From assembly GCA_947492885.1 (NCBI GenBank), contig CANLPK010000014.1, forward strand, positions 1 through 45,759: a stretch of 45,759 bases of DNA, given 5' to 3'. Shown one piece after another: positions 1 to 45,759 of the stretch. Under the pieces are notes generated by a model. That model was given only the letters and a program-made list of their open reading frames with translations, searched no databases and was not told where the DNA came from. Position 1 is the first letter of the stretch. Every line of letters starts with the position of its first letter. Made by a program: the position numbers and the translations under genes. The stretch is from Bacteroidota bacterium (GTDB taxonomy: Bacteria > Bacteroidota > Bacteroidia > UKL13-3).

Positions 1-1
1 A

Positions 2-382
2 GCTACCGAAATTATTTTCGACTTTAACTGTATCGAAGGCTGGAATCAGGTAACACAATGGAGGGGAGTGAAATTTTCTGATTTTATTGAGAAATACGGC
101 TTGCAAAAGGAATCCGAATTATACTATACCGGTTTAATAACTCCTGATAAGGAATACTATGTTGGCATCGATCGCAAAAGCATGCTGAACCCACAAACCA
201 TTTTATGTTATGAAATGAATGGCATACCACTTCCAATGAACCAAGGAGCACCATTGCGACTTATCATACCCGTGAAGTATGGGATTAAACATTTGAAAAG
301 AATTGGAACGATTTTCTTCAGCAACGATAAGCCAAGAGATTATTGGTTTGAAAGAGGGTATGATTATTATTCGGGCTTATAA
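2..382 (+). CDS. Molybdopterin-dependent oxidoreductase (sulfite oxidase/MsrP fold), C-terminal part, 5' end outside window
   Basis: The reading frame is open from the first bases, so the gene begins upstream and only about 126 residues are visible. The first visible stretch contains the motif FNCIEGW; in the sulfite oxidase/MsrP (YedY) family this cysteine (nt 29-31) ligates the molybdenum, and the following W..V..W.GV pattern also fits. Further on, the motif NG.PLP..QGAPLRLIIP and the ending FERGYDYYSGL match the end of the molybdopterin-binding domain. The GTG at 68 is internal, because the conserved active-site cysteine lies before it. The family oxidises or reduces small sulfur compounds or repairs methionine sulfoxide; the substrate cannot be told from this fragment. 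No C-terminal Mo-co dimerisation domain follows, which suggests the short MsrP-like architecture. Confidence 0.85.
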   Translation, partial: ATEIIFDFNCIEGWNQVTQWRGVKFSDFIEKYGLQKESELYYTGLITPDKEYYVGIDRKSMLNPQTILCYEMNGIPLPMNQGAPLRLIIPVKYGIKHLKRIGTIFFSNDKPRDYWFERGYDYYSGL

Positions 383-539
383 TCATTTCGAAAAAAGGTG
401 AAGAATCGCACTATAAACTTCAATAAATGGAACAGAAGAATATTTACGATTCGAAGAAGTAAAAAACACTCTTGATTATGTACTAATTAAACGCTCATCT
501 TGGTTAAAACTACAGAGGAGTGTCTTGAATAAAATTACT

Positions 540-1013
540 TTATTTTTTCTTCGCTAGCATTTCATCGAGTATTCTGCTGTAATCAGTTGCATTACTATAT
601 CCTACACTTAATTCGATGGTATTTGATTTACCATTGGGTATAATAAAAATTATGGTTGGATAACCTGATAAAGAATTATTACTTAAGAGTGCCAATAATT
701 GTTGGCCGTTATATTCTTTTCCATCCAACGTATATTTTTGATCTAATTCAGGATTGATTTTTATTGGAACAAAATTGGCGTAAATCTTTTTTTGAACATC
801 CGCATTATTATAGGTATCGCGGTCCATTCGCTTACACCATCCACACCATTCGGTGTAGCAATCAATCATGGCGATTTTGTTTTTCTTTTTAGCGAGGGCA
901 TAACCTTCATTAAATCCCATCCATTTCAAATCTTCGGTGGGCTTACTAATAAAATTAAAAGATGTAACAGAAAAATAAATGACAATGAGTGCAAAAATTT
1001 TGATAGATTTCAT
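540..1013 (-). CDS. Secreted thioredoxin-like protein
   Basis: A 157-residue protein with an N-terminal signal peptide or anchor (hydrophobic residues 5-22) followed by a thioredoxin fold. The redox motif WCGWCK (around residues 56-61) follows a beta strand (IAMIDCYTE), and the cis-proline region is SGYPTIIF. This is the thioredoxin_7/DUF255-like arrangement used by periplasmic disulfide reductases or isomerases in Bacteroidota. An extra cysteine sits just before the active site (DCYTEW). It stands alone: the next gene on this strand starts 87 bases upstream. An exact -33/-7 promoter lies immediately before the ATG, leaving virtually no 5' leader. The fold assignment is secure; the partner protein is unknown. 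Confidence 0.88.
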   Translation of the reverse strand: MKSIKIFALIVIYFSVTSFNFISKPTEDLKWMGFNEGYALAKKKNKIAMIDCYTEWCGWCKRMDRDTYNNADVQKKIYANFVPIKINPELDQKYTLDGKEYNGQQLLALLSNNSLSGYPTIIFIIPNGKSNTIELSVGYSNATDYSRILDEMLAKKK

Positions 1014-1018
1014 ACTTA

Positions 1019-1048
1019 CAAAAATACAATACGAAACTTAATAACAAA
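1019..1048 (-). promoter_or_regulatory. Bacteroidota-type promoter for the thioredoxin-like gene
   Basis: On the minus strand there is a TTTG (plus coordinates 1045-1048), an 18-nt spacer and TATTTTTG (1019-1026), matching the -33 and -7 boxes of Bacteroidota primary promoters. The -7 box ends only 5 nt before the ATG at 1013, so the transcript would be leaderless or nearly so. Confidence 0.6.
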
Positions 1049-1100
1049 GGGAATTAACGAAGATTGTGAAAATTAATTTGAAATAAAAAGATGATAAATA

Positions 1101-2093
1101 TTAACCTTTGTTCTCAGTGATACTTGTGTTGTTTGCTCTGCTTGGAATTTCCTGATTCGTACCCAAATCAACTTTCTGAAAATTATGCAGTCCTCCTAAA
1201 TCGATCACTGGCCACCCATCTTCAACACTTAGTATCTTTGTAAACTTCGCCCCCCATTCCATTTCATCGATCGTGTAACTATTTGTAGCATGAATGGTTT
1301 GGAAATAGCGATCGTCGAAGGCTTTGAAAACAACCATGATTTCGGCTTCACAATTTTTGAATATTTGTTCATTCATTTCTAAAAAGGGACTCTTCTCATC
1401 AATGGGGTGTACTACTGTCCAGCTTGTAGGGAAAAATGTGAGGGTATTCCTTTCTAAATTTAATGTATAAAATGACCTTACACGCTCACCATTTTTATCC
1501 TCATACAATGAAATTGATACGGTTAATTCTACATCGAGCAATTGACTTTTTTGCAGGTTGGCTATTCTAAACATCAGGGCGGTAATACCACGATAAGGAG
1601 CTACCACGGCATTGTCACTGAATAACAATCTAGATTCAGGCATAGAAAATCGCCCATAGAGCAAGCCCGTTATTAAAGCAAAACTCATGAGACCAATAAG
1701 AGCTTCTAAAGAAGATATAATATTTGCGGAGAGTCCCAATGGACTTATTCTACCATAACCAACTGTAGTAAAGGTTTGTGTGCTAAAGAAAAAAGCATCA
1801 AGGAATTTGTTATGCATGCTGCTCAAATCCACTCCTTGTAAATTCTCAGCACCGAGGCCCATATAAATAAAAGCGAAAACTAAATTCACCGCCGTAAACC
1901 AGGCGATGATAAGCAGAACAAATTTTGCCCAAGATAGATTTAATAAAAAATGATAAAAGTTAAACGATGCCTTAAAGGGCATTCCACGACGAATTACATT
2001 GAAGGTGCCATCCTTATTGAGCATTCGAACTCTTTGGTTTTGCACATTACCAAATCCAAAGTCTTTGGCTTCTCGTTGTATATTTCGGTTCAT
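1101..2093 (-). CDS. Inward-rectifier potassium channel (KirBac type)
   Basis: The 330-residue protein has the Kir layout: a cytoplasmic N-terminus with a slide-helix region, a first membrane helix at about 57-80, a pore helix with the K+ selectivity filter TVGYG at 110-114, a second helix at about 123-147, and a beta-rich cytoplasmic IRK domain (about 155-300) containing the usual blocks (ARVANLQ-like FRIANLQKSQ, SWTVVHPIDEKSPF, DDRYFQTIHA). It should conduct potassium passively across the inner membrane and be gated by ligands or lipids at the C-terminal domain. Its ATG overlaps the stop of the upstream tatD-like gene (TAATG), so the two are probably co-translated. Length is normal for the family. 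Confidence 0.93.
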   Translation of the reverse strand: MNRNIQREAKDFGFGNVQNQRVRMLNKDGTFNVIRRGMPFKASFNFYHFLLNLSWAKFVLLIIAWFTAVNLVFAFIYMGLGAENLQGVDLSSMHNKFLDAFFFSTQTFTTVGYGRISPLGLSANIISSLEALIGLMSFALITGLLYGRFSMPESRLLFSDNAVVAPYRGITALMFRIANLQKSQLLDVELTVSISLYEDKNGERVRSFYTLNLERNTLTFFPTSWTVVHPIDEKSPFLEMNEQIFKNCEAEIMVVFKAFDDRYFQTIHATNSYTIDEMEWGAKFTKILSVEDGWPVIDLGGLHNFQKVDLGTNQEIPSRANNTSITENKG

Positions 2094-2893
2094 TATTTAG
2101 AAATCTGATTTTTCTTTTCACTATATGCTTGCATTTTAAAAATGCGTTCAGCATTTGCCGTAGTAATTTCTCCAACGGTTTTTAAAGGTAACATTTTTAT
2201 TTCAGCTAATTTCTGAGCGATCTCTATGATATACGCACTTTCATTGCGCTTACCTCGATATGGAACCGGAGCTAAATAGGGAGCATCGGTCTCTAAAACC
2301 ATATCATTAATATCAATATCACGTAACATTTCGGGCAGTCCCGAGTTTTTAAATGTAACCACCCCCCCTATTCCAATAGCGAATCCCATATCAATAACTT
2401 TATGAGCTTGCTCCAGGGTACCTCCCCAACAGTGAAACACGCCTCCCGTAAATAGTTTGTTTTGTTCTATGATATGAATGCACTCTAGTGTTGAGTTCCG
2501 ACTGTGTATACTTACTGGCAATTGTAGTTCCTTAGCTAACATCATTTGATAGGTAAAAGCAGCGCGCTGATCATTGAAATTCGTTTTATCCCAAAATAAA
2601 TCAATTCCAATTTCGCCAACAGCTATATATGAATTGTATCTGAGATGTTGCTCTATAATTTGCATGGTGTTTTGCCAATCGTCACCAATATTACAAGGGT
2701 GCAAACCCATCATAGGAAAAACATTTTTTGGAAAAGCACTACATAGTTGAAGCATCTCATCAACAGTAGTTAAATCAACATTCGGCAATAAAATACTGGC
2801 TATTCCTTTTTGAATTGCACGTTGCACCATATATGATCTATCCTCATTAAACTGTTCAGAATATAAATGGGTATGTGTATCGGTAAAATTCAT
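2093..2893 (-). CDS. TatD family metal-dependent DNase
   Basis: A 266-residue TIM-barrel metallohydrolase of the TatD/YabD/YcfH family. Visible metal-binding and signature motifs in order: DTHTHLY near the N-terminus, GEIGIDLFW, SIHSRN, FHCWGG and LETDAPYLAP near the C-terminus. TatD proteins act in the cytoplasm as 3'-5' exonucleases or general DNA/RNA hydrolases. The gene shares one base with the downstream potassium channel and follows the flavin-reductase-like gene by 30 bases, so all three may form one transcript, although their functions are not obviously linked. Confidence 0.92.
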   Translation of the reverse strand: MNFTDTHTHLYSEQFNEDRSYMVQRAIQKGIASILLPNVDLTTVDEMLQLCSAFPKNVFPMMGLHPCNIGDDWQNTMQIIEQHLRYNSYIAVGEIGIDLFWDKTNFNDQRAAFTYQMMLAKELQLPVSIHSRNSTLECIHIIEQNKLFTGGVFHCWGGTLEQAHKVIDMGFAIGIGGVVTFKNSGLPEMLRDIDINDMVLETDAPYLAPVPYRGKRNESAYIIEIAQKLAEIKMLPLKTVGEITTANAERIFKMQAYSEKKNQISK

Positions 2894-2923
2894 AATTTAA
2901 AAATCGAAGTCGGGTGAAAAAAA

Positions 2924-3850
2924 TTAGTTGTTTCTTAGCATAAGTACTTTCCAGGCATCGGCTACATTGCCAGCATCGAGCATTAGTTTAGCCTTTGAGT
3001 GCAATTGCACTTCGAGGTTTTCAGGGTCGGTTTCTAAACGGTAAATAAGGTTTCGAATTTCACTGTTATTATTCATTTGTTCAACTTCTTCAGGAGATGG
3101 AAGTCGTTCGATATTTCCCAATTGTCCTAAATTATTTCCAGATAGAATATGTGAATTTCGAATTCGTTCGGGGAGCGCATCAATACCAATTCCCTTGTTT
3201 CTATTGGGTTTCTCTACATCAAACAAAGCGGCCCCGCTTGCACGTACGTAGCTATCGGCACCTAAGCGGCCTACGAGATCAATTTTATTCTGATCAATTT
3301 TTCCATTCGCATTGAGCACCGATTCATTAATATGCATCATCACAATTTCACATATTACTAAGTTCGCTGCCCCTCCTTCTTGCCCATTTTCTATAACTTG
3401 TTTTACAATACATTCCATTTGCACTGGGCTCTCCTTTACACGAAATGGTTTTATTTTTACAGAAGGTTCCTTGGTAAATCCCGACTTTATAAACTCGTCA
3501 ACCCCCTTCTCATACTCGCAACTCGCAAGGCTTACTTGCTGCACCATATCGTAGGATACTACGTTGATACAAACCTCCATTGTTTCATAAACATTTTCCA
3601 AGGTATGCTTAATACTTTTATCTCTCACCCTACGAGCAGGTGAAAAAATTAAGGTTGGAGGGTTGCTTCCGAAGGCATTAAAGAAACTAAACGGACTTAA
3701 ATTGGCACGGCCTTGACTGTCGATGGTACTCGCAAAACATATTGGGCGTGGTGCAATACTAGCCAGCATAAAGGCATGCAATTCGGCGGTTGGAATTGAA
3801 TCAGGGGAAATAGAAAGCATGCGCGAATTTAGGAAAAAGTGTTGATGCAT
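2924..3850 (-). CDS. Flavin reductase-like (FMN-binding split barrel) protein with C-terminal extension
   Basis: A 308-residue protein. Residues about 20-200 form a flavin reductase-like/DIM6 domain: IAPRPICFASTIDSQGRANLSPFS and FNAFGSNPPTL are characteristic FMN-binding stretches, followed by SPARR and INVVSYDMVQQ. The last roughly 100 residues (GIGIDALPERIRNS onward) are outside the core domain; the end looks helical and resembles a short TPR-like hairpin (NLEVQLHSKAKLMLDAGN). Such proteins use FMN in electron transfer or as NAD(P)H-dependent flavin reductases; the specific reaction is unknown. The ATG at 3850 is used here; an ATG ten codons later (3820) is equally possible because the conserved region starts after it. 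Divergent from the NUDIX gene. Confidence 0.85.
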   Translation of the reverse strand: MHQHFFLNSRMLSISPDSIPTAELHAFMLASIAPRPICFASTIDSQGRANLSPFSFFNAFGSNPPTLIFSPARRVRDKSIKHTLENVYETMEVCINVVSYDMVQQVSLASCEYEKGVDEFIKSGFTKEPSVKIKPFRVKESPVQMECIVKQVIENGQEGGAANLVICEIVMMHINESVLNANGKIDQNKIDLVGRLGADSYVRASGAALFDVEKPNRNKGIGIDALPERIRNSHILSGNNLGQLGNIERLPSPEEVEQMNNNSEIRNLIYRLETDPENLEVQLHSKAKLMLDAGNVADAWKVLMLRNN

Positions 3851-3870
3851 TTAACCGCTTCAATTTTTCA

Positions 3871-3878
3871 TACATTTG
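3871..3878 (+). promoter_or_regulatory. -7 box (TACATTTG) upstream of the NUDIX gene
   Basis: TACATTTG matches TAnnTTTG exactly and lies 33 nt before the ATG at 3912. No clear TTTG stands at the -33 position. A possible upstream TTG start (3876) would fall inside this element, which favours the ATG at 3912. Confidence 0.4.
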
Positions 3879-3911
3879 TTTAATTACAACCTAGAAAATC
3901 AACCCCTTAAA

Positions 3912-4490
3912 ATGAAATTTGAAATACTAGAAAAAGAACGCGTCTTTAATCAATATTTAAAAATTGATGCATATCAAGTTCAACATGAAAGATATTCTAC
4001 CAAAGAGAATGCAAATAAAAATTTAGAGGTTGCTGCAAAGGGGGATGCATGTGCTGCCTTGGTGTATGAGACAGATACAAAATCCATATTGTTGATTGAG
4101 CAATTTCGATTGCCTAGTGCAATTCATGGTAATGGCTGGATTACAGAGCTTGTTGCTGGAACAATGGAAGAAAATGAAGATCCCAAGGAAACTATGAAGC
4201 GTGAAATTCTTGAAGAAATAGGATATCAAGTAGAATCATTTGAATTCATTCAGCGAGTTTTTGTTTCACCGGGCTGGACAACAGAAAGAATAAATATCTA
4301 TTTTGCAACTACCAATAGCACATTAAAAGTATCGGATGGCGGGGGGGTGGAGTCGGAACAAGAAGATATTCGAATCGTAAAAATCAATATTGAACTACTT
4401 GATAATTTTATGGAATCAATTCATGATGCTAAAACATTAATAGCGCTTCTATGGTTCCAATGGAATGTCGGAAAAAATCAAATAATTTAA
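3912..4490 (+). CDS. NUDIX hydrolase, ADP-ribose pyrophosphatase-like
   Basis: A 192-residue protein with a perfect Nudix box: G, five residues, E, seven residues, then REILEEIGY (GTMEENEDPKETMK precedes it). The preceding strand VAAKGDACAALVYETD and the motif LIEQFRLP, then GWITELVAGTMEE, are typical of the ADP-ribose/GDP-mannose pyrophosphatase (NudF/NudK) subgroup. The segment VSPGWTTERINIYFA also fits this subgroup. It should hydrolyse a nucleoside diphosphate linked to a sugar in the cytoplasm. The frame stays open to a TTG at 3876, but that overlaps a -7 box, so the ATG at 3912 is chosen. Confidence 0.9.
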   Translation: MKFEILEKERVFNQYLKIDAYQVQHERYSTKENANKNLEVAAKGDACAALVYETDTKSILLIEQFRLPSAIHGNGWITELVAGTMEENEDPKETMKREILEEIGYQVESFEFIQRVFVSPGWTTERINIYFATTNSTLKVSDGGGVESEQEDIRIVKINIELLDNFMESIHDAKTLIALLWFQWNVGKNQII

Positions 4491-4582
4491 AATCAAACAA
4501 TTGATGCTACCTAATGGTATGCATAAACTTTTTTTGTTAATTGTAAATTACGCTAAAGTTATGTTAATTGCCGTTTCAAAAT

Positions 4583-5278
4583 ATGGAAGAGTTCTTATCA
4601 CTGTATTCTAAAATAGAAAACCCGACCCTTGAAATGGTTTTCTTTACCTTTTTATTATCGTTTTTACTCTCGGTAATGATTGCGGTAATCTATACCAAGA
4701 CCACTCCTAATACAATTAAGACGCCCAATTTTGTTCAGGCCTTAATCCTTAGTTCTATTATTGCAAGTACTGTTATTCAGGCAACTAACAACAGTATTAC
4801 TTCCGGACTTGGTTTATTAGGGGCCCTCACCATTCTTAATTTTCGAACTAATTTCCGAGACCCTAGAGATATCATTTTTATGTTTGCAGCTATTAGCACT
4901 GGAATTGCTTGCGGATCCTATGTGTTTCTAATCGCTATCATAGGCATCCTGGGTTTCGGTGCCATTGCCATCATTCTAAGTTTCACACCCTTCTATTTAG
5001 GCAATCATCTAATTTGGGATCTGCGTGTACGATTCGACAAAATGCCTGAAAAAGAAAAACTCGTTGAAGATATCCTTGCTGAGTTTTGTAGAAAGTATAC
5101 CAACGAAAGTATTCGTAATGAGTTAACAAAAGAAAATACTCCATTTTTAGAATGTGAATATGTAATTATATTAAAAGAGGAAGGCAATGCCCGATTGATG
5201 ATTTCAACACTCGAACAAGGAGGCATCACTGTGAGAAAATACAGCAAACAAAATACAGAGTTTACGTCTAACGATTGA
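4583..5278 (+). CDS. DUF4956 family membrane protein
   Basis: About 231 residues with three or four membrane helices in the first 150 residues (roughly 15-35, 50-70, 75-90, 100-140) and a soluble C-terminal domain of about 85 residues. The segment SGLGLLGALTILNFRTNFRDPRD is the hallmark of DUF4956. Family members are often encoded beside VTC-type polyphosphate polymerases and CotH kinases, which has suggested a role in polyphosphate or envelope polymer handling, but the activity is not established. Here the stop codon TGA overlaps the ATG of a HlyD-like adaptor (TGATG), and a TolC-like gene follows. The frame extends to a TTG at 4568; the ATG at 4583 is preferred. Confidence 0.8.
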   Translation: MEEFLSLYSKIENPTLEMVFFTFLLSFLLSVMIAVIYTKTTPNTIKTPNFVQALILSSIIASTVIQATNNSITSGLGLLGALTILNFRTNFRDPRDIIFMFAAISTGIACGSYVFLIAIIGILGFGAIAIILSFTPFYLGNHLIWDLRVRFDKMPEKEKLVEDILAEFCRKYTNESIRNELTKENTPFLECEYVIILKEEGNARLMISTLEQGGITVRKYSKQNTEFTSND

Positions 5279-6270
5279 TGAAAAAGATTAACCTGCTATA
5301 TGTGTTCTGGGTATTGGCTTTGCTAATATTCTTCATGATAATGCGCAATTTGAATACGCAAGGGAGCCGTACGATTTTTGGGATTGCATTCTCTGAGAGC
5401 TATTCCCTTAATGTGGAATATGCAACCATCGTAACTGATCGCCGCGTTCAAACAGGCGACCGAGTAAAAAAAGGAGATACTTTATTAATACTTCATAGAA
5501 GTGAAATGGACCGTGATTTAGAAGATCGATTGGCTTCTATTAATTTGCTTGAAGTGGAACGTGATTCAAAAAATGAATTATTGAATAAAGAGATTGCCAT
5601 TTTCACTGCATTACAAAATAGCAGGGAAAGCGAAATCCTTGCACAGATTAAAATTGTTACCCAAGAACTTCAAATTCAAAAGAACCTCTTACAATCTATT
5701 GGAGATAGTAAGTCGAAGATGGAGAACAATGTTAAACAACTGGAGCTTGATGCGCTGAAAGAATCGCAACAACACTTACAATTAAAAACCAATCAACAGC
5801 TTAACGCATACGAATCGCAAAGAGTTGCAAATAATAATAGTTGTACCGCGCATGTTGCCCAGTTGAAAAACGACTTAAACTATTTTAGTCAGGAGCAGCA
5901 TAAAATGTTTGTGCTTTCGCCTTGCGAAGGAATCGTGGAAGCTATTTTAGTTTTACCCAATGATATTGTTCCTCAATACAAAGAGCTTGTACGTGTAAAT
6001 AGTATTACTCCAAACAAAGTTACAGGTTTTATACATGAGAGTGTTGCTACCCCTTTTAACTTAGGAGATACGGTAATGCTTGCGTCGGCTGCACGCCCTG
6101 ATATAAAAGCAAAAGGCATCATAATTGGTAATGGAACTAACCTGGTTGAGTTACCACTTCGACTTCGAAAATTTGTTGAAATAAGAGCTTGGGGACGAGA
6201 GGTTTATATTAAGTTGGACCCTACCAACAGTTTTTATATAGGGGAAAAAATATTGGTTCAGATGAACTAG
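5278..6270 (+). CDS. HlyD-like membrane fusion (periplasmic adaptor) protein
   Basis: A 330-residue adaptor. It has an N-terminal membrane anchor (about residues 5-22), a first half of a lipoyl-like domain (VQTGDRVKKGDTLLILHRS, residues about 55-75), a long coiled coil rich in Glu/Gln/Leu/Lys (about 78-205), the second lipoyl half (VLSPCEGIVEAILV, about 210-225) and a beta-barrel segment. Such proteins bridge an inner-membrane pump to a TolC channel. The start overlaps the stop of the DUF4956 gene and the stop is one base from the start codon of the TolC-like gene, so the three are almost certainly one operon. No ABC, MFS or RND pump is encoded in the operon, leaving the DUF4956 protein as the only inner-membrane candidate. 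Confidence 0.85.
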   Translation: MKKINLLYVFWVLALLIFFMIMRNLNTQGSRTIFGIAFSESYSLNVEYATIVTDRRVQTGDRVKKGDTLLILHRSEMDRDLEDRLASINLLEVERDSKNELLNKEIAIFTALQNSRESEILAQIKIVTQELQIQKNLLQSIGDSKSKMENNVKQLELDALKESQQHLQLKTNQQLNAYESQRVANNNSCTAHVAQLKNDLNYFSQEQHKMFVLSPCEGIVEAILVLPNDIVPQYKELVRVNSITPNKVTGFIHESVATPFNLGDTVMLASAARPDIKAKGIIIGNGTNLVELPLRLRKFVEIRAWGREVYIKLDPTNSFYIGEKILVQMN

Positions 6271-6271
6271 A

Positions 6272-7570
6272 ATGAATTTAGGCATGTTTAAGTTACCCAC
6301 CTTTTTCTTTTTAATATTGCTAATATCCTGTATTAATGCGGGAGCTCAAACTATAACACCCGAACAAATTATACAATCGTCGTTTAACGATGAGAAAGTG
6401 ATGCGCGATTCGCAGATGGAAACATTTGTGCAAGGACTTGATTACCATTTGCCGATGGTAAAAAAATTGGAGGCAAGGGTTGGTTTCAATGGTAACAATA
6501 CCAGAGATAGCCTAGATGGTAATTTAAGAAATGAAGATTATTATTCGATTAGTTTAACTACCAATAAATGGCGCGAGATGAAGCTGCAAAAGGCCATCAA
6601 ACCCGCCCAGTATCAAGTTTATAGCAAAGAGAAAGAAATGCTCCTAATGCAGGCGCTGCAAGATCGCTACCTTGTATTGATAAACTTATATTATAGTCAG
6701 GAATCATTAACCAAAAGGAAAGAGCTTCAAACTTTACTGAATACCAAAAATCAATTACTTCAGCAAATGCTAAACGATGGCGTCAATATTAAAATTAGTG
6801 ATGCGCTCGACGTTGAAAAAGATTTAATTCAACTCTATGGATTCCTGCAAGAAGATGAGAGCTCTGTTGTGACGTATACTGCACGCATAGGGCAATTCAT
6901 AAATAATAGAACACTTGCGAATGTGAACTTCTTGAACTTGATTAGCCTGAAAAAGGTGATGATTAATAGTGTCAATCTAAAACAAGACAGTACCAAGACG
7001 CATCCTTCACTCGAATACAAAGAAGCACAATATCGATTCGCAAAAGCCGATTATCAGCTTGAGAAAGTTCAAAATACCAATATTATTAATTCCTTTCAAG
7101 TAGGCTATAACAAGCCAGCTTATGCATCTGAAATTTTAAAGAAATTTAAGCCCGATAATACCTTGACCTTCAGAGTTGGTATCGCGCTCCCGCTTACTGC
7201 CAATAATAGTTACGGAAGAAATAATGCCAATATTCAACAATACAATGCATTACTTAACTGGCAAAGCGCTCAGGTAATGCAAATGAAAAGTACAAGCATT
7301 CAATACTCACGACTTGAAAACACCATTCGCCAATACAATACGCTACTTGACATTTACGAGAAAGGTATTGTATCAAAACTTTTGAATAATGAGCAAGTGA
7401 TGTCACAGAGCACAGCGCTTGAAATTATCGATTTGAAAATTGCACAAAAGAAGTTGGAGATTAATTTGATCAATAGCGCAGGTAATTTAATGCAGAGCTA
7501 TGTTTCACTGCTCGAAAGCAAAGGCTTATTGAAATACGATTTGCGAAATATTTATTTATTAGAAAACTAG
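6272..7570 (+). CDS. TolC-like outer membrane efflux/secretion channel protein
   Basis: A 432-residue protein with a signal peptide ending at about residue 25 (INAGAQT). The mature part consists of long amphipathic helices with two similar halves (Gln/Leu/Lys-rich segments around 130-190 and 320-420) and short beta strands, as in the outer membrane factor (TolC) family. It is somewhat shorter and more divergent than E. coli TolC. It would form a trimeric channel through outer membrane and periplasm that docks onto the adjacent HlyD-like adaptor. It is the last gene of the operon that starts with the DUF4956 gene. Confidence 0.78.
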   Translation: MNLGMFKLPTFFFLILLISCINAGAQTITPEQIIQSSFNDEKVMRDSQMETFVQGLDYHLPMVKKLEARVGFNGNNTRDSLDGNLRNEDYYSISLTTNKWREMKLQKAIKPAQYQVYSKEKEMLLMQALQDRYLVLINLYYSQESLTKRKELQTLLNTKNQLLQQMLNDGVNIKISDALDVEKDLIQLYGFLQEDESSVVTYTARIGQFINNRTLANVNFLNLISLKKVMINSVNLKQDSTKTHPSLEYKEAQYRFAKADYQLEKVQNTNIINSFQVGYNKPAYASEILKKFKPDNTLTFRVGIALPLTANNSYGRNNANIQQYNALLNWQSAQVMQMKSTSIQYSRLENTIRQYNTLLDIYEKGIVSKLLNNEQVMSQSTALEIIDLKIAQKKLEINLINSAGNLMQSYVSLLESKGLLKYDLRNIYLLEN

Positions 7571-7710
7571 TTCACATTTGTGATAATTTGTTCCATTCTC
7601 TAACAGTGGCAAGAGTATCGCTGCTGCATTGAGAGGGGGTAATTTAGCCCCTTGAATATTACGACTTAGCACTAGGATATTTTTCGAATCATGAGTTTCT
7701 TAAATATAAA

Positions 7711-9576
7711 TTATTGAAGTACCAATACCTGAACCGACATTGGAGGAAGTATCATTTCGCCCGATTCAAAAGAAACTTTTGTTCCTGTAATTATATCTAA
7801 GGCTGAACTAAATTTCCGTGCATTTATCCTTTCATAATATCGTTTCATATTGAGTTTTATTTCCTTCTTTGTTGGATTAAAAGTCATCATCACAGTTTGC
7901 TTATTATCATATCTAAAGTAAACAAACTCCCCATCTATGGGTGCATATTGCATTAGTTTACCAGTAGTAATTGCACTGGATGTTTTTCTGAATTGTGCCA
8001 GCTTGGCTAAATAATCGTAGGCATGATTCTCTTTTGCTGTTCTTCCGCCAGCTAAAAATTTATTGATTGAATCACCAGGGAATCCACCTGGGAAATCTTC
8101 GCGAACTTCAATAGCACTTAAAGAAGCAAAATTATGTGAGAGGTATTCGGTTCCAGTGTAAATACTCGGAATTCCGCGGCAGGTTAATAAAAAGGCAATA
8201 CCCATTTTCCATTTATCATCGTCCTCTTTAATAACACTATAGAACCTACTCAAATCATGGTTATCAAGGAACAAAACATTATTCATCGGGTTTTGATACA
8301 CATAATCGTTGGCCAACATACGATACCAACGTGTGGTTCCTGATTCCCAACCAAAATCGGTATTTAGGGCATCTTGTGTGGCGTAGTACAATTGAAAATC
8401 GGTAACTCCTGGCAACTTCGATTTGAAAGGCAGATTGGTATAATTGTTTTTAACAAAAAAACTTTGATTGGCAATTCCCTGAACCCATGTTTCTCCGAAT
8501 ATCCCGAGTTGTGGATATTCCTTTTGAAGTGCTTCCATCAATTTATTTTCGAAGGCCAAATCGGGATATAGATAGGTATCAATTCTTAAGCCATCAACAC
8601 CTGCATATTCAATCCACCAGATGGTATTTTGAATAAGATAGGTTGCTAATAATGCATTCTTTTGATTTAAGTCGGGCATGTGTTTATCGAACCATCCATT
8701 GCTTAAAACATTTTTATCGCTATCGCTTGCATGTGGGTCGAACAATGCCATATCCTTGTAAGTGGTGCGTGTAAATTTGTCAAATTGATGCACCCAATCA
8801 GCAGTTGGCATATCCTTATAAAACCAATGCTCGTTTCCGATATGATTATATACAACATCTTGCACTACTTTTAGGCCTTTGGTGTGTGCTTGTTGAACAT
8901 AATTTACATACAATTCATTATTTCCATGCCGAGGGTCAATTTTGTAATAATCGGTAATCGCATACCCATGGTAACTTTCAAAGGGTTGATCATTGGCAGT
9001 AACCGGTGTCATCCAGAGGGCTGTTACACCCATATTCTTAAAATAGTCGAGATGATTTATAACACCTTGAATATCGCCACCATGTCGAGCCTTTAAATTA
9101 TTTCGATCCACCTTCATGTCGTTAGTTCCGGCTACTATATCATTTGTAGTATCACCATTTGAAAATCGGTCGGGCATTAGTAAATAAACCAAATCGCTAC
9201 TATTTACCCCTTGCACCCTCGTAATACCATCTTGCTTGTTTCGGGCTTTCAATTCATAGGTATAAGTAAATATCACTACTCCTGTTGCAGAAGTAAAATT
9301 CACTTTAAATTTTCCTGGAAGTGCATTGGTAGTAATATTTAAATCGACGAAGAGGTAATTTGGATTCTCTGTTTTGGTAACCTTTAATAAACTTACCCCA
9401 GGATAGGAGAATGAAGGTTTGCAAGTTCCAACATTGGGTGCATACACACACCATTGTAGTTGGGAATTCTTCATGCCTGTCCACCAAAATGCGGGGTCAA
9501 TGCGTATCTCAGCAGCCCGAGTAGCAGTCAAAGAACCTAATAATAGCAACAATAAAAGATATCGAAAACGAGTCAT
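7711..9576 (-). CDS. Secreted GH13 alpha-amylase / cyclomaltodextrinase-like glycosidase (SusA-like)
   Basis: A 621-residue glycoside hydrolase family 13 enzyme with a signal peptide (residues 1-21) and an N-terminal beta-sandwich domain (about 22-112) like that of cyclomaltodextrinases. The catalytic barrel shows all four conserved regions: DVVYNH (240-245), GLRIDTYLY with nucleophile D333, GIFGETWV with acid/base E362, and FLDNHD with D441. A C-terminal beta domain follows from about residue 540. It should cleave alpha-1,4 glucans or cyclodextrins in the periplasm. No SusC/SusD pair lies nearby. It is divergent from pfkA; starch breakdown feeding glycolysis is a reasonable but unproven link. 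Confidence 0.93.
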   Translation of the reverse strand: MTRFRYLLLLLLLGSLTATRAAEIRIDPAFWWTGMKNSQLQWCVYAPNVGTCKPSFSYPGVSLLKVTKTENPNYLFVDLNITTNALPGKFKVNFTSATGVVIFTYTYELKARNKQDGITRVQGVNSSDLVYLLMPDRFSNGDTTNDIVAGTNDMKVDRNNLKARHGGDIQGVINHLDYFKNMGVTALWMTPVTANDQPFESYHGYAITDYYKIDPRHGNNELYVNYVQQAHTKGLKVVQDVVYNHIGNEHWFYKDMPTADWVHQFDKFTRTTYKDMALFDPHASDSDKNVLSNGWFDKHMPDLNQKNALLATYLIQNTIWWIEYAGVDGLRIDTYLYPDLAFENKLMEALQKEYPQLGIFGETWVQGIANQSFFVKNNYTNLPFKSKLPGVTDFQLYYATQDALNTDFGWESGTTRWYRMLANDYVYQNPMNNVLFLDNHDLSRFYSVIKEDDDKWKMGIAFLLTCRGIPSIYTGTEYLSHNFASLSAIEVREDFPGGFPGDSINKFLAGGRTAKENHAYDYLAKLAQFRKTSSAITTGKLMQYAPIDGEFVYFRYDNKQTVMMTFNPTKKEIKLNMKRYYERINARKFSSALDIITGTKVSFESGEMILPPMSVQVLVLQ

Positions 9577-9601
9577 ATATAGGATTTGTAATAGAAAGTA
9601 A

Positions 9602-9609
9602 CAAAAATA
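9602..9609 (-). promoter_or_regulatory. -7 box (TATTTTTG) upstream of the GH13 gene
   Basis: On the minus strand TATTTTTG matches the Bacteroidota -7 consensus and stands 25 nt from the ATG at 9576. The -33 position has no TTTG, so this is a partial match. Confidence 0.35.
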
Positions 9610-9650
9610 ATAGATTAATTACGAACTGATTGATTTAATTTGCAGCTAGT

Positions 9651-10637
9651 ATGACAGTAACGAATATAAAAAGAATCGGAGTGATGACCTCAGGTGGGGA
9701 TGCCCCTGGAATGAATGCCTGCATTAGAGCCGTAGTGCGTACTGCAGCCTATTACAATATCGAATGTTATGGGATTCTTCATGGCTATCAAGGAATGATT
9801 GATAACAAAATATTTAAGTTAGAATCAAATGATGTTGCCAATATTATCCAACGCGGGGGAACCATTTTAAAGACTAGCAGAAGTGAGCAATTCATGACTG
9901 CAGAAGGACGCAAAATAGCGTATGATAATCTTACCAAATTTGGTATTGATGGATTGGTATTGATAGGGGGTGATGGTACCTTTAGAGGGGCTCAAGTATT
10001 TTATGATGAGCACAAAATACCAAGTGTTGGAATCCCTGGAACCATTGATAAGGATTTGGCAGGAACCGATTTCACCATTGGATACGATACCGCAATCAAT
10101 ACTGTAATTGATGCCATCGATAAAATTCGCGATACAGCCGATGCACATGACCGCATGTTTTTTGTAGAGGTAATGGGCCGAGATGCCGGATTTATAGCAC
10201 TTTCAAGCGGAATCAGTGTGGGTGCAGAAGCGGTGCTTATTCCTGAAACGCATACCTATATTGATCAACTCATTTCGAAAATTGAAAACGGATATCGTCG
10301 TAAAAAGCTTTGCCATATTATTGTGGTGGCCGAGGGCGACGATGCAGGAGGTGCAGTGAAAGTAGCCGAACTCGTGAAAGAAAAATTTGATCATATCGAA
10401 ACTCGAGTTTCTGTGCTTGGTCACATGCAGCGTGGTGGATCTCCTTCTTGTAACGACCGATTATTGGCAAGCCGATTGGGTTATGCCAGCGTGGTGGCAC
10501 TGTTAGAAGGCAAACACAATTATATGGTGGGTGTTATTAATGATAAGATTGCTTATACCCCCCTCTCTCAAGCCAACAAGCAAGAGCCAACAATTAATGA
10601 TGAGTTATTAAAGTTGGTAGAGGTTCTTTCTACTTAA
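9651..10637 (+). CDS. pfkA: ATP-dependent 6-phosphofructokinase
   Basis: A 328-residue PfkA of normal bacterial length. It starts with the nucleotide-binding loop GVMTSGGDAPGMNA, has the second ATP-contact motif GGDGTFRGA, the catalytic motif PGTIDKDL (fructose-6-phosphate phosphorylation; the aspartate is the base), the effector/substrate block EVMGRDAGF and LGHMQRGGSPS. The glycine in GGDGT supports ATP rather than pyrophosphate as donor. It performs the committed step of glycolysis in the cytoplasm. Its stop is 3 bases from the stop of the convergent acyltransferase gene. A near-consensus -7 box (TTAATTTG) ends 8 nt before the ATG. Confidence 0.96.
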   Translation: MTVTNIKRIGVMTSGGDAPGMNACIRAVVRTAAYYNIECYGILHGYQGMIDNKIFKLESNDVANIIQRGGTILKTSRSEQFMTAEGRKIAYDNLTKFGIDGLVLIGGDGTFRGAQVFYDEHKIPSVGIPGTIDKDLAGTDFTIGYDTAINTVIDAIDKIRDTADAHDRMFFVEVMGRDAGFIALSSGISVGAEAVLIPETHTYIDQLISKIENGYRRKKLCHIIVVAEGDDAGGAVKVAELVKEKFDHIETRVSVLGHMQRGGSPSCNDRLLASRLGYASVVALLEGKHNYMVGVINDKIAYTPLSQANKQEPTINDELLKLVEVLST

Positions 10638-10640
10638 GTC

Positions 10641-11798
10641 TTACGAATTCTGTTTTTCGTTTACAGCATCACCGCTAATTATATTGGTAAATCTGCTTTT
10701 CATTTTTAAGAGCGGCTTTTCCACAAACCGGTATGACAGGCCGCTAATGACTATTGATAGTCCAAAAACGGACATATAAATTACAATGTTTTGAATCAGG
10801 GTACTTTCGAATTGAATGTACTTGTTCAATAATTTCAAGATCACAATGACTGCGATAAAGTGATATACATAAAGACCGTAGGATATCTTTCCTAGAAAAT
10901 TAAGTACTCTATTCTCTAAACTCACCATCGTAGATTTATTCGCCGCTAAATTCATGAGTATGATGATGAAAAAGAATGAATAGAAAATATGATTCATCGT
11001 ATCAAAATAAGTGATGCCCAATACAAAAGAAGTGATACAAGCAATCCAAACGATTACCTGCGTTGCCTTATGGAAAATGATTTTCAAAATTTGCTCTTTC
11101 TTAAAAAATAAAATCCATGCTCCCAAAGCCCCCATCGCCATACAGTCGATACGGAATAAGTTTAAAAACTGAAGTAAGAAAAACAAATACCTTCTTGTTC
11201 CTTCAAGCTCGCCCGCATAAACATATTGAGAAAGCAAGATGCGAGATAAGCCGAGAATGACCATAATAGCAATTAGTAATGTAAGACCATTGTTCTTGAG
11301 TTTCATTACCAGCCAAGGCCAAATTAAATAGAATTGCTCTTCTGTTCCTACGCTCCATAAATTACTTCCTAGTGGCACTTTCCCAATACAAGCATGCGAT
11401 ACATTGGCCATTAAAAAGATATTCAAAACAAATTTTATCCAATAGTGCTTTTGTAATTCGGCCATTCCTTCGTGATATATAAATTGAGAGAACACAAAAA
11501 ATGAGATGATTACTATCAAATAATAAAGCGGCCAAATTCGGAGTATCCGACGAATATAAAAATTCTTAATCTGAATTGTCCCAGTCTGCTGTTGTTCGGC
11601 AAGAAGCAAGTAGGTAATGAGGAATCCACTTAACACAAAAAATAAGGTCACACCCAATCCTCCTATATCTCCAGGAAGCCTATAAACACTCATTCCCACA
11701 TTACTCTTCACCATTTCGATATGATGCACAATAACCATACTAGCTGCTAATGCGCGTATTCCATTGAGTGAGGGAAAAAAGATTCCTGGCTTATCCAT
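10641..11798 (-). CDS. Acyltransferase 3 family membrane protein (OafA/YrhL-like)
   Basis: An integral membrane O-acyltransferase with about ten hydrophobic helices. The diagnostic N-terminal motif is FPSLNGIRALAASMVIVHHIE, containing the catalytic HH region; FFVLSGFLITYLL and FYIRRILRIWPLYYL follow. The family acetylates or acylates sugars in surface polysaccharides, LPS or peptidoglycan using cytoplasmic acyl-CoA. The frame is open to a GTG at 11888 (415 residues, a Lys-rich cytoplasmic extension). The ATG at 11798 gives 385 residues, and members of the family usually begin a few residues before the LNG motif, so it is preferred with moderate certainty. There is no SGNH domain. Confidence 0.88.
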   Translation of the reverse strand: MDKPGIFFPSLNGIRALAASMVIVHHIEMVKSNVGMSVYRLPGDIGGLGVTLFFVLSGFLITYLLLAEQQQTGTIQIKNFYIRRILRIWPLYYLIVIISFFVFSQFIYHEGMAELQKHYWIKFVLNIFLMANVSHACIGKVPLGSNLWSVGTEEQFYLIWPWLVMKLKNNGLTLLIAIMVILGLSRILLSQYVYAGELEGTRRYLFFLLQFLNLFRIDCMAMGALGAWILFFKKEQILKIIFHKATQVIVWIACITSFVLGITYFDTMNHIFYSFFFIIILMNLAANKSTMVSLENRVLNFLGKISYGLYVYHFIAVIVILKLLNKYIQFESTLIQNIVIYMSVFGLSIVISGLSYRFVEKPLLKMKSRFTNIISGDAVNEKQNS

Positions 11799-11897
11799 GT
11801 ATGATGGCAAAAATAACTTTATTTTACGTTTTGATTTTTTTAAATTGCGAAGGTGTTTCGAGGGATTAAATCTTTCATAATATCCCACAAATTAATC

Positions 11898-12524
11898 ATG
11901 TTTAATTTCCAAAAAACAATTTTCACTATGCTATGGCTTTGCACTGGAATTGGAGGCTTTGCGCAAAATTGGGATATCAATCTATTAAAAAAAATCAATA
12001 GTCCGCAATCCCCCAACGCTACAAAGTTCTTTAAATTCACGAGCAACAGTGCTTATGTAATTCCGTTTGCATATCCTGCTTTAAGTTTCACAATTGGAAA
12101 AATAAAGAAATCAAGTCCCTTCGTTCAAGAAAGTTTTTTTTCGGCCTCATCATTAGCCACAGCATGTGTCTTAAGTTATTCAATTAAACTCATTGGAAAG
12201 CGCGATCGACCCTATGTAACCTATCCTAATCAACTAATCATTGATAAGCCTTCAAAAACCTATTCTTTCCCATCGGGACATACCACAGCTGCTTTTTGTA
12301 GCGCCACAAGTATGGCTTTGTACTACAATAAATGGTATGTAACCATTCCAGCTTATGCTTGGGCCTGCTCGGTAGCCTATTCAAGGATGTATTTGGGCAA
12401 GCATTACCCTACGGATGTAATTGGTGGTATGGTTTTAGGTATTGGTATTCCAATGCTTTTTCATTATTGCACACCCGTAAATCGATTTGTTAATGGGATT
12501 GGGCAAAGCATGCTTCATTATTAG
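11898..12524 (+). CDS. PAP2 superfamily phosphatase
   Basis: A 208-residue protein with an N-terminal signal or membrane segment (about residues 5-22, ending GFAQ). It has the complete PAP2 signature: KLIGKRDRPY (KX6RP-like), SFPSGHTTAAF and SRMYLGKHYPTDVIGG (SRX5HX3D). PAP2 enzymes dephosphorylate lipid phosphates, such as undecaprenyl pyrophosphate or phosphatidylglycerol phosphate, at the periplasmic face. The frame runs back to a GTG at 11853, but the hydrophobic leader begins at the ATG at 11898. It lies head-to-head with the acyltransferase gene. Confidence 0.9.
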   Translation: MFNFQKTIFTMLWLCTGIGGFAQNWDINLLKKINSPQSPNATKFFKFTSNSAYVIPFAYPALSFTIGKIKKSSPFVQESFFSASSLATACVLSYSIKLIGKRDRPYVTYPNQLIIDKPSKTYSFPSGHTTAAFCSATSMALYYNKWYVTIPAYAWACSVAYSRMYLGKHYPTDVIGGMVLGIGIPMLFHYCTPVNRFVNGIGQSMLHY

Positions 12525-12557
12525 TAGACCAATCCGAAATCTCACTTTGCTTATTCG

Positions 12558-12565
12558 TATCTTTG
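12558..12565 (+). promoter_or_regulatory. -7 box (TATCTTTG) directly before the CotH gene
   Basis: TATCTTTG is an exact TAnnTTTG and ends 4 nt before the ATG at 12570. If used, transcription would begin at or beside the start codon. No TTTG is found at the -33 position. Confidence 0.4.
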
Positions 12566-12569
12566 CTTT

Positions 12570-14879
12570 ATGTGTTTTAGGGGTTTACTCGTGTTTGTTC
12601 TATTGCCATTTATTGGCTATTCTCAATACGTAAATCCACCTCGAGGAAGAGTATTTAATGATAGTGTTTTAATCACTGTAAATATAAATCTACCTGTCGA
12701 TTCACTCAATGCACTTTATTTACCTGGCAACGAATGCAGCGATCATGAGTATCCTGTTACATTTATTTGGCGTGATGGAATATTACCCAATGATACGGTG
12801 CTAAATGTTGGTATCCGTTTTAAAGGAAATACCTCTCGATTTGCTAAGAAGAAATCATTTAAACTTTCATTTAATACTTTTAAATCGGGGCGAAATTTTT
12901 ACGATGTAGAGAAACTCAATTTCAATGGTGAACATAATGACCCCTCCGTAATTCGTGAAAAACTTTTTTGGGATGCGATGTATCAAAATAATCTTCCAGC
13001 CCTTCGTTGTAATTATGTCAAAGTATTTATCAACGGAGCTTACTATGGAATCTATATCAATATAGAAGATTTGGATGAAATTTTCACACAATCGCGTTTT
13101 GGAAATAGTGATGGCAATTTGTATAAATGCTATTATGGGGCCGATCTAACTTATAAGGGGGTGAATGGCAACTCCTACAAAATGACTGGGAACTTTTGCA
13201 ATAAGATTCAGCGTGTATATGAACTACAAAATAATGTTGCTGCCGACAATTACCAATCCTTGGCCGACTTTATTAATGCTTTAAATAATTTGCCAGCGGA
13301 TACTACCTATGCAGCTAAAATAAAGAAGTATTTTAATGTTGAATCCTACTTGCAGATGTTGGCATTAGAAGTGGCCTCCGGTCATTGGGACAATTATGTT
13401 TGGAATAATAATAACTTCTTCCTCTATCAAAATACCTATACAAATCAAATGGAGTATATTAGCTATGATGCTGATAATACCTTTGGCATTGGATGGAGTA
13501 GCGACGATTGGGGAACTAAAAACGTGTATCAATTTAATTCAGGAAAAGCCCGGCCATTATTCACTAAACTACTTGCTGTGCCTGAGTTTAAAAACAAATA
13601 TGATTATTACTTAAATAAATTCACAACGACCACTTATGATACGTCCATAATTTTTCCTCGTATTGATTCCCTTCATAACCTAATTTGGGGTGCCGCAGTG
13701 GCGGATACTTTGCGAACTAAAGACTATGGATTTACAGTTGGTCAATTTCATAATTCATACAGTCAGACTATTGGTGTAGCACATGTTAAATATGGCTTGA
13801 AACCTTTTTTCACTGCACGTAATACTTCAATCAAAGAACAAATTAGTCATAATAATATTATTCCTGTTTTATCGAATGAAAGACATCAGCCTGAGTTTGG
13901 ATCTATCAATGATTTATTAAAGTTTAATATTTCTGGAACTGATGATGAAAGTCCATTGGTATTGAATTTATTATATTCCTTCGATTTGGTAAGCGGATTC
14001 ACGAAAGCCACACTTTTTGATGATGGCTTGCATCAAGATGGAATTGCTGGTGATGGTTACTACGGTTTTTCATTACCTCCTCATGGTAGCATCGATACCT
14101 GCGTTTTTTATTATACAGCTTCCGCTCCTTCGGGTCAAACAGCCCGATATCCTTCTTATGAATATCTTTCCCTTTATCTTGGAATCCGTAGTAATTTAAA
14201 ACTTCGAATTAATGAATTGATGCCAAAAAATACTTCTGTGATTTCCGATGAGCTTGGCGAATTTGACGATTGGTTAGAGATTTATAATATGGATAATAAT
14301 GCCATTGATTTAGGTTCACTTTATTTGAGCAATAGCTTAACCAATCAAACCAAATTTAAATTACCATCTTATTCGTTACCCGCGAATAAATTCTCCTTGT
14401 TTTGGTGCGATAATCAAACAGCACAAGGAGCTTATCATGTAAACTTCAAATTGAGTGCAGGTGGAGAGTGGGTTGGATTATTCGATGCAAAAGGATTAAT
14501 CATTGATAGCGTGAGTTATTTAAATGCGAATGACAATATCTCTTATGGTAGAATTACCGATGGACTAGGATCCTTTATGTGGTTGGGAAACCGAACCCCT
14601 GGCTATAGCAATCAGGGGAATAGTTATGGTATTTGGATGGGCAATGATAATAAAGAAATGAGAGTCTATCCGAATCCGGCTTCAAATTCAATTCATTTCT
14701 TCTTACCGAATAATTATAAGGAAACTGAATTTCATCTACTAAATAATATCGGTGAGCAAATCCAAAATGGGATTGCCTCTGATTCGGAAATTGTACTTAA
14801 TATTTCCTCACTACCGAATGGTATTTACTTTTTAAGTATTCATGGCTTAGCTACTCGGAAAATCGTAATAAATCATTAA
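12570..14879 (+). CDS. Secreted CotH kinase-family protein with lamin-tail domain and T9SS sorting signal
   Basis: A 769-residue surface or secreted protein. A signal peptide (1-18, ending IGYSQ) is followed by a CotH domain (about 30-380): VGIRFKGNTSRFAKKKSFKL is the usual N-terminal CotH block, KVFINGAYYGIYINIEDLDE the central one, and YISYDADNTFGIG holds the metal/ATP-binding D-x-D. After a linking Ig-like part (about 430-540) comes a lamin-tail domain (LRINELMPKNTS, EFDDWLEIYN, about 545-670) and a C-terminal sorting domain starting VYPNPASNSIHFFL and ending RKIVINH. CotH proteins are atypical kinases; bacterial secreted versions are poorly studied. Export through the type IX system is inferred from the tail. 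Confidence 0.9.
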   Translation: MCFRGLLVFVLLPFIGYSQYVNPPRGRVFNDSVLITVNINLPVDSLNALYLPGNECSDHEYPVTFIWRDGILPNDTVLNVGIRFKGNTSRFAKKKSFKLSFNTFKSGRNFYDVEKLNFNGEHNDPSVIREKLFWDAMYQNNLPALRCNYVKVFINGAYYGIYINIEDLDEIFTQSRFGNSDGNLYKCYYGADLTYKGVNGNSYKMTGNFCNKIQRVYELQNNVAADNYQSLADFINALNNLPADTTYAAKIKKYFNVESYLQMLALEVASGHWDNYVWNNNNFFLYQNTYTNQMEYISYDADNTFGIGWSSDDWGTKNVYQFNSGKARPLFTKLLAVPEFKNKYDYYLNKFTTTTYDTSIIFPRIDSLHNLIWGAAVADTLRTKDYGFTVGQFHNSYSQTIGVAHVKYGLKPFFTARNTSIKEQISHNNIIPVLSNERHQPEFGSINDLLKFNISGTDDESPLVLNLLYSFDLVSGFTKATLFDDGLHQDGIAGDGYYGFSLPPHGSIDTCVFYYTASAPSGQTARYPSYEYLSLYLGIRSNLKLRINELMPKNTSVISDELGEFDDWLEIYNMDNNAIDLGSLYLSNSLTNQTKFKLPSYSLPANKFSLFWCDNQTAQGAYHVNFKLSAGGEWVGLFDAKGLIIDSVSYLNANDNISYGRITDGLGSFMWLGNRTPGYSNQGNSYGIWMGNDNKEMRVYPNPASNSIHFFLPNNYKETEFHLLNNIGEQIQNGIASDSEIVLNISSLPNGIYFLSIHGLATRKIVINH

Positions 14880-14884
14880 GAGAA

Positions 14885-15754
14885 TTAAAATATACGCGAG
14901 AGGTTAAATCCAAACAGGATATCACCCTTGGACCATCTACCATTGGTTTCTCCAATAAATTGTTTTTCAATCATCCCTCTCGAATTGGTAAAATGCAATT
15001 GAAATACATGGCCTCCCGTTTCAATATCAACCCCTATACTCAATGGGTTTGTATACGATTTGCCAAGCTGATTAGTTGAAGTATAAAAGTAATCGAAATT
15101 AATTGCTACTCGTTTATTTAACTTAACACGTCCACCTATTCCAATGGCGAGGATATCATTTTTTTGATCTGCTGTTTCAACTAAATTTCGATGAACCCAA
15201 GTAGGCATTAATTGCAATGAGAAACTTTCGTTGAATTTGCGTGCAGCAAGCAATTGCAAATTATAATCTACTTTTCCTTGCCAGAAGGTATCGCGTGGAT
15301 TACTATATTTAAAAGTTTTGTATGATGTACTGCCAAGAATTGTAACACTCAGTGGTGTTGCGTTTTTAATTCCTTGGTGTTGAATAAAGATACGATATTT
15401 CATAAAACCATCATATGTTTTCCCTTCGGTGCTGCGCCCTAATCCAACCATCAATCGGTGAGAGAGGCCGTATTCAAATCCCATGCGCATAGAAGCAATA
15501 TCTAGCCCAAACAAATTGTATAATCCCGAGTTGAGTGCTCCAAAGCGGTGCATAATTCTAAAGTCTAGTGAATGTCTTCCAACTGTTTGTACTGAATGTG
15601 CATTAACTATTCTTGTCGATTTAAAGGTTGCCTCCACCTCTTCACTAACACCCGAACCAGAGGCCAATAAAAGCGAGTCTTCTGTGTTTGTTGTTGTTTG
15701 AGCGTTGGCGATGCATGCAAAAAACAGGATGGTAATTAGTATAAATTGTTTCAT
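14885..15754 (-). CDS. DUF5777 family outer-membrane beta-barrel protein
   Basis: A 289-residue protein with a signal peptide (1-18, ending IANAQ). The mature part alternates strands with aromatic ends and ends in a phenylalanine (GFNLSRIF), as expected for an outer-membrane barrel. The block RHSLDFRIMHRFGALNSGLYNLFGLD is typical of DUF5777. These barrels are found in Bacteroidota beside YceI-like proteins and cytochrome-like lipoproteins. Here the ATG overlaps the stop of a 52-residue gene (TAATG), with a cytochrome-like lipoprotein gene before that, so the three form an operon. Convergent with the CotH gene, 5 bases between stops. Function is unknown. Confidence 0.82.
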   Translation of the reverse strand: MKQFILITILFFACIANAQTTTNTEDSLLLASGSGVSEEVEATFKSTRIVNAHSVQTVGRHSLDFRIMHRFGALNSGLYNLFGLDIASMRMGFEYGLSHRLMVGLGRSTEGKTYDGFMKYRIFIQHQGIKNATPLSVTILGSTSYKTFKYSNPRDTFWQGKVDYNLQLLAARKFNESFSLQLMPTWVHRNLVETADQKNDILAIGIGGRVKLNKRVAINFDYFYTSTNQLGKSYTNPLSIGVDIETGGHVFQLHFTNSRGMIEKQFIGETNGRWSKGDILFGFNLSRIF

Positions 15755-15912
15755 TAATCTAAAGGGGATATATGTTTCTTTTTACGGGTATACTGGGTTT
15801 TATCTTTTATTACTTTTTCTATCATCGGAACATCTTTAAATAGAAGTCGAGAGATTTGTTTGGATAGTTTTAAATTATCAATCTTCACTTTAATTTTCTT
15901 GTTACGTTTCAT
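15754..15912 (-). CDS. Small basic protein (52 aa), unknown function
   Basis: A short frame starting with ATG at 15912. It begins MKRNKKIKVKIDNLKLSKQI and ends HISPLD, and is very basic, with Lys/Arg making up about a third of the residues and no signal peptide or membrane helix. Support that it is real: it fills the 178-base space between two co-directional genes, starts 21 bases after the stop of the lipoprotein gene, and its stop codon shares a base with the start of the DUF5777 gene (TAATG), a classic coupling arrangement. No family is recognised. The charge suggests nucleic-acid, ribosome or membrane-surface contact, but that is only inference. Confidence 0.6.
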   Translation of the reverse strand: MKRNKKIKVKIDNLKLSKQISRLLFKDVPMIEKVIKDKTQYTRKKKHISPLD

Positions 15913-15933
15913 TGACTTGATATTATTTGATGA

Positions 15934-16287
15934 TTAATCATTCTTAGCTCCTTTGTCGAGCCAGCAAGAAATCATACTCAATTGATCAACTGATAAGTTA
16001 CTGCCTTTAGGCATATCTTTTGATATTAGAACCCGCTGATTAAACTTAGAAATTTTCGGGGCCATTAAATCATAGGCAGTGAAATCGCCATTGGGAGAAT
16101 TACCTTCATGGCATCCATTGGCTGATGCACATTGAGAAGCGATAATTGGTTTTATATGCTTTGAAAAAGTAATTGAATCACATGGTCCAATAACTACTTT
16201 AAATTTTGTTTCATAATTCTCTTTTGTACATGAATAAACAAGCAGAGATAAACCAATGGTGATCGCGAGAATAATACGATTTTTCAT
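15934..16287 (-). CDS. Lipoprotein with cytochrome c-like motif
   Basis: A 117-residue lipoprotein: hydrophobic leader then LLVYSC, a good lipobox with the lipidated cysteine near residue 20. The segment FSKHIKPIIASQC..., followed by GCHEG, resembles the start of the short cytochrome-like domains common in Bacteroidota (I.PI...C...CH). The spacing is CX5CH rather than CXXCH, so covalent haem binding is uncertain. A methionine that could be an axial ligand occurs in ISKDMPKGSN, and the C-terminal helix ISCWLDKGAKND fits a c-type domain. It is the first gene of the operon with the 52-residue protein and the DUF5777 barrel, in line with a role in envelope redox chemistry. Confidence 0.75.
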   Translation of the reverse strand: MKNRIILAITIGLSLLVYSCTKENYETKFKVVIGPCDSITFSKHIKPIIASQCASANGCHEGNSPNGDFTAYDLMAPKISKFNQRVLISKDMPKGSNLSVDQLSMISCWLDKGAKND

Positions 16288-16376
16288 GCCGCTAAAATAA
16301 TTGATACATCCTAAAAAACAGCCAATCGCCTCGTAATCATTGTCATTTTTGACATGACAAACTTAATCAAACTCAT

Positions 16377-16410
16377 AAAAAAACCCACAGGCCAAGTGGC
16401 CTGCGGGTTT
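16377..16410 (-). terminator. Rho-independent terminator of the PKD gene
   Basis: Read on the minus strand, 24 bases past the PKD stop, AACCCGCAGGCC pairs with GGCCTGTGGGTT around the loop ACTT, with one A/C mismatch, and is followed by a run of seven T (plus-strand A run 16377-16383). Confidence 0.85.
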
Positions 16411-16433
16411 ATGAAAATACTTTATAACCTCTT

Positions 16434-18980
16434 TTAATTCTTCATGAATCGTACACTTTGCAATCCGTTCTCATTTACAACATTTACGAAGTATACACCG
16501 GCAGCTAATTTTGAAACATCTGCCTTTACAAATGATGATACATTATTAAATTGCATCAATACAGAGCCTGTAATATCAGTAATTTTCACTGTTGCATTGC
16601 TTGCAGGAAGTACAATATTCAAATAGCTATTTGTAGGATTCGGATAAGCAGTAATTCCAGCGCTTTCATTTACCTGCAATCCTTTCGATGGAGTTAAATC
16701 GTTATTAGTACTGCCATCCGATTGTTCTAGTGCATCATTATCACCAATATTATCATCGCCTAAAGGCACTTCAAAATGATTACCGAACCATCTGCAATTC
16801 ACCGTTACATTTTTACAAACAGTACTTGAGCAATGCTTCACGCTATCAAATACAGTCAAGCAAACATTATACGTACGTTTTTTGAAGAATGCATGGTAAG
16901 GGCTTTTAGCCGATGAGAAGCTACTATCGCCAAATGACCACCAGTATGAAGTACCACCAACAGTAGTATTTATAAAACGGAAGGTATTACAGAAATTATA
17001 CCAGTAGAAATTAGGTGTAGGGCAGCAAGTACTAGGAATTACGATTGTTTTGCAGAAGGTATTGAAGCAGGTAGTATCATTACACTTGGAAACCTTCAAG
17101 CAAATTGTATAGGTGCCAGCAGCTGTATAGATATGCTTCAATGGGTTTTTGACATTGCTAGAAGTACCATCTCCCCAAGTCCATTTGTAGGTCATACAGC
17201 TATCACCATAACTATAATTTAAGACTTCCACTTTCTTGTCGGCACATTTCACTGTAGCCCCAAAATAGGCATGGGAGTTACAGCACGAGGTAGGAATAAC
17301 TACTGTCTTGCATATATAATTTACACAAGTTGTATCGCTGCATTTTCTAATGACCAAGCAAATTGTATAGGTTCCTGCATGTGCATAAACATGTGGTGCA
17401 GGGTGCCTATCGTTGCTATAGGTTCCATCACCCCAAGACCATTTAGAAGTGAAGCAGCTGTCGCCAGTTGAAGAATTTTGCACTTCTACTTTTCTAAGCG
17501 AACAATTTACACCGAAGCTAAAATTTGGAGTTAAGTTACAGCCCGAACAGCTTACTGTAACGGTTTTGCAAATGGTAGTATCCTTACATACAGTTGTTGT
17601 ACCTGGGATAAAACGTTTCACACTTAAGCATACTGTGTAAGTTCCATTATTTAAAAATGTATGGGTTTGTGCGTGTCCGCTAAAAGGACCGGTATTGTCA
17701 CCAAAAGTCCATTGATAAGCGTACGACCCTGAGCTGTCGCCAACAAACGAATTAAATGTTCCAACTCTTGAAGGGCAAGCAATATTATAACTCCATCCAG
17801 CATTGAGCGAACATGAAGTTGAATTGCAATTTACGTTCACCGTTTTGCATATTGTAGTATCAAAACAAGGTATATTGCTATTGGCATAACGTTTTATATT
17901 CAAGCATACTGTATAAGTACCATTTGCAGAATAAGTATGAGTTGCATTTTTTGTAGTTGCAGTAGTATTGTCGCCAAATGTCCACAAGTAATTGTAATTA
18001 CCTGTGCTATCACCAACACCTGAAGTAAATGTAGCTGTACGTGAAGGGCATGAGATATTAAAGCCCCAATTGGCATAGGTAGCGCAACCACCACAATTTA
18101 TTGTGATTGTTTTACAGGTATATTGAAAACAACTAGAATCGGAACATGATCTCACTTTAAGGCAAACATTATAGGTGCCACTTGAAGCAAAGTTATGTCC
18201 AATGGTACTGTTCTTATTGGTTTGAGTAGATGTTGAACCATCGCCCCAGAACCAGTAATAAACCCCACATGAATTAGAATCTTGAATTGCAAATACAAAT
18301 TCCTTACAATTGGCAGACGATTGTGTAAAGGTAAAATTAGGTGCCATAACACCTCCTACCGTCACTGTCTTACAAATCGTTGTATCTCTACAAACGGTTC
18401 CTCCATCATACTTTTTAATATTTAGACATACGGTATATGTCCCATTATTGGGGTATACATGTGTTGTTGATTTGTGATTTAAGGTATCATAATGTTGGTC
18501 GCCGAAGCCCCATTTATAACGATAGGTTCCAGTAGAATCCGAATTAGATCCAGTAAAAGTTACCATGCGGTTTGTGCAATTGTATGTCCAATTCCAACCC
18601 ACGTTACCAAAATTGCAAGAGCCACAATTTACTGTGACTGTTTTGCAAATTGTGTCACTGCACATTCCTCCATTGGTTTGTTTAAACATTATCAAACAAA
18701 TATTATACGTTCCATTTGCAGAAAAGGTATAGGTTGGATTTTTTGCAGAACTAATAAATGCAGATCCGTTTTTCCAATAATAAGAAACACCTGAATCATT
18801 ACTATTAGTAACAAACGATGTATTGGTAAACACGAATGTTTTGCAATTTGCAGAAGTAGCAGAGAAAGTGAAGTTCGCGTGAAAGTCACAATTTGCCTTT
18901 GCTGGAGCTGCGAGTAGAAGCAACATAAATGTCGCAATAATTATCGCAAGGTTTTTGTTTAGGGAGTATATGCGTTTCAT
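16434..18980 (-). CDS. Cell-surface protein with eight PKD-like repeats and T9SS sorting domain
   Basis: An 848-residue secreted protein: signal peptide (1-29), then eight tandem PKD-like modules of about 80-90 residues (about 30 to 730), then a short acidic linker (DDNIGDNDALEQSD) and a C-terminal sorting domain (ITAYPNPTNSYLNIVL ... VRFMKN). Each module carries a W.WGDG/W.FGD motif, H.Y...GTYTVCL and an ending like DTTICKTVTVNC. The modules are unusually rich in cysteine at fixed places (near the start, in the TVCL strand, and twice in the C.DTTICK stretch), suggesting disulfides within each module. Such arrays usually act as spacers or adhesins; binding partner unknown. A strong terminator follows. 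It lies 54 bases after the previous surface-protein gene. Confidence 0.9.
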   Translation of the reverse strand: MKRIYSLNKNLAIIIATFMLLLLAAPAKANCDFHANFTFSATSANCKTFVFTNTSFVTNSNDSGVSYYWKNGSAFISSAKNPTYTFSANGTYNICLIMFKQTNGGMCSDTICKTVTVNCGSCNFGNVGWNWTYNCTNRMVTFTGSNSDSTGTYRYKWGFGDQHYDTLNHKSTTHVYPNNGTYTVCLNIKKYDGGTVCRDTTICKTVTVGGVMAPNFTFTQSSANCKEFVFAIQDSNSCGVYYWFWGDGSTSTQTNKNSTIGHNFASSGTYNVCLKVRSCSDSSCFQYTCKTITINCGGCATYANWGFNISCPSRTATFTSGVGDSTGNYNYLWTFGDNTTATTKNATHTYSANGTYTVCLNIKRYANSNIPCFDTTICKTVNVNCNSTSCSLNAGWSYNIACPSRVGTFNSFVGDSSGSYAYQWTFGDNTGPFSGHAQTHTFLNNGTYTVCLSVKRFIPGTTTVCKDTTICKTVTVSCSGCNLTPNFSFGVNCSLRKVEVQNSSTGDSCFTSKWSWGDGTYSNDRHPAPHVYAHAGTYTICLVIRKCSDTTCVNYICKTVVIPTSCCNSHAYFGATVKCADKKVEVLNYSYGDSCMTYKWTWGDGTSSNVKNPLKHIYTAAGTYTICLKVSKCNDTTCFNTFCKTIVIPSTCCPTPNFYWYNFCNTFRFINTTVGGTSYWWSFGDSSFSSAKSPYHAFFKKRTYNVCLTVFDSVKHCSSTVCKNVTVNCRWFGNHFEVPLGDDNIGDNDALEQSDGSTNNDLTPSKGLQVNESAGITAYPNPTNSYLNIVLPASNATVKITDITGSVLMQFNNVSSFVKADVSKLAAGVYFVNVVNENGLQSVRFMKN

Positions 18981-19034
18981 AATTGAAAAATGTTTGATGT
19001 TATATTTATAGTCGCGAGGTGTAAAAAAGGTTGT

Positions 19035-21512
19035 CTATTGAACAATAATTTTTTGCGAATTTAATTGGTTTTCTGAAGTAATTTGCAAGTAATAAATTCC
19101 TGTTGTAAGAATGTTTACATCAATAAATTTAGAACTTACAGCGCCCTCTTGAACACATGCTCCTGCGGCATTGAAAATCTTATAGTTAGAGGGTGTTGAG
19201 AGCGTATTCAATAAAACTATAGTGCCATGTACTGGATTTGCACAGAGCAGCAATTTAGAAGGAGTTTTAATAAGATTATTATCAATTCCAATCAATGCAT
19301 TTGCAACCTTTGAGTAAGTATTATTAGTTTTTATTGGTTCGTAATAGTCGAATACTACATCTGCTTTATTTTTAATTATGGTACCTATTGGTAAATTACT
19401 ACTAAATTTAATTTTAAATCCAACATGCCCCTTATTACTCACATCATCATTACCTTCATTTGGAGGTAAATTAATATTAGAAAAAGTCCAAACAATAACC
19501 CCCTTGCCCATTGTTGGTGGGCAGCTGTAGGCTTTCACTGAAAAACTATGAGACGCACCAGTTTCCTCTAAATATTGTATTGAAGAATTGATATCAATGG
19601 TATCAATTACAATAATATTGTGAATAGAATCGGTAGTTGAAGTATTCTCAAAATGTATAACGTAACTGATTTCATTTTTGGCAGTGGTTACCAAACTCAT
19701 GGTATCATTCACCGCCGGCAAAGGGTAAACTTCTTTAGTAACAGGCGAATTGCTTCCTTGTGCGATGCGTTGAACTAGTGTATCTGAATTATCACTCGCA
19801 TCTAAATCAGCAAGTGCAGATGATGCTATGAAATTTATTTTATCATATAAACTAAAAGAATCTGCTTTTGCTTTTACTGTAAAGGTGATTCTTTTTTCTT
19901 CTCCAACTTTTAAATTTGAAATAGCCCATGAAGCTTCATTGCCATTCAATACATAATTTTGAGCAGAAGAAAAATTAGCTAGTTTATTATTAAAAACAAC
20001 TTTAACACCAGCAGCACTACTCAAATCTTGTGTTCCATTATTTGTATAGGTAATGGTATATACCTCTGTCATATCGCGGTGTGAAGTAAATCCGCTATTG
20101 GGAGTAATTCTCACTTTTAAATCAGCTCCATTTCCCACAGGCTTTACACCAAAATCGAGCGTATCTATTATGGCATTACTTGTACTTAAAAATAAATACA
20201 AACTTTTACTACATAGAGAGTCAATCTCCCAGTTTTTAAACTTCACCAAAGAAATTGCATACGCTACTGCCCCTGATGGTACCATTACTGAATAGAATCC
20301 GTCACTGTCAGTTAGTACATTATAAAAATCGCCAAATCCAATACGAATTTGCTTATTAGCAAAAGGTCGATCCGTATTATCAAATTTGCAATTATGATTT
20401 AGGTCTTGATAAACATGGCCACTAATTCGGGAAGTAGCAAATACAATTTGAGCCAAATGATTAATTCTAAAAGCACCTGCAAACTCATTGGCAGTTACAA
20501 TATATAATCCTGTTCCAAACTTCATCAAATCGTACCCTGAAACCAACGGCAAACCAGCATTAGACCAAATATTCGTATATTTAACTACAGAAGCTGAGCC
20601 AGAGAAAAAGCTACCACAGGCCCAAAGCTCCCCATTGAATTCTTCTATATCGATTACTTGAGCATTAACCAAATTTGCATTTAATAAATTGAAGGAATTT
20701 CCAACCCTATGGATAATCTTGTTTTGTGCATCCTGTGTAAGTATGACTAAATTATTTTGAAATGAGGTAATTTTTGAAATGCCAGCGGTAGATGATATTG
20801 CAAATGACTTCCAACTAAAGTTACTATCAATAGCCGCTAAATTTTGAGTTGTTATAGGTCCTGCCCTATTAAATGAACCGCCTATAAATAAAGAGTCATT
20901 AAGAACATAAAGACTATTTACTGCTCCGTTGGTTCCTGTATAGCCAAGTGCTCCAGCTCCACACTTGCTAAAATTTGTGCCATTATAGGTTATTAAATTT
21001 TGTGTCGTATCACCATTCACTACTGTATAAAAGGCACCCCCAATAAATAAATGATTTCGGTAAACATTCATACAGTTTATGGCCCCGAAAGATCCTGGCA
21101 TAAAACTAAACCCTACACTTCCATTTACGAATACTGATTCCCAACTATTACTAAATTGATTAAAACGAACTAATGTTTTTGTAAGTATTGAAGCCGGCGA
21201 TTTAACCACAAAATTTCCTGCCAAATACACCTGATTCTTATAAATAGCAATACACTTGACCTGTGAGCTGTCAGAAAAGCCTATACCTGGAAGTTGTTGC
21301 CAGTAAAAGCCATTCCACTTATTCACTAAGATGGTGTAACCTTTGCCAGTTCCACCATTATTATGACGCGTAGCAACATACAAAAAATTAATATCTGTTG
21401 TTGTGGCAATTACTCCATCAGCAACACCCTGTCCTAATGGCTTCAGAACCTGTGCATCCATTTGAAGGCTTGCAAGAACAAGAGTAATTATAAATAGCAG
21501 CCTTTTTACCAT
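19035..21512 (-). CDS. Secreted repeat/DUF11-DUF7619 surface protein with T9SS sorting domain
   Basis: An 825-residue protein with signal peptide (1-20, ending MDAQ). Residues about 25-340 hold repeated strands such as QVYLAGNF, HLFIGGAFY, SLFIGGSFN and ELWACGSFF, spaced like beta-propeller or kelch-type blades. Next comes an SdrD/B-like segment (ISGHVYQDLNHNCKFDNTDR, about 358-440), a DUF11-like domain (TEVYTITYTNNGTQD, about 480-565), a DUF7619-like domain (ISYVIHFENTSTTDS through NKADVVFDYYEPIKTN, about 610-740) and a sorting domain ending in QKIIVQ. It starts 16 bases after the barrel-type anti-sigma gene, so it is probably its downstream operon partner. Function likely adhesion or surface structure. 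Confidence 0.87.
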   Translation of the reverse strand: MVKRLLFIITLVLASLQMDAQVLKPLGQGVADGVIATTTDINFLYVATRHNNGGTGKGYTILVNKWNGFYWQQLPGIGFSDSSQVKCIAIYKNQVYLAGNFVVKSPASILTKTLVRFNQFSNSWESVFVNGSVGFSFMPGSFGAINCMNVYRNHLFIGGAFYTVVNGDTTQNLITYNGTNFSKCGAGALGYTGTNGAVNSLYVLNDSLFIGGSFNRAGPITTQNLAAIDSNFSWKSFAISSTAGISKITSFQNNLVILTQDAQNKIIHRVGNSFNLLNANLVNAQVIDIEEFNGELWACGSFFSGSASVVKYTNIWSNAGLPLVSGYDLMKFGTGLYIVTANEFAGAFRINHLAQIVFATSRISGHVYQDLNHNCKFDNTDRPFANKQIRIGFGDFYNVLTDSDGFYSVMVPSGAVAYAISLVKFKNWEIDSLCSKSLYLFLSTSNAIIDTLDFGVKPVGNGADLKVRITPNSGFTSHRDMTEVYTITYTNNGTQDLSSAAGVKVVFNNKLANFSSAQNYVLNGNEASWAISNLKVGEEKRITFTVKAKADSFSLYDKINFIASSALADLDASDNSDTLVQRIAQGSNSPVTKEVYPLPAVNDTMSLVTTAKNEISYVIHFENTSTTDSIHNIIVIDTIDINSSIQYLEETGASHSFSVKAYSCPPTMGKGVIVWTFSNINLPPNEGNDDVSNKGHVGFKIKFSSNLPIGTIIKNKADVVFDYYEPIKTNNTYSKVANALIGIDNNLIKTPSKLLLCANPVHGTIVLLNTLSTPSNYKIFNAAGACVQEGAVSSKFIDVNILTTGIYYLQITSENQLNSQKIIVQ

Positions 21513-21528
21513 ATGGTTTTTTTTGAGA

Positions 21529-23175
21529 TTAAAATTTATAACCGAGTCCTAACCTCCACCCAAAGGCGTAAGGCAACTCAGTGATTCCAGTAGTTTGTTT
21601 GTAAATTGATGAAATATTTGTTTTTATAAAAAGATCCGATCCGAGTTGAAGATGCTTGCTAAGGTAGTAATGAAACTTCATATTCACAGAAACAGCCGAA
21701 CCAAATCGCCTATAGGATGCGAGATTATTCTGAATTTGTATGACTTCACTAGAAATACTATTAGGCATTATTCCCTTAGCATTTGATAAGTAAGTGAGCA
21801 TAATTCCTGCACCTACTTGAAAATCCCATTTGGCGGTAGTACATACCTGATAACTCAAGTGTACAGGTAATTCAATTGAGTTGAAAATATTATTATATGG
21901 AGTATGGTATGCAGTATCGCGTTGATTAAAGTAAAAAATTCCATCGATTTTAGTATGGGTTGAGTCATGCCATAAAATTACTGAATCGGCAATGTTACGA
22001 GTTAATTGATAAGTACCTTGTTGACCATATTGGCTTTCATGCAAACCTAATCCTATATTGATTTTATTAATATTTCTTATAAGGTCAACTCCAAAATTAA
22101 ATCGTGTAGTTTGTTTATCTGCCGCGCTTCTTGTTGCAAAGTACTGTGCCGAATGTGTATCGGTATGCAGGTAACGATCATTCAATGCCAAGCCGCCCAT
22201 TACCTCAAGTGTATAAGGTGATTTAGACTTGCGTATATTAGTACTCGCGGTATTTCCTGGGGCATTCTTATTGCCGTTAGCGGTGCTTGTGGTACTATTA
22301 GATACTTTGGCATTTGGAGTAGTTATTTCTTCTGGCTTTTCTTTCTTCTTGCTTGTTACGGAAGGTTCTGTATTTTCAATTACAGGAACAATTGCATTTT
22401 CCTGAGTTGAGTTGGTATTGGTGCCTGAATTATTTACTGATATTGTATTGCCTGAATTGATAAGTGAATTAGAGTTTACAGAAATGGAACTATTTGTATT
22501 GCTTCTTGGTTCCGTTTTTTCATTGGTTGCCGCACCTTTTTCATTCAGCGTCACTTCGATATTGCGCGGAGTATTGTATGCATTGGTCTTTTCTTGTGCT
22601 TCTCGCTTTACAGATTCATTTGAAGTATTGGTTAAAGGCTCAGATACCGTAATTGCTTCAGATGGCACTAGGCTATTAAAAAAATGATACCCCGCATAAC
22701 TTAAAGGTAGAAGAAATAAAAGCAACATCCATACATAACGTCTTCTGTTGGCAACTCTCTGTAATTGCAATACCTTACTACGTATTACAGCAAATTCCTC
22801 ATCCAAAGCTTTGCCTTCATAATTTTGCAATGCATCTTTAAAAGGAGCATCTACAACCCTGTCCTTATCTAATTTATCTTGGATAGATGTAAATGGGACT
22901 GCAGTAGCATTCGAATTGTAATCGATAAGTGCCTCTCTGAAATAGCTGTCAATATTCGTTTTCGGGACATCAATTTTTTGTTTGATGGTATCGAATGAAA
23001 TATCTTCAGCATTTATTTCAGCACTTAAAATGGCTTGTTTAAAATAATCATCAACAGAAATTTTCCCTTCAACCAATTTACTTTTAATGGCATCGAACAT
23101 GGCATCTTCTGCCTGTCCTTCTGCATTTTGCAAGGATTTAAAGAAATTGTCAATATTTATTTTATTCGGTTCCAA
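21529..23175 (-). CDS. Putative dual-membrane anti-sigma factor: four N-terminal repeats, one TM helix, linker and C-terminal barrel
   Basis: A 548-residue protein in an unusual order. Residues 5-140 are four tandem copies of a 33-35-residue motif (pattern: D..F.. A, then about 12 residues, F..I..K); the fourth, FKDALQNYEGKALDEEFAVI, resembles the short N-terminal motif of Bacteroidota anti-sigma proteins. One transmembrane helix follows (147-166), preceded by NRRRY, so the repeats face the cytoplasm. Residues 167-320 are Asn/Ser/Thr-rich and disordered. Residues 321-548 (YTLEVMGGLALNDRYL to the final FGWRLGLGYKF) look like an outer-membrane barrel. This matches the dual-membrane-spanning anti-sigma class described in Bacteroides. 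It follows the ECF sigma gene in the same frame after one stop and one codon and starts with TTG; the next Met (residue 26) would cut the first repeat. Confidence 0.78.
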   Translation of the reverse strand: MEPNKINIDNFFKSLQNAEGQAEDAMFDAIKSKLVEGKISVDDYFKQAILSAEINAEDISFDTIKQKIDVPKTNIDSYFREALIDYNSNATAVPFTSIQDKLDKDRVVDAPFKDALQNYEGKALDEEFAVIRSKVLQLQRVANRRRYVWMLLLFLLPLSYAGYHFFNSLVPSEAITVSEPLTNTSNESVKREAQEKTNAYNTPRNIEVTLNEKGAATNEKTEPRSNTNSSISVNSNSLINSGNTISVNNSGTNTNSTQENAIVPVIENTEPSVTSKKKEKPEEITTPNAKVSNSTTSTANGNKNAPGNTASTNIRKSKSPYTLEVMGGLALNDRYLHTDTHSAQYFATRSAADKQTTRFNFGVDLIRNINKINIGLGLHESQYGQQGTYQLTRNIADSVILWHDSTHTKIDGIFYFNQRDTAYHTPYNNIFNSIELPVHLSYQVCTTAKWDFQVGAGIMLTYLSNAKGIMPNSISSEVIQIQNNLASYRRFGSAVSVNMKFHYYLSKHLQLGSDLFIKTNISSIYKQTTGITELPYAFGWRLGLGYKF

Positions 23176-23178
23176 TAC

Positions 23179-23733
23179 TTACTGATTTAATGACTGTTTC
23201 AATTGTTTGTCATTTACCCAAACTTGTAATTGCTTTCTAGCTCGCGCTAATTGCGATTTACTTGTTCCCTCGCTTATACCTAAATAATTGGCGATATCAC
23301 GATGACTCATCTCATCAATCGCATACATATTAAAAACCACACGATAACCAGTGGGTAGCTGCTGTACTAGCGACATCAACTCATCAACACTGAGGGGTTC
23401 ATTTACCACTTCAGGAGTGTCTTCATAATCGATAGCCTCATTGCTATGCTTTTCAAATGACTCGGTAAATTGCAATTTGCGGTTCTTACGAAAATGATCA
23501 ATAGCGGTATTCATCATAATCCGGGTTATCCAGGTAGTTACGCTGCTATTGCCTTTAAATTTATGCAATGTGGTAAATACTTTAACGAATCCTTCCTGCA
23601 TCACATCTTTCGCATCGTCGACACTATTGCAATAACGCATACATACGCCTAGCATCTTATTGGCAAACATCTTATAGAGTTTGCTTTGAGCGCTGGCATT
23701 GCCATGTATACATTCTTGAATAATTTCTTCCAC
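23179..23733 (-). CDS. ECF RNA polymerase sigma factor
   Basis: A 184-residue sigma-70 family factor of ECF type. Region 2 is at about 10-80 (AQSKLYKMFANKMLGVCMRY, then DAKDVMQEGFVKVFTTLHKF, and STVTTWITRIMMNTAIDHFRK-like SSVTTWITRIMMNTAIDHFR), and region 4 at about 115-175 (LVQQLPTGYRVVFNMYAIDE with the helix-turn-helix HRDIANYLGISEGTSKSQLARARKQL). It would direct polymerase to an extracytoplasmic-function regulon and be held by the product of the next gene. An exact -7 box (TATATTTG) lies about 52 nt upstream of its ATG. Whether it controls the two surface-protein genes that follow is an inference. Confidence 0.93.
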   Translation of the reverse strand: MEEIIQECIHGNASAQSKLYKMFANKMLGVCMRYCNSVDDAKDVMQEGFVKVFTTLHKFKGNSSVTTWITRIMMNTAIDHFRKNRKLQFTESFEKHSNEAIDYEDTPEVVNEPLSVDELMSLVQQLPTGYRVVFNMYAIDEMSHRDIANYLGISEGTSKSQLARARKQLQVWVNDKQLKQSLNQ

Positions 23734-23784
23734 GCGGTGAGCCTGATTTATGCTTTGGTCGGCCGAAATCTAGTCAGGTTGCAT

Positions 23785-23792
23785 CAAATATA
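23785..23792 (-). promoter_or_regulatory. -7 box (TATATTTG) upstream of the ECF sigma gene
   Basis: On the minus strand TATATTTG matches the -7 consensus exactly and would give a leader of about 45-50 nt. There is no TTTG at the -33 position, so it may be a weak or factor-dependent promoter. Confidence 0.35.
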
Positions 23793-23850
23793 ATTATTTC
23801 CAGCTATTCGGCGTGGATTGCAGAATAATATCGAGCGAATCAAATGGCAA

Positions 23851-25443
23851 TTAATGCTTTAGTTTCTCGAAATAGGCATCAGAAGCCATGCATGACAAGG
23901 CTTTTAGAAAGGTATTGTCATCTAAATTATCTATGTAGTAATACCCATTATTCTGAAATAAAAGTTTAGCAATATCCGCCTTAAGGAAATGTTCTATTTC
24001 CAATTTAGATCGATTAAAATCTGCATCCGACCATATAATTTGGGACGCCAAGGTCATGGATTTTAGCAGCTCCATTAAAGCCCCTTCGACTGAGAAGCCA
24101 TCTCTGAAAGCCACTGGGCTGGTAAATTTCTTAAGCGCTAGTTGATTCATCTCAACATACCTACTTGCAACTTGCCGAAGGATATTTTTGGTTTGAAGGC
24201 TTGTGTAAAGTATTGATCGGGCGGAGGTATCCATTGGAACGAAGATATCTGGAACGATTCCTCCACCTCCATAAACTGTGCGACCACCAAGCGTTGCGTA
24301 GCGTTGTGTGGTATTATTTTTAATACTGTCTTCGAAGAATAACTCTCCTGTGGTGTATCGATGCTGGTAATCCTCTTCGTATTCGCTGTAACCTAAATTA
24401 TATGGTTTTTGAATGCTGCGTCCGCTGGGAGTATAATACCTTTGAATGGTAAGCCTAACAGAGGACCCGTCGCTTAATGAAAATGATTTTTGCACCAATC
24501 CTTTACCAAAAGTCCTTCTTCCAATAATTAAAGCACGATCATTATCCTGCAATGCTCCACTCAATATTTCGCTGGCACTTGCACTGTTTTCGTTTACCAA
24601 AACTATCAGCTTGCCGTTTTCAAAAATTCCATTTCCAGTAGCTTCAAAACTTTCATCGGCGGTATGTTCCCCCTTGGTAGTTAAAATTTTCTGATTGGCT
24701 CCAAGGAATTCATCAGCTAATTTCTGAGCAGTATTTAGGTAGCCACCACCATTATCCCTAAGATCAATAATTAAATTCTTCATTCCTAAATCCTTTAACT
24801 TCTTGAAGGCATCCTGATATTCATCGAATGTATTTGCAGCAAAACGCGATATTTTTATGTAGCCAGTTTTATCGTCAGCCATAAAAAATGCATCTACACT
24901 TTTTATTGCAACACTTCCACGAGTAATATCGAAGTCCAGATTCTGCTTATCAAACATTCTATAAATTCCCAGATGTACCACGGTGCCCCCCTTGCCCTTC
25001 AATAATTTAAAAACATCTTCATTTTTTAAATTCATCCCATTAAGCACCTTTCCATCTACTTTCACAATCTTATCTCCTAGTTTCATTCCAGCCTTTTCGC
25101 TCGGACCTCCTGGAATAATATTAGCAATAACTATCGTGTCTTTCCATAAAAGGAATTCAATTCCTATTCCCTCAAAACTCCCTTCAAGTGGTTCATTAAC
25201 TTGTTGGGCTTCGGTGGCAGTAAAATAGTTGCTATGCGGGTCAAGTGTATGCAATAAATCATTGATTGATTCTTTCTCAATCGCTTCGGTATTGACAGTA
25301 TCTACATAATTGTTTTTTATGAGTTGTAAAATCTGTGAGAACTTATTCCCACCAGAGGTTCGGTAGGGTACAAACCAAATTCCAATAAGGATTCCCAATG
25401 CCAATATCAAGGCAAAACGTAACGGCTGTAATACCTGTTTCAT
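23851..25443 (-). CDS. S41 family C-terminal processing protease (CtpA-like)
   Basis: A 530-residue periplasmic or membrane-anchored serine protease. It has an N-terminal hydrophobic anchor (about 8-25), an N-terminal helical domain, a PDZ domain (about 85-165, with FEGIGIEF and GPSEKAGMKLGDKIVKVDG), and the S41 catalytic core with LRDNGGGYL, the Ser signature NENSASASEIL and the catalytic lysine in TFGKGLVQ (K314). A further C-terminal helical part extends the protein as in Bacteroidota homologues. It trims or degrades envelope proteins from the C-terminus. The frame extends to a TTG at 25452, but the ATG at 25443 sits 6 nt after an exact -7 box and is chosen. It is upstream of the sigma/anti-sigma pair on the same strand. 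Confidence 0.93.
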   Translation of the reverse strand: MKQVLQPLRFALILALGILIGIWFVPYRTSGGNKFSQILQLIKNNYVDTVNTEAIEKESINDLLHTLDPHSNYFTATEAQQVNEPLEGSFEGIGIEFLLWKDTIVIANIIPGGPSEKAGMKLGDKIVKVDGKVLNGMNLKNEDVFKLLKGKGGTVVHLGIYRMFDKQNLDFDITRGSVAIKSVDAFFMADDKTGYIKISRFAANTFDEYQDAFKKLKDLGMKNLIIDLRDNGGGYLNTAQKLADEFLGANQKILTTKGEHTADESFEATGNGIFENGKLIVLVNENSASASEILSGALQDNDRALIIGRRTFGKGLVQKSFSLSDGSSVRLTIQRYYTPSGRSIQKPYNLGYSEYEEDYQHRYTTGELFFEDSIKNNTTQRYATLGGRTVYGGGGIVPDIFVPMDTSARSILYTSLQTKNILRQVASRYVEMNQLALKKFTSPVAFRDGFSVEGALMELLKSMTLASQIIWSDADFNRSKLEIEHFLKADIAKLLFQNNGYYYIDNLDDNTFLKALSCMASDAYFEKLKH

Positions 25444-25449
25444 GTGTCG

Positions 25450-25457
25450 CAAAAATA
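25450..25457 (-). promoter_or_regulatory. -7 box (TATTTTTG) directly before the CtpA-like gene
   Basis: On the minus strand TATTTTTG is followed by only 6 nt before the ATG at 25443. It also overlaps the alternative TTG start, which makes that start unlikely. Confidence 0.4.
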
Positions 25458-25607
25458 AAGTAATTCCTCAAGTGAATGAATCTATTTTTCGAAAGAAATC
25501 TCAATGCTTTTTTAAGATAGTTCACTAATTGTCATATATACGTCATTTCATTTACCATTTAGAAAGCTTCGTCGATTAATTAGAAATAACCTTTAATACT
25601 TAAGAAT

Positions 25608-26396
25608 ATGAAACCACTTGCAAACAAAGAAACCATGGACGATTTGATTTTTGAAAATCGCAACAAATCTTACGGCGCATATTATATGCGAAACACTTAT
25701 AATACCTCGGTAAAAAAGGCATTTTCTATTGCTTTAGGCAGTTTCGTTACTATTATATTTTTAGTTTCTCACTTTGCCTTTAAGCCTGTTATAGAACCTA
25801 AGTTATTGGATGATATCGATACTTCATGTATCTTGATCGATTATGAAATTATCCCCGAAAAATCGGACGAGCCAAAAGCTGCAGCTCCCAAAACTAATCA
25901 TGCCGTTATTCCTGACAATTTCAAAGCGGTGACCAAAGTAGAAGTGGCTGAGAAGACAACTCCTGGGAAAAATGAAATTGTAAGCCCCATCGTATCTAAA
26001 ATTGAGGGTACTGGAGGTGGTGGCAAGTTCATATTGGGAGGTAGAGCTCCTGGTGGGGAAATAAAACAAGAAAAAATAGTTGATGGTGAGGAACTCTCTT
26101 ACGCTTCAAAAATGCCTGAATTTAACGGTGGGGAAGCTGCCCTTATGAGATATATCTCCACTAATTTTAAAATCCCATCGGATATGGAGGAAGGGAATAT
26201 TAAGTTAAGTTTAATTTTTACAGTAGATGAGGAAGGTAGAATTTCCAAAATAAATATCGTTAGAAGTGCTGGCCAAAAATTGGATGATGAGGCCATTCGA
26301 GTGGTTTCTGGAATGCCTTCCTGGAAACCCGGAGAAATGAATGGACACAAGGTGAAAGTAAGGTTCCAAATTCCTATTCATATAAAATTTCATTAA
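25608..26396 (+). CDS. TonB family energy-transducing protein
   Basis: A 262-residue TonB-like protein. Residues 1-35 are cytoplasmic, including the Bacteroidota-typical LIFENRNKSYGAYYMR, followed by one membrane helix (about 38-58), a periplasmic linker (about 60-165, with a Gly-rich patch GTGGGGKFILGG) and a TonB C-terminal domain (about 165-262: GNIKLSLIFTVDEEGRISKI, SGMPSWKPGEMNGHKVKVRF, ending IPIHIKFH). It would couple the proton motive force to TonB-dependent receptors. No ExbB or ExbD gene is next to it; the gene upstream is on the other strand. A strong hairpin terminator follows, so it is probably transcribed alone. Confidence 0.92.
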   Translation: MKPLANKETMDDLIFENRNKSYGAYYMRNTYNTSVKKAFSIALGSFVTIIFLVSHFAFKPVIEPKLLDDIDTSCILIDYEIIPEKSDEPKAAAPKTNHAVIPDNFKAVTKVEVAEKTTPGKNEIVSPIVSKIEGTGGGGKFILGGRAPGGEIKQEKIVDGEELSYASKMPEFNGGEAALMRYISTNFKIPSDMEEGNIKLSLIFTVDEEGRISKINIVRSAGQKLDDEAIRVVSGMPSWKPGEMNGHKVKVRFQIPIHIKFH

Positions 26397-26413
26397 AAAC
26401 CGCTACAGTATTG

Positions 26414-26449
26414 AAAATGAGCCTTTCTGGAGAAGGGCTCATTTTATAA
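26414..26449 (+). terminator. Rho-independent terminator of the tonB-like gene
   Basis: AAAATGAGCCTTTC pairs with GAAGGGCTCATTTT around a TGGA loop: 14 base pairs including one G-U, with a T-rich tail. The stem begins 18 bases after the tonB-like stop. Confidence 0.85.
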
Positions 26450-26512
26450 TAAGATAACATGAATTCTTTGTTAAAATAAAACCAAAATCCCTATTTTCGC
26501 ATCCCCGATTTT

Positions 26513-27418
26513 ATGAATCTCTTCAAGTTTCTAATTACTTTTTTCTTGTTATTTGAAATCTTTTCTTGTAATCAGAATGGTAATGCTGTGAATAAAGAAG
26601 AAGATACCATGACCTCTGGAACCATTCGCGTAACAGTGGATGAAACGCTCAAACCTTTAATGGAGGCCGAATTTAATGTTTTCGCATACCAATATCCCAA
26701 GGCACATCTTATAGTGAGTTACAAACCTGAAGGTGAAGTAATGAACGACTTTAAAACCGATAGTGCCAGAGCAATAATACTCTCACGTGAATTAACCACC
26801 AATGAAATTGAGTATTTTAAGAGTATTCAATATATACCGAAAGCCGTTCCGTTTGCACTCGATGGGATATCAATTATCGTCAACAAGAATGCGGCATTAG
26901 ATAGTTTTCGTTCCAACGACTTGAGACTTATTCTTACAGGGAAATCAGCTACTGAGACGGTGGTAGTGTTCGACAATTCAGCCTCAAGCACGGTAAGATT
27001 GCTTCGCGATTCGTTATTGAAAAAAGAACCCTTAGCAAAAAACTGCTTTGCCTTGCATAGCAATCAAGAGGTTATTGATTATATCGGTTTGCATGAAAAT
27101 GCGATTGGTATAATTGGTACAAGTTGGATTAGCGATAAAGATGATAGTAATGTTACTGTTAGACTTCAGAAAATTAAGAGAGCCCGTATTGCTGCCGAGA
27201 AAAGCAACGATTTTTTAGAACCATTTCAAACAGAAATAGGAACAGGGACTTATGCATTTAGAAGAACTATCTATTGCATACAAAGAGATGGGAAAATGGG
27301 GTTAGGAACAGGTTTACAACACTTCTTATATGAAGAGAAAGGTCAAACCATTGTATTGAAATTTGGGATGATGCCCTATACTCCGCCAGTTAGAAATGTA
27401 AAATGGAACGCACAATAA
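26513..27418 (+). CDS. PstS-like phosphate-binding lipoprotein
   Basis: A 301-residue lipoprotein: hydrophobic leader ending FEIFSC, then a periplasmic binding protein fold of the PstS-like (PBP_like_2) family. Visible landmarks are TIRVTVDETLKPLMEAE at the start of the first lobe, AIILSRELTTNE, VPFALDGISIIVNKN (the family's usual 'hinge' block), LRLILTGK and, in the second lobe, DNSASSTVRLLRDS. It likely binds phosphate or a related anion at the envelope. No PstABC permease genes are present, so it may serve TonB-linked uptake or signalling. TonB, this gene and a TPR gene in a row are a familiar order in Bacteroidota. Confidence 0.82.
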   Translation: MNLFKFLITFFLLFEIFSCNQNGNAVNKEEDTMTSGTIRVTVDETLKPLMEAEFNVFAYQYPKAHLIVSYKPEGEVMNDFKTDSARAIILSRELTTNEIEYFKSIQYIPKAVPFALDGISIIVNKNAALDSFRSNDLRLILTGKSATETVVVFDNSASSTVRLLRDSLLKKEPLAKNCFALHSNQEVIDYIGLHENAIGIIGTSWISDKDDSNVTVRLQKIKRARIAAEKSNDFLEPFQTEIGTGTYAFRRTIYCIQRDGKMGLGTGLQHFLYEEKGQTIVLKFGMMPYTPPVRNVKWNAQ

Positions 27419-27520
27419 ATTCGCATTCCTTAACAGCCAGCTAGAAATCGAGGCAAAATATTTGATAGTGTACTTATAGAGAAACGTCAGTAAAATTTAA
27501 TTTATTTCATAATTATTAAA

Positions 27521-29203
27521 ATGAGAAGTTTAAAGAGGATCGTATTAGCAATTGTTTTATTTAGTAGCGTGAAGCTTCACGCACAAACCATGGAAGATGG
27601 TTTAAAAGCATGGAGGAATGAGAATTTCAACACCGCTCGTGATATTTTCAAAAAAGTAACCGATGCTGAGCCCACCAATGCAATGGCCTTATTTTATTAC
27701 GGTCAATCATTGTTTAAAACTGGTGATGTAAATGGTGCTAAAGCAGCCTTCGACAGAGGCACTGCCGCTCGACCAACTGAATTTTGGTGTATGGTAGGAC
27801 AAGCCAAATGTATGCTTGATGCAGGTGATGCCGCCGGAGCTGAAAAGAAAATAATGGCCGCATTAAAAGCCACCAAAAGCAAAGACCCCGACATTTATCG
27901 CTTTGCTGCCGAAATGTACACCAGCACAAAAAACAAGGACTGGAATAAAGCTATTGATTTCGCTCAAAAAGGTTTGCTAACTCCTCGAGGCAAATCAGAT
28001 TTCAACGCATTTAATGCATTAGGTGATATTTATTTCGAGAAACACTATAGTGGTAATGGAGAAGATCGTGATATTGGTATGGCGGTTTCGAATTATGAAA
28101 AATCATACCAACTAAATTCAAAATCACCATACGCAATGACTCGCATTGGAAAAGTTTGGAGCACTACCCGTACTGATCTTAGCTACCGTAACTGTATTGA
28201 GGCACTTGAAAAAGCAAAAGCAGCAGATGCGGATTACATGCCGATGCATAATGTTTATGCTTCGATTTATGAAAATAGTGGTCAATATGAAAAGTCAAAA
28301 GCTGAATTAGAAATTTACCTAACAGGTTGTGACGATAAGATAAAACCTACAGATAGAATGATTAATCTTTTATATAAATTAAAAGATTGGAAAGGAGCCA
28401 TTGAACTGGCGCAAAAGATGAATGCTCAATTTCCTGACAAATGTGATTATATTCAAGTTCTAGGGCACGCCAATACCGAATTAGGAAACTATGAAGCAGC
28501 ACTCGGTTATTTCAATTCTTACCAATCAAAATGTAGTAGTGAAAAAATGAAAATAGAAGACTATACCTATTTGGCTAAAGCCAATAGAGGTGTTGGAAAT
28601 GACTCTGCTACAGTGAGATATTACAATCAAATTATTGGATTGGATTCAACCAAAGAACAAGCTATCTTGAAAGAAATGGCTAATGGATTTTATAGCGCTA
28701 AGAAGTTTGATAGAGCCATTGAGATTTTCAATAAATTAATGGTTAAATATCCAACACCTAATACCCAGTATAAATTGATGGATGCCTACTATTTGTCGAA
28801 AAAATGGAAAGAACTAGGCATTGCATCTGATTCATTTATTTCAGGAAACAATGGTAACCCTTTAGGCTATCTGTATAAAGCGCGTTCATTGTATTATACC
28901 GATACCATCAACGATCGTAAGGCCGCCGCAGATATGTACAAAGTGTATCTTGGTAAAACTACCGACACTGCTTTCTCTAAACAAGTTTTGGTAAGTGAGA
29001 AAACTGAAGCTCACCAACAAATTTGCTTCCATTATATCAAGAAGAAAAATTTGAAAGCCGCCATCACCGAGCTTGATGAAGCTTTAATTGATGACCCGAA
29101 CAATAAATCATTAATTGATTTACGTGCAAAAATTGACAAGGCAATGAAACCACAGCCAGCTGCACCAACAACAAAGCCTACAACTACAGTAAAGCCTAAA
29201 TAA
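27521..29203 (+). CDS. Secreted tetratricopeptide repeat protein
   Basis: A 560-residue protein with a signal peptide (1-21, ending VKLHAQ). It is made almost wholly of TPR helical hairpins: for example NTARDIFKKVTDAEPTNAMA, ALFYYGQSLFKTGDVNGAKA, DWNKAIDFAQKGLLTP, QYEKSKAELEIYL, NYEAALGYFNSY, KFDRAIEIFNKLMVKYP and a final LKAAITELDEALIDDPNN. The C-terminus is a Pro/Thr/Lys tail. TPR proteins scaffold protein complexes; this one would act in the periplasm or at the outer membrane. It follows the PstS-like gene by 102 bases. A bidirectional terminator follows. Confidence 0.88.
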   Translation: MRSLKRIVLAIVLFSSVKLHAQTMEDGLKAWRNENFNTARDIFKKVTDAEPTNAMALFYYGQSLFKTGDVNGAKAAFDRGTAARPTEFWCMVGQAKCMLDAGDAAGAEKKIMAALKATKSKDPDIYRFAAEMYTSTKNKDWNKAIDFAQKGLLTPRGKSDFNAFNALGDIYFEKHYSGNGEDRDIGMAVSNYEKSYQLNSKSPYAMTRIGKVWSTTRTDLSYRNCIEALEKAKAADADYMPMHNVYASIYENSGQYEKSKAELEIYLTGCDDKIKPTDRMINLLYKLKDWKGAIELAQKMNAQFPDKCDYIQVLGHANTELGNYEAALGYFNSYQSKCSSEKMKIEDYTYLAKANRGVGNDSATVRYYNQIIGLDSTKEQAILKEMANGFYSAKKFDRAIEIFNKLMVKYPTPNTQYKLMDAYYLSKKWKELGIASDSFISGNNGNPLGYLYKARSLYYTDTINDRKAAADMYKVYLGKTTDTAFSKQVLVSEKTEAHQQICFHYIKKKNLKAAITELDEALIDDPNNKSLIDLRAKIDKAMKPQPAAPTTKPTTTVKPK

Positions 29204-29223
29204 CAGGTACTCATTACTACAAT

Positions 29224-29260
29224 AAAAAAAGCCATTGCATAAATATTGCAATGGCTTTTT
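29224..29260. terminator. Bidirectional terminator between TPR and DUF5916 genes
   Basis: GCCATTGCA (29231-29239) pairs with TGCAATGGC (29247-29255) around a 7-nt loop, flanked by an A run before and a T run after, so it works for both convergent genes. Confidence 0.88.
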
Positions 29261-29278
29261 TATTTTTTCACTAAAACT

Positions 29279-31465
29279 TTATAATAATAACCACCAAATA
29301 AGTTTGGCTACTAATGCCCGGTTTTTTATTCCTAAATAAGGGTCATAGTTATCAGTATATACAATAAATAAATCACTCATTGGTTTGAAACGCCATTGTA
29401 ATCGCAAATTGAGATTAACATTCTCTGCCTGTGTATTGTATTGAAAAAATGCTGTGAAGTAGAGTGCCTTTGTGAATGAAAGTTCTGCCTTTGCTCCCAT
29501 TAAATGCAATGCCGACCGATTGCCCGATTCCCAGCTGAAATAATTTACTGCATAATTCAAATTAAATATACCCCAAGGTTGATATCTGTAATTTACATCA
29601 AGTGTGGTACTGTTACGAAGGCTATTATAATAATTCCCAAAATTATTATAAACAGCGTAGTTGAACTTACGACGCTTATTGCTTGTAAAGGTTATATCCG
29701 CATTATTATATTGATAAAGGCCCGGCATAATAATATCTATTAAATTCTTACTTAACTTCAATGAAGTAAGTTGATTCACAAAATTGATATTTATATTAGC
29801 AACAAAGATGGCGCTATTTTGAAATAAGATACTGTATGAAGGATTCAAATATGACGATTGCGTTTTGAAATTCATATCAGTATAATAATTCCAATAAAGT
29901 GTATAGGCATGATAATTTATACGATGTGATTTTGGATATACACGATGGGTGATAGAAGGCTCAAGTCGATAATACGTTTGTTTAATAAAGGTTTTCGAAA
30001 CTGCATCAAACTGCGATTGGTGTGGAACAAATCCTACTTCAGCATTATAATCTTTGCTCACATATTCATGATTCCAGTTTATATCCCAAGTAGGGATGCT
30101 ATATTGTAGAAAAGTAGCATTGGCAGAAGCCCCTCGTTTTGAATCGGGAGAGAATGATTGATGATAAAATGCCTTACCTCTCCAACGGTTATTGGGTGAA
30201 AGCAAAAAGTAATCAAAACAAACTACTCTATTATACGCATTGGCATCGGGTTGGAGCGCATCACGATTCACTATGGTAAATTGAACACTACTTGTTTTGA
30301 AAATTTGGCGTTGCAAGGCCACTACACTATAGTTCTGCGATTTCATCTTAAGGGCTGCATCTTCGGCGGTAACTACATTCATTGCCCCGATACGCCATTT
30401 TTCATTGAGCTTGCCACTGAGCCTGGCACCTCCAAGTATTGGTATTGGTGAACCATTGCGAAGGCCTATCTGCCTTGAGAAAAATGGCCTGATTTGCGAA
30501 AATCCGATGGATGAAAACAAATCACTATTCTCTATGAAGAACTGTCTTCGCTCAGGGTAAAACAAACTATAACTTGTAAGATTTACTTGCTGCCTATCAA
30601 CTTCCACCTGACTAAAATCGGGGTTTATGGTGATATCTAAATTGAGTGACGAAGAAACAGCATATTTGATATCCGTTCCAATTCCTGGCCTGAAATTTAT
30701 TTTATCGGATTTCTTATAATCACTATTAAGGTTGGTACTTAAGTACGGAATTACCGAAATACTATGTTTAGTTTTAGGCGGTGCATCATCCCAAATAAGG
30801 TTGCCACAAAAATTCAGAACAGAAATATTATAGGTTCTTGGAATAGCCGTCCATGAAGTACTCTCGAAACGCTTCATATCATTACGAACGAAATTAACAC
30901 CCCAATTGGTAAGCCCTTCTTTAAAACGAATAGATTTAAATGGGATGGCAAATTCACAAGTCCAACGATCCTCGTAATGTTTCACATCGCTATACCAAAG
31001 ATTATCCCAATCGGTACTCACTCCAAAATTACCACCATTGGCAACTAAACCTTCACGTTGCGCTCCCATTGGATTTACTCCAAAATTGAAGCCATTGGTT
31101 TTATCATTGAAAGGATCAAATACAATGGCAAATGCATCACTTGCTGGGTAGCTATAATCGCGCTTCAATGATTGAATAACATAATCCTTTTTAATATCAT
31201 CATAGCACACTGCAAAAACATAGATATTATTCTCATCAAACAATAGTCGAACCTCTGTTTTTGTTTTGGCTTCTGAGGTATCATAGGGGGTTACTTCACG
31301 AAATTGAGTAGCTATTTCGGCTGTTTTCCAAGCCGCTTCATCATCGATACCATCTATCTTAATTTCTTCGTGAATTTTTTTTATATGAATTGACCTGCCC
31401 GTTGTTTGAGCATTGGTATTTACCGAATAAAATAAGCAAAAGAATAAAATACAATATTTAGTCAT
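29279..31465 (-). CDS. DUF5916 outer-membrane protein with CBM9-like N-terminal domain
   Basis: A 728-residue protein: signal peptide (ending SVNTNAQ), an N-terminal carbohydrate-binding family 9-like domain (about 25-200: IKIDGIDDEAAWKTAEIATQ, NNIYVFAVCYDD, AFAIVFDPFNDKTNG, WTCEFAIPFKSIRF) and a long C-terminal part rich in aromatic strands (DUF5916), containing the landmark VDRQQVNLTSYSLFYPERRQFFIEN. The last half looks like an outer-membrane barrel. Ligand is unknown; glycan binding is suggested by the N-terminal domain. The frame is open to an upstream ATG at 31504, but the signal peptide starts at the ATG at 31465, which is preceded by a -7 box. Confidence 0.87.
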   Translation of the reverse strand: MTKYCILFFCLFYSVNTNAQTTGRSIHIKKIHEEIKIDGIDDEAAWKTAEIATQFREVTPYDTSEAKTKTEVRLLFDENNIYVFAVCYDDIKKDYVIQSLKRDYSYPASDAFAIVFDPFNDKTNGFNFGVNPMGAQREGLVANGGNFGVSTDWDNLWYSDVKHYEDRWTCEFAIPFKSIRFKEGLTNWGVNFVRNDMKRFESTSWTAIPRTYNISVLNFCGNLIWDDAPPKTKHSISVIPYLSTNLNSDYKKSDKINFRPGIGTDIKYAVSSSLNLDITINPDFSQVEVDRQQVNLTSYSLFYPERRQFFIENSDLFSSIGFSQIRPFFSRQIGLRNGSPIPILGGARLSGKLNEKWRIGAMNVVTAEDAALKMKSQNYSVVALQRQIFKTSSVQFTIVNRDALQPDANAYNRVVCFDYFLLSPNNRWRGKAFYHQSFSPDSKRGASANATFLQYSIPTWDINWNHEYVSKDYNAEVGFVPHQSQFDAVSKTFIKQTYYRLEPSITHRVYPKSHRINYHAYTLYWNYYTDMNFKTQSSYLNPSYSILFQNSAIFVANININFVNQLTSLKLSKNLIDIIMPGLYQYNNADITFTSNKRRKFNYAVYNNFGNYYNSLRNSTTLDVNYRYQPWGIFNLNYAVNYFSWESGNRSALHLMGAKAELSFTKALYFTAFFQYNTQAENVNLNLRLQWRFKPMSDLFIVYTDNYDPYLGIKNRALVAKLIWWLLL

Positions 31466-31482
31466 GTGGTTTTGTTGCAAAA

Positions 31483-31490
31483 CAAAAATA
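31483..31490 (-). promoter_or_regulatory. -7 box (TATTTTTG) upstream of the DUF5916 gene
   Basis: On the minus strand TATTTTTG lies 17 nt before the ATG at 31465. No TTTG at the -33 position. It falls downstream of the earlier ATG at 31504, supporting the later start. Confidence 0.38.
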
Positions 31491-31545
31491 AGGATGTTAC
31501 ACAATTCCCATACCCCCTAAAAGGGTTGAATTGCCGGTCCAATTA

Positions 31546-33213
31546 TTATTTCTTTACTTCTTTAGAGAAGCTTTCCTTTAGTGTTACCGTACGATTGAAC
31601 ACCAATTTCTCATCCGAAGAATCTTTGTCCTTACAAAAATATCCTTTGCGAAGAAATTGGAATCGTTGCGACTCAGTAGCCTCTTTAAGCGCGGGTTCAG
31701 CAAATGCATTTGATATGATATGAAGGCTATCGACATTGATATATTCTTTGAAATCGCCTTCTTCCATAGCTGGGTTCTCCGATTTGAACAATCGATCGTA
31801 TTCACGCAACTCTACTTGAATAGCATGCTTAATGCTCACCCAATGCAGGGTTCCTTGCACTTTGAGTCCAGTGGTATCCGATCCACTTTTGCTTTCAGGT
31901 ATATAGGTGCAGTGAATCTCAGAAATATTTCCTACATCATCCTTAATCACATTGGTGCATGAAACAATAAAAGCGCTTTTCAAGCGTACACTCTGCCCTA
32001 CTGCCATACGGAAGAATTTCTTAGGAGGGTTCTCCATGAAATCTTCACGTTCGATATACAATTCCTTACTAAAAGGAATGATGCGAATTCCTGAATTTTC
32101 CTCTTCAGGATTATTCTCTCCTTCCAACATGATATCTGCTCCTTCAAAATTAGTGATGACTACTTTTACAGGATCAAATACTACCATTCGGCGATAAGAT
32201 GTTTTATTTAACTCTTCACGAACACAAAACTCGAGTAGTGAAATATCATTCAATTTATCACGTTTCGCAATGCCTGCACGCTCACAAAATTCGCGTATTG
32301 AATTGGCGGTATATCCCCTGCGTCGCATTCCCGAGATAGTTGGCATGCGTGGATCATCCCATCCTGATACATGTTTCTCGTTCACTAGTTGAAGTAATTT
32401 GCGCTTGCTCATTACGGTATAACTCACATTCAGTCGTGCAAATTCATATTGGTGCGACGGATACAATCCAAGTTTGGCAATACACCAATCATAAATTGCG
32501 CGGTGTGGAATAAACTCTAGTGTACATATCGAATGGGTGATGTTTTCCATGGCATCACTTTGACCATGTGCGAAATCATACATTGGGTAAATACACCATG
32601 CATCACCCGTGCGATGATGATGTGCAAATTTAATTCGATATAAGATCGGATCACGTAATAACATATTAGGAGAAGCCATATCAATTTTCGCTCTCAGAAT
32701 TTTTGCACCTTCGGCAAATTTTCCGGCACGCATTTGCTGGAATAAATCCAGATTCTCAGCAACGCTTCTATCTCTGAAAGGGCTATTGATACCTGGTTCT
32801 GTTGGGGAACCTTTTTGTTGTGCAATTTCTTCGGGAGTTAAATCATCAACATAAGCATCGCCTTGCTCAATTAATTGTATTGCCAATGAAAATAATTTCT
32901 CGAAATAATCGCTGGCATAAAATTCGTTCGCCCAGCTATACCCAAGCCATTTAATATCCGCTTTGATACTTTCTACATACTCGGTATCTTCTGTAACCGG
33001 ATTGGTATCATCAAATCGCAAATTCGTTTTACCACCAAACTTCTGCGCGACGCCAAAATTCAACCAGATAGAGGATGCGTGTCCTATATGTAAATAACCA
33101 TTGGGTTCGGGAGGGAAACGTGTAAGGATCGACTTATAATTGCCAGATGCTAAATCTGCCTCTATAATTTCTTCAATGAAATTTAATGACTTTTCTTCTT
33201 TAATGGGTTCCAT
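31546..33213 (-). CDS. glnS: Glutamine--tRNA ligase
   Basis: A 555-residue class I aminoacyl-tRNA synthetase. It has the HIGH motif in PPEPNGYLHIGHASSIWLNF, the GlnRS-specific RFDDTNPVTEDTEYVESI, the KMSKS equivalent VMSKRKL and two C-terminal beta-barrel anticodon-binding domains (about 340-550). It charges tRNA-Gln directly, so the organism need not use Glu-tRNA-Gln amidotransferase for glutamine. Length is normal for the family. It follows gltX by 78 bases on the same strand. No obvious promoter is seen between them. Confidence 0.96.
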   Translation of the reverse strand: MEPIKEEKSLNFIEEIIEADLASGNYKSILTRFPPEPNGYLHIGHASSIWLNFGVAQKFGGKTNLRFDDTNPVTEDTEYVESIKADIKWLGYSWANEFYASDYFEKLFSLAIQLIEQGDAYVDDLTPEEIAQQKGSPTEPGINSPFRDRSVAENLDLFQQMRAGKFAEGAKILRAKIDMASPNMLLRDPILYRIKFAHHHRTGDAWCIYPMYDFAHGQSDAMENITHSICTLEFIPHRAIYDWCIAKLGLYPSHQYEFARLNVSYTVMSKRKLLQLVNEKHVSGWDDPRMPTISGMRRRGYTANSIREFCERAGIAKRDKLNDISLLEFCVREELNKTSYRRMVVFDPVKVVITNFEGADIMLEGENNPEEENSGIRIIPFSKELYIEREDFMENPPKKFFRMAVGQSVRLKSAFIVSCTNVIKDDVGNISEIHCTYIPESKSGSDTTGLKVQGTLHWVSIKHAIQVELREYDRLFKSENPAMEEGDFKEYINVDSLHIISNAFAEPALKEATESQRFQFLRKGYFCKDKDSSDEKLVFNRTVTLKESFSKEVKK

Positions 33214-33291
33214 GTGTGTTTTATGATTTTATACCTAATCAAGGTTGTAATTTGTATTTGATAAATAATAATTGATACGAGGTTATAACGA

Positions 33292-34806
33292 CTAGAGTTG
33301 CTGGAAACAATTTCTAATACGTATCAAACTTTTATCTATCCCAAATAGTACAACCAAATCGTGTATGGCAGGACCGGATAATTCACCAACTAAGCTTACC
33401 CTAAGAAATTTCATTAGGTCGCCTGTTTTAATATTCTGTGCAGCAGCAAATTCCTTGAAGGCAATTTCTACATTCGCCCCATCAAATGTTGTTATCGCCT
33501 TTAATGCAGCTTCAAATGCAGCTGCATTAAAAATTTCTTTCACCCCGCTTACCTTTGCCAAATTGGCTTCTAAATATGTTTCGGTAGCTCCGAATAAATA
33601 CCCGAATGCATTGATATCATTGATTAATACCATGCGGTCTTTTATCAATCCAACCACAGCAATTAGGTATGATGAATCAATATTTCCAAATTTCTCTTGT
33701 ACTATTGGTGCAACTAAATTTGCAATAGTTTCATTGCTACATGCTTTAATATATTCATGATTGAACCACTTGGCTTTCTCAGCATCGAATTTCGCGCCAC
33801 CATGACTAATTCTTTCAATTGTAAACGCTTCAATCAACTGATCAAGAGAATAAATTTCTTGAGTTCCACCAGGGTTCCATCCTAAAAAGGCCAGCATATT
33901 AATTACAGCCTCAGGCAAATACCCATTTTGCTTATAACCACTACTCATTTCGTTAGTTTTTGGGTCGGTCCATTGTAATGGAAAAACTGGAAAACCAAGT
34001 CGGTCGCCATCCCGCTTACTGAGCTTACCATTACCATCAGGTTTCAATAATAATGGTAGATGTGCAAATTTAGGCATCACTTCTTCCCATCCTAAATATC
34101 GGTATAGTAATACATGCAAAGGAGCGCTTGGCAACCATTCTTCACCACGTATAACATGTGAAATTTGCATTACGTAATCATCGCATACATTGGCCAAATG
34201 ATAGGTTGGCATTCCATCACTTTTAAGTAATACCTTATCATCCATCTCGTTGGTATTCACCGTTACCGTTCCACGAATTTCATCATTAAAAATCACCTCC
34301 TCATCGGCAGGTATTTTCAATCGTATAACATAGGGCTCGTGTGCTGCTAGTTTTTCGGCAACCACCTCTGGTGAGAGTGTTAATGAATTTTTTAGGTTAA
34401 GCCTGGTTGTGCTATCGTATTTGGCATTTGCATTATCCGTGCGGAGCCTGTCAAGGTCTTCCTCTGAGTCGAATGCATAATATGCAAACCCCGATTCTAT
34501 AAGTTTTTCGGCATACTGACGATAAGAGTCCTTTCTTTCTGATTGGCGATAAGGAGCATGCGTTCCATCTCCAAAGCCTACCCCTTCATTCGGGCTAATT
34601 CCAACCCATTTTAGTGATTCGATAATATACTGTTCTGCGCCAGCAACCATACGGTTTTGGTCGGTATCTTCAATTCGGAGAATAAAATCTCCGTGATGTT
34701 TTTTTGCAAACAAATAATTGTAAAGCGCCGTGCGAACACCGCCAATATGCAATGGCCCTGTTGGGCTGGGTGCAAAGCGCACTCTAACTCTTCTTGATAA
34801 ATTCAT
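33292..34806 (-). CDS. gltX: Glutamate--tRNA ligase
   Basis: A 504-residue class I synthetase. HIGH motif in FAPSPTGPLHIGGVRTALYN, then FILRIEDTDQNR, GEEWLPSAPLHVLLY and the KMSKS motif KLSKRDGD, followed by GFLGWNPGGTQE-like AFLGWNPGGTQEIY and an alpha-helical anticodon-binding domain (about 350-504). It attaches glutamate to tRNA-Glu in the cytoplasm and is probably the discriminating form, because a separate GlnRS is encoded next to it. A near -7 box (TAAATTCG) lies 10 nt before the ATG. Confidence 0.96.
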   Translation of the reverse strand: MNLSRRVRVRFAPSPTGPLHIGGVRTALYNYLFAKKHHGDFILRIEDTDQNRMVAGAEQYIIESLKWVGISPNEGVGFGDGTHAPYRQSERKDSYRQYAEKLIESGFAYYAFDSEEDLDRLRTDNANAKYDSTTRLNLKNSLTLSPEVVAEKLAAHEPYVIRLKIPADEEVIFNDEIRGTVTVNTNEMDDKVLLKSDGMPTYHLANVCDDYVMQISHVIRGEEWLPSAPLHVLLYRYLGWEEVMPKFAHLPLLLKPDGNGKLSKRDGDRLGFPVFPLQWTDPKTNEMSSGYKQNGYLPEAVINMLAFLGWNPGGTQEIYSLDQLIEAFTIERISHGGAKFDAEKAKWFNHEYIKACSNETIANLVAPIVQEKFGNIDSSYLIAVVGLIKDRMVLINDINAFGYLFGATETYLEANLAKVSGVKEIFNAAAFEAALKAITTFDGANVEIAFKEFAAAQNIKTGDLMKFLRVSLVGELSGPAIHDLVVLFGIDKSLIRIRNCFQQL

Positions 34807-34899
34807 AAAGGAAGCGCGAATTTAACACAAAAAATCAAGAGCACCGATGTGGACTTGCATGGCATTAAGGCCTATAAAAAAATCGTTGGATGGTGCAAT

Positions 34900-36135
34900 T
34901 TAAACGGGCTTGGCATTGATATAAACCTGAGAAATCATGTCTTCCCCGAATGTATATGGTATTCGAGCTAATGAATCCATGGGGTTGGTTAAGATTAAAT
35001 TGGCGCGTTTTCCTGGACTGATGCTGCCCACCTCTTCTTGCAATTCTAAGGCGAATGCGGCATTGATAGTGCAGGCATTGAGTGCCTCTTCAGGCAAGAG
35101 TTTCATTTTAATACATGCCAGTGAGAGTAAAAAACTCATACGGCCATTGGGGCAGGTACCTGGATTATAATCAGAAGCAATACACAGAGCGGCATCAGCA
35201 TCAACCAATTTGCGAGCGGGAGCATAAGGAATACCCAAGAAAAACGAGGTTCCTGGCAATACGGTTGCCATGGTTTCGGAATTCGACAATAACTCAATTT
35301 CCTCCGGGCCTATTTCCTCTAAGTGATCTACACTTAAGGCCTTGTGGGCGATGGCAACCTGCACACCTCCGGTAATACCCAACTCATTGCCATGAATTCG
35401 CGGTTTCAATTGGTATTTCTTAGCAGCATCTAAAATGCGTGCGGTTTCTTCTACACTAAAAAAGCCTTTATCACAAAACACATCTACATAATCGGCCAGT
35501 TGCTCTCCTCCAATTATCGGGAGCATTTCGGAAATAATTTGTTGAATATACCCTTCATGATTTTGTTTGAATTCCTGAGGAAAGGCATGTGCACCCAAAA
35601 AAGTGGCCTTTACAGGAATTGGCAAGGTGGCTTTTAAACGAGCAATTACTCGAAGCATTTTTATTTCATCGCTTATTGTAAGTCCGTAGCCACTCTTAAT
35701 TTCAATGGCTCCAGTACCTTGTTTCATCAGTTGCAGTGCTCTTGCATAGGCATCGGTATACAATTGATCTTCCGAGGTGTTTTGTAATCGTTTGGCCGAA
35801 TTTAGAATTCCACCCCCTCTTTGTGCTATTTCTTCATAGGTTAAACCATTGATTTTGTCAACGAATTCCGATTCCCGTGTCGCGGCAAATACAATATGGG
35901 TATGACTATCCACGAAGGCAGGGAGCATTAGCTTTCCGTTACAATCTATCGATTCCTCTGCATTCATATTTTCCAGGTTTTCCATCAAGCCGAAGCTTGA
36001 AATGATCCCATTTTCACAAAGCACCCAAGCATTATGAAGTGAATTTATATTGCGTAGTGCCTTGCCGCGTAATGGTTTAAGTGGATTTTCCTCATTGGCA
36101 TATAAGGTTTTGATATTGATAAATAGGGTGCGCAT
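34900..36135 (-). CDS. hutI: Imidazolonepropionase
   Basis: A 411-residue amidohydrolase that opens 4-imidazolone-5-propanoate to N-formimidoyl-glutamate in histidine degradation. Metal and substrate residues are visible in MLPAFVDSHTHIVFAATRE, AIEIKSGYGLT, PRIHGNELG, SVDHLEEI and CIASDYNPGTCPNG; NLILTN marks the C-terminal end. The length is typical. None of the other histidine-degradation genes (hutH, hutU, hutG, ftcD) is in this window. It is upstream of gltX on the same strand, 93 bases away. Confidence 0.95.
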   Translation of the reverse strand: MRTLFINIKTLYANEENPLKPLRGKALRNINSLHNAWVLCENGIISSFGLMENLENMNAEESIDCNGKLMLPAFVDSHTHIVFAATRESEFVDKINGLTYEEIAQRGGGILNSAKRLQNTSEDQLYTDAYARALQLMKQGTGAIEIKSGYGLTISDEIKMLRVIARLKATLPIPVKATFLGAHAFPQEFKQNHEGYIQQIISEMLPIIGGEQLADYVDVFCDKGFFSVEETARILDAAKKYQLKPRIHGNELGITGGVQVAIAHKALSVDHLEEIGPEEIELLSNSETMATVLPGTSFFLGIPYAPARKLVDADAALCIASDYNPGTCPNGRMSFLLSLACIKMKLLPEEALNACTINAAFALELQEEVGSISPGKRANLILTNPMDSLARIPYTFGEDMISQVYINAKPV

Positions 36136-36220
36136 AAATTCGGTTAGAGTTTCAAAACAAATTGAAAAAACGATTCAAGAATAAAAAATTTATCACTTTC
36201 CTTTGGCACGATAATTGTTT

Positions 36221-36251
36221 TTTGGGGGTTGGCCAAAAAAGATTATTTTTG
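36221..36251 (+). promoter_or_regulatory. Consensus Bacteroidota promoter for the protein at 36283
   Basis: TTTG (36221-36224), a spacer of exactly 19 nt, then TATTTTTG (36244-36251). Both boxes are perfect matches to the -33/-7 consensus and the spacer is optimal. The predicted start is near 36257, giving a 5' leader of about 25 nt before the ATG at 36283. It is the best promoter in the window. Confidence 0.75.
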
Positions 36252-36282
36252 CCGTTTAAACTAATTTATTTACCTTTCACAT

Positions 36283-37146
36283 ATGAGATCTTTAAAATCA
36301 CTTTCCATTCTTGCTCTCTTTATCATTGGAGCTTTTGTATTAACCTCTTCTAGCTGTGGTAGCACTTGTACTGCTCCTACTATCACTTTTGATCCATCAG
36401 GAACCACGCTATCAAAAGCACCTGGTGAAAAATTCACTATGAATGTAGTTGTTACTGGTGATGCTGACAACATTAAATCAATTGTTATTTCAAAATCATC
36501 TAACGGTGTTACTGATCCTGCATTCCTTTCATTGACAAGTGTTGGCGAAAAAGGGAAAACAGTTGTTTTAACTGATTCTATTCCTGCAAACACTTCAATT
36601 GGTTCGGTTATAACTTATACAGTAACTGCAACTAGCGATTGTAAAGATGGAGCAGCTGAAACTAAAACTTTAACTTTAACTGTTGGAGCTTCTGCTACAA
36701 GACTTGATGATTTATTATTCCTAGTTGAAAACGCAGTAGCTCCTAGAGTATATAGCCGTTATTCTTCGAATGGAGCCAATAACTCTGCTTGGGATTTACA
36801 AAATAGACTACCTAAATTGGCTGCTGACGCAAACACGTCAAAAGATATTCGTGACTCCGCTTCAGCTGCAAATCCTTTTGCAGGTCGTTGGGGATCACGT
36901 AATGGTTCTAAATTTGTAAAGGCACCTTCTACCTTTGATTTTGCCAATGCTTCTCCGAAGTTGATTCTTGATGCTTACAAAGCTGGAACTGCTAGCGACT
37001 TGATTACTTTTGTTGCAGGTGATTTCATCATCGTTAATATCAAAAATTCTAACACTTACTCAGTAGTTAAAATTAAATCATTAGCTGATGATGGTGCTGC
37101 TTCTAACGAAGACTACACTTTCTTCTCATACAAACTAGCTCAGTAA
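36283..37146 (+). CDS. Secreted protein or lipoprotein of unknown function, probably highly expressed
   Basis: A 287-residue protein that I do not recognise. A hydrophobic leader (8-22) is followed by TSSSCGSTC, possibly a loose lipobox. Residues about 28-140 form a beta-sandwich Ig-like stretch (TITFDPSGTTLSKAPGEKFT ... TKTLTLTVG). The second half (about 145-287) contains RLDDLLFLVENAVAPRVYSR, FAGRWGSRNGSKF and ends TFFSYKLAQ; no catalytic motif is seen. Signs of strong expression: a consensus promoter with ideal spacing, a strong terminator, a single-gene unit, and codon use rich in AAC, GAC, TTC, GCT and GGT, unlike neighbouring genes. It may be an abundant envelope protein. Confidence 0.75.
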   Translation: MRSLKSLSILALFIIGAFVLTSSSCGSTCTAPTITFDPSGTTLSKAPGEKFTMNVVVTGDADNIKSIVISKSSNGVTDPAFLSLTSVGEKGKTVVLTDSIPANTSIGSVITYTVTATSDCKDGAAETKTLTLTVGASATRLDDLLFLVENAVAPRVYSRYSSNGANNSAWDLQNRLPKLAADANTSKDIRDSASAANPFAGRWGSRNGSKFVKAPSTFDFANASPKLILDAYKAGTASDLITFVAGDFIIVNIKNSNTYSVVKIKSLADDGAASNEDYTFFSYKLAQ

Positions 37147-37162
37147 TTAACTAATAAATATA

Positions 37163-37199
37163 AAGCCACCCTTATTCACATAAGGGTGGCTTTTTTTTG
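37163..37199 (+). terminator. Rho-independent terminator of the gene at 36283
   Basis: AAGCCACCCTTAT pairs perfectly with ATAAGGGTGGCTT (13 bp) around a TCAC loop and is followed by a run of T (37191-37198). Confidence 0.93.
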
Positions 37200-37554
37200 C
37201 CTAGCCAAAGAAATAATTCTAAAGTGAGGCTAATGAACATAGTAATTTTTGATTATACAACAATCCAACTTATTGCAAATTAACTTATGAAGATGTTTTC
37301 GTTAGGAAATTAAATCCTTTCGTTTATTGTAGGTGCAGTTTGATTGAGTTTTAAATTTTAAAAGCGTCTGTTTCTGTAAGTTATGAACATAGTGCATTAT
37401 AATGGTAGTGTAGATTCCAGGTGATTTTTGTAACTTCTACACAAGTTTATCACAAAAATTTACAATATGTGGGTATCTATAATTATGTTGCATAGATGCA
37501 TATTAAAAAGTTTATTTGAAGTATAAAGGAACCAATACAGGAGAGCATAATAAA
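37200..37554 (+). other. Non-coding stretch upstream of dnaB
   Basis: About 355 AT-rich bases without a convincing gene. Very short frames of 13 and 16 codons occur, both opening at copies of an 11-bp direct repeat (ATGAACATAGT at 37233 and 37383, 150 bp apart). The sequence TTATCACAA near 37449 is one deletion away from a DnaA box, but no cluster of such boxes is present. No full -33/-7 promoter was found. The dnaB leader must lie here. Confidence 0.4.
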
Positions 37555-39087
37555 ATGGATGATCTAATAAAATCGACGAATATTCGTACTACCCTTAAGA
37601 ATAAGCAGATACAGGTAGGGCCAAATACTGAGGGGAAGCTGCCACCACAAGTTTTAGAATTAGAAGAGAGTGTACTTGGCGCCATCATGTTGGATAAGGA
37701 GGCGATCAATACTGTCGTTGAAATTTTACAGCCCGAGAGCTTCTATAAAGACGCACATCTTACTATTTTCAAGGCCATGATTAGTTTGTATACGAAGTCA
37801 GAGCCAATAGATTTACTTACCGTAACGCAAGAGCTTCGCGAACAAGGAAGCTTGGATATCGTTGGTGGCGCTTACTATATTACCCAACTTACAACCCGAC
37901 TTACCTCGGCTGCCAATGTTGAGTTTCATGCACGTATTATTCAAGAAAAGTATATTCAACGCCAGCTCATTCGCATTTCGAACGAAACCATACGATTTGC
38001 TTATGAAGACACCAGTGATGTATTTGAATTGCTCGATAAAACAGAGCGGAGTATGTTTGAGCTTACCAATGGCTTGATGAATAAACAAAACCGGAGTATC
38101 GCCGATTTATTAATTCAATCGATCAAAGAGCTTGAGAAAGTAAAGGAGAACCCCAACGACCTAACTGGCGTTCCTACAGGGTTTGCCGAGCTTGACAAGA
38201 TGACTTCTGGGTTTCAAAAATCAAATCTAATCATCATCGCGGCTCGTCCAGGTATGGGTAAAACCGCCTTTGTACTCTCACTAGCACGCAATATGGGAGT
38301 GGATTATAAAAGAGGGGTGGCCATCTTTTCATTAGAGATGAGCAGTATTGAGTTGGTAAATCGTATGCTAAGTATCGAATCACAAATTCCAGGTCAGGTA
38401 ATTCGTGATGGAAAACTTGATAAAGCACAATGGGAGCAGCTCATGAGTAAAATTACTCGATTAAATCAGGCCCCTATTTTTATTGATGATACCCCACAGT
38501 TATCGGTGTTTGAATTGCGTGCAAAGGCTCGCCGTTTAAAGCAACAATCTAATGTATCTCTTATCGTAATCGATTATCTTCAACTCATGAGAGCCGACCA
38601 ATCGAACAATAAGAATGGTACCCGTGAACAAGAAATTAGTTATATCTCACGATCATTAAAAGCACTTGCCAAGGAATTGGAAATACCCGTGATTGCTCTC
38701 TCTCAATTGAGTCGTGATGTAGAGAAACGAACCAATAGCAAGAAACCTGTACTGAGCGATTTAAGAGAGTCGGGAAGTATCGAGCAAGATGCAGATATGG
38801 TAATGTTCTTGTATCGTCCAGAATATTATCAGCTTGCCACCTTTGATGATGGTACTCCAACAGAGGGAATGGCCGAAATTATTATCCAAAAACATCGTAA
38901 TGGTGCATTAGGAGAAATTCGTACAAGATTCATTAAGGAATACGCGCTCTTTACCGATAGTGGCTTACATGGCTACGAAGAGAGTAATTATTCGGGCGGA
39001 GGGAATTATACTAGCCCACCTGATGGAAATTCGGGTACAATTACTTTTAGTTCGAAAATTAATGAAATGGAGGATGATCCATTTTAG
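37555..39087 (+). CDS. dnaB: Replicative DNA helicase DnaB
   Basis: A 510-residue hexameric helicase that unwinds DNA at the replication fork. The N-terminal primase-interacting domain (about 25-165) begins LPPQVLELEESVLGAIMLD and includes DLLTVTQELREQG. The C-terminal RecA-like domain has LTGVPTGFAELDKMTSGFQ, Walker A ARPGMGKTAF, VAIFSLEMSS, Walker B LIVIDYLQLM and SDLRESGSIEQDADMVMFLYRPEYY. No intein or insertion interrupts it. The frame is open to a TTG at 37516; the ATG at 37555 has an AGGAG-like stretch about 11 nt before it and is chosen. Its stop directly abuts the stop of the convergent BrkB-like gene. Confidence 0.96.
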   Translation: MDDLIKSTNIRTTLKNKQIQVGPNTEGKLPPQVLELEESVLGAIMLDKEAINTVVEILQPESFYKDAHLTIFKAMISLYTKSEPIDLLTVTQELREQGSLDIVGGAYYITQLTTRLTSAANVEFHARIIQEKYIQRQLIRISNETIRFAYEDTSDVFELLDKTERSMFELTNGLMNKQNRSIADLLIQSIKELEKVKENPNDLTGVPTGFAELDKMTSGFQKSNLIIIAARPGMGKTAFVLSLARNMGVDYKRGVAIFSLEMSSIELVNRMLSIESQIPGQVIRDGKLDKAQWEQLMSKITRLNQAPIFIDDTPQLSVFELRAKARRLKQQSNVSLIVIDYLQLMRADQSNNKNGTREQEISYISRSLKALAKELEIPVIALSQLSRDVEKRTNSKKPVLSDLRESGSIEQDADMVMFLYRPEYYQLATFDDGTPTEGMAEIIIQKHRNGALGEIRTRFIKEYALFTDSGLHGYEESNYSGGGNYTSPPDGNSGTITFSSKINEMEDDPF

Positions 39088-40116
39088 TTAATGAGGCCTC
39101 GTTTTTGAATCATCGTTATTCAAGAAATTAATTTCATTTTTAGGGTGATTGGCTTGCAGTTCTGCTTTAAGCTCCTGATATAAATTTACTTCCTTTAATC
39201 TTTTTCTTACGGCATTTTCAATACTGACATTCAATTCAAATCCTATTTGAAGTATTAAACAATTGAATTGTAATAAAAGAAGCACTACAATAAGGGTTCC
39301 GATAGATCCATATAGTTTATTGTATGAAGCAAAATTATTTACATAATAAGAAAACAAAACTGTTGAACTCAAAGACAGAATTACTGCAAGCGTAGAACCT
39401 GTTGTAATAAATTTCCATTTATGCTTGCGTGATGGTGCAAAATAAAATAAGGATGAAATGGTTGAGAAAAATAACGCAACAGAAACAATCCATCGCACAA
39501 CGGTGAGTATAATAACTACCGATTTACCTTTAATCCAATGATGCGCTAGGAGCCAGTTAGTACCCCACTCTCCTGCAGTAATAAGCACTACTGCACTAAT
39601 TAGCAATACACTAAAGAATAATGCCAAAAAAATAGAAACAATCCTTTGTTTGATCACTGTTCTTGTTTCCTTGGCATGAGCATATTTATTGAACAACTGC
39701 ATTAAACTAAAAAATCCGTTGCTTGCAAAATAGAGCGCTAATAAAAATCCAAATGATAAAACTCCACTATGTTTCTTTCTGAGAATATCATTGATCGTCA
39801 CCTTGATTGTTTCATAGGTTGACTTATCGAGTATCTGTTCAAAAAATTTCAAGACTTCATCTTTAGTATCATTAATAGGGATAAAGGGGATGAGTGTAAA
39901 TAGAAAAATGATGGCTGGAAACAAGGCAATAAAAAAACTAAATGCCAGTGCCGATGAACGCATATTCAAATCTTCATTTAAAATTTGCTTGAAGAAAAAA
40001 TGCATCACATTATAAATGGACTCACCTTGAAAACCTGGAAACGAAACACGTTGTGTAAAACCGATAAACTTACGGTAGAAAACAAACCTTAATAAAAACT
40101 GGTGAAGCCATTTCAT
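39088..40116 (-). CDS. YihY/BrkB family inner membrane protein
   Basis: A 342-residue membrane protein with about six transmembrane helices. The family motif region LNMRSSALAFSFFIALFPAIIFL follows an amphipathic N-terminus, and the later YGSIGTLIVVLLLLQFNCLILQIGFELN is the conserved C-terminal block. These proteins were once thought to be ribonuclease BN; they are now taken as membrane proteins of uncertain, possibly transport, function. The start codon overlaps the stop of the thioesterase gene by four bases (ATGA), so they are co-translated. The tail (after about 310) is soluble and charged. Confidence 0.9.
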   Translation of the reverse strand: MKWLHQFLLRFVFYRKFIGFTQRVSFPGFQGESIYNVMHFFFKQILNEDLNMRSSALAFSFFIALFPAIIFLFTLIPFIPINDTKDEVLKFFEQILDKSTYETIKVTINDILRKKHSGVLSFGFLLALYFASNGFFSLMQLFNKYAHAKETRTVIKQRIVSIFLALFFSVLLISAVVLITAGEWGTNWLLAHHWIKGKSVVIILTVVRWIVSVALFFSTISSLFYFAPSRKHKWKFITTGSTLAVILSLSSTVLFSYYVNNFASYNKLYGSIGTLIVVLLLLQFNCLILQIGFELNVSIENAVRKRLKEVNLYQELKAELQANHPKNEINFLNNDDSKTRPH

Positions 40117-40538
40117 AATTTTTCGGGGCCTAATTTAAAATAGGGTTGTAACTTTTGGAGTAAAACAGTCGGGCTTTTACACGGTTTACGAGTCATGGTA
40201 TTTACCGATACCAAGGTAACATGACCTGTGGTAATCAATTCATTCTTTTGATTATAGATTTCATAGTCAAATCGAGTGCGTATTGATGGCATGGCATGAA
40301 TGGACGTTTTTATTATGAGTAAATCGTCATAATAGGCCGATTTATGAAAATTCATGCTCAAATCAAGAACTGGCATCATCACACCCTCCTCTTCAAATTG
40401 TTTATAGCTTAAATTCATCTCCCGCAATGCGTCGGTGCGACCGATTTCAAAAAAAGCAGCATAATTTCCATGATATACTACCCCCATTTGATCGGTTTCA
40501 CTATATCGAACCCTAACTGTAGTCGTTGCCTGAAACAT
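40113..40538 (-). CDS. Acyl-CoA thioesterase, YbgC/4-hydroxybenzoyl-CoA hotdog family
   Basis: A 141-residue hotdog-fold thioesterase. The active-site block is RYSETDQMGVVYHGNYAAFFE, with the conserved aspartate of the YbgC/4HBT type, followed by EIGRTDALREM. It hydrolyses a short acyl-CoA or acyl-ACP in the cytoplasm. The frame extends to a TTG at 40544, but the ATG at 40538 is 3 nt after an exact -7 box (TAAATTTG), so the ATG is used. Coupled to the BrkB-like gene by an ATGA overlap. Confidence 0.92.
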   Translation of the reverse strand: MFQATTTVRVRYSETDQMGVVYHGNYAAFFEIGRTDALREMNLSYKQFEEEGVMMPVLDLSMNFHKSAYYDDLLIIKTSIHAMPSIRTRFDYEIYNQKNELITTGHVTLVSVNTMTRKPCKSPTVLLQKLQPYFKLGPEKL

Positions 40539-40541
40539 GTG

Positions 40542-40549
40542 CAAATTTA
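40542..40549 (-). promoter_or_regulatory. -7 box (TAAATTTG) directly before the thioesterase gene
   Basis: On the minus strand TAAATTTG is followed by CAC and the ATG at 40538, so a transcript from it would lack a 5' leader. No TTTG at the -33 position. Confidence 0.4.
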
Positions 40550-40656
40550 TTCAATAAATAGTGATTAACCGCATTCAAATCAAAGGATCATTTTGAACCT
40601 CTTATTTCTTTATTATTTTTTCGGCATTCTAAAATGATGTGTTATTTTTACAGCTT

Positions 40657-41694
40657 ATGAAATTGAAAAAGAAGTCGAAACGAATTCTTATCATCGTTGG
40701 AATAATATTCTTAGCGATTTTTGGTGTAGCCTATTATCTTATATTGAAAAACAATATCGTATTTCCAAAAAACAAAGAGAAAGAATACTTATACATTCCT
40801 ACAGGAGCAAAGTTTGAAGATGTTATCGCTATTCTAGAGAATAAAAAACTAATCAAAGACATCACCGCCTTTACCTTATTGTCAAAGAGTGTTGGATACA
40901 ATAATGCAGTGCTTCCTGGTCGTTATCGTTTAAAAAACAATATGAACAATTTTGAGCTCGTTCGATTGTTGAGATCGGGCAAGCAAGAACCCGTGAAGCT
41001 CATTATTAAAGGCTCACAGAGCATGCAGAACTTCTTAGAATATGTAGCCGATAATTTGGAAATTACTCTTGATGCCTTAAACTCTAAACTCAATGATGCC
41101 GAGTATTTAAAGCAATACAACCTGACACCAGAAACGGCTACTTGCTTAATCATCCCTAATACATATGAATTGTATTGGAATATCTCATTGGAAAATTTCA
41201 TGCTAAAGATGCACGATGCATACGATAAGTTTTGGACCGAAAAAAGGGTACAACAATGTAAAGATGCAGGATTAACTCGCACAGAAGTGATAATATTATC
41301 GAGTATAATTGAGAAGGAAACTGATAAGGATTCGGATATGCCCATCATTGCTGGTGTATATATTAATAGATTGGCCAAAGGGATGAAACTCCAAGCCGAC
41401 CCTACTGTTCTTTTTGCCATGCATGATAATACCTCCAAACGGGTATATAGTAAGATGCTTGATTATGATTCGCCATATAATACTTATATGTATAAAGGAT
41501 TGCCACCCGGACCTATTTGTATTCCGGCAATACAATCGATTGATGCGGTATTAAATTACCAGCAGCATCATTTCATATATTTCTGCGCGCGCAATGATGG
41601 AAGTGGTTACAGCGACTTCGCAGAAAATTATGATGATCATCGGGTAAATGCTAAAAAGTATCAGCATTATTTAGAAGATCATAATATCAAATAA
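40657..41694 (+). CDS. mltG: Endolytic murein transglycosylase MltG
   Basis: A 345-residue MltG/YceG protein: a short cytoplasmic Lys-rich N-terminus, one membrane helix (about 9-30), a LysM-like region (IPTGAKFEDVIAILENKKLI, about 48-110), and the YceG catalytic domain with the key glutamate in SSIIEKETDKDSDMPIIAGVYINRL, then GMKLQADPTVLFA and SPYNTYMYKGLPPGPICIP. It cuts nascent glycan strands in the periplasm and releases anhydro-ended strands. The frame extends to a GTG at 40639; the ATG at 40657 starts MKLKKKSKR and is preferred. A near -7 box (TATTTTTA) lies 6 nt before it. Confidence 0.95.
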   Translation: MKLKKKSKRILIIVGIIFLAIFGVAYYLILKNNIVFPKNKEKEYLYIPTGAKFEDVIAILENKKLIKDITAFTLLSKSVGYNNAVLPGRYRLKNNMNNFELVRLLRSGKQEPVKLIIKGSQSMQNFLEYVADNLEITLDALNSKLNDAEYLKQYNLTPETATCLIIPNTYELYWNISLENFMLKMHDAYDKFWTEKRVQQCKDAGLTRTEVIILSSIIEKETDKDSDMPIIAGVYINRLAKGMKLQADPTVLFAMHDNTSKRVYSKMLDYDSPYNTYMYKGLPPGPICIPAIQSIDAVLNYQQHHFIYFCARNDGSGYSDFAENYDDHRVNAKKYQHYLEDHNIK

Positions 41695-41755
41695 TACTAT
41701 CTTTACTTACTCTGAAAACAAAACATAAATTTATAGAATACTTTTATTATTCGTA

Positions 41756-42988
41756 ATGGATGTGAAGAAAAAAAATTGGAGTTTCGTAAAAGTGCTGCTA
41801 AGAGACGCCCTACTCTGTGCTTCATTCATATACTTTGTACTATTAGGTATTCAGTTACTGCCATTCAATTCCAATTGGTTTCAGCCAGCCAGCAATGCTT
41901 TTAAAGACTTTGACTGGAGTGATATTTATTATTCCCAAATTAAAAATCTTGCAGGTGAAAATATACAAGACCAGCAAATAGTTGTTGTAAATATCGGGGA
42001 TGCCGACCGAGAAACCATTGCGAATACCCTTCTAAAAATTAAGGAATATGAACCTGAAGTACTCGGCTTGGATATTATTTTCAATACTGATAAGGACAGT
42101 GCCACCGATAAACTTCTCGATAGTGCAATTCAATGTTTTGGGAAGCAAATTGTGGTTGCCTGCTATGCCGATTCCACACTTGGAAACAATATTTATAGTA
42201 TTCAACCTCATGCCATCCCTAAACTTAGTGATGATGATAACCTCGGTTATGTAAATTTTATTGGTGATGAAAATCAAACTATTCGAAGCTATTATAAGAT
42301 ACAAAATTTCAGAGAAAGAAAAATTTCTTCTTTCGCATTTAATAATTTTATCAAATTTAAAAATTCAGAAAAATCAAGTGTTTACAAGGAATTAAACACA
42401 AGTGTTGAAAGTATCATACCCTACGAGGCTTATTCCGAGCATTACACTACCCTGTCAACACAAGAGATATTAAATGCAAGTGTGGATTTAAATCTACTAA
42501 AAGGAAAAATTGTACTTATTGGCTTTTGTGGAAGTGAAAACGGAATGACCGTTATTGATGATAAGCATTTCACACCATTAAATGAAAATTATGCAGGCAA
42601 ATCATTACCCGATATGTATGGGATTTATATACATGCGAATATTATTTCGGGGTATCTGAATAATTTCAAAATACAAGCCCCTTCCCGCATCTTACAAATT
42701 ATTGCCTGTATACTATTCATCGCACTATTTCTCCTCCTGTACCTCTACTCGGAAAGCCAGGAACATGTGTGGCAAAATGTAGTAGAAATCTTATTGCAAC
42801 TTTTCTTTGGGTTAATAATTTTAATCTTGGCTATTTACTTTTTCTCTTCATTTGGCATCAAATGGAATATTGGAGAAATGATTGCGGCCATTGCCTTGGC
42901 CGAACCACTGGTAGGGGTTTACCGAATCGTCATTTATTATTTGAGTAAAGTGTATAGTTTTAAAAGCATTTTTATTGATGAAGAATAA
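41756..42988 (+). CDS. CHASE2 domain sensor protein without output domain
   Basis: A 410-residue membrane protein. A first helix (about 18-37) leads to an extracytoplasmic CHASE2 domain (about 60-300): QQIVVVNIGDADRE, YEPEVLGLDIIFNTDKDSATDKLLDSAI and LLKGKIVLIGFCGSENG are typical, and YAGKSLPDMYGIYIHANIISGYL is the conserved C-terminal CHASE2 block. Three further hydrophobic helices follow (about 310-335, 345-370, 375-400) and the protein ends a few residues later. CHASE2 usually sits on cyclases, kinases or GGDEF proteins; here no cytoplasmic output domain exists. The last 11 bases overlap the next gene, so the two proteins probably act together. Confidence 0.87.
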   Translation: MDVKKKNWSFVKVLLRDALLCASFIYFVLLGIQLLPFNSNWFQPASNAFKDFDWSDIYYSQIKNLAGENIQDQQIVVVNIGDADRETIANTLLKIKEYEPEVLGLDIIFNTDKDSATDKLLDSAIQCFGKQIVVACYADSTLGNNIYSIQPHAIPKLSDDDNLGYVNFIGDENQTIRSYYKIQNFRERKISSFAFNNFIKFKNSEKSSVYKELNTSVESIIPYEAYSEHYTTLSTQEILNASVDLNLLKGKIVLIGFCGSENGMTVIDDKHFTPLNENYAGKSLPDMYGIYIHANIISGYLNNFKIQAPSRILQIIACILFIALFLLLYLYSESQEHVWQNVVEILLQLFFGLIILILAIYFFSSFGIKWNIGEMIAAIALAEPLVGVYRIVIYYLSKVYSFKSIFIDEE

Positions 42989-43817
42989 TTTATTGGTCCT
43001 ATTGCTTCTAGGGTATTTGAATGCATTTACTCAGGCCAACTATACTGTTTTTAAAACGGTAGGTAATATTCAGTATTTCTCATCTAAGTCAAAGCAATGG
43101 GAAACATTGCGACCAAAAGACTCCATCAATTCCAATACAAAAATCAAATGTGTAAGTAATTCAGCGCTCATTATTTTTGATTCAAAATACCAGATTTTTG
43201 AAGTAAAACAAAATGGGGAATTTTTAGTTAAAAACTCTATTCAATCGGGGACTCAGAACAATACTAAGGAAATGCAAAAGGCTGTGAAGTTTTTCGTAGA
43301 ACAAACATTTTCAGCGAATTCAAATACAAATACGCAAAAGGCCAAGGGGGCCGTTTATCGAGGCGAGGGAACTATTTTTCCTTGGGATAGTGCCGTTATT
43401 ACTGAGGATACGTTTGCCTTAGAAATCGACTTGGCAAGAACCCAATATCCAGTAAAAATAAGCATTGGCAACTATTCAACAATCGTTTACCAGGATACCC
43501 AGTTAAATCTCCCTGCTAAGCTTTTGACACTGAACGAATATACTACAGTAAAAGTGGGTTCTGATCGGGTGCTTCATTGGTATTTAACAGGAAGTACCAA
43601 AACCGATGCGCTAGAGAATCTCAGAAAAATTTGCTTGACCAAAGAACCATTATCAGCAGCAATTTTGGCAATAAGTATCGAATACTGCCTCGAAAACAGA
43701 TTTTATTCCATGGCTTATTGCTTATTTAAAAAAGGCAATAATAACAAGAAAACCATGATGGAACTTAAGGAGTTATTGAAAGATAATAAGGAGGCTTTAG
43801 TTTTGCTGAAGTTATAA
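42978..43817 (+). CDS. Secreted FecR-like protein paired with CHASE2
   Basis: A 279-residue protein with a signal peptide (ending LNAFTQA). Residues about 22-95 resemble a FecR-type beta-helical domain (VFKTVGNIQYFSSKSKQWETL, IKCVSNSALIIFDSKYQIFEV). The middle is Gln/Asn-rich (about 95-130), followed by a strand-rich part with PVKISIGNYSTIVYQDTQLN and a helical C-terminal end. The ATG at 42978 lies inside the end of the CHASE2 gene, 11 bases of overlap. CHASE2 and FecR-like genes occur side by side in other bacteria, suggesting that the FecR-like protein passes a periplasmic signal to the CHASE2 sensor. Family assignment is tentative. Confidence 0.65.
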   Translation: MKNNLLVLLLLGYLNAFTQANYTVFKTVGNIQYFSSKSKQWETLRPKDSINSNTKIKCVSNSALIIFDSKYQIFEVKQNGEFLVKNSIQSGTQNNTKEMQKAVKFFVEQTFSANSNTNTQKAKGAVYRGEGTIFPWDSAVITEDTFALEIDLARTQYPVKISIGNYSTIVYQDTQLNLPAKLLTLNEYTTVKVGSDRVLHWYLTGSTKTDALENLRKICLTKEPLSAAILAISIEYCLENRFYSMAYCLFKKGNNNKKTMMELKELLKDNKEALVLLKL

Positions 43818-43823
43818 AACAAG

Positions 43824-43847
43824 AAAGGGGAAAATCAATTCCCCTTT
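43824..43847 (+). terminator. Possible hairpin terminator after the FecR-like gene
   Basis: AAAGGGGAA pairs with TTCCCCTTT (9 bp) around a 6-nt loop, 6 bases after the stop. No T run follows, so termination is uncertain. Confidence 0.5.
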
Positions 43848-44070
43848 AATGAAACAAAAACTAATGAAAAAAAAGTGAATGGAGACGTTTGATTAATGAA
43901 AATCAAACAGAGACCTCACATTCAAACTCGAATTTGCAAGTTCCGTGCCAAATAATAAACAACATTCTTATTGCCTGTTTTTCAATGGCTTTTTCTTGAT
44001 TTAATTAATTTTTTCTTTTTCGCATTTTCTGTTGGCAGATTTAGTTACAGCAATTATATTCGTAGCATAA

Positions 44071-45759
44071 ATGCTTAAAAACAGTATCTTGGTTCTGATA
44101 TTCATCGGATTAATCAGAATTTCGTCCTATGCCCAACTTCACGAATCGTTTAGCGATGGCAATTTCACGACTAACCCAACTTGGATTGGCGATACTTCCT
44201 ACTGGAAGATTGTTGGGCAACAACTCAATAGCAATGGGCCTCCTACGAGCAGCAGCGCGCAATTATGCACCCGCAATAACCTGTCACAAAATGTGGTTTG
44301 GGAATTTTATGTCAACCTCAAGTTTGCCACATCGTCAGTAAATTATACGGATATCTTCTTAATAAGTGATTCGGCCAACTTAATGGGCCTGAATTCAGGT
44401 ATTTTTGTAAGAATTGGAAATACAAATGATGAGATAAGCCTGTATAGAAAGGATACAGGGGCTATTACCAAGCTGATCGATGGAATTGATGGAAGATTGG
44501 CTAGCACGAGCTCTAATAGCTTTAAAATTCGAGTTAGCCGGGATTTAAACAACCTATTCGAACTTTACGATGATGCCTCTGGAACAGGAAATAATTTTGT
44601 CTTAGAAGGTACGGTACATGAAAACAACTATCCTTCCAAATTTTGGAGCTTTTTGCCATATTTTGGAATGGCAATTCATTACTCCAGTTCCAACTTACAG
44701 AAGTTTTTCTTTGATGATTTTATAATACAAACCATTACACCTGATACCACTTCACCTATTCTTGATAGTATTTTGGTATTAGATAGTATTCATTGTCGAT
44801 TACAATATAATGAGCCTCTTGATTCGATGATGGCTATAAATTGTTCTAATTATTTGTTGAATAAAAAAATTAGCCCCATTATTTCAACTCTTAATTCTAA
44901 TAATCGAACTCAAATCACACTCTCTTTTAGCGTCCCTTTCGAGCCCAATACTTTGCAATTTCTTGAGGTAAGAAATCAGAAAGATTTAATTGGCAATCAA
45001 AGATGGCTTGATACCGCCAATTTCAAATTCCGTGTTGTGCAAAATGGAGATCTTGTAATCAATGAAATTTTTGCCGACCCATCACCATCGATTGGATTGC
45101 CTAATTATGAATTTATTGAACTATGGAATACTTCTTCAGATGAAATCAACTTACAAGGTTTTTCAATTACAGATGGAAGTAGCACCGCAATTTTACCCAA
45201 CTACATTTTACAACCTGATAGTTTTGTAGTTGTTAGTACTACATCGTCATCTAATATATATGCTACCTATGGAAACAGTGTTGTTGTAAGCAATTTCCCA
45301 AGTTTGAATAATGACGCCGATCAATTAAAATTATTGAGGATAGATGGCAGTTTAATTGACGAAGTAAACTACCAAACAAGCTGGTACAACAACCCTCTTA
45401 AAAGTGAAGGTGGATGGACTCTTGAGCTCATTAACCCCCGTTTACGTTGCAAGGGGAAATATAATTGGAGTGCATCCGAAAATCAGAAGCTTGGAGGAAC
45501 ACCTGGTATGCCTAATTCTATCTATAATGCTGTTGCGGACACGATCTCTCCAAGGTTAATAAGTTTTCAAATATTCAATGACTCAAGTGCACTTTTGATT
45601 TTCAATAGTACTATGGATAGTACATCGGTGTCCACAATTGCAACAACTTCCACTCAATTTATTGAGCATCTATCTATCTTAAATAAAAGTGCAGATAGCA
45701 TCCTTATTGAATTTTCACCTTTATTAAATAAGGCATCTTATGGTTTTAATTTTTCTGAT
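44071..45759 (+). CDS. Secreted lamin-tail domain surface protein, 3' end outside window
   Basis: The frame starts at ATG 44071 and is open to the last base (563 codons seen). Signal peptide about 1-22 (RISSYAQ). An N-terminal beta-sandwich of LamG-like look (about 23-215: FSDGNFTTNPTWIGD, FFFDDFIIQ), an Ig-like part beginning DTTSPILDSILV (about 225-325), a lamin-tail domain (VINEIFADPSPSIGLPNYEF, FIELWNTSSDEINL, about 330-480) and the start of a second Ig-like module (DTISPRLISF). This order is common in Bacteroidota outer proteins that end in a T9SS sorting domain or an integrin-like segment; that end is not seen. Role unknown, probably cell-surface. Confidence 0.83.
   Translation, partial: MLKNSILVLIFIGLIRISSYAQLHESFSDGNFTTNPTWIGDTSYWKIVGQQLNSNGPPTSSSAQLCTRNNLSQNVVWEFYVNLKFATSSVNYTDIFLISDSANLMGLNSGIFVRIGNTNDEISLYRKDTGAITKLIDGIDGRLASTSSNSFKIRVSRDLNNLFELYDDASGTGNNFVLEGTVHENNYPSKFWSFLPYFGMAIHYSSSNLQKFFFDDFIIQTITPDTTSPILDSILVLDSIHCRLQYNEPLDSMMAINCSNYLLNKKISPIISTLNSNNRTQITLSFSVPFEPNTLQFLEVRNQKDLIGNQRWLDTANFKFRVVQNGDLVINEIFADPSPSIGLPNYEFIELWNTSSDEINLQGFSITDGSSTAILPNYILQPDSFVVVSTTSSSNIYATYGNSVVVSNFPSLNNDADQLKLLRIDGSLIDEVNYQTSWYNNPLKSEGGWTLELINPRLRCKGKYNWSASENQKLGGTPGMPNSIYNAVADTISPRLISFQIFNDSSALLIFNSTMDSTSVSTIATTSTQFIEHLSILNKSADSILIEFSPLLNKASYGFNFSD

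Follow-up and report, generated by a model that had tools for sequence, protein, structure and literature searches.

Operon layout and neighbouring genes

Within the window, by which we mean the whole 45,759-nucleotide stretch of DNA analysed here, the genes for a DUF4956 protein, an HlyD-type adaptor and a TolC-fold protein form one tight operon on the forward strand (4583-7570; Table 1), hereafter the trio. The DUF4956 stop and the adaptor start overlap in TGATG, with A5278 common to both, and a single base separates the adaptor gene from the TolC-like gene, which bears out the initial annotation of three overlapping or nearly touching genes as one operon. A NUDIX gene on the same strand stops 92 bases 5' of DUF4956 and the first gene 3' of the TolC-like gene is convergent, so the unit consists of exactly three genes; the NUDIX gene was considered as an additional member and dropped because it is not retained just upstream of the operon in loci L052-L054. 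No ABC, MFS or RND pump was found in the operon or in the window. The secreted CotH gene previously noted about 5 kb downstream is real (PF08757, E=3e-55, Pfam) and here lies outside the operon. A PAP2-family phosphatase gene (11853-12524) is located directly 5' of this CotH gene on the same strand.

Table 1. Features of the operon and the CotH gene in the window
Product	Position	Strand	Length and ends	Remarks
DUF4956 protein	4583..5278	+	231 aa, ATG 4583 to TGA 5278	predicted inner membrane, MgtC-like
Putative HlyD/membrane-fusion-type periplasmic adaptor	5278..6270	+	330 aa, ATG 5278 to TAG 6270	
Predicted TolC-fold outer-membrane channel protein	6272..7570	+	432 aa, ATG 6272 to TAG 7570	
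Secreted CotH-kinase-family protein	12570..14879	+		CotH + LTD + T9SS tail (PF08757, PF00932, PF18962)

Adaptor and channel proteins

The window adaptor matched HlyD_D23 of Pfam (1.7e-4) and TIGR01730 RND_mfp of NCBIfam (2e-10), both below cut-off, and carries an N-terminal hydrophobic anchor. The family is conserved across 37 aligned sequences, and adaptors of relatives in L042 (HlyD_3) and L200 exceed the Pfam cut-off; at the sequence level, these data are consistent with assignment of the window adaptor to HlyD. The R-x3-L-x6-S/T pattern, taken as the TolC-binding tip motif, was absent from all 37 trio adaptors, which counts against the conduit proposed below.

Neither Pfam nor NCBIfam supported the TolC-like protein, and the OEP profile, which is matched by the TolC protein of L200, found no match in the window. 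An AlphaFold model of the protein (pLDDT 86) gave E. coli TolC, ST50, SilC and OprM as its best PDB matches in Foldseek, with CusC also matched, at E values from 1e-13 to 1e-9 (best 1.5e-13) and a TM of about 0.6. As modelled, the third gene product is predicted to be of the TolC-type fold, in which long helices and paired beta-strands each occur twice.

The DUF4956 protein

The DUF4956 protein scored over the curated cut-off of PF16316 (46.5 bits vs 30.6, E=4e-12). Our model, built from a 44-row alignment and of moderate pLDDT (72), places five membrane helices at residues 16-40, 50-67, 72-88, 94-111 and 115-133, followed by an ACT-like C-terminal domain with the order beta-alpha-beta-beta-alpha-beta. 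The earlier description of DUF4956 as the only inner-membrane candidate, with a soluble domain attached, is retained, and its count of three to four helices is replaced by five. In Foldseek searches of the PDB, the top match was the C-terminal domain of mycobacterial MgtC (2lqj), at a modest E of 3e-3 and spanning the C-terminal domain of DUF4956 only, with ACT domains among the further matches; a sequence search of the PDB with the same protein gave no match. Profile alignment of DUF4956 and MgtC with hhalign gave Prob 87.5 (E 3.6e-6) over 187 columns covering both the membrane and the C-terminal domain, while unrelated pairs gave Prob <1. The window protein did not match the Pfam MgtC family (PF02308), and its relative in L200 stayed below cut-off (24.3 bits vs 31.4, E=4e-5). 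From sequence and model together, we placed DUF4956 in the MgtC-like superfamily, though outside the strictly defined MgtC family (PF02308). Residues G77 and R88 were invariant in 61/61 aligned DUF4956 sequences from all classes.

Conservation of the trio

As the initial annotation had suggested, we counted neighbourhoods, using the DUF4956 alignment to scan the species genomes of GTDB; this yielded 45 loci. The trio was complete in 37 of these, its genes mostly within a few bases of one another; two of the remaining loci were cut by contig ends and six were without adaptor and channel. The trio loci belong mainly to Saprospiraceae and Neolewinella, with one in Chryseobacterium. The six solo DUF4956 loci are all from Saprospiraceae (L066, L068, L069, L070, L072 and L075), and in each of them the gene 5' of DUF4956 matched the window CotH protein; in both loci checked, this upstream gene encodes a protein with LTD and a T9SS tail without a CotH domain.

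We also searched 247 genomes of the phylum with the trio adaptor and obtained strong matches (E<1e-50) in 17 genomes, of which 15 belong to a single family from another class. Every one of these strong matches sits between DUF4956 and a TolC-like gene, as does the weaker match in G116; the other five weak matches adjoin different genes, with no DUF4956. The case named beforehand as telling against the initial reading, in which the adaptor would always be paired with a distant ABC transporter and DUF4956 would be missing from most such loci, fails given these 17 adjacent pairs. In the other-class family the trio was complete in 15/15 of the carriers found. There (L201-L204), a gene of 182-183 aa lies 5' of the operon (DUF6580 in L201) and a short-chain-dehydrogenase-type gene lies 3' of it.

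ABC-like ATPase motifs occurred in 5 of the 45 GTDB loci, in every case at least about 4 kb away, and no pump or multi-helix neighbour recurred near the trio across these loci, so that the absence of a recognised pump holds for relatives as well as for the window. With the trio complete in 37/45 loci and in 15 carriers from another class, and with no recurrent pump, the operon is no accident.

VTC-bearing relatives and the DUF4956 tree

Five genomes from other genera of the window's family contain an HlyD-VTC-DUF4956 operon; where the contig extends beyond it, in four of the five, a TolC gene comes next. Farther afield, we inspected 14 full-length divergent DUF4956 loci from a sample of the phylum, and in 13 of them VTC and DUF4956 have a neighbouring adaptor-like gene, some of these adaptors being supported by Pfam and others recognised only by HMMs built in this analysis, and CotH adjoins several of the 13. 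In L200 (5390-12281), genes for CotH, DUF4956, HlyD, TolC and VTC are contiguous and followed by one for an LTD-domain protein; no fuller version of the system was seen.

A midpoint-rooted tree of DUF4956 grouped the trio, quartet and five-gene types, together with a small solo set, in one clade (support 92/83) that excluded the VTC-only type and the classical Bacteroidetes type. Direct HMM searches between the adaptors and channels of the trio and those of the quartet gave no cross-match at E 1e-3; profile-profile comparison gave Prob 90 for the adaptors and a weak Prob 20 for the channels. In the classical Bacteroidetes VTC-DUF4956 operons (L046-L048, L050), a DUF2490 gene adjoins DUF4956 in all four checked, as if another outer-membrane part had replaced TolC, DUF2490 being an outer-membrane barrel by weak similarity only. 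Short DUF4956 proteins (185 aa) with no adaptor, VTC or CotH nearby were seen in L216 (6063-6620) and L217 (6207-6767), and both genomes are without CotH. In two further Bacteroidota loci, L043 and L044, DUF4956, VTC and CotH occur together and no Pel gene was noticed, which is in tension with PMC12345266, where the three-gene synteny is stated to be confined to Pel loci.

VTC was absent from 5/5 genomes of the window genus (completeness 99% or more in four), as well as from the Chryseobacterium trio genome and 15/15 of the other-class trio genomes, and so a VTC gene elsewhere in the genome was ruled out for all three groups. The initial annotation had seen no VTC gene, which is correct for the window and understates an absence that extends to all five genomes of the genus. 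PPK1 was present in 20/20 near-complete VTC-less trio genomes searched; PPK1 is common anyway.

CotH as the constant partner

Tabulating genomes with both DUF4956 and CotH, DUF4956 only, CotH only and neither, we obtained 29/2/2/25 for 58 relatives (agreement in 54, p=7e-12), 33/3/14/68 for 118 phylum genomes (p=8e-15) and 15/2/0/6 for 23 genomes, each from a different family (p=3e-4), p-values that overstate significance because related genomes are not independent, the one-per-family table being the most conservative. In the phylum sample CotH was thus found in 33/36 DUF4956 genomes versus 14/82 others. Ten of the 45 GTDB loci have CotH no farther than about 8 kb away, and it was found in all of the VTC-less trio genomes named above, those of the window genus, the other-class family and, weakly (5e-6), Chryseobacterium. 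The suggested tie to CotH, and to VTC in relatives, is upheld by this co-occurrence and by the sister operons. Since VTC is missing from the trio genomes and CotH is nearly always there, the constant partner is CotH, and the CotH protein of the window may well be a functional partner of the trio.

We considered whether adaptor and TolC accompany DUF4956 only where CotH crosses the outer membrane, and ruled this out. T9SS tails on CotH were about as common without an adaptor (17/22 genomes with adaptor-less DUF4956, vs 15/17 and 17/21 in the sets compared), so outer-membrane crossing alone does not explain the adaptor.

A possible conduit and its alternatives

Starting from the observed architecture, conservation, shared DUF4956 ancestry and co-occurrence, we tentatively propose, at somewhat less than even confidence, a pump-less trans-envelope conduit built on DUF4956 that would move phosphate-rich anionic cargo toward CotH kinases at the surface; the physical complex, its cargo, its direction and its energy source are those that we infer. 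DUF4956 would sit in the inner membrane, with its MgtC-like membrane domain there and its ACT-like domain in the cytosol, the HlyD-type adaptor would span the periplasm and the TolC-type channel would lie in the outer membrane. The trio would represent a branch, without VTC, of a system widespread in Bacteroidota whose genes for a cytosolic VTC polyphosphate polymerase, DUF4956, HlyD and, variably, TolC lie together, with a secreted CotH encoded alongside in several genomes. The cargo could be polyphosphate or another phosphoryl donor, exported for use by the secreted CotH kinases. In yeast, VTC links synthesis of the polymer to its translocation (PMC9911596), and in the VTC-bearing relatives polymer synthesis might likewise itself drive translocation; lacking VTC, the trio would need a different supplier of its substrate, for example PPK1, or the cargo would differ.

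The initial annotation, which had offered export of polyphosphate or another polymer, or DUF4956 as motor or gate, is thus partly supported. Polyphosphate may be the cargo of the trio, a choice made doubtful by the trio genomes without VTC, where the cargo need not be polyphosphate. DUF4956 may itself be the motor, which is in turn doubtful given that the known role of MgtC is regulatory and that it is not an established transporter, and for the same reason a gate, scaffold or regulator is nearly as likely as a motor. It is accordingly doubtful, though conceivable, that the trio represents a new class of tripartite exporter in which an MgtC-like protein that has neither an ATPase nor a known pump fold joins HlyD and TolC to feed polyphosphate or another phosphoryl donor to extracellular CotH. 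If true, such a class would explain the phosphate supply of extracellular kinases. The system ties three poorly understood families (DUF4956, bacterial VTC and CotH) to a putative physical route across both membranes, making testable both the membrane role of MgtC-like proteins and the source of the phosphoryl donor for secreted kinases.

The MgtC-like sequence and fold of DUF4956 also suit an account in which the protein is a gate or regulator and not a translocase, sensing or controlling the energy or phosphate state as MgtC-like proteins might, perhaps with the ACT-like domain as the sensor, and opening or assembling a conduit of adaptor and TolC, with cargo that synthesis drives through it or that enters it from the periplasm. 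PMC12345266 also discusses MgtC as a regulator and describes Streptococcus intermedius SIR_1592 as an MgtC transmembrane domain plus ACT; by position, and through PMC7112168, SIR_1592 is probably the DUF4956 gene of Pel clusters, an equation of our own. In the same study, deletion of SIR_1592 raised Pel and lowered aggregation, deletion of CotH (SIR_1594) lowered both, and these two, not the VTC-like SIR_1593, are the only accessory genes named in the abstract as reducing aggregation, effects that favour a regulatory role. Against it, DUF4956 is the sole conserved inner-membrane component with several helices, and no other recurs, so we regard this account as a serious competitor, if on the unlikely side.

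We consider it improbable that the operon serves to export or anchor a polysaccharide or glycan of the cell surface, to be phosphorylated by CotH outside the cell. CotH-VTC-DUF4956 genes do accompany Pel clusters in Gram-positives (PMC7112168), and in L044 the DUF4956-VTC-CotH genes lie beside a Wzy-type gene and, by eye only, glycosyltransferase-like genes, but an unsystematic inspection of the trio's neighbours showed no recurrent synthase or glycosyltransferase. Ordinary tripartite efflux or type I secretion, with the pump encoded elsewhere and DUF4956 as an unrelated neighbour, would fit the folds of adaptor and channel; however, strong trio-adaptor matches lie solely beside DUF4956, adaptors adjoin DUF4956 in several lineages and no recurrent pump is nearby, so that this explanation is already disfavoured and appears very unlikely.

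Comparison with known systems

The association of CotH, VTC and DUF4956 has already been published for Gram-positive Pel loci (PMC7112168). In the open-access literature we found no report linking these genes to HlyD or TolC and no tripartite system built on an MgtC-like protein, and papers that treat CotH together with HlyD, VTC or polyphosphate contained nothing on the trio system.

The tripartite efflux and type I secretion systems HlyB-HlyD-TolC, EmrAB-TolC and AcrAB-TolC likewise combine an adaptor, a TolC-fold channel and an inner-membrane protein in one operon; in the trio, however, the predicted inner-membrane part is DUF4956/MgtC-like and not ABC, MFS or RND, and the adaptor is without the R-x3-L-x6-S/T pattern. 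The Gram-positive Pel cassette CotH-VTC-DUF4956(-DUF4832) (PMC7112168; PMC12345266) has in common with our loci the DUF4956 family, CotH and often VTC, whereas the trio adds adaptor and channel, VTC is missing from trio genomes of the window genus and of other groups, and inspection of the neighbourhoods, as opposed to a Pel-specific search, turned up no Pel gene. Like the eukaryotic VTC complex (PMC9911596), the VTC-bearing relatives would pair a polymerase domain with a membrane partner, which fits synthesis-coupled translocation, but their membrane part would be MgtC-like instead of Vtc1-type, an adaptor and an outer-membrane channel are added, and the trio has no polymerase at all. With MgtC/SapB (PF02308), DUF4956 shares a weak but direct sequence similarity and, in the model, a membrane domain followed by a C-terminal ACT-like domain; it differs in the invariant R88 within a [FY]-R-[TAS] stretch and in an operon context of adaptor, TolC, VTC and CotH.
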